Assembly: GCF_015767275.1 (NCBI RefSeq)
Contig: NZ_JADWMY010000011.1
Location: forward strand, 62,001 to 126,000
Direction: 5' to 3'
DNA from: Herbaspirillum sp. AP02
GTDB lineage: Bacteria; Pseudomonadota; Gammaproteobacteria; Burkholderiales; Burkholderiaceae_D
Length of the DNA: 64,000 bases
In this document: positions 1 through 64,000 of the stretch, piece after piece
Position numbering within the stretch: the first letter of the stretch is position 1
Layout: every line of letters begins with the position of its first letter
The notes under the pieces: generated by a model
Database searches by the model: none
What the model saw: the letters and a program-made list of their open reading frames with translations, nothing else
Told to the model about the DNA's origin: nothing
Made by a program: the position numbers and the translations under genes

Positions 1-574
1 GGGTCAGGCAATTGTGCAGGGCCAGTTCTTCCACCTTGCGCGGGATGCCGTGGTGGGCCAGGTAATCCGGCGCGGCGCAGATGATCGAACGGCACACGCC
101 CAACGGTCGGGCAATGAGGTTGGGTTCCAGCCGGTTGGTCATGCGGATGGCCAGGTCGATGCGTTCTTCCACCAGGTTCACCGTGCGATCCAGCGCCAGC
201 AGGTCCACCGCCACGCCGGGATAGCGGCGCCCGTAGTCGACCACCGCCTGGATCAGCTGGGTCTGCGCAAAGGAAGTACTGGTGGTGATGCGCAATAACC
301 CGCGCGGTGTTTCATCGGGCGTGTCCAGCGCGTGGCGCATGTCATCGGAAAACTCCAGCATCTGGCGGCAACGCGGCAATAGTTCGTTGCCGGCCGGCGT
401 GAGCGACAGGCGCCGCGTGGTCCGGTGCAGCAGCCGCGCCCCGACCCAGTCCTCCAGCTCGGCCACGTAGCGCGACACCACCGGCCGCGACAGGTCCAGC
501 TGCTCGGCCGCCGCCGACAGGCTGCCGCCGTCCACCACCGTCACGAACACCTGCATGGCCATCAAGCGATCCAT
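1..574 (-). CDS. LysR-family transcriptional regulator (3' end cut by window)
   Basis: This is the N-terminal ~191 residues of a LysR-type regulator; the C-terminus lies outside the window. Residues 1-60 form the winged helix-turn-helix, starting MDRLMAMQVFVTVVDGGSLS and continuing through the typical SRPVVSRYVAELE recognition helix. The start of the effector domain (GLLRITTSTSFAQ onward) follows. The ATG at 572-574 is the natural family start. It is divergent from the MBL-fold gene at 698, the usual arrangement for a LysR gene and its target, so it probably controls 698-3059. The effector is unknown. The family call is certain; the target is inferred from position. Confidence 0.9.
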   Translation of the reverse strand, partial: MDRLMAMQVFVTVVDGGSLSAAAEQLDLSRPVVSRYVAELEDWVGARLLHRTTRRLSLTPAGNELLPRCRQMLEFSDDMRHALDTPDETPRGLLRITTSTSFAQTQLIQAVVDYGRRYPGVAVDLLALDRTVNLVEERIDLAIRMTNRLEPNLIARPLGVCRSIICAAPDYLAHHGIPRKVEELALHNCLT

Positions 575-596
575 GTTGCCGCCTTTTTATCTGCAC

Positions 597-643
597 GTTT
601 TTGGAAACAAACTGTGATCGATTATGCTGTTTTTCGAAAACAA
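597..643. promoter_or_regulatory. two near-palindromic GTTTTTsGAAAaCAAA copies in a divergent promoter region
   Basis: Two similar A/T-rich elements, GTTTTTGGAAACAAA (597-611) and GTTTTTCGAAAACAAA (629-644), lie 32 bp apart, about three helical turns. Each contains an imperfect palindrome centred on GGAA or TCGA. They occupy the 123-bp gap between the LysR start (574) and the MBL-fold start (698), where LysR proteins normally bind. That they are the regulator's operator is inference. Confidence 0.4.
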
Positions 644-697
644 AAGCGATCCTATGATGGCGACTCCCTGTACCGATATTTCAACCACGGAGTCCCC

Positions 698-1597
698 ATG
701 TCCTCATCCTCCCGCCTGCTGCGCCCCTTGCTGGCACTGGCCACCACCGCCCTGCTGGCCTGGTCCGGCACGGGTACCGCCACGGCCGCCACGCCGCTCA
801 AGCTCGATATCTACAATCCCGGCAAGGAAGCGATCTTCCCGGTCAGCTCGGTCCTGGTCTCGGGCGAACGTGAAGCGATCCTGGTCGATGCCCAGTTCGG
901 CCTGCGCGAAGCGCAGCAAGTGGTGGACAAGATCCGCGCCAGCGGCAAGAAACTGACCACCATCTACATCAGCCATGGCGACCCGGATTACTACTTCGGC
1001 CTGGAAACCATCCACGCCGCCTATCCCGACGCCAGGATCGTGGCCACCGCGCCCACCGTGCAGCATATCCGCGAAAGCGCGGCCGGCAAGCTGGCCTACT
1101 GGGGTCCCAAGCTGGGTGAGAACGCGCCCCGCGCCACCATCACGCCGGAAATCCTCAAGGGCCAGAGCCTGACGCTGGAAGGCCGCAAGCTCGAGATCAT
1201 CGGCCTGGACGGTCCGCAGCCGGATCGCAGCTTCGTCTGGATTCCCTCCTTGAAGGCGGTGGTGGGTGGCGTGGTCGTGGCCGGCAACATCCATGTCTGG
1301 GTGGCCGATACGCAAAGCATGAAGTCGCGCCTTGACTGGCTGCGCACGCTGGGTCGCATCGAGAAACTCAAGCCCGCCATCGTCGTACCCGGCCACTACG
1401 CTCCCGGCGCGCCGCTGGATATCGCCTCGGTGCGCTTCACCCGCGACTACCTGAAGACCTTTGACAGCGAAGCCGCCAAGGCGTCCGATGCCAACGCCCT
1501 GGTCGCCGCCATGAAACAACGCTATCCCGACCTCGGTGACACCAGCTCCCTGGAGCTCTCCGCCAAGGTCATCAAGGGCGAGATGAAGTGGCCCTGA
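698..1597 (+). CDS. Exported MBL-fold protein with altered metal ligands
   Basis: The product is 299 residues with a cleavable signal peptide (hydrophobic stretch at residues 9-31, ending near TATAA) and then a metallo-beta-lactamase fold, so it should be periplasmic. The canonical HxHxDH motif is replaced by SHGDPDYYFG (His93, Asp95, Asp97, Tyr98): one His has become Asp and the last His has become Tyr. The usual GHTPGH and GD elements are replaced by GPQPDRS and VVVAGN. A C-terminal His (VPGHY, His233) remains. Metal binding is therefore either unusual or reduced. The ATG at 698 places the signal peptide at the N-terminus; a longer upstream reading has no biological look. The substrate is unknown. 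It is first in a short rightward set with the next two genes. Confidence 0.8.
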   Translation: MSSSSRLLRPLLALATTALLAWSGTGTATAATPLKLDIYNPGKEAIFPVSSVLVSGEREAILVDAQFGLREAQQVVDKIRASGKKLTTIYISHGDPDYYFGLETIHAAYPDARIVATAPTVQHIRESAAGKLAYWGPKLGENAPRATITPEILKGQSLTLEGRKLEIIGLDGPQPDRSFVWIPSLKAVVGGVVVAGNIHVWVADTQSMKSRLDWLRTLGRIEKLKPAIVVPGHYAPGAPLDIASVRFTRDYLKTFDSEAAKASDANALVAAMKQRYPDLGDTSSLELSAKVIKGEMKWP

Positions 1598-1649
1598 ACC
1601 GGCTGACCCAGACTCGCCCGCTCCTCATCAACCTTCGAAAGGAAACCTC

Positions 1650-2261
1650 ATGAAAATTGCACTCATCGGCGCCTCCGGCAATGTCGGCAGCCGCATCGTG
1701 GACGAAGCCCTGCGGCGCGGCCACAACGTCGTCGCCATCGCCCGCAATGCCGGCCAGCTCGCCCAACGCACCGGCGTGACCGTGGTCGCGGCGGACGTCA
1801 AGGATGCCGCCGGCCTGGCGTCGGCCATCAAGGGGGCCGACGTGGTCGTCTCCAGCGGTCGCTTCACCAGCTTCGGCGCGGCCGACCTGCTGCCGGCCGT
1901 GAAGGCGGCGGGCGTCAAGCGCCTGGCCATTGTCGGCGGCGCCGGCAGCCTGGAAATCGCACCCGGCAAGGCCCTGATCGATACCCCGGAATTCCCGGAA
2001 GAGTACAAGCCGGAAGCCTCCGGTGGCCGTGACTTCCTCAACGCCCTGCGCGGCGAACAGGAACTGGAATGGACCTTCCTGTCGCCCTCGGCCCTGTTCA
2101 TCGCCGGCGAACGCACCGGCCAGTTCCGCCTGGGCCAGGACCAGCTGCTGGTCGGCGCCGACGGCAAGAGCTGGATTTCCTATGAAGACTTCGCCGTCGC
2201 CCTGCTGGACGAACTGGAACAGCCGAAACACGTCCGCACGCGTTTCACGGTAGGCTACTGA
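1650..2261 (+). CDS. NmrA-like NAD(P)-binding Rossmann protein
   Basis: A 203-residue short atypical dehydrogenase. It opens with MKIALIGASGNVGSRIVDEA, the GxxGxxG dinucleotide-binding loop, followed by a conserved Asp-Val-Lys (DVKDA) after beta-3 and a YKPEA segment. Members of this group (NmrA / YwnB-like) bind NAD(P) and act as redox sensors or as quinone or flavin reductases. A GGAAAC ribosome-binding site lies 6 bp before the ATG. It follows the MBL-fold gene by 52 bp and is probably co-transcribed with it. The exact reaction cannot be read from the sequence. Confidence 0.8.
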   Translation: MKIALIGASGNVGSRIVDEALRRGHNVVAIARNAGQLAQRTGVTVVAADVKDAAGLASAIKGADVVVSSGRFTSFGAADLLPAVKAAGVKRLAIVGGAGSLEIAPGKALIDTPEFPEEYKPEASGGRDFLNALRGEQELEWTFLSPSALFIAGERTGQFRLGQDQLLVGADGKSWISYEDFAVALLDELEQPKHVRTRFTVGY

Positions 2262-2274
2262 GCCACGCCGAACG

Positions 2275-2308
2275 CCGGGCCTGATGGTGTAAAAGACCTC
2301 AGGCCCGG
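2275..2308. repeat. Inverted repeat between two genes (weak terminator or attenuator)
   Basis: A perfect 10-bp inverted repeat, CCGGGCCTGA (2275-2284) and TCAGGCCCGG (2299-2308), encloses a 14-nt loop between the NmrA-like gene and the DsbA-fold gene. No T-run follows on either strand, so it is not a classical intrinsic terminator. It may stabilise the upstream mRNA 3' end or reduce read-through. Confidence 0.5.
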
Positions 2309-2336
2309 TGCCGATCTATTCAAGAGGAACCCCAGC

Positions 2337-3059
2337 ATGACCACCCCCGCCACCGTCCACGACACCGTGCTCCACTACATCCACGATCCGCTGTGCGGCT
2401 GGTGCTATGGGGCCGCCCCGCTGGTGGCCGCAGCGCGCACCGTGCTGCCGGTGCTGGCCCATGGTGGCGGCATGATGGCCGGCCGCAACCGCCGTCGCGT
2501 CGACGCACAATTGCGCGACTACGTGATGCCACACGACCACCGCATCGCGCAGATGACCGGGCAGGCATTCGGTGAGAATTATTTCAATGGACTGCTCAAG
2601 GATACCGATGCCGTCTTCGACTCGGCGCCACCGATTGCCGCCGTGCTGGCGGTGCAGTCCATCCAGGGCGAGGCAGCCGGACTGGACATGCTGGCGGCCA
2701 TTCAGCGCGCGCATTACCAGCAGGGGCGACGGATTTCGGAGCTCAGCACGCTGACCGAACTGGCGCAGGCGCTGGACATCGACGCCGCCACCTTCGCCGC
2801 CGAACTGCAACGCGTGGAGCAGGAAGAACTGGATGCCCACATCGCGGCCAGCCGTGAATTGCTGAACTACGTCGGCGGACGCGGCTTCCCGACCTTTGTC
2901 CTGCAGCGGGGCGATACGCTGGAAGTGCTCGATACCGGGCGTTGGCTGGGGCAGCCCGAACAGTGGGCCGCGTACCTGCGTGACGAAACCGCCACCACAC
3001 CGCCAGCGCAGGAGAGCACGCCGGCCCAATGCGATGTGCAGACCGGCCGTTGCGACTGA
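2337..3059 (+). CDS. DsbA-family (FrnE/YdjZ-like) thiol oxidoreductase
   Basis: A 240-residue cytoplasmic DsbA-fold protein without a signal peptide. The active-site motif is CGWC at Cys20-Cys23 in HDPLCGWCYGAAP, and the cis-Pro loop is near GGRGFPTFVL. The helical insert in between fits the DsbA/FrnE group of thiol-disulfide or isomerase-like proteins. The C-terminus adds two more cysteines (QCDVQTGRCD). The AGAGGA ribosome-binding site is 8 bp upstream. It is last in the rightward set and converges on the HAD phosphatase gene with only 9 bp between stop codons. Confidence 0.82.
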   Translation: MTTPATVHDTVLHYIHDPLCGWCYGAAPLVAAARTVLPVLAHGGGMMAGRNRRRVDAQLRDYVMPHDHRIAQMTGQAFGENYFNGLLKDTDAVFDSAPPIAAVLAVQSIQGEAAGLDMLAAIQRAHYQQGRRISELSTLTELAQALDIDAATFAAELQRVEQEELDAHIAASRELLNYVGGRGFPTFVLQRGDTLEVLDTGRWLGQPEQWAAYLRDETATTPPAQESTPAQCDVQTGRCD

Positions 3060-3068
3060 TCGCGACCT

Positions 3069-3710
3069 TCAGACCGGCAGACCCAGTGCGCGCAATTGCA
3101 AGCGGGTCTGCCCTGCCTGGACATGGTGGATGCCGTGCCAGCCCAGGGCCCGGCAGGCGTCGATATTCTTTTGTGCGTCGTCGATGAAGACCAGCTGCTG
3201 CGGCTGCAGCGCCGGCAGGTGGCGTCCATAGCGTTCCAGCGCGATCTGGTAGATGCGCGGCTCGGGCTTGATGCAGCGCTCGTCGCCCGACACCACGATG
3301 TCCAGGAACAGCTGCATGAAATCATGGTTGTCCCGCGCATGCGGATAGGTCTCGGCAGACCAGTTGGTGAGGCCGAATACCGGTACCTGCTGCGCATGCA
3401 GTTCCCGCAACAGCGCCACGCCCTCCGGGAGCGGACCGCGCAGCATTTCCACCCAGCGATCATAGAAGGCGCGGATCAAGGCTTCGTGCTGCGGATGCTG
3501 CCGTACCAGTTGTTCGGTGGCATCGGCCAACGTGCGTCCGCCATCCTGCTGCACGTTCCATTCGGGTGAGCAGATGTGGGTGAGGAAATGGTTGCGTTCT
3601 TCTTCATCCGCGATCAGCTGGCGATACAGATGTTGGGGATTCCAGTCGAAGAGTACGCCGCCGAAGTCGAAGACCACGGCGCGGATGCCGCTTGGTGCTG
3701 AAAAAGTCAT
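3069..3710 (-). CDS. HAD-superfamily phosphatase (class IA, YihX-like)
   Basis: A 213-residue HAD-IA hydrolase. Motif I is VVFDFGGVLFDW (nucleophile Asp15); the +2 residue is Gly rather than Asp, as in the YihX sugar-phosphate phosphatase branch. Motif II is FGLTNWS, the conserved Lys is in CIKPEPRIYQ, and motif III is LVFIDDAQKNIDA. Such enzymes remove phosphate from small metabolites such as sugar phosphates; the true substrate is not evident. It is a single leftward gene converging on the DsbA-fold gene. Confidence 0.85.
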   Translation of the reverse strand: MTFSAPSGIRAVVFDFGGVLFDWNPQHLYRQLIADEEERNHFLTHICSPEWNVQQDGGRTLADATEQLVRQHPQHEALIRAFYDRWVEMLRGPLPEGVALLRELHAQQVPVFGLTNWSAETYPHARDNHDFMQLFLDIVVSGDERCIKPEPRIYQIALERYGRHLPALQPQQLVFIDDAQKNIDACRALGWHGIHHVQAGQTRLQLRALGLPV

Positions 3711-3822
3711 TGTGCAAACCCTGTCGAATCGGTAAGGGCAGGTATCCTGCCGGATAGCTACTGGCGCGTGGCGTCAGGCAGACATGATAACGTCGACATC
3801 GACAAGGGTGGATTACTGAGCA

Positions 3823-4974
3823 TCAGGCGGCGATGGCAGCCTCCCTGGAAAAGCGGTCCACGGCGAACGCTCCGATCGGCAGCGAACTGACCCCGCTCTG
3901 CACCAGCTCGGAGACGATCTGTCCGCCGATCGGCCCCAATTCGAAGCCATGCGCAGAGAACCCGAAGGCATGCACCAGATTGGGAGCCTTGCCGCTCAGA
4001 CTGATGACCGGTATGCCATCGGGCATGAACGCCTCGACACCGGCCCAGGCGCGCACGATGTTGACCCCGCGCAGGTGCGGGAACAGGTCGGTGACGGTGG
4101 CAGCGCTATTGGCCAGCTGCATGAAGTCGACCTCGCCGAAGCGGCGCACCACGTCGGCCTGACATTTCAGCGCGCCGCCGATGAGCACCGTACCGTTCGC
4201 GAACTGCTTGAAAGAGAGCGGACGTCCTTCGGCACCGACCACCGGATCGACGAAATGCGGCACCCGCTGGGTGATCATCAACATCAGCCCCTGGGCCTGT
4301 ACCGGCACCGTCTCGCCCACCTGGCTGGCAAAGCCACCCGACCAAGCGCCGGCGGCATTGACCAGCCATGGTGCGGTGAACACGCCGCGGGGCGTGCTCA
4401 CATACCATTGCTCGCCACGCCGTTCGATCTTCAGCGCCGGGGTCTCTTCATGGAAGACCGCGCCCTGGCGTTGCGCGGCCAGGCGGAACGCCGTCACCGC
4501 CCGATAGGGAACTGCGTGGCCATCGTCCTTGGCCCAGATGGCGCCCACCACATGATCGGCCACCGCCGGCAGCAGCTCTCGCACCCGATCAGCGCCGATG
4601 ATCTCTTCGTGGGTGAAACCCAGCGCGTTGAGTTCGGCCACCCGTTTGCGCTGGACGGCCAGCTCCTGCTCGGTCTCGGCGATCTTGATCTGTCCACTGT
4701 GGACGAAGGTGCCGTCCTCACCGACCAGTTCCGGCAGCCGATGCCACAGCTTCAGCGAAGCGACCGCCAGGGGAACCTCGGCATAGTGCCGCCCCAGCGT
4801 GCGCACGCCGCCCGCATTGACGCCGGAGGCATGGCGCGCGCAATACTCGGCTTCGAGCAGCGTCACCTTGACCCCGGCACGGGACAAGTGGAAGGCACTG
4901 GAAGTACCGTGGAATCCCCCGCCGATGATGATGACGTCGCTGCCGCGCGGCAGCGCTGCATTACTTGGCTTCAT
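3823..4974 (-). CDS. DAO-family FAD oxidoreductase, beta subunit of set B
   Basis: A 383-residue FAD protein of the D-amino-acid oxidase / GlyA family. The N-terminal loop VIIIGGGFHGTSSAFHLSRAG (residues 14-34) binds FAD, and the C-terminal GFSAHGFELGPIGG motif closes the FAD site. In the family this is the catalytic, substrate-oxidising subunit of heteromeric opine oxidases (OoxB/NoxB), HCN synthase (HcnC) and D-hydroxyproline dehydrogenase. It overlaps the alpha-subunit gene at 4961-6373 by 14 bp and is last in the 13.9-3.8 kb operon. It is paralogous to the gene at 9009. The substrate is unknown. Confidence 0.85.
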   Translation of the reverse strand: MKPSNAALPRGSDVIIIGGGFHGTSSAFHLSRAGVKVTLLEAEYCARHASGVNAGGVRTLGRHYAEVPLAVASLKLWHRLPELVGEDGTFVHSGQIKIAETEQELAVQRKRVAELNALGFTHEEIIGADRVRELLPAVADHVVGAIWAKDDGHAVPYRAVTAFRLAAQRQGAVFHEETPALKIERRGEQWYVSTPRGVFTAPWLVNAAGAWSGGFASQVGETVPVQAQGLMLMITQRVPHFVDPVVGAEGRPLSFKQFANGTVLIGGALKCQADVVRRFGEVDFMQLANSAATVTDLFPHLRGVNIVRAWAGVEAFMPDGIPVISLSGKAPNLVHAFGFSAHGFELGPIGGQIVSELVQSGVSSLPIGAFAVDRFSREAAIAA

Positions 4975-6373
4975 GGGCCAGCTCTCCCAGGGTCAGCGGC
5001 TTGATCGGCGGGCGGATGCGATAGTAGCCAATCTCTGGCGGCGCGACGCCGCGTGCGTCGGCAATCACCTCGGTCACCGTGAGACCGCACAGCCGCCCCT
5101 GACAGGGCCCCATGCCGCAACGGCCATAGCTCTTCACCTGGTTGGGCCCGGTGCATCCCAGCTTGACATAGGCACGGATCTCGCCGGCGCTGACTTCTTC
5201 GCAGCGGCAGACGATTGTGTCATCGGCCGGGATGCGGTTCTCCGGCCGGGGGCGATACAGCGCATCCAGCAAGGGCCGGATGCCCAGGTGCTTGCGCATA
5301 TCGGCATGCAATGGCACAGCCAGCTGGTCGCGTTGCGATGCCGGCAATTTCCCGAGTTGAGCGGCAACGGCCAGGCCGGCCAGCTCGCCCTGCATGGCCG
5401 CCACCGTCGCGCCACCGATGCCGCGACCGTCGCCGGCCACGAAGATGCCCTCGACATCGAGCTCGCCCCAGGCATCGGTGACAGGATGCCAGCACAGCTG
5501 GGCCTCATCCCATGTATGGGCGGCGCGCAAGGACCAGGTCAATTGCGTGTTGGGCACCACCCCCTGGTGTAACAGCACCAGCGCGGTCTCGATCCTGTGC
5601 AGCCGGCCCTGGCTCACGAAACCCAGGCCGGAGGTCTTGTCCGCCCCTAGCACATGCAACTCGGACGCGTTCCTGTAGAAGGGCACACCGGCGTGACGCA
5701 ATGCGCTCATCAGGGACAGGCCCTTCTTCAGGTAGCTCCAGCCCGCCAGCGCAGCGCCGGCAAAACGAAGCGCGCGACGATAGTCGGCACCGCGGGTGGT
5801 CTCGACGATGGCGGCAATCTTCACCCCGGCGCGCAGGTACTGCCAGCCGAGCAGGTAGAGCAACGGCCCGCAGCCGGCCAGCACCACGGGCTGTGACGGC
5901 GCCATGCCAGCCCCCTTGAGAAGGATCTGTGCCGCACCGGCGGTCATGACACCGGGCAGGGTCCACCCCGGAATCGGGAACGGCCGTTCCATGGCACCGG
6001 TGCACAAGATGATGCGGCCGGCCTTGATCGCCTGTACGCGGCCGTCCACCAGATAGTTGACCTGACGCCCGGTCGTCACCTGCCAGACCGATGCACCGGT
6101 GATGTGACGCGCGCCGCAGCCGGCCAATGCCTGGGCCAGCGCGGCCCCGTGCGCGTAATCCGGTCCCAGCAACGTCATCCGTCCCGGCGGCGCCTGTTCG
6201 ACGCCGCGATAGATCTGCCCGCCCGCTGCGGCCTGCTCGTCGAGCAGCACCACGCTTGCACCATGGCGACGGGCGGCAACGGCGGCGGCCATACCGGCCG
6301 GTCCGGCACCGATCACCACGACGTCGGCGACATCGGTATCGAACACCACGGTCTTGCCACCGTTACTGTCCAT
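4961..6373 (-). CDS. FAD/NAD(P)-type oxidoreductase with BFD-like Fe-S domain, alpha subunit of set B
   Basis: A 470-residue flavoprotein. The first dinucleotide fold is VVVIGAGPAGMAAAVAARR near residue 17; the second is VVLAGCGPLLYLLG near residue 170. The C-terminus has a BFD-like iron-sulfur motif, CRCEEVSAGEI, with further cysteines in RCGMGPCQGRLCG. This architecture is that of HcnB, OoxA and the D-hydroxyproline dehydrogenase alpha subunit, which passes electrons from the DAO-type subunit to an acceptor. The ATG at 6371-6373 gives the family N-terminus and overlaps the 2Fe-2S gene by 11 bp. Upstream in-frame codons (to 6511) encode nothing family-like. Confidence 0.87.
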   Translation of the reverse strand: MDSNGGKTVVFDTDVADVVVIGAGPAGMAAAVAARRHGASVVLLDEQAAAGGQIYRGVEQAPPGRMTLLGPDYAHGAALAQALAGCGARHITGASVWQVTTGRQVNYLVDGRVQAIKAGRIILCTGAMERPFPIPGWTLPGVMTAGAAQILLKGAGMAPSQPVVLAGCGPLLYLLGWQYLRAGVKIAAIVETTRGADYRRALRFAGAALAGWSYLKKGLSLMSALRHAGVPFYRNASELHVLGADKTSGLGFVSQGRLHRIETALVLLHQGVVPNTQLTWSLRAAHTWDEAQLCWHPVTDAWGELDVEGIFVAGDGRGIGGATVAAMQGELAGLAVAAQLGKLPASQRDQLAVPLHADMRKHLGIRPLLDALYRPRPENRIPADDTIVCRCEEVSAGEIRAYVKLGCTGPNQVKSYGRCGMGPCQGRLCGLTVTEVIADARGVAPPEIGYYRIRPPIKPLTLGELAHEAK

Positions 6374-6737
6374 GGACTGCCTCCATCGATTGTGCCAGCG
6401 CCGCTGCGGTATCGCCCGCACTGACCAGCACATCGGGCAGCGTATCCTGCGTGCGAATACGCATACCCGCCTTAACCGGCAGCAGACAGGCCTGCCGGTC
6501 AGGCAAGCCATCGATCTCGAGCAGACACTCGAAGCACGCCCCCATCATGCAGTAGGGTGCCCGGCCGGCGCCGGACACCGGCGACTTGCGAAATCGCTGT
6601 ACACCGGCGGCCAGCAGGGCGGCGGCGACACTGACACCAGCGGGGACAGGCAATGGCTCGCCGTTGAAGACGACCTCTACCATCACCGATGATGCACCGG
6701 CGCCGGACAAAGGTTCAAACAGGCATGGAGTGGACAT
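6363..6737 (-). CDS. Small 2Fe-2S ferredoxin-like subunit, gamma subunit of set B
   Basis: A 124-residue plant-type ferredoxin-like protein. The cluster ligands are visible as C-x4-C-x2-C-x12-C in APYCMMGACFECLLE and the later QAC. It corresponds to HcnA and the small subunit of D-hydroxyproline or opine dehydrogenases. The gene order gamma-alpha-beta (6737 to 3823) matches hcnABC, with overlapping reading frames that suggest coupled translation. The N-terminus is some 20 residues longer than in the paralogue at 8705; an internal start (MVEVVFNGE) is possible. Confidence 0.85.
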   Translation of the reverse strand: MSTPCLFEPLSGAGASSVMVEVVFNGEPLPVPAGVSVAAALLAAGVQRFRKSPVSGAGRAPYCMMGACFECLLEIDGLPDRQACLLPVKAGMRIRTQDTLPDVLVSAGDTAAALAQSMEAVHGQ

Positions 6738-6858
6738 GGTTGGAGAAGAAAAGGAATACCTCAGCAGCAGGAACAGTCTGGATAGTCAGGACAGTCAGAG
6801 GCGCCGCACGCTGGACAGGCGACGCCGTGGGTAACGCCGGTCAGCGCGATGACGGCGA

Positions 6859-7221
6859 TCAGCCGGCGGCGGCCACCACGGTCATCTCGACCAGCAGGCT
6901 GGAAGCGCCCAGCCTGGCTTCGACGGTGGTGCGCGCCGGGGCGGTGCCAGCCGGCACCCAGGCATCCCACACGGCATTCATGGCGGCAAAGTCGGCGATG
7001 TCGCGCAGGTAGACGGTGGTGCTGAGGATACGGTCACGCGTGGTACCTGCTTCGGCCAGCAGACCGTCGATACGCGCCAGCACTTCCGTGGTCTGGACGG
7101 TGGCATCGCCCTCGGCGGCCGGACTGTTGTTGGCGGTCTGACCGCACAGATAGACCAGTCCGCCGTAGCTGACGATCTTGCTCATGCGACTGTTGGTGTG
7201 CTTTCTCTCGATGGTGCTCAA
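6859..7221 (-). CDS. RidA/YjgF-family enamine/imine deaminase (TTG start)
   Basis: A 120-residue RidA-family protein. It shows IERKHTNSRMS and LVYLCGQTANN at the N-terminal half and the conserved substrate-binding Arg in APARTTVEARL, followed by LVEMTVVAA. RidA proteins hydrolyse reactive enamines/imines released by amine-oxidising or PLP enzymes. The best start is TTG at 7219-7221 with CCAGGAG 8 bp upstream. The internal ATG (residue 13) would remove the conserved N-terminal strand. It sits between the two oxidoreductase sets, where it could process their imine products. Confidence 0.88.
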   Translation of the reverse strand: MSTIERKHTNSRMSKIVSYGGLVYLCGQTANNSPAAEGDATVQTTEVLARIDGLLAEAGTTRDRILSTTVYLRDIADFAAMNAVWDAWVPAGTAPARTTVEARLGASSLLVEMTVVAAAG

Positions 7222-7298
7222 GGTGTTCTCCTGGAGGGTTGATCAATCAGAATCAGTTGGTTGGTCCGTCAGCCGCCTGGCTCGTCGTTCCGGGCCGT

Positions 7299-8708
7299 TC
7301 AATGGCCGTCCTGCCGGACCATGTGCGGATCGGCCAGCGCCGCCAGCGAGGCCAGCGGTACCGGCTTGAGCGGGGTGCGCACGTGATAGGCGCCGATGTC
7401 GGCGGGTGGCTTGCCCAGTTCGGTACTGAGCATCTGCGTCACCGTCAGCCCGCATATGCGGCCCTGGCACGGTCCCATGCCGCAGCGACTGAAGAACTTG
7501 GTCTGGTTCGGGCCCTGGCAGCCCAGCTTCGCCATCTCGCGAATGCGTCCGGCACTGACCTCCTCGCAGCGGCAAACAATGGTCTCGTCCGCCGGATTGG
7601 CCAGCCATTGCGGCGGGCGATACAGCGCATCCAGGAAAGGACGGATCTTCATCTGCTGTTGCAGTTGCCACTGTGCCGTGGCCGACTGCTCCGCGAACGC
7701 GGCTTCGCTCAAGCGTCCCATGACGCGCGCGGCGCCCAGCGCTGCCAGGATGCCGGCCGGTTCCGCTGCCCTGGCGCCGCCGATACCGGCGCCATCGCCG
7801 GCGATGCGCAAGCCACGCAGCGAGGTCTCGCCCCAGGCGTCGACCACCGGCCGCCAGGCCATGTTGACGTCATCCCATGCGTGCTCGAGGCGCAGCTGAC
7901 GGCTCAGCTGGGTGTTCGGCACCACCCCGTGATGCAGCAACACGACGTCGGCGGACACTCGCTGCTCCCCGCCGTTCGCGCGGAAGGACAGGGCCTCGGC
8001 ACGCGCCTCACCGATAATGCGCACATCGGTCGCGGCAGAAAACATCGGCACCCCGGCGCGACGCAGGCGCCACAGCATCTTGAGCCCCTTGAGCAGGTAG
8101 GCCGGAGCCGCCAGGGCGCCGGCCAGATGTGCCATGGCCTTCTGCCGGTTCTCGGTCGGTGCGGTCTGGACGATGGCAGCGACCTGCGCGCCGGCATCCA
8201 GCAACTGGCATGCCACCAGCAGCAACAGCGGCCCGGCCCCCACCAGCACCACCGCCCCCTGCGGGACAGAGGCCGAGGTCTTCAGCGCGATCTGTGCCGC
8301 ACCGGCGTTGAGTACGCCAGGCAAAGTCCATCCGGGTATCGGCGAGGGGCGTTCCATTGCGCCGGTAGCGGCAATGAGCTGCGGTGCACGCACACGCGAG
8401 GACTTGCCGTCCTGTTGCACGGTCACCGTCAGGTCATCGGCCACTTCCCACACCATGGCGCCGAACCGACGCTCGACAGCACAACGTTCCAGCCCTTGCG
8501 CCAGCGTGCGGCCGTGCAGGTAGTCGGGACCGAGCAGGCGAGCGACGCGCTCCGGTACCTCGGTGATATTGCGATAGATCTGACCGCCCGCGCGTGGCTG
8601 CTCGTCCAGCAGCAAGGTCTTCAATCCCTGGGCGGCCGCGGTCATGGCGGCCGACATCCCGGCCGGACCGGCTCCGATCACGATCAGGTCATGGGTGAAT
8701 CCGCTCAT
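7299..8708 (-). CDS. FAD/NAD(P)-type oxidoreductase with BFD-like Fe-S domain, alpha subunit of set A
   Basis: A 469-residue paralogue of the gene at 4961-6373. The FAD loop is LIVIGAGPAGMSAAMTAAA (near residue 8), the second Rossmann fold is VVLVGAGPLLLLVACQL, and the C-terminal BFD-like segment has CRCEEVSAGRI and RCGMGPCQGRICG. The role inferred from family is electron transfer from the DAO-type subunit. The ATG at 8706-8708 overlaps the TGA of the 2Fe-2S gene (ATGA), indicating translational coupling. A 77-bp gap separates it from the RidA gene downstream. Confidence 0.87.
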   Translation of the reverse strand: MSGFTHDLIVIGAGPAGMSAAMTAAAQGLKTLLLDEQPRAGGQIYRNITEVPERVARLLGPDYLHGRTLAQGLERCAVERRFGAMVWEVADDLTVTVQQDGKSSRVRAPQLIAATGAMERPSPIPGWTLPGVLNAGAAQIALKTSASVPQGAVVLVGAGPLLLLVACQLLDAGAQVAAIVQTAPTENRQKAMAHLAGALAAPAYLLKGLKMLWRLRRAGVPMFSAATDVRIIGEARAEALSFRANGGEQRVSADVVLLHHGVVPNTQLSRQLRLEHAWDDVNMAWRPVVDAWGETSLRGLRIAGDGAGIGGARAAEPAGILAALGAARVMGRLSEAAFAEQSATAQWQLQQQMKIRPFLDALYRPPQWLANPADETIVCRCEEVSAGRIREMAKLGCQGPNQTKFFSRCGMGPCQGRICGLTVTQMLSTELGKPPADIGAYHVRTPLKPVPLASLAALADPHMVRQDGH

Positions 8709-9016
8709 GTCGGCGCCCCCGGGCGACGCGCGCCCTCCGGCAGTTGCACCTGCATGCCGGCCTGCACCTGGACCATGCACGACTGCACGTTCTGCTGGCC
8801 GTCGACCTCCACCAGGCAATCGAAGCACACGCCCATCAGGCACAGCGGCGCACGCGCGCTACCGGACACCGCCGTGTGGCGAAACGGCACCACGCCGGCA
8901 TTGAGCATCGCCGTGGCCAGCGGTTCGCCGGCACGCGCCTGGACCGCCTTGCCGTTGACGCTGATCTCGACCACCGGTCGCGGATCTTCCGCTGCAGTCA
9001 ACATTGTCTTAAACAT
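8705..9016 (-). CDS. Small 2Fe-2S ferredoxin-like subunit, gamma subunit of set A
   Basis: A 103-residue ferredoxin-like protein with C-x4-C-x2-C-x12-C ligands (APLCLMGVCFDCLVE, then VQSC). It is very similar in plan to the set B gamma subunit at 6363. It overlaps the upstream DAO gene by 8 bp and the downstream alpha gene by 4 bp, so the set is tightly coupled. In this set the order is beta-gamma-alpha, unlike the gamma-alpha-beta order of set B. Confidence 0.86.
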   Translation of the reverse strand: MFKTMLTAAEDPRPVVEISVNGKAVQARAGEPLATAMLNAGVVPFRHTAVSGSARAPLCLMGVCFDCLVEVDGQQNVQSCMVQVQAGMQVQLPEGARRPGAPT

Positions 9017-10115
9017 CGAATCGCCCCGCTATGAAGGTGGAAATTTCTGCCGGCGGCTGCGCGCCGCGTATCCAGTCGGCAATCGGGCCGGCATGGTTGG
9101 CCGCCAGGGTGATGCCGCTGTGGCAGGTGGCCAGGAAGGCGCCCGGGTACTGTGCGGACTGCTCATAGATCGGGAAGCCATCCGGTGTCATCACGCGCAG
9201 GGCCCCCCAGGTGCGAACCAGGTTGACCTTCTCCAGCAACGGGAAGTACTTGCAGGCGCGCTGGGCGATGTAGGCCAGCTGGTCGATGCTGGTGCCTTCG
9301 TCGAAGCCGGCGTCTTCCTTGGAATCGCCGATCTGCACCACCCCTTCCCCGGTCTGGCGCACACGCCCCGATGGATGGCGCAGGAAGGGCTGCATGCGCT
9401 CGGTCACCAGCACCTGGCCGCGGTTGGGCTCAATCGGCGCCTCCAGGCCCACCAGCGGTGCCAGCTTGCGGTTGCCCAGGCCGGCTGCCAGCACGATCTT
9501 GCCGGCCACGTGTTCCTCGCCATCGGTCCAGGCATGGAAGCCATCGCTGCGATGTTCGATACGGCTGCAATGCACGCCGTTGCGCAACTCGCCGCCGAGC
9601 TGGTGGAAGTTCTGCACCAGCGCCCGTAGCAGGCGCAAGGGGCTGACGTGGCCATCCAGTCGTCCATAGACGCCGCCCACCACCTCGGGGCCGATGTGCG
9701 GTGACAGTTCCTTGAGGCTCTGCGGGTCCAGCACATCAAAGGGATAGTCACCTCCGAGCGCGTCGCGCAAGCCCGAAAGCTTTTGTGCGTAAGCGCGCAA
9801 TTCCTCTTCTTCGAGGAAGAATTGCAGGCCACCCACCTGCGACAGTTCCAGCTCCACGCCGGTGGCGGCGGTAAGCTGGCCGGCGAAGGCGCCCCAGCGT
9901 CTGACCGAGGCCATGCTCCAGCGCGCGTAGTCGGGCTTGTCGAGGCCCTTGCCCTGCACCCACACCAGGCCGAAGTTGCCGCGCGCGGCGCGGAAGGCAT
10001 CGTCGGCGCCATCCAGCACGCGTACACGTTCACCGGCGCGGGCCAGCCCGTAGGCGATGGCCATGCCGACGACGCCGCCGCCGATGACCAGGGTATCGAT
10101 ATCACGCAAGCTCAT
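9009..10115 (-). CDS. DAO-family FAD oxidoreductase, beta subunit of set A
   Basis: A 368-residue D-amino-acid oxidase-family protein. It starts MSLRDIDTLVIGGGVVGMAI with the FAD-binding GxGxxG, then RAARGNFGLVWVQ, a typical segment of the family. The C-terminal CHSGITLAANHAGPIADW closes the FAD site. It is the probable substrate-oxidising subunit of set A. The ATG at 10113-10115 overlaps the stop of the permease gene upstream (ATGA), so the first oxidoreductase is translated directly behind the transporter. Its sequence differs clearly from the beta subunit at 3823, suggesting a different substrate or stereoisomer. Confidence 0.86.
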   Translation of the reverse strand: MSLRDIDTLVIGGGVVGMAIAYGLARAGERVRVLDGADDAFRAARGNFGLVWVQGKGLDKPDYARWSMASVRRWGAFAGQLTAATGVELELSQVGGLQFFLEEEELRAYAQKLSGLRDALGGDYPFDVLDPQSLKELSPHIGPEVVGGVYGRLDGHVSPLRLLRALVQNFHQLGGELRNGVHCSRIEHRSDGFHAWTDGEEHVAGKIVLAAGLGNRKLAPLVGLEAPIEPNRGQVLVTERMQPFLRHPSGRVRQTGEGVVQIGDSKEDAGFDEGTSIDQLAYIAQRACKYFPLLEKVNLVRTWGALRVMTPDGFPIYEQSAQYPGAFLATCHSGITLAANHAGPIADWIRGAQPPAEISTFIAGRFDV

Positions 10116-10912
10116 GAGGTCTTTCCAGCAAGAATGCGGTCCAGTCCGTAGAAGCGGTCCAGGACCACCATCAGGATCAGTGTCAGCACGATCAGCACCG
10201 TCGAAATCGAGGCAAGCAAGGGATCGATCGTGTTGGCGATGTGGTTGTACATCTTGACCGGCAGGGTTTCCGTGCCGGCGGAGGCGACGAAGATGGACAT
10301 GGTCAGCTCGTCGAAGCTGTTGATGAAGGCGATCAGCCAGCCTCCCGCCACGCCGGGGATGATCAGCGGCAGCTCCACCCGGCGGAACACGGTCCATGGT
10401 GAGGCCCCCAGCGCCTCTGCCGCCTGTGCGATGGTCCGGTCGAAACCGGTGGCCGCAGCCACCACCAGGCGCAGCACATAGGGCAGTACGATCACGGTAT
10501 GCGCCATCGTCAGCCCCCATGCGGATCCCGATGCATCGATCAGTGTCAGCAAGCGCAGGATGGCAATGCCCAGCACCACGTTGGGTACCATCAGCGGCGA
10601 CAGCAGCAGGCCCAGCAGGATGTCGCGCCCCGGGAAGCGGTGCCAGGCGATGGCCATGCCGGCGGGTACGGCCAGCACGGTGGCGGCGGTCGCGGCGGCC
10701 ACACCCAGCCACAGGCTTCGGAAGAACGCCTCCATGAAGCTGTCGTCCTGCAGGATCGCTGCGTACCAGCGCCAGGATGCCCCATCGAAGGGCATCGAGA
10801 TGAAGCCCTTGTCGGTGAAGGAGACCATCACCACCACCACCAGCGGCGCCAGCATGAAGACCGCGAACAGCCAGTGGAACACCAGCAGCGAAAACGGTGC
10901 GCGACGGTTCAT
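10112..10912 (-). CDS. ABC transporter permease, PotC-like
   Basis: A 266-residue inner-membrane permease of the spermidine/putrescine (PotC) type with about six hydrophobic segments, starting at residues 10-32. The cytoplasmic EAA loop, AAEALGASPWTVFRRVELP, which contacts the ATPase, lies near residues 155-175. It partners the PotB-like permease with a 4-bp ATGA overlap. The likely cargo is an amine or amino-acid derivative, but cargo cannot be told from a permease. Confidence 0.88.
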   Translation of the reverse strand: MNRRAPFSLLVFHWLFAVFMLAPLVVVVMVSFTDKGFISMPFDGASWRWYAAILQDDSFMEAFFRSLWLGVAAATAATVLAVPAGMAIAWHRFPGRDILLGLLLSPLMVPNVVLGIAILRLLTLIDASGSAWGLTMAHTVIVLPYVLRLVVAAATGFDRTIAQAAEALGASPWTVFRRVELPLIIPGVAGGWLIAFINSFDELTMSIFVASAGTETLPVKMYNHIANTIDPLLASISTVLIVLTLILMVVLDRFYGLDRILAGKTS

Positions 10913-11769
10913 TGGAACACCTGCCTGTAGCGACGCTCGACCAGGCGGTTCACCCCCAGCGAAACCAGCAGCACGATCACCAGCAGCACCACCGACAAGG
11001 CAGCGCCCAGCGGCCAGTTGAGGTTACCGAGGAATTCGTCGTAGATGGTGGTGGGCACCACCTTCAGGCGCCGGCCGCCGATGATGGCCGGCGTGGCGAA
11101 TGCACTGGCAGCGAGCGAAAAGACGATCAGCCCACCCGACAGCACACCCGGAATGACCTGCGGGAACACGATCCGGCGCAGCACCGTGAACAGCCCGGCC
11201 CCTAACGATTCGGCCGCCTGTTCGGTCGCGCCATCGAGCTTCTGCAACGAGGCCCACACCGCCAGCACCATCAACGGGACCAGCACATGCACCAGGGCAA
11301 TCACCACGCCAGTGAAGGTGAACATCATCTTGATCGGACTGGTGATGAAACCCATCGCCATCAGCGCCTTGTTGATCACCCCTTCATTGCCCAGCAGCAC
11401 GGCCCAGCCCAGCGTACGCACCACCACCGACACCAGCAGCGGCCCCAGCACGATGCCAATGGAGATGGCACGCCACTGCGGCGAGAGCCGGCTCAGTACG
11501 TAGGCTTCCGGCACGCCGATGGCGATGCAGATGGCCGTGACCACCAGCGCCATGCCGAAGGTGCGCAGGAAGATGGTGTAGAAATAGTCGTCGCTGGCGA
11601 TGTCGGCGTAGTTGGCCAGCGTCAGATGGTCGCCCGTGGCGCCGCCCGCGACGAAGGGGAAGAAGCTCAACGACAACGTCACCACCAGCGGCAACACCAC
11701 GAAGGCCAGGACGATCAATGCGCTGGGCGAGGCCAGCCAGTAGGGAAGTGCGCTCGGTTTTTCCTGCAT
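10909..11769 (-). CDS. ABC transporter permease, PotB-like
   Basis: A 286-residue permease with an N-terminal membrane segment (SALIVLAFVVLPLVVTLSLS) and further segments after a periplasmic loop. The EAA loop AAESLGAGLFTVLRRIVFP lies near residue 205. The ATG at 11767-11769 is one base from the stop of the ATPase gene. It forms the membrane channel together with the PotC-like subunit. Family membership is clear; the specific substrate is not. Confidence 0.88.
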   Translation of the reverse strand: MQEKPSALPYWLASPSALIVLAFVVLPLVVTLSLSFFPFVAGGATGDHLTLANYADIASDDYFYTIFLRTFGMALVVTAICIAIGVPEAYVLSRLSPQWRAISIGIVLGPLLVSVVVRTLGWAVLLGNEGVINKALMAMGFITSPIKMMFTFTGVVIALVHVLVPLMVLAVWASLQKLDGATEQAAESLGAGLFTVLRRIVFPQVIPGVLSGGLIVFSLAASAFATPAIIGGRRLKVVPTTIYDEFLGNLNWPLGAALSVVLLVIVLLVSLGVNRLVERRYRQVFQ

Positions 11770-11770
11770 C

Positions 11771-12817
11771 TCAGGTCTCCTTGCGCGGTACCAGACGCGC
11801 ATGCTCCGGCGCCCAGCGCAGGCCCACCTGCTCACCCTCGGCAGACTGCGGGTGGCCGGTATTGGCGTGGGTCAGCTGCACCATGCCCAGTGGCGTCTCC
11901 ATCTGATACAGCCAGTGGTTGCCGAGAAACACGCGGGCACCGACCCGCCCCTGCAGGAAAGCCTCATCGGCGCTGGCGAACTCCAGTTTCTCCGGACGGA
12001 TGATGTACTCGATCGGGCCCAGCGTATCGCCTTGCTGGACAGGCAGACGGCAGCCCTTGACCTCGATGAACGCACCGTCATCGCCACGGAGGGCTTCGAA
12101 CACGTTGGCCTTGCCCAGGAAGGTGGACGAGAAACGTCCGTTGGGTTGCTCGTACATGTCGAAGGGACGACCGATCTGTTCGACGCACCCCTTGTTCATC
12201 AGCACCACGCGATCCGACAGCGTCATCGCCTCGGCCTGGTCGTGCGTCACCATGATGGTGGTGACGCCGACCCGGTGCTGCAGGGCGCGCAGCTCGATCT
12301 GCATCTCCTCGCGCAACTTGGCATCCAGCGCACCCATCGGCTCGTCCAGCAGCAGCACCGGTGGCTGGATGGCCAGCGCACGCGCCAGTGCCACACGCTG
12401 ACGCTGGCCACCGGAGAGTTCCTTGGGAAAACGCTTGGCCATGGCGCCAAGGTGGACCAGCTCCAGCGTCGAGGTCACGCGCTTGGCGCGTTCGCCCGAC
12501 GGCACCCTTTGCATTTCGAGACCGAACGACACGTTCTCGGCCACCGTCATGTGCGGAAACAGCGCGTAGTTCTGGAACACGATGCCCAGACCACGACTGG
12601 CCGGCTTGACGCCGGTGATGTTCTTGCCGTTGAGCAGGATGCGGCCGGTCGTGGGTTGCACGAAACCGGCGATCATCTGCAGGGTGGTGGTCTTGCCGCA
12701 GCCCGAAGGGCCGAGCAGGCTGATGAATTCGCCCTTCTCGACCGCCAGGTCGAACTGCCCGACGGCGCTCACGTCGCCGTAGCGCTTGGACAGTCCTTGC
12801 AAAGTAAGGAAGCTCAT
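11771..12817 (-). CDS. ABC transporter ATP-binding protein, PotA-like
   Basis: A 348-residue ATPase. Walker A is GPSGCGKTTT (near residue 36), the signature is LSGGQRQRVALARAL, Walker B is VLLLDEPMGALD, and the switch His is in MVTHDQAEAM. A C-terminal TOBE-like regulatory domain (from ~residue 240) is typical of the PotA/FbpC group. It energises the permeases at 10112 and 10909. It lies between the substrate-binding protein and permease genes, giving the order binding protein-ATPase-permease-permease. Confidence 0.92.
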   Translation of the reverse strand: MSFLTLQGLSKRYGDVSAVGQFDLAVEKGEFISLLGPSGCGKTTTLQMIAGFVQPTTGRILLNGKNITGVKPASRGLGIVFQNYALFPHMTVAENVSFGLEMQRVPSGERAKRVTSTLELVHLGAMAKRFPKELSGGQRQRVALARALAIQPPVLLLDEPMGALDAKLREEMQIELRALQHRVGVTTIMVTHDQAEAMTLSDRVVLMNKGCVEQIGRPFDMYEQPNGRFSSTFLGKANVFEALRGDDGAFIEVKGCRLPVQQGDTLGPIEYIIRPEKLEFASADEAFLQGRVGARVFLGNHWLYQMETPLGMVQLTHANTGHPQSAEGEQVGLRWAPEHARLVPRKET

Positions 12818-12841
12818 GGAGTGTTCCCTGGTCCCGGTCGA

Positions 12842-13870
12842 TCAGCGCTCAACCGCGCGGTTCCAGCGGTTGGTCCACTCGGCGCGCTTGGCATTGATGA
12901 TGTCGTAGTTCGGCGCCACCAGCGCATTGACCTTGTCGGGGCCCGACACCACACGCTTCATCACTTCCGCTGACAGCTTGACGTTCTTGTTGACCGGACC
13001 ATAGCCCTGGGTGGTCGCCAGGAGGGTCTGCACCTCGGGGGTCAGCAGGTTCTGCACGAACTGCTGGCCCAGCTTGGATTGCGGAGCACCTTCAATGACA
13101 CAGGCCGAGGTCATCAATGCCACCGCGCCTTCCTTGGGATACACGAATTCCACCGGCGCGCCCTGGTCGATGACCGACTGCACACGGCCATTGCCCCACA
13201 CCACCAGAGCCGCTTCACCGGTCTGCAGCATCTCCGCCATCTTGCCCGGAGACGGTTCCCAGGCCAGCACGTTGGGAGCGATCTTCTTGATCATGGCGTC
13301 AAAGCCGGGATCGATCTTTTCCTCGCCGCCGCCATTGAGGCGCGCCATCATCACCAGGGTCAGCAGACCGTAGCCGTTGATGATGGGCGGAATCACCACC
13401 TTCTGCTTGTACTTGGGATCGGCCAGGTCCAGCCAGGAGGTCGGTGCCTTCCAGCCGTTCTTGGCGAACACTTCCTTGTTGTAGGCCAGGCCGGTGGCGA
13501 CGAAACCAGTACCGATGGACTTGTCGCCGATCATGCGCGCGTTCGGATAGATATCCTTGGTAGCAGCGTCATCGAGCTTGGCGCACAGGCCCTGGCCCAC
13601 GGCCTGGTACATGGGGCCGTCATCCATCATCGCCACGGACATTTCCTGGTGGCCTCTCTGGGCCTGCATCTTGGCCAGGATATCGGTCGAGTTGCCCGGC
13701 ACATACACCACCTTGGCGCCGGTTTTTGCCTCGAAGGCTGGGATGATCTTTTCCTTGAAGGCCTGCTCGACCGAGCCACCGTAACCGCCGACATAGATCG
13801 TCTCGGCCGCATTTGCACCTGACGTGGCCATCAGGGCCAACGCCGCCATCACACCAAAAGTTCTGCGCAT
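12842..13870 (-). CDS. Periplasmic substrate-binding protein, PotD-like
   Basis: A 342-residue extracellular solute-binding protein of the spermidine/putrescine group. The signal peptide MRRTFGVMAALALMATSGANA ends near residue 21, and the mature protein starts with the typical ETIYVGGYGGS. The start at 13868-13870 has AAAGGGA 8 bp upstream; an in-frame ATG nine codons earlier (13897) would add a charged leader without a better ribosome site. It is first in the 13.9-3.8 kb operon and probably defines the compound later oxidised by sets A and B. Confidence 0.88.
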   Translation of the reverse strand: MRRTFGVMAALALMATSGANAAETIYVGGYGGSVEQAFKEKIIPAFEAKTGAKVVYVPGNSTDILAKMQAQRGHQEMSVAMMDDGPMYQAVGQGLCAKLDDAATKDIYPNARMIGDKSIGTGFVATGLAYNKEVFAKNGWKAPTSWLDLADPKYKQKVVIPPIINGYGLLTLVMMARLNGGGEEKIDPGFDAMIKKIAPNVLAWEPSPGKMAEMLQTGEAALVVWGNGRVQSVIDQGAPVEFVYPKEGAVALMTSACVIEGAPQSKLGQQFVQNLLTPEVQTLLATTQGYGPVNKNVKLSAEVMKRVVSGPDKVNALVAPNYDIINAKRAEWTNRWNRAVER

Positions 13871-14020
13871 CACCAGGTTCCCTTTACAAGTCAGCATGAA
13901 GAAGAAATGCCTTAGGTAAAAACTGCGTTGCCGCTAAGGTTTTTCTAGTTTATGCACTCACCTGCTTTGAAGACATTAAAATTTGATACGCTGCTTATGC
14001 CTAAATGTTATGTGTGCTGG

Positions 14021-14082
14021 CGCGGTGCAAAATCGGGCTACAACCCGCTTTAAATCACTAAAATGGGCATTGCTGCACCGCG
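14021..14082. promoter_or_regulatory. Nested inverted repeats in the transporter/LysR divergent promoter
   Basis: CGCGGTGCA (14021-14029) is repeated perfectly inverted as TGCACCGCG (14074-14082). Inside it lies a second imperfect dyad, AAATCGGG near 14030 and CCCGCTTT near 14044. The region is far more A/T-rich than its surroundings and contains both promoters of the divergent pair (starts at 13870 and 14124). It is a good candidate binding site for the LysR regulator, but this is inference. Confidence 0.45.
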
Positions 14083-14123
14083 ATGATGCATTATTTTTTG
14101 CCATTTGATAGCGAGATTGTTAT

Positions 14124-15056
14124 ATGCGACATTCAGTGAACTTGCGCCAGATTGAAGCCTTTTATTCCGTCATGCGAGCGGGCACGGTGGTTGGTGCGGC
14201 GCAAATAATGAGCGTGACCCAGCCTGCGGTGAGCCGCTCGATTGCGCACCTGGAAATTCGCATCGGCTATCAGCTGTTCGAGCGCCACGGCCGCAAGCTG
14301 GTCCCCACGCCGGAGGCGCAGGCGCTGTATGCCGAGCTCGAACCGATCTACGGCAACCTCGATCGCATCGCCCAGGTCGCCCATGACATCGGCCTGCAGC
14401 AGGCAGGCGCCTTGCGCATTGCAACATTGCCTGCCCTGTCGCAAAGCCTGATTCCCCGCACCGTTGCCCGCTTCATCGCGGCGCGTCCCCAGGTGTCGGT
14501 ACTGATCCAGACCCTGCCGTCGCGGCAGATTGCGGAGATGATCGCGACCAAGCAGTTCGATATCGGCGTGGTGGAACTGCCCCTATCGCAGCCCTCCATT
14601 TCCATCGAACCGCTGGAGCCGCTGGAGCTCGCACTGGTCATGCCTGCTACCCATCGGCTGGCACGTCGCAAGCGCATCTCCCTCAAGGAACTGGACGGCG
14701 AGCGGATGATCATGCTGTCGCGTCACAGCTATATGCGCTATCAGATCGACGACGCACTCTCCAAGCTGCATGTCTTTCCCAGGGTCGTCGCCGAAACACC
14801 CAGCTCGCTGATCGCCTGCTCGCTGGTGGCGGCTGGCGTAGGAATGAGCTTTGTCACGCGCGTGACGGCCGAACCGTTTGCAAATGCAGATGTGGTGGTG
14901 CGCCCGGTCATGGAGGCCGTGGACGGGCGTTGTGCCATCATCTTTCCCTATCCGGGTAAACGACTGGCGCTGGCAGAGACCTTTGCGGCTGACTTGCGGG
15001 ACGAACTGCAATTGCAGCAAATGCGCTATGCCAAAGAGGGTAAGGACCGTCCCTAG
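14124..15056 (+). CDS. LysR-family regulator, OccR/NocR-like
   Basis: A 310-residue LysR regulator. Its N-terminus (NLRQIEAFYSVMRAGTVVGA, then VTQPAVSRSIAHLE) resembles the OccR/NocR opine-sensing branch more than the common LysR pattern. The effector domain begins near residue 92 (GALRIATLPALSQSL). It is divergent from the PotDABC-oxidoreductase operon and is its likely regulator. No strong ribosome site precedes the ATG. It converges with the GNAT gene and the two stop codons overlap within the palindrome CTAG. Confidence 0.9.
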   Translation: MRHSVNLRQIEAFYSVMRAGTVVGAAQIMSVTQPAVSRSIAHLEIRIGYQLFERHGRKLVPTPEAQALYAELEPIYGNLDRIAQVAHDIGLQQAGALRIATLPALSQSLIPRTVARFIAARPQVSVLIQTLPSRQIAEMIATKQFDIGVVELPLSQPSISIEPLEPLELALVMPATHRLARRKRISLKELDGERMIMLSRHSYMRYQIDDALSKLHVFPRVVAETPSSLIACSLVAAGVGMSFVTRVTAEPFANADVVVRPVMEAVDGRCAIIFPYPGKRLALAETFAADLRDELQLQQMRYAKEGKDRP

Positions 15057-15658
15057 CATTCCCGGCGTTCATCCGGATCGCGTTCCAGCGGATTGATCAA
15101 CGAACTCAAGACATGGTCTCGCCACTCCCCGTCGATCATCAGGTAGGAAGCGGCCCGCCCCTCCTGCTCAAACCCCAGACGCTGCAGCAAGGCATGACTG
15201 CGCCTGTTCTCCGGCCGATAGTTCGCCATGATGCGATGCAATCCCAGTGTCGAGAAAGCAAAATCAATCGCACTCGTGAGACCTTCATGCATCAGGCCCC
15301 TGCCCTCGGATGGCTGGTCGATCGAAAAGCCAAGATGACATGCCTGGAACGGTCCGCGCACGATATTGGTAAATCCGCACTCGCCAAGGATGACGTCCGT
15401 GAATCTGTCGCGCAGGAGCAGGTGCAATGATTGCTGCTCTTCCATCCTGCGTGTCATGTCGCGGATGCGTCTTTCCATCGCACCCAGGGTAAAGAAATCA
15501 TCCGCCTTTTCCGGCTCCCACTGCTTCAGATGAAGCCTGTTGCGCTCGTAGTAGCGGAGCAGTTCGTCGGCCTGGCGGTGCAAGGGTGGACTTAAAGTCA
15601 GTCGACTTGTCGACAACAGGATCAAGACTCTCTCCTCATCGGATACGTTGACTTGCAC
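15053..15658 (-). CDS. GNAT acetyltransferase (RimJ/RimL-like)
   Basis: A 201-residue GCN5-related N-acetyltransferase. It has the RimL pattern: SRLTLSPPLHRQADELLRYYERNRLHLKQW, then GECGFTNIVRGPFQACHLGFSID, and the acetyl-CoA helix region GLMHEGLTSAIDFAF with NRRSHALLQRLGFEQEG. The family acetylates protein N-termini or small molecules. The start is a GTG at 15656-15658, because no in-frame ATG gives the full domain. It shares its stop region with the LysR gene. Confidence 0.85.
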   Translation of the reverse strand: MQVNVSDEERVLILLSTSRLTLSPPLHRQADELLRYYERNRLHLKQWEPEKADDFFTLGAMERRIRDMTRRMEEQQSLHLLLRDRFTDVILGECGFTNIVRGPFQACHLGFSIDQPSEGRGLMHEGLTSAIDFAFSTLGLHRIMANYRPENRRSHALLQRLGFEQEGRAASYLMIDGEWRDHVLSSLINPLERDPDERREC

Positions 15659-15690
15659 ATGGCCGGCTGCCTGATCCTGCCCGCTTGCAG

Positions 15691-15933
15691 CTACTGACGT
15701 GTTGCCGCACGGCGCTGGCTACGCATATAGGAATTCAAGCCCGCCACCAGCACCGAAAAGGTGACCGCACAACGTGCGGCGGTGCGCAGATCTTCATGCC
15801 TGGCCACCCAGGTCTCCATGGTGAGCGAAAACTGCCGGGGCAACATCATCTGCCTGAGCTGTAGCACTTGCGTGGCCATCAGGATGTCTTCGTCAGGAGG
15901 TGGCGGCAGCGGCAGGGCGAGAGGCACATCCAT
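15691..15933 (-). CDS. Doubtful small hypothetical protein
   Basis: An 80-codon leftward frame without recognised domains. It has a proline-rich start (PLALPLPPPPDE) and a C-terminal hydrophobic patch (TAARCAVTFSVLVAGL). No good ribosome site is visible before either the first ATG or an internal one at 15877-15879. It fills part of a 446-bp stretch (15659-16104) between the GNAT gene and the lipoprotein gene in which nothing else convincing was found. It may be non-coding. Confidence 0.3.
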   Translation of the reverse strand: MDVPLALPLPPPPDEDILMATQVLQLRQMMLPRQFSLTMETWVARHEDLRTAARCAVTFSVLVAGLNSYMRSQRRAATRQ

Positions 15934-16104
15934 GTTGCGAAGCAGAGCAAGGATGCCGCCGCATATCGTAGAGAAACCATCATCGTCGTCCTAGGTAGTC
16001 CAGCCTGGTGGGCGACACGTGTCAACCTGACGCGAGCCATGCCGGATGTTGAATGCCAGTGCGATACGGGCGCGGCGAAACCGCTCCGTGAGAGTCTCGA
16101 TCCC

Positions 16105-16641
16105 TCAGTCGGTGGTAGATGCGGTCGCCGACACGGCGGGTTGGTAGCGTGTTTGATCAATAAGACGGCGCCCTTCGACCGTTGAGAGTTCAATCAACCG
16201 CCAGCCATACCTTATCTCGCGTGTGACGCCATCGCTGTGCTGTTGAACCTGGGAAGACAGCATCACATACGAAGACTTTCCCGCTTCGACCTTGACGATC
16301 AGAAAAATCGGCTTGTTGACGATGGCGCCAGTGGTATAGAACTTCTTGCCCCACTCCTGTGCAACGACGTGCGGCCCCGGCGTGAGATCAACAAAGGAAT
16401 AACCGTTGTTGTCCAGCTGCATCGCCGGCACGGCGTCGACCCTGAACTCGGCGCTCACCACCCCCATGTAACGCAGGTCGGGGCGGAATACATACAGTCG
16501 CCCCTTGTCCGAGGAAATCGGACCCGCCTCGCTGAAAAGTGGCCCGGTGGCGGAACACGCGGCCAGCAAGCTCAGACAGAACATCATCAATACCGTACGC
16601 ACATGCCTTGTCGGCGCTCCCCCCGCAGTGATGCTCTTCAT
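16105..16641 (-). CDS. DUF2846-type lipoprotein
   Basis: A 178-residue lipoprotein. The signal peptide ends in the lipobox LLAAC (Cys near residue 29), so it is probably anchored in the envelope. The mature part has the DUF2846 pattern RLYVFRPDLRYMG, then LTPGPHVVAQEWG, and a C-terminal IRYGWRLIELS. The function of DUF2846 proteins is unknown. The chosen ATG is at 16639-16641; a GTG two codons upstream is equally in frame. Neighbours give no functional hint. Confidence 0.75.
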   Translation of the reverse strand: MKSITAGGAPTRHVRTVLMMFCLSLLAACSATGPLFSEAGPISSDKGRLYVFRPDLRYMGVVSAEFRVDAVPAMQLDNNGYSFVDLTPGPHVVAQEWGKKFYTTGAIVNKPIFLIVKVEAGKSSYVMLSSQVQQHSDGVTREIRYGWRLIELSTVEGRRLIDQTRYQPAVSATASTTD

Positions 16642-16780
16642 TTCCACCTTTTTTCCACCCCTGTTTTTATGTTTGTGGCATGCGCAATAATCGCTACCGC
16701 GCTTTGTCCAGCGCTGCTCATCCTACCTCACTGCATGGGAAAAATCTTCTGGCGTGGTTCCAGTGCGGAGCCCCTCCCTC

Positions 16781-18199
16781 CTACAAGCCCCGCAGGAAAT
16801 CAAACAACTCCGGCACATCCGCATAGCCCACATTGAAACGGAAGCTGGTCTTGTCCGGTGCCGACAGATGGAAGAAATCCCCCGGCGCCAGCCAGATGCC
16901 TTTCTGCCTGGCGCGGTCGGCGATCTCGCGGGCCGACAGTGCGCAGCCTTCGAGGGTGGCCCAGGTGAACATGCCGCCGCGGGCCGGCGTGAAGGGTGTC
17001 AGGCCGGCTTCGCTCAACTTGGCATTGAGGGTGGCCTGGGCGTTGAGCAGGGTGGCATTGAGGGTCTGCACATGGCGCCGGTGATGGCCGTCGGTCAGGA
17101 CGTTATGCACCAGTCTTTCATTGATCTCCGAATTGGTCAGGGTCAATACCATCTTGGTATGCACGATCTGCCGCGCCAGTTCGCGCTGGCAGGCGATGTA
17201 GCCCACCCGCAGCGAGGGGGCGATGGTCTTGGAATAGCTGCCCACGTAGATCACCCGCTGCAGGCCATCCAGCGCTGCCAGCATGGGGTCGGTGGCCTGG
17301 CCAAGTTCGCGGAAGATGTCGTCTTCCACCACCCAGAAGCCATGCCGTTCAGCCGCCTGCAGCACGCGCATGGCGCAGGCCGGGGTGTAGGAGGTGCCGG
17401 TCGGGTTCTGCAGCACGCTGGTGGTGAAGAACATCTTGGGCCGGTGTGCCCGGGCCAGCGTTTCCAGCTGCTCGGTATCGACCCCGCCCGGAGTGCGCGG
17501 CACGCCGATCACGTTCAGGCCGGCCAGGCGCAGCATGGCGATCAGGTTGCAGTAGCCGGGGTCGTCGATCATGACCGTGTCGCCGGGCTGGGTCATGGTG
17601 CGGATGACCAGGTCCAGGGCCTGGGTGGCGCCATGGGTGGTGAGCACCTGTTCGATGCCCAGCTCCAGCGCCCAGTGGCCGAGGAACTGCGTGATCAGCT
17701 GGCGCAGCGGGGCATAGCCGTAGGGGTGGCCATAGCCCACCTGCTGCGCGCCGGGCGAGCGGATGATGCGGCGCTCGGCCTGGTGCAGGCCTTCGTCGTT
17801 GAGCCACTTGCCGGGTAGCCAGCCGCAACCGGCCTTGATGGGCACGCGTTCGTCGGCAAACATTTCCGAGAGCAGCCAGGCCGAGTCGATCACCGGTTCA
17901 TGCGGGACGAACACCGCACGGGCGCCGCTCTGACCAGCCCGTGCGGCCACGAAGAAGCCGGCGCCACGGCGTGCCAGCAACATGCCGCGTGCCACCAGTT
18001 GTTCATAGGCCTCGACCACGGTGGAGGCGCCGATGGCGTGGCTTTGGGCGAACTGGCGGACCGAGGGCAGGCGTTCGCCGGAGCGCAGTTCGCCGGCTTC
18101 GATCAGCCCGGCCAGACCGTCGGCGACCTGCTCGACCAGGCGAGCCGCGGTATTGCGTTGCAGATCGAGTTGCAGGGGCGCTCGCGGGAGCTTGGCCAT
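16781..18199 (-). CDS. MocR-type regulator (GntR-HTH fused to aminotransferase fold)
   Basis: A 472-residue MocR protein. Residues ~10-85 are a GntR-type winged helix (GERLPSVRQFAQSHAIGAST) and the remainder is a fold-I PLP aminotransferase domain. The PLP Lys is in VGSYSKTIAPSLRVGYIA. Relatives such as GabR and TauR sense omega-amino acids and activate the adjacent transaminase genes. The ATG at 18197-18199 has AAAGGA 7 bp upstream. It is divergent from the omega-aminotransferase gene across a 346-bp region holding repeated CAATACAGTT elements. Confidence 0.9.
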   Translation of the reverse strand: MAKLPRAPLQLDLQRNTAARLVEQVADGLAGLIEAGELRSGERLPSVRQFAQSHAIGASTVVEAYEQLVARGMLLARRGAGFFVAARAGQSGARAVFVPHEPVIDSAWLLSEMFADERVPIKAGCGWLPGKWLNDEGLHQAERRIIRSPGAQQVGYGHPYGYAPLRQLITQFLGHWALELGIEQVLTTHGATQALDLVIRTMTQPGDTVMIDDPGYCNLIAMLRLAGLNVIGVPRTPGGVDTEQLETLARAHRPKMFFTTSVLQNPTGTSYTPACAMRVLQAAERHGFWVVEDDIFRELGQATDPMLAALDGLQRVIYVGSYSKTIAPSLRVGYIACQRELARQIVHTKMVLTLTNSEINERLVHNVLTDGHHRRHVQTLNATLLNAQATLNAKLSEAGLTPFTPARGGMFTWATLEGCALSAREIADRARQKGIWLAPGDFFHLSAPDKTSFRFNVGYADVPELFDFLRGL

Positions 18200-18278
18200 G
18201 CTGATCCTTTCGGGTGAAGTATCGCCCATGATGTCCACTGCATTGCTGCAATCGGAGGATGTGTGTTGTGAAAACCTG

Positions 18279-18443
18279 AACTGTATTGCTCTTATGACGG
18301 CGGCCGGACCAGCGTGTTTTCCGCCCTCTCCGTCCCTATTCTCCGCTGGATAAAGGCTGCTGAGCCATCTGCACCGGCCGCCTGCGCGATGACGCTCCCG
18401 GCGGATAACCCAATACAGTTTATTGCCTTTATCAATACAGTTT
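18279..18443. promoter_or_regulatory. Three CAATACAGTT elements, likely MocR operator
   Basis: The 346-bp gap 18200-18545 between divergent genes contains CAATACAGTTT twice in direct orientation (18411-18421 and 18433-18443), exactly 22 bp apart or about two helical turns. A third copy lies in inverted orientation, AACTGTATTG at 18279-18288, nearer to the regulator gene. Paired direct repeats are the usual operator form for GabR/TauR-type regulators. The rest of the gap shows no gene. Assignment to this regulator is inference from position and repeat geometry. Confidence 0.6.
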
Positions 18444-18545
18444 CAGATCAAAATCAAAAGTGTAGCTAACAATACTGCCAGTGTCTGGCAATAATCAAGC
18501 ACTCCCTGCTGGTTTCTCCTTTTACCTTTTCCATCGGTGCCTGCC

Positions 18546-19874
18546 ATGTCCAGTCAAGACCATTCGCATCCTTCCAGCCTGTCGGCCTACTGGATGCCCT
18601 TTACCGCCAACCGCAACTTCAAGGCCGCACCGCGCATGCTGGTCTCGGCCGAGGGCATGCATTACCGCGATGACGCCGGCAATGCCATCCTGGACGGCAC
18701 CGCCGGCCTGTGGTGCGTGCCGCTGGGCCACGCCCACCCCAAGATCGTCTCGGCCGTGCAAAAGTCGGTGGCCACGCTGGACTACGCGCCCTCCTTCCAG
18801 CTGGGTCACCCCAGCGCCTTCGAACTGGCCGAACGCCTCAAGGCCTACACCGGCAACCGCTTCGCCAACGTGTTCTATACCGGCTCCGGTTCGGAAGCGG
18901 TGGATACGGCGCTCAAGATCGCCCTGGCCTATCACCGCGCCAAGGGCAATGCCACCCGCACCCGCCTGATCGGTCGCGAGCGTGGCTATCACGGCGTGGG
19001 CTTCGGCGGCATGTCGGTGGGCGGCATCGGCGGCAATCGCAAGACCTTCAGCACCGCGCTGCTGCAGGGTGTGGACCACCTGCCGCACACCCATGACCTG
19101 GAAAAGAACGCCTTCACCAAGGGCGAGCCGGAATACGGCGCGCACCTGGCCGACGAGCTGGAACGCATCGTCGCCCTGCATGACGCCTCCAACATCGCGG
19201 CCGTCATCGTCGAGCCGGTGGCCGGTTCCACCGGCGTGCTGATCCCGCCCAAGGGTTACCTCAAGCGCCTGCGCGAACTGTGCACCAAGCACGGCATCCT
19301 GCTGATCTTCGATGAAGTGATCACCGGCTTCGGCCGCCTGGGTACGCCTTTCGCGTCCGACTACTTCGACGTCGAACCGGACATCTTCACCACCGCCAAG
19401 GGCCTGACCAACGGCGTGGTGCCGATGGGTGCGGTGTTCGTGAAGAAGGAAATCCACGACGCCTTCATGAACGGCCCGGACGGCATCGAGCTGTTCCATG
19501 GCTACACCTATTCCGGCCACCCGCTGGCCTGCGCCGCCGGCCTGGCTTCGCTGGATGTGTTCGAGACCGAGGGCGTGCTGGACAATGCCCAGGCCGTGGC
19601 CGGCTACTTCCAGGAAGCGGCGCACGCGCTGCGCGGCCTGCCGCATGTGATCGACGTGCGTACCATCGGCCTGATCGCCGGTATCGAGTTGTCATCCATC
19701 CCGGGCCGCGTCGGCGCCCGTGCCTATGACGCCTTCGTGCGCGCCTTCAACGACGGCATCCTGATCCGCGTGACGGGCGACATCATCGCCCTGTCGCCGC
19801 CGCTGGTCATCAACAAGCAGCAGATCGACGAACTGTTCGGCAAGCTCGCGGCCATCCTCAAGACCCTGGCCTGA
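18546..19874 (+). CDS. Omega-amino acid:pyruvate aminotransferase
   Basis: A 442-residue class III aminotransferase. It shows YWMPFTANRNFKAAPRML at the N-terminus, FDEVITGFGRLG before the cofactor, and the PLP Lys285 in TTAKGLTNGVVPMG. This is the beta-alanine:pyruvate transaminase group, moving the amino group of beta-alanine or similar omega-amino acids to pyruvate and giving malonate semialdehyde. The ATG at 18546 fits the family; a GTG nine bases earlier is less likely. It is 27 bp upstream of the dehydrogenase that takes the product, and probably under MocR control. Confidence 0.9.
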   Translation: MSSQDHSHPSSLSAYWMPFTANRNFKAAPRMLVSAEGMHYRDDAGNAILDGTAGLWCVPLGHAHPKIVSAVQKSVATLDYAPSFQLGHPSAFELAERLKAYTGNRFANVFYTGSGSEAVDTALKIALAYHRAKGNATRTRLIGRERGYHGVGFGGMSVGGIGGNRKTFSTALLQGVDHLPHTHDLEKNAFTKGEPEYGAHLADELERIVALHDASNIAAVIVEPVAGSTGVLIPPKGYLKRLRELCTKHGILLIFDEVITGFGRLGTPFASDYFDVEPDIFTTAKGLTNGVVPMGAVFVKKEIHDAFMNGPDGIELFHGYTYSGHPLACAAGLASLDVFETEGVLDNAQAVAGYFQEAAHALRGLPHVIDVRTIGLIAGIELSSIPGRVGARAYDAFVRAFNDGILIRVTGDIIALSPPLVINKQQIDELFGKLAAILKTLA

Positions 19875-19901
19875 TCCCTCACTACGACGCAAGAAAGATT
19901 C

Positions 19902-21395
19902 ATGGAAAAGATTGCACACTACATCGGCGGCCAGCGCGTCGATACCAAGAGCGGGCGCTACGCCGATGTCTTCAACCCGGCGCAGGGCGTGCCGGTGGCG
20001 CAGGTCGCGCTGGGTACCGCCGATGAGGTCGATGCTGCCGTCAAGGCGGGCGTGGCGGCCTTCCCGGCCTGGTCCAACACCCCGCCGCTGACCCGGGCGC
20101 GGGTGATGTTCCGCTTCCTGCACCTGATCCAGCAACGGGCCGACGACTTCGCCCGCCTGATCGTGCGCGAGCACGGCAAGACCTTCTCGGACGCCCAGGG
20201 TGAAGTGGCGCGCGGCATCGAGATCGTCGAGTTCGCCGCCGGCATTCCGCAGATGCTCAAGGGGGAATACACCGACCAGATCGCCCGTGGCATCGACGCC
20301 TGGTCGATGCGCCAGGCGCTGGGCGTGGTGGCCGGCATTACGCCGTTCAACTTCCCGGCCATGGTGCCGATGTGGATGTTCCCCATCGCCATCGCCTGTG
20401 GCAACTGCTTCGTGCTGAAGCCTTCCGAACGTGACCCGTCGGTCTCGCTGCTGATCGCCGAACTGTTGCAGGAAGCCGGCCTGCCTGACGGCGTCTTCAA
20501 CGTGGTGCAAGGCGACAAGGTCACCGTGGATGCGCTGCTGGACCACCCGCAGGTCAAGGCCATCAGCTTCGTCGGTTCGACCCCGATTGCCGAATACATC
20601 TATGCCCGTGGCTCGGCCAAGGGCAAGCGCGTGCAAGCCCTGGGCGGCGCCAAGAACCACATGGTGGTCATGCCCGACGCCGACATGCAGCTGGCCGTGG
20701 ATGCACTCATGGGTGCGGCCTATGGCTCGGCCGGCGAGCGCTGCATGGCGATCTCGGTGGCGGTCGCCGTCGGCAGCGCCGGTGACGAACTGGTGGCGGC
20801 CCTGGCCGAACGCGCGCGCAGCCTGAAGATCAACGAAGGCATGGCCGCCGGTGCCGAGATGGGTCCGGTGGTGACGGCTGCCGCCAAGGAACGCATCGAA
20901 GGCCTGATCGGCCGTGGCGTCGAAGAAGGCGCCACGCTGGTGGTGGATGGCCGTGGCTATCAGGTGCCGGGATTCGAAAAGGGCTTCTTCGTGGGCGGCA
21001 CCCTGCTCGACCACGTCACGCCGGAAATGACGGTGTACAAGGAAGAAATCTTCGGCCCGGTGCTGTGCGTGCTGCGCTGCCCCGACATCGCCAGCGCGGT
21101 GGAACTGATCAACGCCCACGAGTATGGCAATGGCGTGGCGGTCTACACCCGCGATGGCGGCGTGGCGCGTGAGTTCGTGCGCCAGATCGAGGTCGGCATG
21201 GTGGGGGTGAACGTGCCGCTGCCGGTGCCGATGGCCTTCAGCAGCTTCGGCGGCTGGAAGCGCAGTCTCTTCGGCGACCATCACATGTATGGACCGGAAG
21301 GCGTGCGCTTCTACACCCGGGCCAAGGCGGTGATGCAGCGCTGGCCCAATACGGCCAGCGCAGGTGCGGAATTCGCTTTCCCGCAGATGAAATAA
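19902..21395 (+). CDS. mmsA: CoA-acylating (methyl)malonate-semialdehyde dehydrogenase
   Basis: A 497-residue aldehyde dehydrogenase of the MmsA type. It oxidises malonate or methylmalonate semialdehyde to acetyl-CoA or propionyl-CoA with NAD and CoA. The catalytic Cys281 is in [11 protein letters not shown], and [16 protein letters not shown] and the [15 protein letters not shown] segment near the C-terminus are typical of MmsA. With the transaminase upstream it completes beta-alanine conversion to acetyl-CoA. It ends at a strong intrinsic terminator. Confidence 0.93.
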
Positions 21396-21403
21396 AGAGG
21401 ATC

Positions 21404-21432
21404 AACGGCATGAAATTTTCATGCCGTTTTTC
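21404..21432 (+). terminator. Intrinsic terminator after mmsA
   Basis: The stem is AACGGCATGA / TCATGCCGTT with a short A/T loop, directly followed by a T-run (TTTTTCTTTT). It begins 8 bp after the mmsA stop and closes the transaminase-mmsA transcript. Confidence 0.9.
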
Positions 21433-22022
21433 TTTTGTGCGGACGTTGGCGAAGGTATGCTGGGGCAGCGTCCGGAAATGGCATGATGCAGCGCACGCAT
21501 GATGCCTGCTTACGCAGGCGATGGTGCAGAAAACGTCAGCCGCTGGTGCAAACAAGGAGACCCTGAACCCGCAGGATAAGAATCGTCAACGCGGACTGCA
21601 CCAAAAGCAGATACGCTGGCGAAAATCTTAGAAAATACAGACCGTCGTGGCGGATCGGTGGGCACACACCGGCAGCACGGGAGAACGGCAATCCATCTGG
21701 AGACACGCTCATCGGAGCGGCAGGAGGAGCCCTCATGCAGGCTCACGCCACGCGGCGCAAATGCGCGCCGTTACAGCGTTTTGGCAGTCACTGTTTCTGC
21801 TTTCCGGCATTGTCGGAAGGCAGCTTTCCCCTATGGTCCCGGCCTTTTCCGCCCGTTCGCGGCGGCGGCTTTTTCACGTCCACGCAATCCATCGATGTCC
21901 AAGGTTTCCTAAGTTTCAAGGGAGCGATGGGCATGGAACTTGCGTTGACGCATCAGTAATGCAGTGTTGCGCATTTCCATGGATGTCATCTGTCAATCGT
22001 TAGCTTCGAGGGAGAATCAAGC
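21433..22022. other. 590-bp gene-free leader before an ABC transporter operon
   Basis: No convincing gene was found on either strand. Short frames here have no ribosome site or family pattern. The stretch must carry the promoter for the rightward transporter operon starting at 22023, which has GAGGGAG 10 bp before its ATG. It contains several small dyads (e.g. GCGCAAATGCGC near 21759) and purine-rich runs, so a structured 5' leader is possible but was not identified with any known riboswitch. Confidence 0.5.
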
Positions 22023-23216
22023 ATGATCAGCCGTCGCAATTTCCTGAAACTGTCCGCCCTGGCCGCACCCGGCGCACTGACCTACCACGATGTGTTTGCC
22101 CAGGCCGAGAGCATCGCCTTCGGTTGCCCGGTGCCGATGTCCGGTCCCTTCGCCGCCAACGGCAAGTTCGCCGACATGGGCATGAAGCTGGCGCTGCAGA
22201 AATACGGCAAGGTGCTGGGCAAGAGCACCAGCTATACCAACCTCGATACCGAAGGCAAGCCGGCCACGGCGGTGCGCAAGATGCAGGAAACCATCGAGAA
22301 GGGCACGCGCTTCTTCGCCGGCGGCATCCTCTCCGGCGAGGCGCTGGCCATGGGCAAGGAAGCCGACAAGGCCGGCGCGGTCTTCATCACCACCGCCGGT
22401 GCCGACGAGATCACCGGCAGCGACTGCAACCGCTCCACCTTCCGCTGGTCGGTGCCGACCTTCGGTGCCATCGAACAGACCGTGCGCCCGCTGCTGGAAA
22501 AGATGCCCAATGCCAAGCGCTGGTACACCATCACGCCGCAATACGTGTTCGGCGAAGGCCTGTTGTCGGCGGCCAAGAACATCTTCAAGGAAAAGGGCAT
22601 CGAACACGTCGGCAACAGCTACCACTCGCTGACCGAGAAGGAATTCTCGGGTTACCTCACCAATGCCATGGCGGCCAAGCCGGATGTGCTGCTGCTGCTG
22701 AACTTCGGCTCCCAGTCCTCGGACACGCTGCGCCAGGCGGTCAGCTTCGGCATGAAGAACAACTGCACCATCCTCATGGCCTGGGCCTCGGGGCTGGAAC
22801 AGTTCGAGACCCTGGGTGCGGACATCTGCGACGGCGTCTACTTCGGCGCGCAGTATTGGCATGCCATCGATGCGCCCTTCAACAAGGAATTCGTCAAGCT
22901 GGTCAACGACAACCTGAAGATCGATCCCAACTACAGCCTGGCCGGTTCCTACATCTGTACCAAGATCATCCTGGACGCCATCATCAAGGCCAACAGCACC
23001 GACCCCAAGGCGGTCATCGCCGCCATGGAAGGCATGAAGTACGAGGGCCTGACCGGCACCGAGGAAATCCGCAAGGGCGACCACCAGGTGATCAAGAACT
23101 ACTACCTGCTCAAGGGCAAGGCCAAGTCCAAGATGGCCAACAAGAACGACTATGCGGATATCGTCTCCTCCGGCAAGTCCTTCCTGGCGCTGGAAAAGAC
23201 GCAGTGCAAGCTGTGA
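22023..23216 (+). CDS. Branched-chain-type ABC substrate-binding protein (Tat-exported)
   Basis: A 397-residue type-1 periplasmic binding protein of the LivJ/UrtA kind. The N-terminal SRRNFLKLSALAAPG is a twin-arginine signal, so it is probably exported folded. The mature start is SIAFGCPVPMSGPFAANG, followed by the family's AVRKMQETIEKG and FGEGLLSA segments. It delivers a solute to the permeases and ATPases encoded at 23301-26656. The cargo is unknown; linked hydrolases suggest an amide or carbamoyl compound rather than leucine. Confidence 0.87.
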   Translation: MISRRNFLKLSALAAPGALTYHDVFAQAESIAFGCPVPMSGPFAANGKFADMGMKLALQKYGKVLGKSTSYTNLDTEGKPATAVRKMQETIEKGTRFFAGGILSGEALAMGKEADKAGAVFITTAGADEITGSDCNRSTFRWSVPTFGAIEQTVRPLLEKMPNAKRWYTITPQYVFGEGLLSAAKNIFKEKGIEHVGNSYHSLTEKEFSGYLTNAMAAKPDVLLLLNFGSQSSDTLRQAVSFGMKNNCTILMAWASGLEQFETLGADICDGVYFGAQYWHAIDAPFNKEFVKLVNDNLKIDPNYSLAGSYICTKIILDAIIKANSTDPKAVIAAMEGMKYEGLTGTEEIRKGDHQVIKNYYLLKGKAKSKMANKNDYADIVSSGKSFLALEKTQCKL

Positions 23217-23300
23217 TGTCGCCGGTTTGAGATCGACGGTCCGTGCGCAGGCTGGCATGGCGGACGGACCGCATTTGCTGCATCTTCGTCACGAGGTTAC

Positions 23301-24167
23301 ATGAACATCTATCTGCTGCAGATCGCCAATGGCGTAGGCATCGGTATGCTCTACTTCCTGCTGGCGGTGGGCCTGTCGATCGTCTTCGGCCTGCTGCGCT
23401 TCGTCAATTTCTCGCATGGCGCCTTCTTCCTGCTGGGCGCCTACCTGTGCTTCCAGGTCACCGACCTGGGGCTGAACTTCTGGTGGTCGCTGCTGCTGGC
23501 GCCGCTGGCCGTGGGCCTGTTCGCCTGGGTGGTGGAGCGCTTCGTGCTGCGCCACGTGTATGCGCTGCCACACCACTTCCACATTCTCTTCACGGTCGGC
23601 ATGGCACTGGTGATCCAGGAAGCGGTGATTTCCGTCTGGGGGCCGCTGGGCAACAATGTCTCGCCGCCCGACCTGCTGCAGGGGGTGGTGATGTGGGGCG
23701 GTTTTGTCTATCCCAAGTACCGCCTGTTCGTCATCGGCCTGACCGCCGTGATGGCGCTGCTGCTGTGGTGGCTGCTGGAAGGCACGCGCCTGGGCTCGAT
23801 CGTGCGCGCCGGTTCGGAATCGACCGAGATGGTGTCGCTGCTGGGCCTGAACATCAACCGCATCTTCAGCCTGGTGTTTGCGCTGGGGGCGGCCACCGCC
23901 GGCCTGGCGGGCGCGCTGGCAGCGCCCATCCGCGGTGCCGATCCCTTCATGGGAGTGGAGGCCCTGGGGATTGCCTTCGTGGTGGTGGTGGTCGGTGGGC
24001 TGGGCAGCTTCTGGGGGGCGCTGATCGGCGGCATCCTGGTGGGCATCGTGCAGAGCGTGATGAGCACGGTCTGGTCCGAGGGCGCGCACCTGATGATCTA
24101 TGTCGCCATGGCGGCCGTCATGCTGCTGCGTCCGAATGGCCTGCTGGGCCGGCCGGGCGCGGCTTGA
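23301..24167 (+). CDS. Branched-chain-type ABC permease, LivH-like
   Basis: A 288-residue permease with about eight hydrophobic segments, starting MNIYLLQIANGVGIGMLYFL. The conserved LivH features are VFGLLRFVNFSHGAFFLLGAY and, in the second half, GLNINRIFSLVFALGAATAG. It lies 84 bp after the binding-protein gene and 22 bp before the LivM-like gene. It forms half of the membrane channel. Confidence 0.9.
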   Translation: MNIYLLQIANGVGIGMLYFLLAVGLSIVFGLLRFVNFSHGAFFLLGAYLCFQVTDLGLNFWWSLLLAPLAVGLFAWVVERFVLRHVYALPHHFHILFTVGMALVIQEAVISVWGPLGNNVSPPDLLQGVVMWGGFVYPKYRLFVIGLTAVMALLLWWLLEGTRLGSIVRAGSESTEMVSLLGLNINRIFSLVFALGAATAGLAGALAAPIRGADPFMGVEALGIAFVVVVVGGLGSFWGALIGGILVGIVQSVMSTVWSEGAHLMIYVAMAAVMLLRPNGLLGRPGAA

Positions 24168-24189
24168 GCTTTTCTGCACGGGAGTTTCC

Positions 24190-25187
24190 ATGAAACAGAT
24201 TGCGCATTTCCGTTACACCCTGCTGGCCGCCGCCGTGGTGCTGCTGTTGCCGCTGCTGCTCAGTTCCGGCACGCTGGCCACCGAAGTGCTGGTGTTCGCA
24301 CTGGCCGCGCTGGGCTGCAACCTGCTGCTGGGCTACACCGGGCTGATGTCCTTCGGCCAGGGCATCTTCTTCGGCGTGGGCAGCTACACCGCCGGGGTGG
24401 TGCTGCTGCAGTTGAAGCTGGCACTGCTGCCCTCGCTGGCGCTGGCCGCACTGGGCGGCGCCCTGGTGGCGCTGCTGGTGGGCTGGTTCTCGATCCGCCA
24501 GCGCGGCACCTACTTCGTGATGCTGACGCTGGCCTTCGCCCAGATGTTCTATTTCCTGGCCTATACGCTCAAGGACGTCACCGGCGGCGACAACGGCCTG
24601 CTGGATATCCCGCGTCCCCCGCTGTCGCTGTTCGGCCTGACGCTGTTGCCGACCACCTCGTCGTGGCAGTACTACACGGTGGTGGCCATCCTGTTCGTGC
24701 TGGTGTTCTGGCTGTTGCAGCGGGTGGTCGATTCGGTGCTGGGCAAGACCTTGCTGGCGGTGCGCGAGAACGAGGCACGCGCCTCGGCGCTGGGCTATGA
24801 CGTGCGGCTGCTGAAGCTGGCGGCCTTCGTCATCTCGGGTGCAGTCACGGGGCTGGCTGGCGGCCTGCACGCGATGATGACCGGGGTGGCGCCGCTGTCC
24901 AACATCGAGTACCACACCAGCGAAGCGATCCTGGTGATGACCGTCATCGGCGGCACCGGCAACCTGTTCGCCTCGCTGCTGGGGGCCAGCTTCTACGTGC
25001 TGGCGGGTAACTGGCTGTCGAGCCTGTGGCCGCGCTGGCTGATGTTGCTGGGCCTGCTGCTGATCGCAGTGAGCCTGTACATGCAGAAGGGCCTGTTCGG
25101 GCTGGCCGTGAAGATCATCGACAGCGTGCGTGGCACCAGGACCAAGGAGGCCGAGCCGCAGGCCGCCGTCACCCAGGAGAAGCACCC

Positions 25188-25191
<4 letters not shown>
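24190..25191 (+). CDS. Branched-chain-type ABC permease, LivM-like
   Basis: A 333-residue permease starting MKQIAHFRYTLLAAAVVLLL. The LivM signature is LLLGYTGLMSFGQGIFFGVG, and ENEARASALGYDVRLLKLAAF is the ATPase-contact loop. GGAG lies 6 bp before the ATG at 24190; longer in-frame readings begin inside the LivH-like gene. Its stop overlaps the start of the LivG-like gene (ATGA), so translation is coupled. Confidence 0.9.
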
Positions 25192-25951
<760 letters not shown>

Positions 25952-25955
<4 letters not shown>

Positions 25956-26656
25956 TCCTGCAAGTACAAGACGTTCACGGCTACTATGGCAAGAGCCACA
26001 TCCTGCAGGGCATTTCGCTGGAGGTCGATGCCGGAGAAGTGGTGACGCTGCTGGGGCGCAATGGCGCCGGCAAGACCACCACCTTGAAGAGCATCGTCGG
26101 CGTGGTGCCACCGGCGCAGGGGCAGGTGCTGTTCGAGGGCCAGCGCATCAGTGGCCTGCCTTCGTACAAGATCGCCGCGCGCGGGGTGTGCCTGGTGCCG
26201 GAGCATCGCGGCATCTTCAAGCTGCTGACCGTGGAAGAAAACCTGACCATGGCGGCGCGCAAGGAGTCGGCCTGGGGGCTGGAAGAAATCTACACCATCT
26301 TCCCGCGCCTGAAGGAACGACGCCGCAATGGCGGCGGCCAACTCTCCGGCGGCGAGCAGCAGATGCTGGCCATTGCACGGGCGCTGATGACGCATCCCCG
26401 CGTGCTGATGCTCGATGAGCCGGTGGAAGGTCTGGCGCCGGTGATCGTGGACGAGATCGTGGCACAGATCAAGGAGATCAAGGCCACCGGGATGTCCATC
26501 ATCCTGATCGAGCAGAACCTGGAAGTATGTACGCAACTGGCGGACCGCCATTACATCGTCGAACAAGGACGCATCGTCTATAGCGGCAGCAACGAGGCAT
26601 TCCTGGCCGACGATGGCGTCAAGGACCGTTATCTTGGCGTGAATCTTGCTGCCTGA
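25952..26656 (+). CDS. Branched-chain-type ABC ATPase, LivF-like
   Basis: A 234-residue ATPase. Walker A is GRNGAGKTTT, the signature is LSGGEQQMLAIARAL, and Walker B is VLMLDEPVEGLAP. The PEHRGIFKLLTVEENL stretch is typical of LivF. It completes the five-gene importer. It is followed 36 bp later by the M20 amidohydrolase gene, probably in the same transcript. Confidence 0.92.
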
Positions 26657-26692
26657 CAGCAGGAGCAGGCGTCAAACCCAAACAAGGAATCC

Positions 26693-27955
26693 ATGATGGA
26701 AACGAAGACCGAAGTCACCACCCTGCGCGTCGATGGCGCGCGTCTGTGGGATTCACTGATGGAGCTGGCCAGGATCGGCGGCACGCAAAAGGGGGGCGTG
26801 TGCCGCCTGGCGCTGACCGACCTGGACAAACAGGGCCGTGACCTGGTCACCGCCTGGGCACGGGCCGAGGGCATGAGCGTGGTGGTGGACCAGATCGGCA
26901 ACATCTTCATGCGCCGGCCCGGCCGCAACAATACCTTGCCGCCGGTGATGACCGGTTCGCACATCGATACCCAGCCGACCGGCGGCAAGTTCGACGGCAA
27001 CTATGGCGTGCTGTCAGGCATCGAGGTGATCCGCACGCTGAACCAGCACGGCATCCAGACCGAGGCGCCCATCGAGGTGGCGGTCTGGACCAACGAGGAA
27101 GGCTCGCGCTTCGTGCCGGTGATGATGGGCTCGGGCGTCTTCTGCGGCGCCTTCACGCTGGAGCATGCCTACAACGCCACCGATATCGACGGCAAGAAGG
27201 TGCGCGATGAACTGGAGCGCATCGGCTACATCGGCGACCAGGTCTGCGGCGACCATCCCATCGGCGCCTATTACGAGGCGCACATTGAACAGGGGCCGGT
27301 GCTGGAAAACGCCGATACCGTCATCGGCGTGGTGCCGGCGGTGCTGGGGCTGTCCTGGTACGACTGCACGGTGACCGGCTTCGAATCGCACGCCGGTCCG
27401 ACACCGATGGAAATCCGCAAGGATGCGCTGCAGGTATCTACCTACATCATGCAGGAGGTGGTGGCCATCGCCCACCGCTACCCGCCTTATGGCCGTGGCA
27501 CGGTGGGCCAGGTGCAGGTGATGCCCAACAGCCGCAACGTGATCCCGGGGCAGGTGAAGTTTTCCATCGACCTGCGCAACGTGAGCGACGAATCGCTCAA
27601 CCGCATGCATGAAGACCTGGTGGCCTACCTGGAGGCGATGCGCCAGAAGACCGGGCTGTCCATCGAGCTGGAGCGGGTGTCCTACTTCCCGCCCTGCCCC
27701 TTCCATCCGGATTGCGTGGACAATGTGCGCGCCGCCTCTGCGGCGCTGGGCTACAAGACCATGGACGTGGTCTCCGGCGCCGGCCATGACGCCATCTACG
27801 CGGCGCGCCTGGCACCGGCCGGGATGATCTTCGTGCCGTGCAAGGACGGCGTGTCCCACAACGAGATCGAGGATGCCCGCCCCGAGCACCTCGAAGCCGG
27901 CTGCAACGTGCTGCTGCAGGCCATGCTGGCCAGTGCCGGCGTGGTCAGGGATTGA
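26693..27955 (+). CDS. M20-family N-carbamoyl amidohydrolase (Zn-dependent)
   Basis: A 420-residue hydrolase of the allantoate amidohydrolase / beta-ureidopropionase / L-carbamoylase group. Metal-binding residues are visible in TGSHIDTQPTGGKFDGNYG (His90, Asp101) and WTNEEGSRF (Glu pair). The dimerisation segment is SHAGPTPMEIRKDAL, and a C-terminal His is in SHNEIEDARPEHLEAG. It removes carbamoyl groups from N-carbamoyl amino acids; next to beta-alanine transaminase, N-carbamoyl-beta-alanine is an attractive substrate. Two ATGs stand side by side at 26693 and 26696 behind AAGGA. Confidence 0.87.
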   Translation: MMETKTEVTTLRVDGARLWDSLMELARIGGTQKGGVCRLALTDLDKQGRDLVTAWARAEGMSVVVDQIGNIFMRRPGRNNTLPPVMTGSHIDTQPTGGKFDGNYGVLSGIEVIRTLNQHGIQTEAPIEVAVWTNEEGSRFVPVMMGSGVFCGAFTLEHAYNATDIDGKKVRDELERIGYIGDQVCGDHPIGAYYEAHIEQGPVLENADTVIGVVPAVLGLSWYDCTVTGFESHAGPTPMEIRKDALQVSTYIMQEVVAIAHRYPPYGRGTVGQVQVMPNSRNVIPGQVKFSIDLRNVSDESLNRMHEDLVAYLEAMRQKTGLSIELERVSYFPPCPFHPDCVDNVRAASAALGYKTMDVVSGAGHDAIYAARLAPAGMIFVPCKDGVSHNEIEDARPEHLEAGCNVLLQAMLASAGVVRD

Positions 27956-27970
27956 TGCAGGAAAGTGATC

Positions 27971-29464
27971 ATGAAATCGAAAATCGTCATTGCACGCATG
28001 AATCACGAGACCAATACCTTCTCGCCGATTCCCACTCCCCTGGACGCCTTCGCCCCGCAATGGGACGAGGCGGCCTACCGTGACCAGAAAGGAGCGCGCA
28101 CGGCCATGGGCGCCTTCATCGATATCGCCGAGGGATTGGGCGCGGAGATCGTCACGCCGCTGGCGGCCTGGGCCAATCCCAGTGCCGCCGTGGCGGCCGA
28201 TGCCTATACCGTGATGTGCGACGGCATCGTGCGTGCCATCGAAGCCGGCTGCGACGCCATCCTGCTGGACCTGCATGGTGCCATGGTGGCGGAGAACGCC
28301 GACGATGGCGAAGGCGTGCTGCTGGAACGCATCCGCCGCATCGCCCCGCATACGCCACTGGCGGTGGCGCTGGACCTGCACGGCAACGTCACGCCCAGGA
28401 TGGTGGCCAATGCCGACGTGATCGTCAGCTTCAAGACCTATCCGCATGTGGACATGTACGAGACCGGTGAGCATGCCGGTCGTCTGCTGGTGGCCCTGCT
28501 GCAGGAGAAATCACGCCCGCGCCTGGGCTGGCGCCAGGTGCCGGTGCTGTCGGCCACGCTGACCAGCAATACCTCGGCCTCGGCCATGCAGCGTGCGGTG
28601 GAGGCGGCCAAGCAGGCCGAGCAGCGGCCGGGCGTGCTGGCAGTCTCGGTGCTGGCAGGCTTCCCCCTGTCGGACTTCCACGATGCCGGCATGTCGGTGG
28701 TGGTGGTGGCCGAGAACGATGCTGCGCTGGCCGATGCCGTGGCGGAAGAAATCGCCCGCCAGATCTGGGCCGAACGCGATGACTTCGTCTATGACAGCCT
28801 GCCGCTGGCGCAATCGCTGGCGCAGGCCAGGCAGCTCGCCGAGGCAGCCGGCAGCGGTCCCGTGCTGTTGCTGGATCACAGCGACAACGTCATGTCCGGC
28901 GGCACCTGCAACACCATGGACGTGCTGGAAGCGGCACTGGCGGCGGGCCTGGAAGGCATTGCCGTCGGCCCCATCAGCGACCCCGAGGCGGTGGCGCAGC
29001 TGGTCGCCGCCGGCGTCGGCGCACAGCTCACGCTGGCGGTGGGCAACAAGGTCGCGCTGACCGCCCAGGGCATCAACAAGGTTCCGCCGGTCTATACCGG
29101 CAAGGTGCTGGCTATCACCGACGGCCGGGTGACGGTCACCGGTCCTATCTATACGGGCTCGACCCTGCAGATGGGACGCAGTGTGCTCTTGGACATCGGT
29201 GCGGCGTGCATCGTCGTCACCGAGGAGCGGGTGGAGCCCTATGACCTGGGCGTGTTCACCAGCCTGGGGCTGGACCCGGCACAACAGGCCTTCCTGATCC
29301 TGAAGTCGCGCATGTATTGCCGCCCGGTATTCGTGCCGATCAGCCGGGCGCTGGTGGAATGCGATTCCGACAGCGGCGGGCCGACCAGTGCCAATTTCAG
29401 GCTGTTCCCCATCAAGAAGATACGGCGTCCCATCTATCCGCTGGACGCGCGGATGGACTGGTAA
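27971..29464 (+). CDS. M81-family (MlrC-like) metallopeptidase
   Basis: A 497-residue protein of the M81 / MlrC family. It starts MKSKIVIARMNHETNTFSPI, the hallmark N-terminus, followed by LDLHGAMVAENADDGEG and ALDLHGNVTPRMV, which carry candidate metal-binding His and Asp. MlrC acts in the last step of microcystin breakdown, but most family members have unknown substrates. AGGAAAG precedes the ATG at 27971; a GTG two codons earlier is also in frame. It follows the M20 hydrolase by 15 bp and is probably its partner. Confidence 0.85.
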   Translation: MKSKIVIARMNHETNTFSPIPTPLDAFAPQWDEAAYRDQKGARTAMGAFIDIAEGLGAEIVTPLAAWANPSAAVAADAYTVMCDGIVRAIEAGCDAILLDLHGAMVAENADDGEGVLLERIRRIAPHTPLAVALDLHGNVTPRMVANADVIVSFKTYPHVDMYETGEHAGRLLVALLQEKSRPRLGWRQVPVLSATLTSNTSASAMQRAVEAAKQAEQRPGVLAVSVLAGFPLSDFHDAGMSVVVVAENDAALADAVAEEIARQIWAERDDFVYDSLPLAQSLAQARQLAEAAGSGPVLLLDHSDNVMSGGTCNTMDVLEAALAAGLEGIAVGPISDPEAVAQLVAAGVGAQLTLAVGNKVALTAQGINKVPPVYTGKVLAITDGRVTVTGPIYTGSTLQMGRSVLLDIGAACIVVTEERVEPYDLGVFTSLGLDPAQQAFLILKSRMYCRPVFVPISRALVECDSDSGGPTSANFRLFPIKKIRRPIYPLDARMDW

Positions 29465-29744
29465 CCCCTCTGAGCGTGCAGGCGGCCTGGCAGGCTGCTT
29501 GCCGTTCCGCCCGCCTGCCTACCCGTGCCTGCCATGCTGCAATGGCATCTCGCAACAGTCCCCCAAAAGTACATGGTGCAATCCCCGCCGCCCATGGTAG
29601 GCTGACCCGATCTGCCCGCGGATTCTGACGACCGGGTGCGCAGACAGGGAAATCGTTTATATCTTTATTGCATCTCCGCAGCGGCGCTCACGACGACAAC
29701 TATTCACCAACGCCAGCCCGTTGCGGCAACCTTGGGAGGAAGAC

Positions 29745-31340
29745 ATGAAGAACCTCAAGATCGGCGTGCGCCTGAGCATCGGCTTCATTTCCTTGCTGAT
29801 GCTGATGGCGGTGATGGTGGGGCTGGGTGTGTGGCGCCTGGGCAGCATCGGGGACGCTTCCGACGACATGACCCGCGTGGCGCTGGCCAAGGAGCGCGAC
29901 TCCGTGCAATGGCATGCCGCCATCAAGGAAAACGGGGTGCGCACCCTGGCGGTGATGAAGTCCGACGACGATGCCTTCCAGGCTTACTTCCAGAAACAGA
30001 TCGATGCCCAGTCGGCCCAGATCAGCCAGCTGCAGAAGCGGGTCGAGGCAGCCATCGTGGACCCCGAGGAAAAACGGCTGTTCGACGAGGTAGGCCGGCT
30101 GCGCGCCGCCTATCGTGCCACGCGGCAGAAGATCTTCGATATCAAGACCGCCGGTGACGATGCCGGGGCACGCGTGATGACCGATACCACGCTGGTCAAG
30201 ATGATGGATGACTATGCCGACAGCGTGCTGCGCTATGCCGAATTCCAGAAGAAGTCGATCGACGCGGCGGCATTGGAGATCCATCACAACTACCGCGCCG
30301 GACGCAGCATGCTGCTCGTCCTGGGCGCCATCGAGATCGCGCTGGGGGCGCTGCTGGCCTGGGTGCTGACGCTGAGCATCACGCGGCCGCTGACACAGGC
30401 CATCGCGGTGGCCGAGACGGTGGCGGCGGGTGATCTCACCTCGCGCATCGACAGCAGCAGCCGCGACGAGACCGGCAAGCTGCTCTCCGCGCTCAAGCGC
30501 ATGAACGGCAACCTGCGCGACATCGTGGCACGCGTGCGTAGCGGGACCGATACCATCAGCACCGCCTCGACCCAGATCGCCAGCGGCAACCTCGACCTGT
30601 CGGCGCGCACCGAGCAGCAGGCCGGCTCGCTGGAAGAAACCGCCTCGGCCATGGAACAGCTGACTTCCACCGTCAAGCAGAATGCCGACAACGCGCGCCA
30701 GGCCAACGCACTGGCTGCGCAGGCATCACAGGTCGCCAGCCGGGGTGGCGCGGTGGTGGATCAGGTGGTGCAGACCATGGGGGCGATCCATGCCTCGTCG
30801 CAAAAGATTGCCGACATCATCGGCGTGATCGACGGCATCGCCTTCCAGACCAATATCCTGGCGCTCAACGCAGCAGTGGAAGCGGCCCGCGCCGGTGAGC
30901 AGGGGCGCGGTTTTGCGGTGGTGGCCTCGGAGGTGCGTTCGCTGGCGCAGCGCGCGGCAGCGGCGGCCAAGGAAATCAAGGTGCTCATCGACGAGTCGGT
31001 GCAGAAGGTCGACGATGGCAGCCGCCTGGTGGAACAGGCCGGCGGCACCATGCAGGAAGTGGTGCAGAGCGTGGTGCGGGTGAGCGAGATCGTGCGCGAG
31101 ATCACCCTGGCCAGCCAGGAGCAGAGCGACGGCATCGAACAGGTGAACCTGGCCATCACCCATATCGACGAGGCCACGCAGCAGAACGCGGCGCTGGTGG
31201 AAGAGGCCGCGGCCGCGGCGCGCTCCATGCAGGACCAGGCGAGCGCGCTGACGCAGGCGGTCAGCGTGTTCCGCCTGGATGCGACGGCACTGGTGGTGAT
31301 CGATCAGCGCGGGACGTTGCCCTCGACCGTGGTGCGATAG
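29745..31340 (+). CDS. Methyl-accepting chemotaxis protein
   Basis: A 531-residue chemoreceptor. It has a first transmembrane segment at residues ~8-32, a four-helix-type periplasmic sensor, a second membrane segment near 190-212 ([20 protein letters not shown]), a HAMP domain, and a signalling domain. The signalling hairpin tip ([21 protein letters not shown]) is conserved. GGGAGGA lies 6 bp before the ATG at 29745. The ligand is not readable from sequence. It could serve the adjacent catabolic island, but a 280-bp gap separates them. Its 3' end overlaps the convergent TauD-like gene by 37 bp. Confidence 0.92.
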
Positions 31341-32194
31341 AGCGTGCGACGCAGGTGCTGCGGGGTGATCGCGGCGTAGTGCTGGGTGCTGCGGTTGTCC
31401 CAGAACACCAGGTCATGCGCCTGCCAGTGGTGGGTGTAGACATTGGCCGGGCGCGTGATGTGGGCGTGCAGTTCCTTCAGGAGGGCATCGCTTTCGTCAC
31501 GCGGGATGCCGACGATGTGCGAGGTGAAGCCTTCGCTGACGAAGAGGATCTTGCGCCCGCTCTCGGGGTGGGTGATCACCACCGGATGCTCGACCGGCGG
31601 CACTTCGTCGATCTGCTGTTGCGTCAGCGGCGCGCGCCAGGGCGAAAGCTTGCGCAGGCGCTCGTAGCGATAGACGTAGGAGTGCACGGCACGCTTGCCG
31701 TCGAGCAAGGTCTTCAGCGCGGCAGGCAGGCTGTCCCAGGCGGCGGCGGTGTTGGCATAGAGCGTGTCGCCCCGCTCGGCCGGCAGCTCCTGCGAATGCA
31801 GCAAGGCACCCAGGCTGGGACGAGGCATGTAGGAGAGGTCGGAATGCCAGTCGGCGCCGGCATCGACCAGACCGATGGGCTTGCCGTCCTCGACCACGTT
31901 GGAGACGATCAGGATTTCCGGATGGCCGGCCAGGTGGAAGCGGTTCAGCACATGCACCTGCAGCGGGCCGAAGCGGCGGCTGAAGTCGATGTGCTGCTGC
32001 GGCGTGATGCGCTGGTCGCGGAATACCACCACGCCGTGTTGTACCAGGGCGCTGCGGATGCGCGCCAGTTCCGGGTCGGAGAGGGGCAGCTTGAGGTCGA
32101 GACCGAGGATTTCCGCGCCCAGCGGGGCGTCGATGGGACGAATCTCGAATTGCTGACGGGTCTGCTGCGTGCGTTCCGGTGTGGCGACCGACAT
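31304..32194 (-). CDS. TauD/TfdA-family 2-oxoglutarate dioxygenase
   Basis: A 296-residue Fe(II)/2-oxoglutarate dioxygenase. The iron ligands are HSD (His117, Asp119) and His272 in STQHYAAI, with the 2-oxoglutarate-binding Arg in RRTLYRTT. TauD releases sulfite from taurine and relatives attack herbicides or sulfonates. No taurine transporter genes are nearby, so the substrate is open. AAGAGGAG precedes the ATG at 32192-32194. The last 37 bp overlap the chemoreceptor gene on the other strand. Confidence 0.87.
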
Positions 32195-32350
32195 GGGGGC
32201 TCCTCTTGCGCTCTGGCCTGACGATCCCGGACGCGGCTGCCCGGGCAGGAAAGTCGTCATTACACCCCCCGGGGCTCCTACCCAGCAAGGAAGAATAATT
32301 CATATCCTTATGCGCCGAGCGAGATACGGCATGCCGCTACAATAGCCCGG

Positions 32351-33277
32351 ATGAAACAGCGTCCGCCCTTTCCTTCACATTCCCCTGAATTGGCCCCGTC
32401 AAAAACGCGCAGGCTGCCGCCGCGTACCGCTGTCGCCGGGCTGAGCGCCGAGGAAGTGGCGGCGCGCAAACAGGCGCGTGACCAGCGTGATGCGCAGATA
32501 CGGGGCGTGGCCTCCGTGGCCGGGATGCGCCAGGCCATCCGCGAGGCCAGTGCCGTGCTGCCCACGGTGCAGGAGATCCCGCGCATCGGTCCGCAGAAGA
32601 CCGCGGCATTCCGCGCGCGGGCCCGCGCCGGCCTGCCCTTCATCATGACCGGCATGGCCAGCCGCTGGCCACTGGCGGCGATGGACATGGATACGCTACG
32701 CCAGCATTTCGGCGCCCTGCCGGTGCGGGCAAGAGTGGGGGACTACATCAACACCGCCTTCGCGCCGGACCGGGCCATGCAGGACATGACGCTGGTCGAC
32801 TACCTGGAGCAGGCGTTGCGGGACGAGAGCGGCCTTCCGCCCTATCTCGGCAATCTGGAATTGCGGGCATTGAATGCCCTGTGCCACTGGCCCGCCTTCT
32901 TCGAGAAGATGGGGCCGCCACGCTTCTGGATCGGCCCGGCCGGCTGCATCACGCCGCTGCATTGCGACTATGACGACAATGTCTTTGCCCAGTTGTGGGG
33001 CCGCAAACGGGTCTGGCTGGCGCCGCCGCATCACGACCAGTATCTGTATCCGAAGGAGGCCAACGCCATCCTGTTCGGCTCGCCCTTCGATCCCGATCAC
33101 CCGGATCTGGAGCGCTTCCCGCTGGCGCGCCAGGCGGCGCTGGTGTGCTGCGAAGTGCAAGCGGGGGAGATGCTCTACATCCCGGCCGGCTGGTATCACC
33201 AGGTCAGTTCGCTGACGTTTTCGCTGTCCAGCAACCGCTGGGCGCGGGGGCGGCCGCTGGTGTTGTCGGGCGCATGA
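32351..33277 (+). CDS. JmjC/cupin-like hydroxylase-type protein
   Basis: A 308-residue protein of the cupin_8 / JmjC type. The first ~75 residues are basic and low in complexity. The barrel then shows GPAGCITPLHCDYDDNVFAQ (His-x-Asp iron motif) and IPAGWYHQVSS (second His). FIH-like members hydroxylate proteins using 2-oxoglutarate; the target here is unknown. It ends at the terminator hairpin of the convergent gat operon. Confidence 0.8.
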   Translation: MKQRPPFPSHSPELAPSKTRRLPPRTAVAGLSAEEVAARKQARDQRDAQIRGVASVAGMRQAIREASAVLPTVQEIPRIGPQKTAAFRARARAGLPFIMTGMASRWPLAAMDMDTLRQHFGALPVRARVGDYINTAFAPDRAMQDMTLVDYLEQALRDESGLPPYLGNLELRALNALCHWPAFFEKMGPPRFWIGPAGCITPLHCDYDDNVFAQLWGRKRVWLAPPHHDQYLYPKEANAILFGSPFDPDHPDLERFPLARQAALVCCEVQAGEMLYIPAGWYHQVSSLTFSLSSNRWARGRPLVLSGA

Positions 33278-33308
33278 AAAACCCCACGCCTGTTGCCAGG
33301 GGTGGGGT
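33277..33308 (-). terminator. Intrinsic terminator of the gatCAB operon
   Basis: Read leftward, the stem ACCCCACCCCTG / CAGGCGTGGGGT (one mismatch) with a short loop is followed by a T-run (AAAA on the plus strand at 33277-33280). It lies 30 bp after the gatB stop and overlaps the stop codon of the convergent cupin-like gene. Confidence 0.85.
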
Positions 33309-33337
33309 CCGTTCATGGGCAGCGCAGTGATGAAGGA

Positions 33338-34798
33338 TCAGCCTGCCAGCTTCTTGCGCAGCAATTCGGTCAGCTGCGCCGGGTTGGCCTTGCCACGGGT
33401 GGCCTTCATGGCCTGGCCGATCAGGGCGTTGATGGCTTGCTCCTTGCCGGCGCGGAATTCGGCGACCGATTTCTCGTTGGCGGCCAGCACCTGGTCGACG
33501 ATGGCTTCCAGCGCGCCGCTGTCGGAAATCTGCTTGAGGCCCTTGGCCTCGATGATGTCGTCGGCCAGGCCGTCCTTGTCGGAGCGGGCTTCCCACATGG
33601 CGGCGAAGACTTCCTTGGCGATCTTGTTGGAGATGGTGCCGTCGGCGATGCGCTTCAGCAGCAGGGCCAGTTGCGCGGCCTTGACGGGGGCGTCGGCGAT
33701 GTCGGTATCTTCGCGGTTCAGGGTCGAGGCGACGTCGCCCATGAGCCAGTTGGCGGCCGGCTTGGACTGATCCTTCCCGGCGGCGGCGACCACGGCTTCG
33801 AAGTAGGAAGCCATGCCCTTGGACTGGGTCAGCACCATGGCATCGTATTCGGGCAGCGCATAGTCGGCCACGAAACGCTCGCGCATGGCGGCGGGCAGCT
33901 CCGGCATGGTGGTCTTGACGCGGTCGGTCCACTCCTGCGAGATGGCCAGCGGCGGCAGGTCGGGGTCGGGGAAGTAACGGTAATCCTGCGCGTCTTCCTT
34001 GCTGCGCATGGAACGGGTTTCCTTCTTGTCCGGGTCGTAGAGGCGGGTTTCCTGGACCACGGTGCCGCCGTCTTCGATCAGCTCGATCTGGCGACGCACT
34101 TCGTAGTTGATGGCCTCTTCCAGGAAGCGGAAGGAGTTCAGGTTCTTGACCTCGCAGCGGGTGCCGAATTTTTCCTGGCCGACCGGGCGCACCGAGACGT
34201 TGGCGTCGCAGCGGAAGGAGCCTTCCTGCATGTTGCCGTCGCAGATGCCCAGCCACACCACCAGCGAGTGCAGGGCCTTGGCGTAGCCGACCGCTTCGGC
34301 GGCGCTGCGCATCTCGGGTTCAGTGACGATTTCCAGCAGCGGCGTGCCGGCGCGGTTCAGGTCGATGCCGGTCATGCCCTGGTAGTCCTCGTGCAGGGAC
34401 TTGCCGGCGTCTTCTTCGAGGTGGGCGCGGGTCAGGTTGATGGTCTTGATCTCGGTCTTGCCGTCCTTCTCCACGGCAAACGTCATGGTGCCGCCTTGCA
34501 CCACGGGGATCTCGAACTGGCTGATCTGGTAGCCCTTGGGCAGGTCAGGGTAGAAGTAATTCTTGCGCGCGAACACCGAGCGCGGCGCGATGGTGGCGCC
34601 GATGGCCAGGCCGAACTGGATGGCGCGTTCCACGGCGCCCTTGTTCAGGACCGGCAGCACGCCGGGCAGGGCCAGGTCCACCGGACTGGCCTGGGTGTTG
34701 GGCTCGGCGCCGAAGCGGGTCGAACTACCGCTGAAGATCTTGGATTGGGTCGAAAGCTGGGTGTGCGTTTCGAGGCCGATGACGACTTCCCACTGCAT
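33338..34798 (-). CDS. gatB: Asp/Glu-tRNA amidotransferase subunit B
   Basis: A 486-residue GatB. It opens with [24 protein letters not shown], with [13 protein letters not shown] and IGICD-type segments typical of the family. The C-terminal tail domain ends in [14 protein letters not shown]. GatB activates Glu-tRNA(Gln) or Asp-tRNA(Asn) by phosphorylation and receives ammonia from GatA. It is last in gatC-gatA-gatB and 60 bp after gatA. Confidence 0.96.
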
Positions 34799-34858
34799 GA
34801 TGTTGTCCTTGCGAATGCTGTTGTTGGTGACGGTGGCTGCGGGGCCGCTCAGGCCAGG

Positions 34859-36325
34859 TCAGGCCGGTTGGCGCAGGTGCCAGTCGGTGGCCTGCTGGAA
34901 CTGGTGCGCCACGTTCAACAGGCGCGCCTCGTCGAAGTAGTTGCCGATGATCTGCAGGCCGACCGGGCGCTTGCCGTTCTTTTCGCCCTGACCGAAGCCG
35001 CAGGGAATCGACATGCCCGGCAGGCCGGCCAGGCTGGTGGAGAGCGTGAAGATGTCGGCCAGGTAGTTGGCCACCGGGTCGTCGGTCTTGTCACCGAGGT
35101 CCCAGGCGACGGTGGGCGAGACCGGGCCCATGATGACGTCGCACTGGCGGTCGGGACCGGCCAGGGCGTTCTGGAAGTCCTGGGCGATCAGGCGGCGGAT
35201 CTTCTGGGCCTGCAGGTAGTAGGCGTCGTAGTAGCCGTGCGAGAGCACGTAGGAGCCCACCAGGATACGGCGCTTGACCTCTTCGCCGAAGCCTTCGGCG
35301 CGCGACTTCTTGTACATGTCGGCCAGGTCCTTGTAGTCGGCGGCGCGGTGGCCGTAGCGCACCCCGTCGAAGCGCGACAGGTTGGACGAGGCCTCGGCCG
35401 GGGCGATCACGTAATACACGGGGATCGACAGTTCGGTCTTGGGCAGGGAGATGTCGACCAGCGTGGCGCCGAGCTTTTCGAATTCGGCCAGCGCGCCGCG
35501 CACGGCCACTTCGACGTCGGCGGCCAGGCCGGCGCCGAAGAATTCCTTGGGCACGCCGATGCGCAGGCCTTGCAGGCTCTGGTGGAGCGAACGGGTGAAG
35601 TCTTCCCTGGGGCGCTGCAGGCTGGTGGAATCGCGCTCGTCGAAGCCGGTCATGGCGTTCAACAACAGGCCGCAATCCTCGGCGGTCTTGGCGATCGGGC
35701 CACCCTGGTCCAGCGAGGAGGCGAAGGCGATCATGCCGTAGCGCGAGACGCTGCCATAGGTCGGCTTGATGCCGGTGACGCCGCACAGCGAGGCCGGCTG
35801 GCGGATCGAGCCGCCGGTGTCGGTGGCGGTGGCGGCCGGTGCCAGGCGCGCGGCCACGGCGGCGGCCGAGCCGCCCGAGGAGCCGCCGGGGATGGCGGTC
35901 TTGTCCCAGGGGTTCTTCACCGGACCATAGAAGGAGTTCTCGTTGCTGGAGCCCATGGCGAACTCGTCACAGTTGAGCTTGCCCAGGGTGACGGTGCCGG
36001 CGGCGTTGAACTGTTCCACTACAGTTGCGTCGAAGGGGCTCACATAGTCCTGCAGCATGCGCGAACCGGCCGTGGTGCGCCAGTTGCGGGTGACGAAGAT
36101 ATCCTTGTGGGCGATCGGGATGCCGGTCAGGGGGCCGGCCTCATTGCCCGCCAGGCGGACATCGGCGGCCTGCGCCTGGGCCAGCGTCAGGGCGCGATCC
36201 ACGTGCAGGAAGGCATTGAGGTCGCTGGCCTCGATGCGGTCCAGGAACAGGGTCGCCAGTTCGGTGGCGGAAATCTTGCGCGCCTGCAGTTGCGCGGACA
36301 GTTCTTTGAGGGTGAGCTTGTGCAT
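34859..36325 (-). CDS. gatA: Asp/Glu-tRNA amidotransferase subunit A
   Basis: A 488-residue amidase-signature enzyme. The catalytic Lys is in [10 protein letters not shown] and the Ser pair in [15 protein letters not shown] plus [11 protein letters not shown]. It frees ammonia from glutamine for Gat[11 protein letters not shown] at 36323-36325 is the family start; an ATG nine codons upstream (36352) is less likely. It is second in the leftward gat operon. Confidence 0.95.
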
Positions 36326-36409
36326 GGAATTGGTTACGCTGCGGTCTTGCATGGCCGGCTGGGCCGGGAACGTTCAGGTTCGGTGATGGGCGCGAGGTGC
36401 GTGCCGGGC

Positions 36410-36712
36410 CTATTCGATCACCTTGGGCACCAGATACAGGCCATCCTGGGTGGCCGGCGCCGGCTGCTGGTAGTCATCGCGGCGATTGGACTCGGTCACC
36501 GCGTCCTCGCGCAGGCGCAGCGCCAGCATCGGCTCGATGGCGGCGATCGGGTGCGACAGCGGTTCCACGCCGGAAGTGTCGACGGCACGCATCTGTTCCA
36601 CCAGGGTGAAGATGCCATTGAGCTTTTCCAGCGTTTCCCCGGCCTGGGCCTCGGTGAGCTCCAGTCGGGACAGGTTGGCGATGCGTTTGACGTCGGAAAG
36701 GGCTAGTGACAT
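36410..36712 (-). CDS. gatC: Asp/Glu-tRNA amidotransferase subunit C
   Basis: A 100-residue GatC, which clamps GatA to GatB. It shows [20 protein letters not shown] at the start and [17 protein letters not shown] before the end, followed by YLVPKVIE. It is first in the gat operon, with an 84-bp gap to gatA. It is divergent from mreB. Confidence 0.93.
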
Positions 36713-38123
<1,411 letters not shown>

Positions 38124-38421
38124 CCTGGCCTGGCCCACGGCTGCCCCGGCAGCTTCAGGCCTGGCGGGCCACTGGCAGTATCAGCATGAACCGGCGGCGA
38201 TGTACCGCCGGATGAGCGGGGAACCGATACGTTCGATATGACCCAGTCCACACCGACTTGCCACCCTCTGCGCACAGCACGCGCGCATCCGGGGCAGGTA
38301 CGGCTGGAACGGGGTCGGGTGAACGCCTCGGCTCCCCTTTTTGTTATCGTTTTCGACGCAGGAAGTGAGTTCTCCGCCTGCAGACGGCCGCGCCACGCGG
38401 CCCTGCCGGCGGCCTGACGCC

Positions 38422-39519
38422 ATGGAAATCCCACCACTTTTCAAGCAGGGCGCCTCGGCCCGGGTGCGCGTGACCGTCTTCGCATTGCTGTCGGTCGTGA
38501 TGCTGGTGGTCGACGCCCGCATGCACGTACTGGGTACGCTGCGTCAGGCGCTGGGCACCGCACTCTATCCGTTCCAGTCGGTTGCCATGATCCCGCGTGA
38601 CGCCGTCACCAATTCGAGCGATTACTTTTCCTCGCTGACCTCGCTGCAGCGGGAAAACCACGCGCTGCGCCAGCAACAGATCGTCAACGCCCAGCTGATG
38701 CAGCAGGAGCGCCTGCTGGCGGCGGAGAACGCCCAGTTGCGCAAGCTGCTGGACATGCAGCAGAAGGTACCGGTCAAGTCCATCGTCGGCGAAATCCTGT
38801 ACGACGCGCGCGACCCGTTCACCCGCAAGATCATTCTCAACCGCGGGTCGCAGCAGGGCGTGACGGCGGGCCAGCCGGTGATCGACGAGGTCGGCATCGT
38901 GGGCCAGGTGACCCGGGTGTTCCCGTTCACCTCTGAGGTGACGCTGCTGACCGACAAGGACCAGGCCATCCCGGTCCAGGTCCTGCGCAATGGCTTGCGC
39001 AGCGTGGCCTATGGTCGCGGTCAGACCGGTGCGCTGGACCTGCGCTTCATGCCAGCCAACGCCGATATCCAGAAGGGCGACGTGCTGGTGACCTCGGGTA
39101 TCGACGGCATCTATCCCCCGGGCCTGTCGGTGGCCAGCGTGGCGCTGGTGGAGACGCGTTCGGCAGACTCCTTCGCCCGCATCGTCTGCCGCCCCCTGGC
39201 CGGGATCGACCGCCACCGCCAGCTGCTGATCCTGCTGGTGGAGCAGAACCTGCCGCCGCGCCCGGAGCCTGACGTCATCGACGAGAAGTCGGCCAAGCTG
39301 TTCAAGCGCCGCCTGCGTGACAGCACCCGCGACAACAGCGCCGACGAGGCCAATGCCACCCCCAAGGACAAGCCGGCCGAGGAACGCAAGGGTGCTGCCG
39401 ACGGCACCGCCGCCACGCCTGCCGCCAAGTCCACGGCAGCGGCCACTACTGCAGCCACCGCGCCCACCAAACCGGCCGCCAGCAGCGCCAAGCCTGCCGC
39501 CAAGGAATCCGCACGATGA
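38422..39519 (+). CDS. mreC: Rod-shape-determining protein MreC
   Basis: A 365-residue membrane protein. It has one N-terminal membrane segment (residues ~16-32), a coiled coil around residues 70-110 (LQRENHALRQQQIVNAQLMQ), and a periplasmic beta domain (residues ~115-270). A C-terminal Ala/Lys/Thr-rich tail of about 70 residues is low-complexity. It links MreB to PBP2. A 298-bp gap without a recognised gene precedes it, and the stop overlaps mreD by 4 bp. Confidence 0.94.
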   Translation: MEIPPLFKQGASARVRVTVFALLSVVMLVVDARMHVLGTLRQALGTALYPFQSVAMIPRDAVTNSSDYFSSLTSLQRENHALRQQQIVNAQLMQQERLLAAENAQLRKLLDMQQKVPVKSIVGEILYDARDPFTRKIILNRGSQQGVTAGQPVIDEVGIVGQVTRVFPFTSEVTLLTDKDQAIPVQVLRNGLRSVAYGRGQTGALDLRFMPANADIQKGDVLVTSGIDGIYPPGLSVASVALVETRSADSFARIVCRPLAGIDRHRQLLILLVEQNLPPRPEPDVIDEKSAKLFKRRLRDSTRDNSADEANATPKDKPAEERKGAADGTAATPAAKSTAAATTAATAPTKPAASSAKPAAKESAR

Positions 39520-40025
39520 ACAATCAATACATCCTCCTGCCGGCCAGCCCGCTGTTCATCGCGTTCAGCCTGATCGTGGCCTTCGTGCTCAACCTGATGC
39601 CCTGGGGGCAGATGGTGGGGGTGCCTGACTTCGTGGCACTGGCGCTGGTGTTCTGGAACATCCACCAGCCGCGCAAGGTCGGCATCAGCGTGGCCTTCCT
39701 GATGGGCCTGCTGATGGACGTCAACGAAGCCACTCTGCTGGGCGAAAACGCGCTGGCCTATACCCTGCTGTCCTATTTCGCCATCATGATCCACCGCCGC
39801 GTGCTGTGGTTCCCGCTGCGCACCCAGGCGCTGCATGTGCTGCCGCTGATGCTGCTGGCGCAGGCGGTGCAACTGGTGATCCAGCTGCTGGTCACGGGCA
39901 AGTCGCCCGACTGGTTCTATTTCAGCGAGAGCCTGGTGTCGGCCCTGCTGTGGCCGGTGGTGAGCCTGCTGCTGCTGGCGCCGCAGCGCCGCGCCGTGAA
40001 TCGCGACGAGAATCGCCCCATCTGA
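39516..40025 (+). CDS. mreD: Rod-shape-determining protein MreD
   Basis: A 169-residue integral membrane protein with about five hydrophobic segments. It contains LVFWNIHQPRKVGISVAFLMGLLMDV, the most conserved MreD stretch. It is the small membrane component of the elongation complex. The start ATGA overlaps the mreC stop, and mrdA starts 19 bp downstream. Confidence 0.93.
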   Translation: MNNQYILLPASPLFIAFSLIVAFVLNLMPWGQMVGVPDFVALALVFWNIHQPRKVGISVAFLMGLLMDVNEATLLGENALAYTLLSYFAIMIHRRVLWFPLRTQALHVLPLMLLAQAVQLVIQLLVTGKSPDWFYFSESLVSALLWPVVSLLLLAPQRRAVNRDENRPI

Positions 40026-40044
40026 GGGGCCAGGTGCAAGCAGC

Positions 40045-42018
40045 ATGACCGAATTCAAGAATACCGCGCATGAGCTGAGGCTGTTCCGCATGCGCCTGCT
40101 GGCGGCCAGCGTCATGGTGCTGGTCTGTTTCAGCCTGCTGCTGGCACGCTTCCTGTGGCTGCAGGTGGTGCGCCACGATGCCTATGCCGCCCAGGCCGAG
40201 GAAAACCGCATCTCGGTGGTGCCCATCGTGCCCAATCGCGGCCTGATCATGGATCGCAACGGCGTGGTGCTGGCACGCAACTATTCGGCCTATACGCTGG
40301 AAATTACCCCCTCCAAGATACGGACCAACATCGATGACCTGATCGACGAGCTGGGTACGCTGGTGGAAATCCAGCCGCGCGACCGGCGCCGCTTCCGCCG
40401 CCTGCAGGAAGAATCCAAGAACTTCGAAAGCGTGCCCATCCGCACCCGCCTGACCGACGAGGAAGTGGCCAAGTTCACGGCCCAGCGCTATCGCTTCCCC
40501 GGCGTGGAGGTGCAGGCCCGCCTGTTCCGCCAGTATCCGTACGGCAAGACCGCTGCACACGTGATCGGCTATATCGGCCGCATCAGCCAGCGCGACGCCG
40601 AGCGCATCGCCGATTCGGACGACGAAGCCAACTACAACGGCACCGACTACATCGGCAAGGAAGGCCTGGAAAAGAGCTACGAAAACCAGTTGCACGGCAC
40701 CACCGGCTACGAGGAAGTGGAAATCTCCGCCAGCGGCCGGGCCGTGCGCTCGCTCTCGCGCACCCCGGCCACGCCGGGCAAGAACCTGATCCTGTCCATC
40801 GACATCGAGCTGCAGAAGGTGGTGGAAGAGGCCTTCGGCGACCAGAAGGGCGCGCTGGTGGCCATCAATCCGGCCACTGGCGATATCCTGGCCTATGTCT
40901 CGCAGCCCTCCTATGATCCCAACCTGTTCGTCGAAGGCATCGACCAGCAGAGCTGGGATGAGCTCAACAAGTCGCCCGACCGGCCACTGCTGAACCGGCC
41001 GCTGTCGGGGGTCTATTCGCCCGGTTCGACCTACAAGCCATTCATGGCGCTGGCCGCGCTGGAGCTGGGCCGCCGTCGCCCGCAGGACGCCATCCGCGAT
41101 CCGGGCTATTTCATCCTGGGCAACCACCGTTTCCGCGATGACAAGGAAGGCGGCCACGGCGTGGTCGACATGTATCGCTCGGTGGTGATCTCCTGCGACA
41201 CCTACTACTACATGCTGGCCAATGACATGGGGGTCAATGCCATCCATGACTTCATGAAGCCCTTCGGCTTCGGCCAGATCACCGGCATCGACCTGGAACA
41301 CGAAAAGCGCGGCATCCTGCCCTCCACCGAGTGGAAACGCAACGCCTTCCGCAAACCCGAGCAGAAGCGCTGGATCGCCGGGGATACGGTGTCGCTGGGC
41401 ATCGGCCAGGGCTACAACAGCTTCACGCCGCTGCAGATGGCCCAGGCCACCGCCATCCTGGCCAACAATGGCGTGGTGATGAAGCCACACCTGGTCAAGA
41501 TCGTCGAGGACGGCGTGACCCACGAGCGCACCGAGACCGTACCCAAGGAAAGCTACCGCATCCCGCTAAAGCAGGAAAACATCGACTTCATCAAGCGCGC
41601 CATGGTCGGCGTGGTCAAGGAAGGCACCGGCGCGGCCGCCTTCCGTGGCGCCCCCTACGACTCAGGCGGCAAGACCGGTACGGCGCAGGTGGTCAACATC
41701 GCCAAGAACCAGAAGTATGATTCCAGGAAGCTCTCCCGCATCTATCATGACAACGGCCTGTATATCGGCTTCGCGCCGGCCGACGCACCACGCATCGCCA
41801 TTGCGGCGGTGGTCGAGAACGGCGGCTGGGGTGCGGGCGTAGCCGCGCCGCTGGTGCGCAAGGCCATGGATTACTTCATGCTGGGCAAGCGCCCCAACGA
41901 ACCGATCAAGTCGGTCGCGCCCGAGGTGGTGAGCCCGGATACCCCGGTTGAGGGCCCCACCTCCGAGGACAGCGGCGCCAGCAATACCCCCACGGTCCAG
42001 CCGGACGTGCAGGAATGA
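40045..42018 (+). CDS. mrdA: Penicillin-binding protein 2
   Basis: A 657-residue class B transpeptidase that cross-links lateral wall peptidoglycan. It has one membrane anchor (residues ~20-42), a pedestal domain, and a transpeptidase domain with Ser328 in GSTYKPF, the SCD triad (SCDTYYYM) and KTG at Lys543 in GGKTGTAQ. The C-terminal ~40 residues are Pro/Glu/Ser-rich. It works with RodA, encoded 94 bp downstream. Confidence 0.96.
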   Translation: MTEFKNTAHELRLFRMRLLAASVMVLVCFSLLLARFLWLQVVRHDAYAAQAEENRISVVPIVPNRGLIMDRNGVVLARNYSAYTLEITPSKIRTNIDDLIDELGTLVEIQPRDRRRFRRLQEESKNFESVPIRTRLTDEEVAKFTAQRYRFPGVEVQARLFRQYPYGKTAAHVIGYIGRISQRDAERIADSDDEANYNGTDYIGKEGLEKSYENQLHGTTGYEEVEISASGRAVRSLSRTPATPGKNLILSIDIELQKVVEEAFGDQKGALVAINPATGDILAYVSQPSYDPNLFVEGIDQQSWDELNKSPDRPLLNRPLSGVYSPGSTYKPFMALAALELGRRRPQDAIRDPGYFILGNHRFRDDKEGGHGVVDMYRSVVISCDTYYYMLANDMGVNAIHDFMKPFGFGQITGIDLEHEKRGILPSTEWKRNAFRKPEQKRWIAGDTVSLGIGQGYNSFTPLQMAQATAILANNGVVMKPHLVKIVEDGVTHERTETVPKESYRIPLKQENIDFIKRAMVGVVKEGTGAAAFRGAPYDSGGKTGTAQVVNIAKNQKYDSRKLSRIYHDNGLYIGFAPADAPRIAIAAVVENGGWGAGVAAPLVRKAMDYFMLGKRPNEPIKSVAPEVVSPDTPVEGPTSEDSGASNTPTVQPDVQE

Positions 42019-42112
42019 GGCCGGGCCGCATCCGCACCGAACGCCTGCGCGCGGGTTCACCCGGCGCGCACGGCCCGACATCGCAACAGAGCAGCAAGCA
42101 CCAGGAGCCGGC

Positions 42113-43222
42113 ATGAGCCTGCAACGTCCGCCCCTTTGGCAAAGCATCAAGCCGCACCTGACGGTGTTCGACGGCGCGCTGTCGCTGATCGTCTTCCTGA
42201 TCCTGTCGGTGGGCATCGTCACCCTGTATTCGGCGGGGATGAACTTCCCTGGCCGGGTCGAAGACCAGTTGCGCAATATCCTGGTGGCCTTCATCGTCAT
42301 GTGGGCCGCCGCCAACGTCTCGCCGCAACTGCTGCTGCGGCTGGCGGTGCCGGTCTATACGGTGGGGGTGACGCTGCTGATCGCAGTGGCGCTGTTCGGC
42401 ATCATCAAGAAGGGTTCACGTCGCTGGCTCAATATCGGCATGGTGGTGCAACCCTCGGAAATCATGAAGATCGCCATGCCGCTGATGCTGGCCTGGTACT
42501 TCCAGAAGCGGGAGGGCATGCTGCGCTGGGATGCCTTCATGGTGGCGGCGATCCTGCTGCTGATTCCGGGCTTCCTGATCATCCGCCAGCCCGACCTGGG
42601 CACTGGCCTCTTGGTGTTGGCGGCCGGCTTCTACGTGATCTTCTTTGCCGGGCTGCCGTGGAAGATCCTGCTGGGCCTGTGCGTGGCCGGGGCGGCCAGC
42701 CTGCCGGTGGTGTGGTCCTTCATGCACGATTACCAGCGCCAGCGCGTGATGATGCTCATCGACCCGACCTCCGACCCGTTGGGCAAGGGCTTCCACATCA
42801 TCCAGTCCACCATCGCCATCGGTTCCGGCGGGGTGACCGGCAAGGGCTGGCTGATGGGGACGCAGACGCACCTGGAATTCATTCCCGAACGCACCACCGA
42901 CTTCATCTTCTCGGTCTACTCTGAAGAGTTCGGGCTGATCGGCAATGTCGTCCTGCTGGTGCTGTACCTGCTGCTGATCGGACGCGGGCTGATGATCACG
43001 GCCAATGCGCCGACGCTCTTCACGCGTCTGCTGGGTGGAGCCATCACGATGATCTTCTTCACCTACGCCTTCGTGAACATGGGCATGGTCAGCGGCATCC
43101 TGCCGGTGGTGGGCGTGCCGCTGCCCTTCATGAGTTATGGCGGCACGGCGCTGGTGACGCTGGGGCTGGGGGCGGGCATCCTCATGAGCATCCAGCGCCA
43201 TCGCAAGCTGGTACAGAGCTGA
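42113..43222 (+). CDS. rodA: Peptidoglycan glycosyltransferase RodA
   Basis: A 369-residue SEDS-family polytopic membrane protein that polymerises glycan strands for elongation. Typical segments are RWLNIGMVVQPSEIMKIAMP, IPERTTDFIFSVYSEEFGLIG and GVPLPFMSYGGTALVTLG. The ATG at 42113 follows CCAGGAG; longer upstream readings run into the tail of mrdA. It is the last gene of the mre-mrd operon in its strict form, and rlpA follows after 175 bp. Confidence 0.95.
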   Translation: MSLQRPPLWQSIKPHLTVFDGALSLIVFLILSVGIVTLYSAGMNFPGRVEDQLRNILVAFIVMWAAANVSPQLLLRLAVPVYTVGVTLLIAVALFGIIKKGSRRWLNIGMVVQPSEIMKIAMPLMLAWYFQKREGMLRWDAFMVAAILLLIPGFLIIRQPDLGTGLLVLAAGFYVIFFAGLPWKILLGLCVAGAASLPVVWSFMHDYQRQRVMMLIDPTSDPLGKGFHIIQSTIAIGSGGVTGKGWLMGTQTHLEFIPERTTDFIFSVYSEEFGLIGNVVLLVLYLLLIGRGLMITANAPTLFTRLLGGAITMIFFTYAFVNMGMVSGILPVVGVPLPFMSYGGTALVTLGLGAGILMSIQRHRKLVQS

Positions 43223-43397
43223 GGCTGCCAGCTGCTGTTTTCATTATCCATCCGACAAGTCGGACGCCGCGGTTGAACTTGCGGCGCTGACGCGTTGTCA
43301 GCCTCGGTGCATTGCACTCTGGTATCGTGGCGGACATTCCGGCCTGCACAAGCCTTCTGCCAGGCAGGGCGCATCGACTCTTGACCAAGGACCGGCC

Positions 43398-44639
43398 ATG
43401 GGCACATCTTCTTACGAACATCACGGCGGGACGGCGTCCCGAGCGGCGCGGCGCGCGCCATCCGGCCGCGCTATCCGATCATCCTCCCTGGGTGCTGCCC
43501 TGCGCTGGAGCAGCCTGCTGCTACCGCTGCTGCTGGTCGCTTGCGGCACCACCCAGCAGGCGCCGCGCCAGACTGCACAGGCGCCTTCGACCCCGGTCAA
43601 GGCCGCTGGCGGTCGCCCCTCCAACGCTCCGGCCCTGCCGGCGGCAGGCTCCGGACGGGGCGGCTACTACAAGGACGACGGCCCGGGTGACCACATCCCC
43701 GATGGCCTGCTCGACGTGGCCGATGCCGAACCGCAGGTGGAACCGGTCTCCCGGGCGGCCAGTCGGCCCTATGCGGTGTTCGGCAAGACCTACGTGCCCA
43801 TTACCGACAGCAACCAGCCTTTCATCCAGCGCGGCATCGGTAGCTGGTACGGCAAGAAATTCCACGGGCAGAAGACGTCCTCGGGCGAGCTCTACGACAT
43901 GTACAAGATGACGGCCGCGCACCCCACGCTGCCCATTCCTTCCTATGCGCGGGTGACCAACCTGAAGACCGGCAAGCAGGTCATCGTGCGCATCAATGAT
44001 CGCGGCCCCTTCCACTCCAGCCGCATCATCGACCTGTCCTACACGGCCGCCCTGAAGCTGGGTTATCTGGGGACGGGCAGCAGCGAGCTGGAAGTCGAAC
44101 GCATCCTGCCGGAAGAAGCACAGCGGATGGCCGATGCGCGCCGCAACGGCAGCACGCTGGCAGTGGCCGATCCGATCAACCGGGCTGCCGACAATGGGGC
44201 CGGCGTCTCCACCGGCGCGGTGGAAATCAATACGGTGAGCGCACAAGGCCTGCCGCCCCAGCCCACCGTGGCAGCGGTGCAGCCGATCAATGCCAGCACC
44301 AGCAGTGCTGCCGGTGGCGCCGGTCTGGCCGGTGGCGGCGGGATCATCAACGCCGTGGCCAGCGGTTCGGCCCCCTCCCCTGCAATGCCGCAGGCGGTAC
44401 CGCTGACGGCAGGTTATTACCTTCAGTTCGGCGCCTATTCGCAAGAAGCCAATGCGCTGGTGGCGCGTGACAAGCTGCTGCCCAGCCTGTCCGGCATCGT
44501 CGACAACATGCAGGCGGTGCAGGTCAACGGGCTCTATCGCCTGTATGCCGGCCCCTATCCGACCCGCCCGGCGGCGCAGAATGCGGCCATGCTGGTGCGC
44601 CAGCGCAGCGCCGGCACGCCCTTCATCGTCGAACGCTGA
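43398..44639 (+). CDS. rlpA: RlpA-family septal-ring lytic transglycosylase
   Basis: A 413-residue lipoprotein. The lipobox is LLVAC (Cys49) after an unusually long N-region. A double-psi beta-barrel domain (IGSWYGKKFHGQKTSSGELYDM to VRINDRGPFHSSRIIDLSY) carries the catalytic Asp, and a C-terminal SPOR domain (from ~YYLQFGAYSQEANAL) binds denuded glycans at the septum. It converges on rsmI with an 18-bp gap. Confidence 0.92.
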   Translation: MGTSSYEHHGGTASRAARRAPSGRAIRSSSLGAALRWSSLLLPLLLVACGTTQQAPRQTAQAPSTPVKAAGGRPSNAPALPAAGSGRGGYYKDDGPGDHIPDGLLDVADAEPQVEPVSRAASRPYAVFGKTYVPITDSNQPFIQRGIGSWYGKKFHGQKTSSGELYDMYKMTAAHPTLPIPSYARVTNLKTGKQVIVRINDRGPFHSSRIIDLSYTAALKLGYLGTGSSELEVERILPEEAQRMADARRNGSTLAVADPINRAADNGAGVSTGAVEINTVSAQGLPPQPTVAAVQPINASTSSAAGGAGLAGGGGIINAVASGSAPSPAMPQAVPLTAGYYLQFGAYSQEANALVARDKLLPSLSGIVDNMQAVQVNGLYRLYAGPYPTRPAAQNAAMLVRQRSAGTPFIVER

Positions 44640-44657
44640 TCGGCCGGGCCACTATCG

Positions 44658-45563
44658 CTATCCCTCTTGCGCGTCCTGCCTGAGTTGCAGGGCGCGTTCA
44701 TACAAGGCGTTCTTTTTCTGGCCGGTGATCTGCGCGGCCAGGGCGGCGGCCTGTTTCAACGGTAGTTCTTCCAGCAGGATACGCAGGACGCGCTCGCCCT
44801 CCGCATCCTCGTCCGGCACCGACTGCGCACCTTCCAGCAAGACCACGAACTCACCGCGCTGGCGGTTGGCGTCCTGCTCCAGCCAGGCCGGTGCCTCGCC
44901 CAGCGGGCAGCGGTGGATGTCCTCGAACAGCTTGGTCAGCTCGCGCGCCAGCACCACCTGGCGCTGCGGGCCGAACACCTGCAGCAGGGACTGCACGGTC
45001 TCGACGATACGGTGCGGGGCTTCATAGAACACCAGCGCCGCCTGCAGACCGGTCAACTCCTGCAGCGCGGTCTCGCGCTGGCGGGTCTTGCTGGGCAGGA
45101 AGCCGACGAAGTGGAAACGGGCATCGGTCAGCCCCGATGCCGACAGCGCGGTAATCGCCGCCGATGCGCCGGGCATGGGAATCACCCGGAACCCGGCGGC
45201 ACGCACCGCGTCGACCACCTTGGCACCGGGGTCGGAAACAGCCGGCGTGCCGGCGTCGGATACCAGCGCCACCCGCTGTCCGGCGCGCAGGCGCTCGATG
45301 ATCTTGTCGGCGGCCTCGCGCTCGTTGTGCTCGTGAGTCGCCAACAGGGGCCGGGAGAGGCCATAGCGCTGCAACAACTGGCTGGTATTGCGCGTATCCT
45401 CGCAGGCCACCGCATCGGCGATACCTAGCAGGTGCAGGCCGCGCAGGCTGATGTCGCAGACATTCCCGATGGGCGTGGCCAGCACATATAATGCCGACAC
45501 CGGATAGGTTTGCTGGGCGGCATCCTGCAGGATGGAGGCAGCTACGCTGGAATTCTGATTCAT
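44658..45563 (-). CDS. rsmI: 16S rRNA (cytidine1402-2'-O)-methyltransferase
   Basis: A 301-residue tetrapyrrole-methylase-fold RNA methyltransferase. It shows LYVLATPIGNVCDISLRGLHLL, ACEDTRNTSQLLQRYG and SDAGTPAVSDPGAKVV, all RsmI hallmarks. It modifies C1402 in the decoding centre. The ATG at 45561-45563 gives the family N-terminus; no Shine-Dalgarno sequence is seen before it, because that place holds the purine-rich site of divergent lpoA. The two start codons are only 13 bp apart. Confidence 0.93.
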   Translation of the reverse strand: MNQNSSVAASILQDAAQQTYPVSALYVLATPIGNVCDISLRGLHLLGIADAVACEDTRNTSQLLQRYGLSRPLLATHEHNEREAADKIIERLRAGQRVALVSDAGTPAVSDPGAKVVDAVRAAGFRVIPMPGASAAITALSASGLTDARFHFVGFLPSKTRQRETALQELTGLQAALVFYEAPHRIVETVQSLLQVFGPQRQVVLARELTKLFEDIHRCPLGEAPAWLEQDANRQRGEFVVLLEGAQSVPDEDAEGERVLRILLEELPLKQAAALAAQITGQKKNALYERALQLRQDAQEG

Positions 45564-45576
45564 TGGAGGAGGCGGG

Positions 45577-46857
45577 ATGTTCACAGGTTCGAAGAAAATG
45601 ACCGCATACGCGGCCCTGCTGGCCGGTTTGCTGGCCCCCTGGATGGTGGCGCTGCCGGCCGCAGCAGCCGACAGTGTACCCCTGCTGGCGCAGGCCGCTA
45701 CCCCCACGCTGCCCTCGGCCACCTCCGATCCGGCCCCGCTGGCGCTGCCGCCGGGGACCTCGCCGGAGATGCAGTCGGCCGCCAGCGGCGTATTGACGAC
45801 ACCCTCGGCAGCGCCTGCGGCCGCCGCCCCGATCCGCATGGCCTTGCTGCTGCCCTCCCGCACCGGCGCCTTTGGAGCTGCCGCGGACGCGGTGCGCACG
45901 GGCTTCCTGACGGCCTATTCGCGCCAGAAGGAGAACATCCAGCTGGCCATCGTCGAGACCGGGGATTCGGCACCGGACATGCAGCGTGCCTACGACGAGG
46001 CGGCCGGCAAGTACGACATCGTGATCGGCCCGCTCTCGCGCAGCGCCGTGACCGCCGTGGCCCAGAGCGGTCGCGTGAGCAAACCCACCGTCGCATTGGC
46101 GCAGCCGGACATGAATGGCGAGACCGATCTGCAACTGCCCGCGCAGATGCTGGCCGTGGGCCTGTCCATCGATGAAGAGGCACGCCAGGTGGCCAACTGG
46201 GTCGAAAAGGAAAAAGCGCCCGGCAAGATCTTCGCCATCTCGACCAATATCGCCTGGCAAAAGCGTGCCGCCCGCTCCTTCCAGCTGCGTGCCCGCCAGC
46301 TCGGCCTGCAGGTCGAGACGCTGGAACTGAGCACCCCCGCCAACGCCCTCTCGGCCCCTGGACTGGCGCAGCTGGCCAAGCGCGTGGAGCAGGAAAAACC
46401 GGCCCTGATCTTCGTCGCCCTGGACGCGGCGCAAACCGTGCAACTGCGCAGCGCCGTGGGCAACGAGCTGCCGCTGTACGGTACCTCGCAGATCAATCCC
46501 TACACCCTCAAGCGCGACAACCCCAACGACAAGCTGCCCGAGCTGGACGGGGTGCGCCTGGTCGACATCCCCTGGCAACTGCAGCCCGACAACGTGGCGG
46601 TGGCCCGCTATCCACGCCCGGCAATCAATGACAACGAGCGTCCCAGCCCGGACCTGGCGCGCCTGTATGCGCTGGGCATCGATGCTTACCGGGTTGCCTA
46701 TGGCATTGCGCAGCGGCAATCGGGCTTCGATATCGATGGCGTCACCGGGCGCCTGACGGTGAACATGATCGGTGGCGGCACCACCTATTTCCAGCGCCAG
46801 GAGACCCAGGCCATCTATCAGGATGGCTGGCCGGTGCCGATGGCGGACCAGTACTGA
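45577..46857 (+). CDS. lpoA: LpoA-like penicillin-binding protein activator
   Basis: A 426-residue exported protein matching the C-terminal periplasmic-binding-protein-like domain of LpoA ([22 protein letters not shown], then [17 protein letters not shown] and the late [14 protein letters not shown]). It is much shorter than E. coli LpoA (about 680 residues): the N-terminal TPR part is missing. The signal peptide ends AAAADS without a Cys, so it appears not to be a lipoprotein. GGAGGAGG lies before the ATG. The gene order rsmI-lpoA-yraN-diaA-dolP is the same as in E. coli. Confidence 0.85.
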
Positions 46858-46864
46858 CGCCACC

Positions 46865-47233
46865 ATGGCGCTGCGCGACCTGTTGCGCCGTACCTCGCGC
46901 CAGCGCACCGGCGATGCTGCCGAGGACCAGGCCCTGGAGCATCTGCAGCGCCAGGGCCTGCGCTTGGTGGAACGCAATTTCCGCTGCAAGGGTGGCGAGA
47001 TCGACCTGATCCTGCAGGACGGCGCCACGGTGGTCTTCGTGGAAGTGCGCGCCCGCGCCAGTGCGGCCTTTGGCGGTGCGGCGGCCAGCGTGACACCGGC
47101 CAAGCAGCGACGCCTGCTGGTGGCGGCCCAGGTCTGGCTGCAGGGTCAGCGGGAGATGCCGGCCTGCCGTTTCGACGTCATCGCGGTCGATGGCGGCCAG
47201 TTACAATGGCTGCGCAACGTCATCGAGACCTGA
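46865..47233 (+). CDS. yraN: YraN/UPF0102-family nuclease-like protein
   Basis: A 122-residue protein with the UPF0102 pattern: [34 protein letters not shown] and then [10 protein letters not shown], a Holliday-junction-resolvase-like nuclease core with E-x-D and E-V-R. The biological role is unknown. The gene is 7 bp after lpoA and belongs to the same transcript; its stop is 119 bp before diaA. Confidence 0.92.
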
Positions 47234-47351
47234 ACGGGCGGATTTGCAGCCGGAGGGTCCTGGCGTATCATGTGCCACCGAATTGCGGAAACTTCTCTTT
47301 ACCCATTGCCAGGACTTGGCGCCGTTCAAGTCTTCTATAATCGCAGCCACT

Positions 47352-47948
47352 ATGACAAATCCCCGTATCCTCGCCCATTTCCAGGAAAGTGCCGACCTGA
47401 AGATCAAGGCAGCCAGCGTACTGGCGCAACCGATTGAACAGGCGACTGAACTTATGTTCACCGCGCTGTCGAATGGCAACAAGATTCTTGCCTGCGGCAA
47501 TGGTGGATCGGCTGCCGACAGCCAGCACTTCGCGGCCGAACTGGTGGGGCGCTTCGAACGCGAGCGCCTGCCGCTGCCGGCCCTGGCGCTGACCACGGAC
47601 ACCTCCATCCTCACCGCAGTGGGCAACGATTACAGCTACCAGGAAATCTTCTCGAAGCAGGTCCAGGCCTTCGGCCAGGCGGGTGACATCCTGCTGGTCT
47701 TCTCGACCTCGGGCAATTCGGGCAACATCCTGGCCGCCATCGACGTGGCCCACGAGCGCGACATGCGCGTGGTGGCGCTGACCGGCAAGGGCGGCGGCAA
47801 GATCGGCAAGATCCTGACCGATGCCGATGTGCATATCTGTGTGCCGCATGACCGTACCGCGCGCATCCAGGAAGTGCATCTGGTATCCCTGCACTGCATT
47901 TGCGATGGTATCGACGTCGCGCTTTTTGGAGATGATGCGAATGAGTGA
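47352..47948 (+). CDS. diaA: SIS-domain DnaA-binding protein / phosphoheptose isomerase-like
   Basis: A 198-residue SIS-domain protein. It shows [26 protein letters not shown] and [17 protein letters not shown], the sugar-phosphate pocket shared by GmhA and DiaA. The position between yraN and dolP points to DiaA, which promotes DnaA assembly at oriC in E. coli, but isomerase activity cannot be excluded. The stop overlaps dolP by 8 bp. Confidence 0.85.
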
Positions 47949-48600
47949 TGCACGATCGATGTTCACACGGCTGCGCCGCCCGTTGGCGGCAGTCGCACTG
48001 GGCGGCATGCTGGCCCTGAGCCTGCAGGGTTGTTTCGCGGTATTGGCCGGCGGTGCGCTGGCCACCACCTTCGCCGCCACCGACCGCCGTACCCTGGGCG
48101 CGCAGACGGAGGACAAATCGATCGTGGTCAAGGGCGAAGCCCGTATTCCCGAAGTCGTGGCCGCCGGCTCACATGTCAACGTGACTGCCTTCAACCGCAA
48201 GGTGCTGTTGTCCGGTGAAGTGCCTGACGAAGCCTCCAAGGCTGCCGCCGAGCGCGAGATCAAGGCCTTGCAGAATGTCGATACGGTGTACAACGAGCTG
48301 CAGGTCGGCCCATCCTCCAGCTTCGGCTCGCGTTCCAGCGACGCGCTCATCACCAGCAAGGTGCTGGCCAGCCTGGTGGACGACAAGACCCTCTATTCCA
48401 GCGCCTTCAAGATCACGACCGAGCGCGGCATCGTCTACATGATGGGCCGCGTGACCCAACGCGAAGGCCAGCGCGCCGCCCAGATCGCCAGCGGTGTGTC
48501 GGATGTGACCAAGGTCGTCACGCTGTTCGAATACATCAGCGAAGACGAACTGAAGGAATACCAGCGCAAGCCGGCCAGCGAGAACAAATCCACCAGCTGA
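47941..48600 (+). CDS. dolP: BON-domain outer-membrane lipoprotein DolP-like
   Basis: A 219-residue lipoprotein with lipobox LSLQGC (Cys31) and two BON domains (residues ~65-130 and ~140-205), each with the pattern [20 protein letters not shown] or [16 protein letters not shown]. DolP (YraP) supports outer-membrane integrity. It overlaps diaA and is followed 31 bp later by an intrinsic terminator that closes the lpoA-dolP operon. Confidence 0.9.
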
Positions 48601-48630
48601 TCGGTGGCACCAAGGTCTCTGATGCAAGTC

Positions 48631-48657
48631 AAACCGCCGGCCTGTCCGGCGGTTTTC
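48631..48657 (+). terminator. Intrinsic terminator after dolP
   Basis: The stem AACCGCCGG / CCGGCGGTT with loop CCTGT is followed by TTTTCC. It is symmetric enough to work on both strands but serves the rightward lpoA-dolP operon. Confidence 0.85.
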
Positions 48658-48758
48658 CATTGGAGCGCGGTCCGCAGGATTGGACGCCGCGGTCTATAAT
48701 GGCCGGATCAGTCCCGGGGCCTGGCCCCGCTCATCGAATCCGGAATACGGAGTTTTCC

Positions 48759-49286
48759 ATGCAAGCACCGGCAAATGCGTCCAAACGCGGCCTCATGATC
48801 AAGCTGGCAACCCTGGTCGGCGTGGCTGCCATCGCCGCCTTCGCCTATTTCAAGGTCAACGCCGGCAACGCCGCGCCCGATGTCACCTTTACCAAGCTCG
48901 ATGGCCAGCAGGTGGCCCTCAAGGACCTGCGCGGCAAGGTGGTGATGGTCAACTTCTGGGCCACCAGCTGCACCACCTGCGTGGGCGAGATGCCGCAGAT
49001 GATCGAGACCTACAACAAGTTCAAGGATCGCGGCCTGGACTTCGTGGCCGTGGCCATGAGCTATGACCCGCCCAACTACGTGGTGAACTACACCGAGACC
49101 CGCAAGCTGCCCTTCAAGGTCGCCCTCGACCCGCAGGATACGCTGGCCAAGGCCTTTGGTGACGTCAAGCTGACCCCGACCACCTTCGTCATCGGCAAGG
49201 ATGGCAACATCATCAAGCGCTATGTCGGCGAGCCGCAGTTTGCTGAATTGCATCAGCTGCTGGAGAAGGCGTTGGCAGCAGCCTGA
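48759..49286 (+). CDS. Membrane-anchored TlpA/ResA-like thioredoxin
   Basis: A 175-residue thioredoxin-fold protein with an N-terminal hydrophobic anchor or signal (residues ~13-31, KLATLVGVAAIAAFAYF). The active site is CTTC at Cys71-Cys74 in NFWATSCTTCVGEMP, followed by the cis-Pro region LTPTTFVIGKDG. It probably acts in the periplasm as a thiol reductant or in cytochrome c maturation; which one is not evident. It stands alone between two terminators. Confidence 0.87.
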   Translation: MQAPANASKRGLMIKLATLVGVAAIAAFAYFKVNAGNAAPDVTFTKLDGQQVALKDLRGKVVMVNFWATSCTTCVGEMPQMIETYNKFKDRGLDFVAVAMSYDPPNYVVNYTETRKLPFKVALDPQDTLAKAFGDVKLTPTTFVIGKDGNIIKRYVGEPQFAELHQLLEKALAAA

Positions 49287-49306
49287 GCGGGCCTCACCCC
49301 TTCCCG

Positions 49307-49332
49307 AAAGCCGACCATGGGTCGGCTTTTTT
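49307..49332 (+). terminator. Intrinsic terminator after the TlpA-like gene
   Basis: The stem AAAGCCGACC / GGTCGGCTTT with loop ATG runs straight into six Ts. It lies 20 bp after the stop codon. Confidence 0.92.
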
Positions 49333-49491
49333 AATTCCGGCGAACAACTCCAAGGAACATCCCCTCTACCCGGGAAGTCCAAAAGATTCACCTTGTCGGC
49401 ATGACAAGCGATTTGTCATCGTTCCGCTGCGGCCCGGCCGTGCTGAACGTTCATGCCTGCCCAATGACCGAGAACATAACAGGAGGCTGCA

Positions 49492-49989
49492 ATGAGATTC
49501 CGGACCGTTTTCCTGATCGTGCTGCTGGCGCTGGTCGCCATCTTCGCCGCCGTCAACTGGACGGCCTTCACGGCCACTACCACCCTCTCGCTGATTTACA
49601 CCGAGTTCCAGGCGCCGCTGGGTGCGGTGATGCTGGCGGTGGTGATCGTTTTGACCGCCTTCTTCCTGCTCTACATCCTGGCCCTGCAAACCAGCGTGAT
49701 GCTGGAAAGCCGGCGCCTGACCAAGCAGCTGGAAGCCCAGCGTACCCTGGCCGACCAGGCCGAGCATTCGCGCTTCAACGACCTGCGTAGTTACCTGAAG
49801 ACCGAGCTGGAACAGTTGCAGCGCCGCCAGACCGAGCAGCAAACCCTGCTGGGGCAACGCCTGGATGCCTTGCAGCGTGACATTCACCATCGGGTGGAGC
49901 AGACCGAGAACGCGGTGGCCGCCCAGGTCGGCGAGCTTGATGACCGGCTGCAGCGCCAGCAGGTGGCGGGAGTGATCAAGCCGCTGTGA
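49492..49989 (+). CDS. LapA-domain-like membrane protein with coiled-coil tail
   Basis: A 165-residue protein with two membrane segments (residues ~5-24 and ~42-66) in the LapA/DUF1049 arrangement, e.g. VAIFAAVNWTAFTATTTLSL. A cytoplasmic helical tail rich in Gln, Glu and Arg (residues ~75-150) is probably coiled coil. E. coli LapA/LapB control LPS assembly, but here no lapB is adjacent, so the role is open. AGGAGG lies 6 bp before the ATG. Confidence 0.75.
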   Translation: MRFRTVFLIVLLALVAIFAAVNWTAFTATTTLSLIYTEFQAPLGAVMLAVVIVLTAFFLLYILALQTSVMLESRRLTKQLEAQRTLADQAEHSRFNDLRSYLKTELEQLQRRQTEQQTLLGQRLDALQRDIHHRVEQTENAVAAQVGELDDRLQRQQVAGVIKPL

Positions 49990-50057
49990 TCAGCTGGCGT
50001 CAATACAAAAAGGCTGGATCCGCAAAGATGCAACCTTTTGGCGTTTTTTAATGCAGT

Positions 50058-50717
50058 TTAGATGCCGTAACGCGTGCGATAGGCCGCCACTGCATCCTTG
50101 TACTGGGCCAGGCGCGCATCGCCACCGGTCGAGATGTACTCGAACAGGTCGTCCAGGTTGCCGATCGAAATGACCGGCATGCCATATTCGCGGGCCACTT
50201 CCTGCACGGCCGACAATTCAGACAGGGCGCCATCCTTGCCCGAGCGCTCCATGCGGTCCAGCGCGATCAGCACCGCACAGGGGGTGGCGCCGGCGGCGCG
50301 GATCATGTCCACCGATTCGCGCACCGAGGTGCCGGCCGAGATCACGTCGTCGATGATGACGACCTTGCCCTGCAGCTTGGCGCCAACGATGGTGCCACCT
50401 TCGCCGTGATCCTTGGCTTCCTTGCGGTTGAAGGCGAACGGCACGTTGCGCCCCATGCCGGCCAGCGCCACGGCGGTGGCGCTGGCCAGCGTGATGCCCT
50501 TGTAGGCGGGACCGAACAACATGTCATATTCGATGCCGGAATCCTGCAGGGTCTGGGCGTAGAAACGCGCCACCTGGGCCAGCGTCGCGCCTTCGCTGAA
50601 CAGACCGGCGTTGAAGAAGTAAGGCGAGGTACGACCGGCCTTGGTGACGAATTCGCCAAAGCGCAGCACGCCGGCCGACACCGCGAATTCAATGAATTCC
50701 TGTCTCAAGTTGCTCAC
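50058..50717 (-). CDS. pyrE: Orotate phosphoribosyltransferase (GTG start)
   Basis: A 219-residue PyrE of UMP synthesis. It shows [42 protein letters not shown] (flexible loop) and the PRPP-binding [13 protein letters not shown]. The best start is GTG at 50715-50717 with GGGAAA 8 bp upstream; the in-frame codons up to 50804 add a sequence unlike the family. It is divergent from xth and may end at a weak A/T-flanked dyad near 50010-50045. Confidence 0.94.
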
Positions 50718-50890
50718 AATGCATTTCCCGGGAAGAGTCAAAACGGAAGGGCCGGCCTGTCCGCTTGCCAGAAGGCAAGGCGAAGGAGGTGGCAAAGCCT
50801 TCATCAGGCCGCCATTTTAAATGATTCATCCTATCGGTTATGCTACCGGCCTGATTGAACACTCTCCCGCAGCAAGCAAACAGGAATCCC

Positions 50891-51667
50891 ATGCCAAAAA
50901 TCGTCTCCGCCAACCTCAACGGAATCCGTTCGGCCGCCAAGAAGGGCTTCTTCGAATGGCTGCAGAAGGAAGCGCCGGACTTCGTCTGCGTGCAGGAACT
51001 GAAGGCCCAGGCGGCCGACATGACCGATGACTTCCTGAGCCCGGCCGGCTATGTCGGCCATTTCCACTACGCCCAGAAGAAGGGTTATTCAGGCGTAGGC
51101 GTGTACAGCCGCCGCCAGCCTGACTCGGTGCGCATCGGCTTTGGCAATACCGAGTTCGATGACGAAGGCCGCTATGTGGAATGCGACTACGGCGACCTGA
51201 CCGTGATTTCCCTCTACGCGCCCTCGGGCTCGTCCAGCGAGGAACGCCAGGAGGCTAAGTTCCGCTTCATGGAAGCCTTCCTGCCGCACCTGATGGCGCT
51301 GGAAAAGAGCGGCCGCGAGGTCGTCATCTGCGGCGACTGGAACATCGCCCACAAGGAAATCGACCTGAAGAACTGGAAGAGCAACCAGAAGAACTCCGGC
51401 TTCCTGCCCGAGGAGCGCGCCTGGATGACGCGCATCTTCGACCAGCTGGGCCTGGTGGACGTATACCGGCGCCTGCATCCCGAGACCACCGGCGACGCCT
51501 ACACCTGGTGGAGCAATCGCGGCCAGGCCTGGGCCAACAACGTGGGGTGGCGCATCGATTATCACGTCTCCACCCCGGGCATCGCCGCCAAGGCGGTCAG
51601 CGCGGCGATCTACAAGGAACAGCGCTTCTCCGACCATGCGCCGTTGACGGTGGTCTACGGCGACTAG
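50891..51667 (+). CDS. xth: Exodeoxyribonuclease III
   Basis: A 258-residue AP endonuclease / 3'-5' exonuclease of base excision repair. Motifs are ANLNGIRSAAKKGFFEWL, VQELKAQ (metal Glu), ICGDWNIAHKEIDL (Asp, Asn) and FSDHAPLTV (catalytic Asp-His). The start MPKIVSANLNG is the family start. It ends 17 bp before a bidirectional terminator shared with topB. Confidence 0.94.
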   Translation: MPKIVSANLNGIRSAAKKGFFEWLQKEAPDFVCVQELKAQAADMTDDFLSPAGYVGHFHYAQKKGYSGVGVYSRRQPDSVRIGFGNTEFDDEGRYVECDYGDLTVISLYAPSGSSSEERQEAKFRFMEAFLPHLMALEKSGREVVICGDWNIAHKEIDLKNWKSNQKNSGFLPEERAWMTRIFDQLGLVDVYRRLHPETTGDAYTWWSNRGQAWANNVGWRIDYHVSTPGIAAKAVSAAIYKEQRFSDHAPLTVVYGD

Positions 51668-51684
51668 GCCGGCGACCCCATGAC

Positions 51685-51720
51685 AAAAAGCCCTCGCACT
51701 TCACAGCGCGAGGGCTTTTT
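51685..51720. terminator. Bidirectional intrinsic terminator between xth and topB
   Basis: The stem AAAAAGCCCTCGC / GCGAGGGCTTTTT encloses a loop of about ten bases, giving T-runs in both directions. It serves convergent xth and topB. Confidence 0.92.
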
Positions 51721-51741
51721 GACGTCTGCCGACAGGAAGGA

Positions 51742-54420
51742 TCAGGCGTCCGGCGCTGCCGCCTTCTTGGGCGTGGCCTTGCGCAGGGCCGGCTTCTTGG
51801 CTGCGGCCGCCTTGGTCTTGGTGGCCGTGGTCTTGCTTGCTGTCTTGGTGGCCGCCTTCTTCGCTGCCGGCTTGGCCGCAGCCTCGTCGGCACCGTTCTC
51901 GGCATCAGCCGCGGCGGCCTTGCCCTTGGCCGGTGCCTTGGCCTTGCGCTCCTCGAACTCGAAGCTGATCTTGCCATCCTTGCCGCGCACCAGGAAGGCC
52001 TTGAACGGCCGGCGCGTACGCTGCGAGATGAAGCCCGGCAGCAGGTCGGTCTTGCCTTCGTTCAAGAGCTTGGCCATCTGCTCGGGCAGGATTTCCTGCT
52101 GCAGGATGATGCGGCTGCTGCGGAAGTCGCAGGCCTTGGGCTTGGCCACGGTCTTTTCGCAGACATAGGCCAGGCCCATCTCGTAGACGCCGCTGCCACA
52201 CTTGGGGCAGGCGCCCAGCGGGGTCTGTTCGCTGAAGTCCACCGGCTCGCCGCCCTCGCCTTCGGCCTGGTCCTGGCCGAAGTCGAATTCGAGCTTGAAG
52301 TTCTTGATCTCTTCGTCGCGCGAAATCTTCAGGATGGCCGCGAACGGACGGCCCATCTTGGAACGGAAGCCCTGCAAGGGGCCAATGGTGCGCTTGTCCA
52401 GCAGTTCTTCCACTTCGGCGATCTCGAACTGGCGGCCACCTGGCACCTTGCTCATCGAGAATTCACATTTGGTGCAGGCAAAGCGACGATAGTTTTCCTT
52501 CACCACGCCGCCGCAGTTGGGGCAAGGCGTCTGCAGGGTCGCATAGTCGCCCGGGATGGTGTCGTTGTCGTATTCCTTGGCGCGCTTGACGATGATCTGG
52601 GTCATCTGCGCGATCTCGCGCATGAACTCGTCACGGCTGATCTTGCCGCGCTCCATCTGGGCCAGCTTGTGTTCCCATTCGCCGGTCAGTTCCGGTTCGG
52701 TCAGTTCATCCACGCCCAGGCCGTGCAGCAGCGTCATCAGCTGGAAGGCCTTGGCGGTGGGCATCATCTCGCGGCCTTCGCGCAGCAGATACTTCTCGTT
52801 CAAGAGTCCTTCGATGATGGCCGCGCGCGTGGCTGGCGTGCCCAGGCCCTTGCCGGCCATCGCCTCGCGCAGCTCGTCGGAATCCATCAGCTTGCCCGCG
52901 CCTTCCATGGCCGACAGCAGCGTGGCTTCGGTGTAGCGGGCCGGCGGCTTGGTAACCAGCGCGTTGGCCGTCACCTTGTCGGTCTTGACCTTCTCGCCCT
53001 GGGCCACGGCGACCAGGTTGCCGCTGCCCTCCTTGTCCTTGTCGTCTTCCTCGACCTGCTTGCCGTAGATGGCCAGCCAGCCGGGATTGATCATGACCTT
53101 GCCTTCGCTCTTGAACTGGTGGCCCGACACTTCGGTGAAGCGGGTGGTCACCTGGAACTCGGCCGGCGGGAAGAACACCGCCATGAAGCGGCGCGTCACC
53201 AGGTCGTAGAGCTTCTGTTCCGGCTCCGACAGGTTCTTGGGCACCTGGGTGGTCGGGATGATGGCGAAGTGATCGCTGATCTTGGTGTTGTCGAAGATGC
53301 GCTTGTTGGGCTTGACCCAGCCTTGCTTCAAGATCTGCTTGGAGAACTGGTGGTAGTTGTTGTTCTCCGCCAGCGCTTCCATCGTGTCCTTGACGGTGCT
53401 GATGTAATCCTCGGGCAGGTGGCGCGAATCGGTACGCGGGTAGGTCAGCACCTTGTGCTTTTCATAGAGCGCCTGGGCCAGGCCCAGGGTGTTCTTGGCC
53501 GAGAAGCCGAAGCGCGAGTTGGCCTCGCGCTGCAGGCTGGTCAGGTCGAACAGGCCCGGCGACATCTGGGTGGTCGGCTTGGATTCTTCGGTGACATTGC
53601 CCTGCTTGTCGCGGCAGGCCGCCACGATGGAATCGGCCGCAGCACGGCTCCAGAGACGCTCCGGGCGCTTCTCGGGATCGTTCTCGTCCTTCTTGTGCCC
53701 CTTGTCCAGCCAACGACCCTTGTAGATGCCGGCGGCACAGACAAACTCGGCGTGCACTTCCCAGTAATCGCGGGAGACGAACTTCCTGATCTTCTCTTCG
53801 CGCTCCACCACGATGGACAGGGTCGGTGTCTGCACGCGACCCACGGTGGTGAGGTAGAAGCCGCCTTCCTTGGAATTGAAGGCCGTCATGGCACGGGTGC
53901 CGTTGATACCGATCAGCCAGTCAGCCTCGCTGCGGCAGCGTGCCGCATTGGCCAACGGCAACATTTCCTCATCCTCACGCAGGTGCGCAAAGCCCTCGCG
54001 GATGGCACCGGGCGTCATCGACTGCAGCCACAGACGCTTCACCGGCTGCTTGGCCTTGGTGTACTGGGCGATGAGACGGAAGATCAGTTCTCCTTCGCGG
54101 CCCGCGTCACATGCGTTGATGAGGGTGGTCACATCCTTGCGCTTGATCAGCTTGGAGAGCACCTTCAGGCGCGACTCGGTCTTGGCGATGGGGTTCAGGG
54201 CGAAGTGCGGCGGAATCATCGGCAGGTGGGTGAAGCTCCACTTGCCGCGCTTGACGTCGTATTCCTCGGGGACTGCAATTTCCAGCAGGTGGCCAACCGC
54301 CGACGACAGGATGTACTGGTCGGATTCGAAATACTCATCGTGCTTGGTGAAGCCGCCGAGCGTCTTCGCGATGTCGTTCGCGACAGAGGGCTTCTCGGCA
54401 ATGATGAGGGTCTTGCTCAT
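51742..54420 (-). CDS. topB: DNA topoisomerase III
   Basis: An 892-residue type IA topoisomerase. The TOPRIM domain is at the N-terminus (LIIAEKPSVANDIA, then NACDAGREGELIF), and the catalytic Tyr327 is in TYPRTDSRHLP. Two zinc-ribbon-like segments follow (CPNCGGVVKENY with CTKCEF, and CPKCGSG with two further Cys). Nearly 70 C-terminal residues are an Ala/Lys/Thr-rich tail that probably binds DNA. It decatenates DNA. It comes after smg in the common dprA-smg-topB order. Confidence 0.95.
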   Translation of the reverse strand: MSKTLIIAEKPSVANDIAKTLGGFTKHDEYFESDQYILSSAVGHLLEIAVPEEYDVKRGKWSFTHLPMIPPHFALNPIAKTESRLKVLSKLIKRKDVTTLINACDAGREGELIFRLIAQYTKAKQPVKRLWLQSMTPGAIREGFAHLREDEEMLPLANAARCRSEADWLIGINGTRAMTAFNSKEGGFYLTTVGRVQTPTLSIVVEREEKIRKFVSRDYWEVHAEFVCAAGIYKGRWLDKGHKKDENDPEKRPERLWSRAAADSIVAACRDKQGNVTEESKPTTQMSPGLFDLTSLQREANSRFGFSAKNTLGLAQALYEKHKVLTYPRTDSRHLPEDYISTVKDTMEALAENNNYHQFSKQILKQGWVKPNKRIFDNTKISDHFAIIPTTQVPKNLSEPEQKLYDLVTRRFMAVFFPPAEFQVTTRFTEVSGHQFKSEGKVMINPGWLAIYGKQVEEDDKDKEGSGNLVAVAQGEKVKTDKVTANALVTKPPARYTEATLLSAMEGAGKLMDSDELREAMAGKGLGTPATRAAIIEGLLNEKYLLREGREMMPTAKAFQLMTLLHGLGVDELTEPELTGEWEHKLAQMERGKISRDEFMREIAQMTQIIVKRAKEYDNDTIPGDYATLQTPCPNCGGVVKENYRRFACTKCEFSMSKVPGGRQFEIAEVEELLDKRTIGPLQGFRSKMGRPFAAILKISRDEEIKNFKLEFDFGQDQAEGEGGEPVDFSEQTPLGACPKCGSGVYEMGLAYVCEKTVAKPKACDFRSSRIILQQEILPEQMAKLLNEGKTDLLPGFISQRTRRPFKAFLVRGKDGKISFEFEERKAKAPAKGKAAAADAENGADEAAAKPAAKKAATKTASKTTATKTKAAAAKKPALRKATPKKAAAPDA

Positions 54421-54799
54421 AAGTATGGGTCTCGGTAATGAGAGATCGGTTGCTGGCGCGTTCCAGGAAATCGGTCAGTCCCAGTTGGGGCCGGATCGTT
54501 CCGAAACAACGCCATGCCATCCCAGGGTTGAAACTGGCAGCGGCGGCGTGCGGAGCATGCGGCCGGCGTTTCGTTGCCTGTGGACAACGGAATTTTTATA
54601 TAGTAGCCAATATCGGGCCAATGCGGGGGAATGATAAGCGTGATGCAAACGAAACGGCAAGCACAAGGGCTTGCCGTCTCAGAGTTTCACTCATATCCAG
54701 CTTGGTATGAAGCAACAAGCTGCAGATATCGTCAGCGGGCTGTCAGCATGGCGACCAAGCTGCCGGTGCGATGTCACGCCGGCAAGCCGCCACGGTGGC
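54421..54799. other. 379-bp gap between topB and smg
   Basis: No gene was found. The left part is the topB leader; read leftward it contains an A/T-rich TATATAAAAATT element (complement of about 54593-54604) that could be a -10 region. The right part contains the smg terminator hairpin (54651-54677). Confidence 0.5.
54651..54677 (-). terminator. Probable terminator after smg
   Basis: A perfect 9-bp stem ACGGCAAGC (54654-54662) / GCTTGCCGT (54669-54677) lies 120 bp downstream of the leftward smg stop. Read leftward it is followed by TTTCGTTTGC, a broken T-run, so termination strength is uncertain. Confidence 0.55.
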
Positions 54800-55276
54800 T
54801 CAGTGCAACAGGCGCGGCTCGGTATCGTCTTCGTCGAGGAACAGTTCCTCGAACATCAGGCCATCCGGCTCCTTGCCCTGGCTCCACAAGACCATGAGCA
54901 CGATGACCTTGAGCTTTTCCAGCGTGATGGGAGCCTCGCCGGCAGCCAGTGCACGCTCGATGACGATCTCGCGCTGGATCGGATCCAGCATCTTGGCCGA
55001 CTCGAGAAACTGGATGAAGCCGATGGCTTCTACGCCCAGCACGTCGCTCTCCTGGCGTGCGTAAATACGGGTACCGAAGGAGAAGGCAGTCTGGCGGGGA
55101 TAGTTGTCGGCGAATTCGTGATTGGCGACTTCAAGATCAGTCAGCCATCCGAGTGCCTGGGAAATTTCATCTTCTTCGAAACCGATCGCGGACAACTTCT
55201 TGACCAGCGCCTCCTGTTCGGGGCAGGCATCGGGGCGATAGTAGGTTTCGTACAGGTAAACGAGGACATCAAACAT
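54800..55276 (-). CDS. smg: Smg family protein (DUF494)
   Basis: A 158-residue DUF494 protein, starting [20 protein letters not shown] and continuing [18 protein letters not shown] and [13 protein letters not shown]. The function is unknown, but the gene lies next to dprA in many beta- and gammaproteobacteria, as here. An 86-bp gap separates it from dprA, and both are leftward. Confidence 0.93.
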
Positions 55277-55362
55277 GTTCGTACTCTATCGCGAAGGTTA
55301 TGAATGTACAAGTCAGCCAAGTCCAGTATGGCAGGAATCGCAGCCCCGCGGGGATAATTTCT

Positions 55363-56508
55363 TCACGCCACGTACCGGTAATGTGCACCAGGTAACACTT
55401 CAACCCGCCCTTGCAACTCCAGCCCAAGCAAGATCGCTGCCAGCGCCGCCGCATCCAGGCCACAACGCTGCACCAGGGTGTCGACATCCACGGGATCATG
55501 CCCCATGGCGCGCATGACCAGCAGACTTGCCGGATCGTCATCGTCCGGCAACTGGCCTGCGGCAGCTTGCGCCTGTGCGATGCCAGCGACGGCTTGCCGC
55601 AATGGCAACTCCTCGAGGATATCCTGCGTCGTCTCCACCAGCTTGGCCCCCTGACGGATGAGCTGGTGACAGCCCTTGGACAGCGGCGCGTGGATGGAGC
55701 CAGGTATCGCGAACACATCGCGCCCCTGCTCGGCCGCCATGCGCGCAGTGATCAGCGAGCCTGAGCGGGCCGCCGCCTCGACCACCAGTACCGCCTGCGC
55801 CAGTCCTGAAATGACGCGGTTGCGGCGGGGGAAATTGGCCGACAGCGGCGGCGTCCCGAGTGCATATTCGCTGACGATGCAACCGCCCTGGGCAATGCGC
55901 TCGGCCAGCTCCCGATTACGCGAAGGATAATCGATATCGCAGCCGGTCCCGATCACCGCCACCGTCGATCCGGCCCCTCGCAGACCACCCTCATGCGCGG
56001 CCGCATCGATCCCCATTGCCAGCCCGGACACAATGCTCAGCCCGGCATGGCTGAGCTCCTCCGAAAAGCGCATCGCATGCGCGCGCCCCTGCACCGTCGC
56101 ATGCCGGCTGCCCACCACCGCCAGCGCGGGCGCCGACAACAGTGCCGCATCACCACGCACGTAGAGCAGCAGCGGCGGATCGGGAATGTTGAGCAGGGCG
56201 GCCGGATAAGCGGCATCGGCCAGCGTGACGACCGCCCGCCCGGGCGTCTGCAGCCAGTCCAGCGTGGCCTCCATGCGCTCGCGCTGGCGGCCCGACGGTG
56301 GTGCCAGCAAGGTCGCGGCCTGCCGGGGCGACACCACGGCACACAGGGCGGAGAATTGCGCCTGCCAGATCTGACCAGGCAAGCCGAATGCAGCCAGCAG
56401 GCGTCGCGCCGCCACCGGTCCGATGCCATCGGCGAAGGCCAGTCGCAGCCAGGCGTCGAGGCGCCCGGGATCGGCAGGGGTTGCATCAAAAGGGAAATTG
56501 TTTTGCAT
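55363..56508 (-). CDS. dprA: DNA-processing protein DprA
   Basis: A 381-residue DprA that protects incoming single-stranded DNA and loads RecA in transformation. It has an N-terminal helical region, the Rossmann-like core (AVVGSRHATVQGRAHAMRF, GLAMGIDAAAHEGGL, GTGCDIDYPSRNREL, FPRRNRVISGL), and a C-terminal winged helix (residues ~315-380). MQNNFPFDA at 56506-56508 is taken as start. It is divergent from def across a 290-bp gap with no gene. Confidence 0.94.
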   Translation of the reverse strand: MQNNFPFDATPADPGRLDAWLRLAFADGIGPVAARRLLAAFGLPGQIWQAQFSALCAVVSPRQAATLLAPPSGRQRERMEATLDWLQTPGRAVVTLADAAYPAALLNIPDPPLLLYVRGDAALLSAPALAVVGSRHATVQGRAHAMRFSEELSHAGLSIVSGLAMGIDAAAHEGGLRGAGSTVAVIGTGCDIDYPSRNRELAERIAQGGCIVSEYALGTPPLSANFPRRNRVISGLAQAVLVVEAAARSGSLITARMAAEQGRDVFAIPGSIHAPLSKGCHQLIRQGAKLVETTQDILEELPLRQAVAGIAQAQAAAGQLPDDDDPASLLVMRAMGHDPVDVDTLVQRCGLDAAALAAILLGLELQGRVEVLPGAHYRYVA

Positions 56509-56798
56509 AATTGAAGTACCGCGCTCACCGCCGCGTGGCGCGGGCTTGCGGCGACCAGGGGGCGGGCTGTGATACACTTTTCATCTTGATCGGGAACACC
56601 ACGGTGGCCACCGGGCAACAATGCACAGGCGCTGGCAGCCAAGACCGCGATTGTGCTGCGGCCGCGCTTGAAGCGTCGCGCTTCGGCCACATTTAAATAA
56701 CAATTCCCGAAACGAATCCCCCGGACCCTCGCAAAATGTCGAGGTCCGGACCATCCAGGTCCACCGGGACCGAACTCCAAGATTGCCGAGAACCACGT

Positions 56799-57317
56799 AT
56801 GGCCCAGCTCAACATCCTCCGTTACCCCGATCCGCGCCTGCACAAGATCGCCCAGCCCGTGACCGTCTTCGACGCGCGCATCAAGCAACTGGTGGCCGAC
56901 ATGGCCGAGACCATGTATGCCGCCCCTGGCGTGGGCCTGGCCGCCAGCCAGGTCGACGTGCATGAACAGGTGGTGGTGATCGATGTCTCCGATGAAGGCA
57001 AGCACCTGCAGGTGTTCATCAACCCCGAAATCCTGTGGGCCAGCGAGGAAAAGCGCGTCTATGACGAAGGCTGCCTGTCGGTCCCTGGCATCTATGACGG
57101 CGTGGAGCGTCCGGCACGCGTGAAGGTGCGCGCCTTCGATGCCGACGGCAAGGCTTTCGAGCTGGATGCCGATGATCTGCTGGCGGTCTGCATCCAGCAC
57201 GAGATGGACCACCTCAAGGGCAAGGTCTTTGTCGAATATCTCTCGCCGTTGAAGCGCAACCGCATCAAGACCAAGCTGCAGAAGGAAGAGCGAGAATTGA
57301 AGAAGAAGGCGGGCTAA
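56799..57317 (+). CDS. def: Peptide deformylase
   Basis: A 172-residue deformylase removing the N-formyl group of new proteins. The three motifs are [16 protein letters not shown] (metal Cys) and QHEMDHLKG (metal His, catalytic Glu). The ATG at 56799 gives the normal [11 protein letters not shown] start. fmt, the usual partner gene, does not follow; the gene is closed by a terminator 29 bp downstream. Confidence 0.95.
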
Positions 57318-57345
57318 GCCTGCTGTTCATCTGCAGCACAAAATC

Positions 57346-57382
57346 AAAACGCCGGCCAGGGGCAACCCCGGCCGGCGTTTTG
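57346..57382. terminator. Bidirectional intrinsic terminator after def
   Basis: A strong stem AAAACGCCGGCC / GGCCGGCGTTTT with loop AGGGGCAACCCC, itself able to pair, gives T-runs on both strands. It serves def and the convergent MBL-fold gene. Confidence 0.92.
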
Positions 57383-57419
57383 GCATTGATGCGCCCTGCG
57401 CATCAAGCCATGGATCTGA

Positions 57420-58484
57420 TCAGACCGCCACGAAACGGTACACCCCGTCCTCGCCCAGCACGCGCTTCAGGGCCCCGTCGTACCAGAGCTTGTGCAGATG
57501 CGCCACCGCCTCGCCCAGCGCGAAGGACAATTGGTGCGTGTCCAGCGGACGCTTGAACATCACCGGCAGGATATCCACCCCCGTCTGCGGTGTGGCACAG
57601 GCCTCCAGCACCTCGGCCAGGCGCAGCCGGTGATGGTCGTTCAGCTGTTCGATGCGTGTGTGCAGGCCGCGGAAAGGTTTGCCATGGGAAGGCAGCACCA
57701 AGGCATCGGCAGGCAGGTGAGCGTACTTCTTCAGCGAATCCAGATACTGCTGCACCGGGTTGCTCTCAGGCTCGATGGCAAACACCGAGACATTGGTGGA
57801 GATGCGTGGCAAGACCATGTCGCCCGAGATCAGCAGGTTCAATGCGCGGCTGTACAGGGACACATGCTCCGGCGCATGACCAAACCCGGCGATGATCTCC
57901 CAGTCACGCCCGTCGATGCGCACCGCCTGGCCATCCTGCATCCGGTGGTAGGCACGCGGCACCGTCGGTACCAGGTCCTGATAATAGTTATTGCGCCCCT
58001 GCAGCAGGGCCACTGTTTCAGGATCGGCCAGCCCGTGGCGCTGGAAATGCGGCGTCGCCGCCGTCCCCTCGGCCCCCGGCAGGGCCGCCGACATCACTCG
58101 CGCAAACGCGTAATCACCGGTACTCATCCACAGCGGCACCTGCCAGCGCTGGCACAGCCAGTCGGCCAGGCCCACGTGATCCGGATGGCAATGCGTGACC
58201 AGCACGCGCACGATGGGCAGGCCATCGAGTTCCTCGGCGAAGATGGTTTCCCAGGCCTGGCGCGTCTCGTCGGTGGCGATACCGCAATCGACCACGGTCC
58301 AGCCACGCTGCCGGCCGTGCGGTGTGTCCACCTCGTCTTCCAGCAGCCAGAGATTGATGTGGTTCAGCGCAAAGGGCAGCCCCATGCGCAGCCAGCGCAC
58401 ACCGGGCGCGACCTGCATGGTGCGGCCGATCTCGGGCAGGGTATCGCCGAAGGCGTAGTCGAGCTGGGATTCAAGTGCATTCAT
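57420..58484 (-). CDS. MBL-fold hydrolase (glyoxalase II-like)
   Basis: A 354-residue metallo-beta-lactamase-fold protein with the full HCHPDH motif (His98, His100, Asp102, His103). Further ligands are in GFGHAPEH and SGDMVLPRIS, and a C-terminal LPSHGKPF gives the last His. A C-terminal helical extension of about 90 residues carries KRPLDTHQLSFALGEAVAHL, as in the LACTB2 / YycJ-related acyl-hydrolase branch. The likely activity is thioester or ester hydrolysis. It is divergent from the liu-type regulator, so a link to acyl-CoA metabolism is possible. Confidence 0.85.
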   Translation of the reverse strand: MNALESQLDYAFGDTLPEIGRTMQVAPGVRWLRMGLPFALNHINLWLLEDEVDTPHGRQRGWTVVDCGIATDETRQAWETIFAEELDGLPIVRVLVTHCHPDHVGLADWLCQRWQVPLWMSTGDYAFARVMSAALPGAEGTAATPHFQRHGLADPETVALLQGRNNYYQDLVPTVPRAYHRMQDGQAVRIDGRDWEIIAGFGHAPEHVSLYSRALNLLISGDMVLPRISTNVSVFAIEPESNPVQQYLDSLKKYAHLPADALVLPSHGKPFRGLHTRIEQLNDHHRLRLAEVLEACATPQTGVDILPVMFKRPLDTHQLSFALGEAVAHLHKLWYDGALKRVLGEDGVYRFVAV

Positions 58485-58597
58485 CAATGAGCCGGGCCGG
58501 GAACGTGGACAGGAGCGACGCCGGACATTGCTCCAGCGACAACGAAAGACCGCCAGTCTAGCGCATGCTGCAATTTCCGCTGGACGACAAGGCACAA

Positions 58598-58619
58598 TAT
58601 ACTTTACGTTAACGTAAAG
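58598..58619. promoter_or_regulatory. Perfect 20-bp palindromic MerR operator overlapping a promoter
   Basis: ACTTTACGTTAACGTAAAGT at 58600-58619 is a perfect palindrome. It overlaps TATACT (58598-58603), a good -10 hexamer with a weak -35 (TTCCGC, 58575-58580) exactly 17 bp upstream. It lies between the divergent MBL gene and the MerR gene. The core CGTTAACGT recurs at 59133-59141 before the dehydrogenase gene. It resembles sites known for LiuR-type MerR regulators; that match is from memory and not computed. Confidence 0.75.
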
Positions 58620-58678
58620 TGCCAGACCAGGCCGATCCGACTCCTTCGAGCCCCAAGCCCATCAGCGTCCACGTCGTT

Positions 58679-59107
58679 ATGCCCACCTACACCATCACCG
58701 AACTGGCAGAAGAATTCGCGATCACGCCGCGTGCGATCCGGTTCTACGAAGACCACGGCATCCTCAATCCCAAGCGCGAAGGCGTGGGGGGACGGCATCG
58801 CGTCTATCCCGCACGCGAGCGCACCCGCCTGAAACTGACGCTGCGCGGCAAGCGGCTCGGCTTCACGCTTTCCGAGATCAAGGACCTGATCGACATGTAC
58901 GAATCGCCCAAGGATACGCAGCCGCAATTGCAGCGTTTCCTGGGCCTGCTGCAACACCATCGCGAAAAGCTGGAGCAACAGCGCGAGGATCTGGAACTGA
59001 CCCTCTCCGAAATTGCCGCCCACGAAGAGGAATGCCGGCAACTGCTGGTCGAGGGCAGATCGAGGAGCAGTGTCACCAAGACCAAACGCAAGGCCGTGGC
59101 CGCCTGA
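58679..59107 (+). CDS. liuR: MerR-family regulator of the liu cluster
   Basis: A 142-residue MerR protein. The N-terminal winged helix is [26 protein letters not shown] with [17 protein letters not shown], followed by a dimerisation coiled coil ([18 protein letters not shown]). It lacks metal-binding cysteines in the expected loop, as in LiuR-type sensors of acyl-CoA metabolism. The ATG at 58679 is preferred; a GTG at 58619 would make the operator part of the coding region. It lies directly upstream of isovaleryl-CoA dehydrogenase. Confidence 0.87.
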
Positions 59108-59132
59108 GCCCCGGCAATCCGGATTCATCTGC

Positions 59133-59146
59133 CGTTAACGTCAACC
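59133..59146 (+). promoter_or_regulatory. Second MerR-type site before the dehydrogenase gene
   Basis: CGTTAACGT at 59133-59141, identical to the core of the palindrome at 58607-58615, continues as CAAC. It lies 56 bp upstream of the isovaleryl-CoA dehydrogenase ATG in the 89-bp gap after the regulator gene. Half-site degeneracy suggests weaker binding. Confidence 0.5.
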
Positions 59147-59196
59147 GGAACGCCCCATCCGGAACACCAGAACAAATTACCCAACGAGGAGACACC

Positions 59197-60381
59197 ATGA
59201 TCCACCTGCCCGGCCTGAGTTTCGACCACGGAGAAGACATCGCCGCCCTGCGCGAAGCAGTGGCCGCCTTCGCGCACAGCGAGATCGCCCCGCGCGCGGC
59301 CGAGATCGACCGCAGCGACCAGTTCCCCATGGACCTGTGGAAGAAGCTGGGCGAGCTCGGCGTGCTGGGCATCACCGTCTCGGAGGAATACGGTGGCGCA
59401 GGTCTGGGCTACCTGGCCCACATCATCGCCATGGAGGAAATCTCGCGGGCCTCGGCCTCGGTGGGTCTGTCCTACGGCGCCCACTCCAACCTGTGCGTGA
59501 ACCAGATCAAGCGCAACGGCAACGAAGAACAGAAGCGCAACTACCTGCCCAAACTGATCTCGGGCGACTACATCGGCGCCCTGGCCATGTCCGAACCCAA
59601 CGCCGGGTCCGACGTGGTAAGCATGAAACTGCGCGCCGACAAGAAGGGCGACCGCTACGTGCTCAACGGCAGCAAGATGTGGATCACCAATGGGCCCGAC
59701 GCCGACGTGCTGGTGGTCTACGCCAAGACCGACCTGGACGCCGGCGCCCGTGGCATGACCGCCTTCCTGGTCGAAAAAGGCTACAAGGGATTCTCGGTGG
59801 CACAGAAGCTGGACAAGCTGGGCATGCGCGGCTCGCACACGGGTGAGCTGGTGTTCCAGGATTGCGAGGTGCCGGAAGAAAACATCCTGGGCGGCATCGG
59901 CCGAGGCGTCAACGTGTTGATGTCGGGCCTGGACTTCGAGCGCAGCGTGCTCTCCGGCGGCCCGCTGGGCATCATGCAGGCCTGCATGGACGTGGTGGTG
60001 CCATATGTCCACGACCGCAAGCAGTTCGGCCAGGCCATCGGCGAATTCCAGCTGATGCAGGGCAAGCTGGCCGACATGTATTCCACCATGATGGCCTGCA
60101 AGGCCTATGTCTATGCCGTGGGCCAGGCCTGCGACCGCGCCGACAGTGCGGACAAGGTGCGCGCACTGCGCAAGGACGCCGCCGGCGCCATCCTGTACAG
60201 CGCCGAGAAGGCCACCTGGATGGCCGGCGAGGCGATCCAGACACTGGGCGGCAATGGCTACATCAACGAATATCCGGTCGGCCGCCTGTGGCGCGACGCC
60301 AAACTCTACGAGATCGGTGCCGGCACCAGCGAAATCCGGCGCATGCTGATCGGACGCGAACTGTTCGCCGATACGCTGTAA
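59197..60381 (+). CDS. liuA: Isovaleryl-CoA dehydrogenase
   Basis: A 394-residue acyl-CoA dehydrogenase oxidising isovaleryl-CoA to 3-methylcrotonyl-CoA in leucine breakdown. The FAD segments are [16 protein letters not shown] and [10 protein letters not shown]. The catalytic Glu248 lies in [14 protein letters not shown], the position typical of isovaleryl-CoA dehydrogenase rather than the C-terminal Glu of short-chain enzymes. GAGGAG lies 7 bp before the ATG. The genes of methylcrotonyl-CoA carboxylase follow. Confidence 0.93.
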
Positions 60382-60416
60382 GCGACGGCTCCCCCTCTTC
60401 AACCGCACGGAACATC

Positions 60417-61019
60417 ATGAGCACACCCATCGACTTCTACTTCGACTTCAGCTCCCCCTACGGCTACTTCGGTGCCGTCGAGATCGACAAGCTGGCTGCG
60501 CGCTACGGCCGCGCCGTGAGCTGGTACCCGATCCTGCTGGGTCCCATCTTCAAGACCCTGGGCACCAATTCGCTGGTCAACATCCCGGTCAAGGGCGAGT
60601 ATTCGCGCCACGACATGGAGCGTACCGCCCGCTTCCACAATATCTTCTACAAGGCCCCCAGCAACTTCCCCATCGGCAGCCAGGTCGCCGCGCGCGCCAC
60701 GCTGTGGGTGCAGCAGACGCAGCCGGCCAAGGCGGTCGAGTTGATCAAGACCTTGTACAGCGCCTACTTCACCGAGGACATCGATATCAGCGTGGTCGAG
60801 CACGTGTTGCGCATCGCCGCCGATCTGGGCATCGACCGCACCGCGCTGGAGGCGGCCCTGGCGTCTCCCGAACTGAAGGACCAGCTGCGGCAGGCGACCG
60901 AGGCCGCCGGCAAGGCCGGTGTGTTCGGCTCGCCCTTCGTGATTGCCGATGGCGAACAATTCTGGGGCTTCGACCGCTTCCCCCAACTGGAAGCCCTGCT
61001 GAAAAACGGAAAGATCTGA
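60417..61019 (+). CDS. DsbA-fold 2-hydroxychromene-2-carboxylate isomerase / GST-kappa-like
   Basis: A 200-residue protein of the GST-kappa branch. It starts PIDFYFDFSSPYGYFGAVEI with the active-site Ser-Pro of this family in place of CxxC, and ends with FGSPFVIADGEQFWGFDRFPQLEALL. The known function of named members is naphthalene-pathway isomerase, but many are general glutathione enzymes. It is embedded in the liu operon, 35 bp after liuA, and overlaps the next gene (TGATG). Confidence 0.87.
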   Translation: MSTPIDFYFDFSSPYGYFGAVEIDKLAARYGRAVSWYPILLGPIFKTLGTNSLVNIPVKGEYSRHDMERTARFHNIFYKAPSNFPIGSQVAARATLWVQQTQPAKAVELIKTLYSAYFTEDIDISVVEHVLRIAADLGIDRTALEAALASPELKDQLRQATEAAGKAGVFGSPFVIADGEQFWGFDRFPQLEALLKNGKI

Positions 61020-61435
61020 TGAGCAACAAGAAAGACAAGAGCGGCCCCTGCCCCTGCGGCCAGCCCAGCTTCGACAAATGCTGCGGCCGCTTCATCACCG
61101 GCGGCCAGGTGCCCGCCACAGCCGAACTGCTGATGCGCTCGCGCTATAGCGCCTACGCCCTGCGCGACGAAGCCTACCTGCGCGCCACCTGGTTCCCCGA
61201 GACACTGCCGGAAGAAGAGCTCACCAGCGAGACCGACGTCAAGTGGATCGGCCTGGAGATCAAGAAGCACCAGCACGCTGCCGGCAGCGATACCGCCACG
61301 GTCGAATTCGTGGCGCGCTTCAAGGTGGGGGGCAAGGCCCACCGCCTGCACGAGATCAGCAACTTCGTGCGCCAGCCCGATGGCGAGGGACAGATACGCT
61401 GGTACTACGTGGACGGCAACTTCCCCGAAGGCTGA
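61019..61435 (+). CDS. YchJ-family SEC-C motif protein
   Basis: A 138-residue protein. The N-terminal SEC-C-type zinc motif is [16 protein letters not shown] (four Cys), followed by the YchJ core [24 protein letters not shown] and, near the end, [12 protein letters not shown]. The function of the family is unknown. It overlaps the isomerase gene by one base and precedes the carboxyltransferase gene by 58 bp, so it appears to be an operon passenger. Confidence 0.88.
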
Positions 61436-61493
61436 CGCTTTCTGCACCACGGCGCCACAACAAGAAACTAAAACAGAGAGACGAGAGACCACC

Positions 61494-63128
61494 ATGCCGC
61501 AGATTGAAAGCAAGCTCAACCCGCGCAGCGAGGAATTCCAGCACAATCGCGAAGCCATGCAGCGCATCGTGGATGACCTGCGCCAGAAGGTCGCGGCCAT
61601 CGCCGAAGGAGGCGGCCAGGCCGCCCGCGAAAAACACCTGGCCCGCGGCAAACTGTTGCCACGCGAGCGCGTGCAGATGCTGCTGGACCCCGGCACGCCC
61701 TTCCTGGAATTGTCGCAACTGGCCGCCTACGGCATGTACCGCGAGAAGGATCGCGACGGCAACCTCAAGGACGCCGCGCCCTCGGCCGGCATCATCACCG
61801 GCATCGGCCGCGTGGCCGGCCAGGAATGCGTGATCGTCTGCAACGACGCCACCGTCAAGGGTGGCACCTACTACCCGATGACGGCCAAGAAGCACCTGCG
61901 CGCCCAGGAGATCGCCGAATTCAACCACCTGCCCTGCATCTATCTGGTCGACAGCGGCGGCGCCAACCTGCCCAACCAGGATGAGGTCTTCCCGGACCGC
62001 GACCACTTCGGCCGCATCTTCTTCAACCAGGCCAACCTGTCGGCCCAGGGCATTGCCCAGATCGCCGTGGTGATGGGCTCCTGCACCGCCGGTGGTGCCT
62101 ATGTCCCGGCCATGAGCGACGAATCCATCATCGTCAAGGACCAGGCCACCATCTTCCTGGCCGGCCCGCCGCTGGTGAAGGCCGCCACCGGCGAGGTGGT
62201 CAGTGCCGAGGAGCTGGGCGGCGGCGACGTCCATACACGCCTGTCGGGCGTGGCCGATCATCTGGCCCAGGACGACACCCACGCCCTGGCGATCGCCCGC
62301 AACATCGTCGGTCACCTCAACCGCCGCAAGCCGCAGCAACTGGCGCTGCGCGAGAGCGTTGAACCGCACTACCCGGCGCAGGAACTGTATGGCGTCATCC
62401 CCACCGATACCCGCAAGCCCTTCGATGTGCGCGAGGTGATCGCCCGCATCGTCGATGCCAGCGCGTTCGATGAATTCAAGGCCCGCTACGGCACCACGCT
62501 GGTGTGCGGATTCGCGCACCTGCACGGCATGCCGGTGGGCATCATCGCCAACAACGGCATCCTCTTCTCGGAGGCCGCCGAAAAGGGCACCCACTTCATC
62601 GAACTATGTTGCCAGCGCAAGATCCCGCTGATCTTCCTGCAGAACATCACCGGCTTCATGGTCGGCAAGAAGTACGAGAACGAGGGTATCGCCCGCCATG
62701 GTGCAAAAATGGTCACCGCCGTTTCCACCGCCAAGGTCCCCAAGCTGACCGTCATCATCGGCGGCAGTTTCGGCGCGGGCAACTATGGCATGTGCGGCCG
62801 CGCCTTCTCGCCGCGCTTCCTGTGGATGTGGCCCAATGCACGCATCTCGGTGATGGGCGGTGAACAGGCCGCCAGTGTGCTGGCCACCGTCAAGCGCGAC
62901 GGCATCGAAGCCCGCGGCGGCAGCTGGAGCGCCGAGGAAGAAGCCGCCTTCAAGGAACCCATCCGCGCCCAGTACGAAAGCCAGGGCCATCCCTACTACG
63001 CCTCGGCGCGACTGTGGGACGACGGCGTGATCGACCCCGCCGATACCCGCCAGGTGCTGGCGCTGGGCCTGTCGGCGGCGCTCAACGCCCCCATCGAAGA
63101 GACCCGATTCGGCGTCTTCCGCATCTGA
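61494..63128 (+). CDS. liuB: Methylcrotonoyl-CoA carboxylase, carboxyltransferase subunit
   Basis: A 544-residue acyl-CoA carboxyltransferase beta subunit that moves CO2 from biotin to 3-methylcrotonyl-CoA. It has the family order: [22 protein letters not shown], then [21 protein letters not shown], then [26 protein letters not shown], and [23 protein letters not shown]-type oxyanion and CoA segments. Placement after liuA identifies it as the leucine-pathway enzyme rather than propionyl- or acetyl-CoA carboxylase. Confidence 0.93.
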
Positions 63129-63150
63129 GCCACGCCACCGAGGAGACACC

Positions 63151-64000
63151 ATGTTCAACAAGATCCTGATCGCCAATCGCGGCGAAATCGCCTGCCGCGT
63201 GGCGGCTACCGCACGTCGCCTGGGCATCGCCACGGTGGCCGTCTATTCCGACGCCGACGCCCGCGCCAAGCACGTCCAGGCCTGCGACCAGAGCGTGCGC
63301 CTGGGACCGGCGCCGGCCAAGGAAAGCTATCTCTGCGCCGACAAGATCATCGCCGCTGCCCTGGCCACCGGCGCCCAGGCGATCCATCCGGGCTACGGCT
63401 TCCTTTCCGAGAACGCCGAATTCGCCCAGGCCTGCGCCGACGCCGGCCTGGTCTTCATCGGCCCACCGGCCTCGGCGATCCGCGCCATGGGTTCCAAATC
63501 GGCCGCCAAGGCGCTGATGGAAACCGCTGCCGTGCCACTGGTGCCGGGCTACCACGGTGAGCGCCAGGAGAGCGATTTCCTGCGTAGCGAAGCCGATCGC
63601 ATCGGCTATCCGGTACTGCTCAAGGCCAGCGCCGGTGGTGGTGGCAAGGGCATGCGCGTGGTCGAGCGCTCGGAAGACTTCGAGGCCGCGCTGGCCTCCT
63701 GCAAGCGCGAGGCCATCTCCAGCTTCGGCGACGACCGCGTGCTGGTCGAAAAATACCTGACCCGGCCACGCCACATCGAAATCCAGGTCTTCGCCGATGG
63801 CCAGGGGAACTGCGTCTATCTGTTCGAACGCGACTGCTCCGTGCAGCGCCGTCATCAGAAGGTCCTGGAAGAAGCCCCGGCCCCCGGGATGAGCTGCGGC
63901 CGCCGCGCTGCCATGGGGGAAGCGGCGGTGGCTGCGGCCCGCGCCGTCGGCTATGTCGGCGCCGGCACGGTGGAATTCATCGCCGACTACAGCAGCGGCC
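63151..64000 (+). CDS. liuD: Methylcrotonoyl-CoA carboxylase, biotin carboxylase subunit (3' end cut by window)
   Basis: The first ~283 residues of a biotin carboxylase-type subunit. It shows [33 protein letters not shown], the ATP-grasp glycine loop [14 protein letters not shown] and [19 protein letters not shown]. The biotin-carrying domain would lie outside the window. GAGGAG lies 7 bp before the ATG, and the gene follows liuB by 22 bp. The enoyl-CoA hydratase gene often found between them (liuC) is absent here. Confidence 0.93.

Follow-up and report, generated by a model that had tools for sequence, protein, structure and literature searches.

The aptA-mmsA locus and the divergent regulator gene

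In the 64-kb stretch of DNA analysed here (the window), a gene for a MocR-type regulator and an operon encoding an aminotransferase and a dehydrogenase diverge from an intergenic region that carries several copies of the ten-base sequence CAATACAGTT. The features of the locus are the following:

16781..18199, minus strand: MocR regulator gene, OapR-type; GntR and Aminotran_1_2 domains; ATG at 18199
18236..18245, minus strand: box C, weak, with 2 mismatches, reading CAATGCAGTG on the minus strand; tenth of 189 in conservation
18259..18268, minus strand: box B, degenerate, CAACACACAT on the minus strand; conservation rank 23 of 189, clearer in relatives (e.g. L007)
18279..18288, minus strand: box A, candidate autoregulatory operator, exact CAATACAGTT on the minus strand; conservation rank 1 of 189
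18411..18420, plus strand: box 1, exact CAATACAGTT; column identity averages 0.967 over 15 rows
18433..18442, plus strand: box 2, exact CAATACAGTT, at 22 bp from box 1; column identity averages 0.98 over 15 rows
18457..18466, minus strand: box 3, a variant in inverted orientation, reading AAAGTGTAGC on the plus strand; column identity averages 0.973 over 15 rows
18466..18495, plus strand: predicted sigma-70-type promoter of aptA-mmsA, CTAACA-18 bp-AATAAT, found by promoter scan; hexamers invariant in 15 rows
18546..19874, plus strand: aptA (oapT), omega-aminotransferase; 729 bits with the NCBIfam AptA equivalog (cut-off 500)
19902..21395, plus strand: mmsA (oapD), CoA-acylating methylmalonate/malonate semialdehyde dehydrogenase; TIGR01722, 713.8 bits (cut-off 448.5)

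The regulator combines a GntR-type winged-helix domain (PF00392, 8e-14) with a fold-type-I aminotransferase domain (PF00155, 5e-39), the combination that defines MocR proteins. It matches the PDB chain 4n0b_A, GabR of Bacillus subtilis, at 5e-22; its scores with the NCBIfam models for GabR (122.3 bits) and PdxR (242 bits) are under the respective cut-offs of 600 and 320. A longer reading frame could start from the GTG at 18238, and the alignments of the relatives begin at the methionine encoded at 18199. The product of MmsA is acetyl-CoA. Downstream of mmsA, between 22023 and 26656, the open reading frames resemble by eye an ABC transporter of the branched-chain-amino-acid type.

Copies of the repeat in the window and in the genome

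Scanning the window located three exact copies of CAATACAGTT, two in direct orientation with start-to-start distance of 22 bp (boxes 1 and 2) and one inverted (box A), precisely as the first-pass annotation had described them. If one mismatch was allowed, the window contained five matches, compared with a mean of 0.86 in shuffled sequences, among which five matches were reached once in 100 shuffles. The first-pass annotation had proposed that the repeats are an operator, a view that numerous random copies elsewhere in the genome would have spoken against. The whole genome (5,332,213 bp in 24 contigs) shows no such abundance: its exact copies number five, of which the intergenic region studied holds three; the zero-order expectation from the composition of the window is 2.1 per genome. 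The remaining two copies (L120 and L121) lie inside long open reading frames and were treated as background.

The direct pair with 22-bp spacing occurs once in the genome with up to three mismatches in total. The search for further such pairs, suggested in the first-pass annotation, yielded no second one within this limit, and a second combination of box 2 with box 3 was not found elsewhere in the genome either. These observations suggest that in this genome the regulon of the regulator consists of a single operon.

Three conserved boxes and a predicted promoter upstream of aptA-mmsA

Conservation was determined in an alignment of 15 loci that have long intergenic regions; the mean identities of boxes 1, 2 and 3 listed above compare with 0.578 for the spacer of the direct pair, 0.786 for the stretch separating box 2 from box 3, and 0.512 at 180 other positions. 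Box 3 follows box 2 after a gap of 14 bp and adjoins the -35 hexamer of the predicted promoter; the sequence AAAGTGT stands beside the -35 hexamer in all 15 rows, and the combination of box 2 with AAGTGTA has a single occurrence in the genome. The promoter scan of 18150-18600 returned one match (CTAACA-18-AATAAT; mean in shuffled sequences 0.3), which coincides with a stretch invariant in the alignment, both hexamers having a column identity of 1.0.

The intergenic region is less GC-rich than the window (51% vs 64%), which could favour chance repetition of short sequences. When the intergenic region was shuffled with preservation of dinucleotides, however, any 10-mer in three copies, on either strand, appeared in 3 of 20,000 shuffles, and the conservation of the boxes stands out from a background identity of about 0.51. 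Because of this conservation we take an accidental origin of the repeats to be already refuted, with a probability close to nil.

Judged from the alignments, the predicted operator of aptA-mmsA is thus composed of three boxes, the direct pair and the inverted box 3, the last of which had been missed by the first-pass annotation. The earlier proposal that the three exact copies form the operator was incomplete in this respect: the third box belonging to aptA is the variant at 18457-18466 and not the distant inverted copy.

The spacing of the boxes was surveyed in 52 loci, comprising those with a divergent aptA and L024. In the close clade a box of the box 3 type is located 14 bp past box 2 in all 27 rows, and the 22-bp and the 14-bp distances are both kept in 26 of them. 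L023 is without box 1, and in L024 and L081 the boxes are weaker. By these comparisons the putative operator is real and conserved, and the initial reading of the repeats was nearly correct.

Among the 25 more distant rows, a box pair at 22-23 bp was present in six and a pair of variant boxes in two, whereas 17 showed none. In the Pandoraea loci L026 and L027 the pair has 22-bp spacing and the inverted box was placed by eye at 16 bp (for L026 the script gave another offset). In L082, L084 and the Caballeronia loci L125 and L126 the pair is spaced by 23 bp and followed after 16 bp by the inverted sequence AACTGTYTAT, and in L083 and L087 two copies of a variant box, CTGTACRGTY, are spaced by 23 bp. 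By eye, an inverted-direct-inverted order seems to be present in five loci from Undibacterium and related organisms (L028, L029, L032, L103 and L108). In L024, from Solimicrobium silvestre, a regulator gene and a three-box site with a weaker box 1 were found and no aptA was found in the locus; the target gene there may differ from aptA.

The distant inverted copy as a separate site on the regulator side

When 189 ten-base segments from the side of the regulator were ranked by conservation, box A came first; boxes A, B and C point in the same direction. Of the 15 loci in the long-intergenic clade, 13 preserve box A with no more than one mismatch, and L003 and L014 preserve it with two. A second alignment comprised the window together with L015-L023 and two loci from Pandoraea. 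With at most one mismatch, box A is absent from all nine loci L015-L023. Since it occurs in one clade and is absent from these nine, box A must be regarded as lineage-specific and not as a third box of aptA. It is probably an autoregulatory site, and control of the regulator's own gene from this position is plausible. A promoter for the regulator gene was not detected, either as a minus-strand match in the scan of 18150-18600 or, by eye, as a conserved element in the 15-locus alignment.

The three exact copies could alternatively make up one operator unit in which the distant copy acts together with the pair, for example through a DNA loop. Such an arrangement would be in keeping with the exactness of the distant copy and its conservation in the long-intergenic clade, and also with the apparent periodicity of its distance from box 1 (P 0.002 in 15 rows). 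A fixed helical phase between box A and the pair was rejected, however, when related rows were taken into account: P rose to 0.03 with distinct values and to 0.27 with one value per clade. Moreover, the distance varies from 108 to 146 bp across the loci, and L015-L023 keep boxes 1-3 while lacking the distant copy. We therefore consider a single unit of three exact copies unlikely, and favour two separate sites, boxes 1-3 for aptA-mmsA and box A for the regulator gene.

The box pair accompanies the regulator gene

The regulator gene (E ≤1e-130) is present in 30 of the 34 Herbaspirillum genomes, and in each of the 30, as determined by comparing positions by hand, it is adjoined by the 22-bp pair with two mismatches or fewer. 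As the genomes are related, these 30 cases do not represent independent events. Of the four genomes of the genus without the regulator gene, two (G018 and G030) lack the pair altogether, and the pairs in G022 and G029 all have three mismatches; in G022 the control matches too.

A search of 300 genomes, in which the best five candidates per genome were scored, gave 30 loci for the 66 genomes with matches. The set of relatives comprises 72 loci, the nearest of them from Herbaspirillum. In a regulator tree of 80 rows with at least 380 aligned residues each, several long branches of which were flagged by the tool, the 51 regulators divergent from aptA form one clade of 53 together with L024 and L099 (support 100/99). 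This clade takes in Caballeronia and other relatives from the Burkholderiales, and the two further MocR paralogues of the window genome (L122 and L123) fall outside it.

These paralogues raise the question whether the boxes belong to a transcription factor other than the divergent MocR protein, and arrays of the box core before unrelated genes in sister species (described below) point in the same direction. Against this, the pair adjoins the regulator gene in all 30 genomes that carry the gene and is found in none of the four that lack it, and within the window genome it occurs solely at the regulator locus. Ownership by another factor is thus very improbable. The first-pass annotation had assigned the repeats to a MocR regulator, and as to the kind of protein this was borne out, as the divergent gene encodes a MocR protein and the pair goes with the gene in all 30 genomes.

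Arrays of the box core in sister species

In 7 of the 34 genomes of the genus, CAAYACRGNNN recurs in intergenic arrays whose step is approximately 11 bp; the control gave no matches. Eleven stretches (L109-L119) from four of the seven array-bearing genomes (G033, G007, G012 and G013) were read, and matches were also found in G001, G011 and G032. The arrays precede glpD and an amino-acid ABC permease gene and also occur at two or more further kinds of locus, one of them near an MFS transporter gene. They have their core in common with the operator box, and the 11-bp step is half of the 22-bp operator spacing. The window genome contains no CAAYACRG arrays, and inspection by eye of the region before its glpD revealed no remnant. 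That the beta-alanine regulator captured a wider regulon in the sister Herbaspirillum species, or that the arrays titrate the regulator, is a rather doubtful possibility.

Proposed mechanism

Taken together, the data indicate that CAATACAGTT very probably serves as the target sequence of a switch based on vitamin B6, by which genes for the use of beta-alanine are turned on. We consider it likely that the sites described here are operators of an OapR-type MocR protein, boxes 1-3 serving aptA-mmsA and the separate box A limiting expression of the regulator's own gene. The regulator would occupy boxes 1-3 as one operator for aptA-mmsA and, without beta-alanine, the bound protein would either repress transcription or stand poised. 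Beta-alanine would react with the pyridoxal phosphate (PLP) bound by the regulator, which could then contact RNA polymerase and activate transcription from beside the -35 hexamer. The box centres are at about -86, -64 and -40 relative to the predicted start near 18502, positions that fit an activator touching RNA polymerase. AptA would then give malonate semialdehyde, from which MmsA would produce acetyl-CoA. At box A, perhaps with the help of the two weaker boxes B and C, the regulator would most likely keep its own expression in check.

Comparison with known systems

Chemistry between PLP and the inducer is treated in a part of PMC8739950. In Cupriavidus necator, a gene pair of the aptA-mmsA type has been tied to beta-alanine, with AptA yielding malonate semialdehyde and a MocR gene located upstream, as related in sections of PMC6572756. 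For strain H16 of this species, parts of PMC7057948 report that OapR and its promoter respond to beta-alanine, and propose that OapR represses without beta-alanine and activates with it.

The earlier reading of the regulator as GabR/TauR-type held insofar as direct repeats are common operators of MocR proteins (passages of PMC5320631); as to the subgroup it did not, since the closest group described so far is OapR and the GabR model gives 122 of the required 600 bits. With GabR of B. subtilis the regulator shares the winged-helix and aminotransferase domains and the divergent aminotransferase-dehydrogenase operon. According to parts of PMC9452892, GabR represses its own gene, and within 41 bp its operator has a pair of direct repeats of 6 nt that flank an inverted one, whereas here the inverted box follows the pair. 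TauR, in the relevant passages of PMC5320631, is likewise a MocR activator with spaced direct repeats, but its box is CTGGACYTAA and not CAATACAGTT, and with aptA-mmsA as divergent neighbours the present regulator falls outside the TauR group.

Among the papers listed by a search of the literature on OapR, MocR, beta-alanine, GabR repeats and the string CAATACAGT, none dealt with an OapR operator in Herbaspirillum, which is no proof that none exists. For Herbaspirillum and its OapR-type regulator, the present analysis adds a precise putative operator of three boxes together with the predicted promoter, and it separates the aptA operator from the regulator-side site. Box positions matter for the design of biosensors based on OapR, which is in use as a beta-alanine biosensor (parts of PMC7057948).

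OapR itself provides the closest comparison; it was made with the published description of OapR, and predicted fold, gene content and operator layout all match. In the sections of PMC5320631 concerned, where OapR is assigned to the use of GABA, the betaproteobacterial OapR operator has two direct boxes and one inverted box, the same layout as boxes 1-3, and the group is characterized by adjoining or divergent oapT and oapD genes, which correspond to the aptA and mmsA found here. The extra regulator-side site at 18279-18288 is described here in addition. On the basis of these correspondences, the region is a further example of the OapR-type switch already described, with its predicted layout given more fully.
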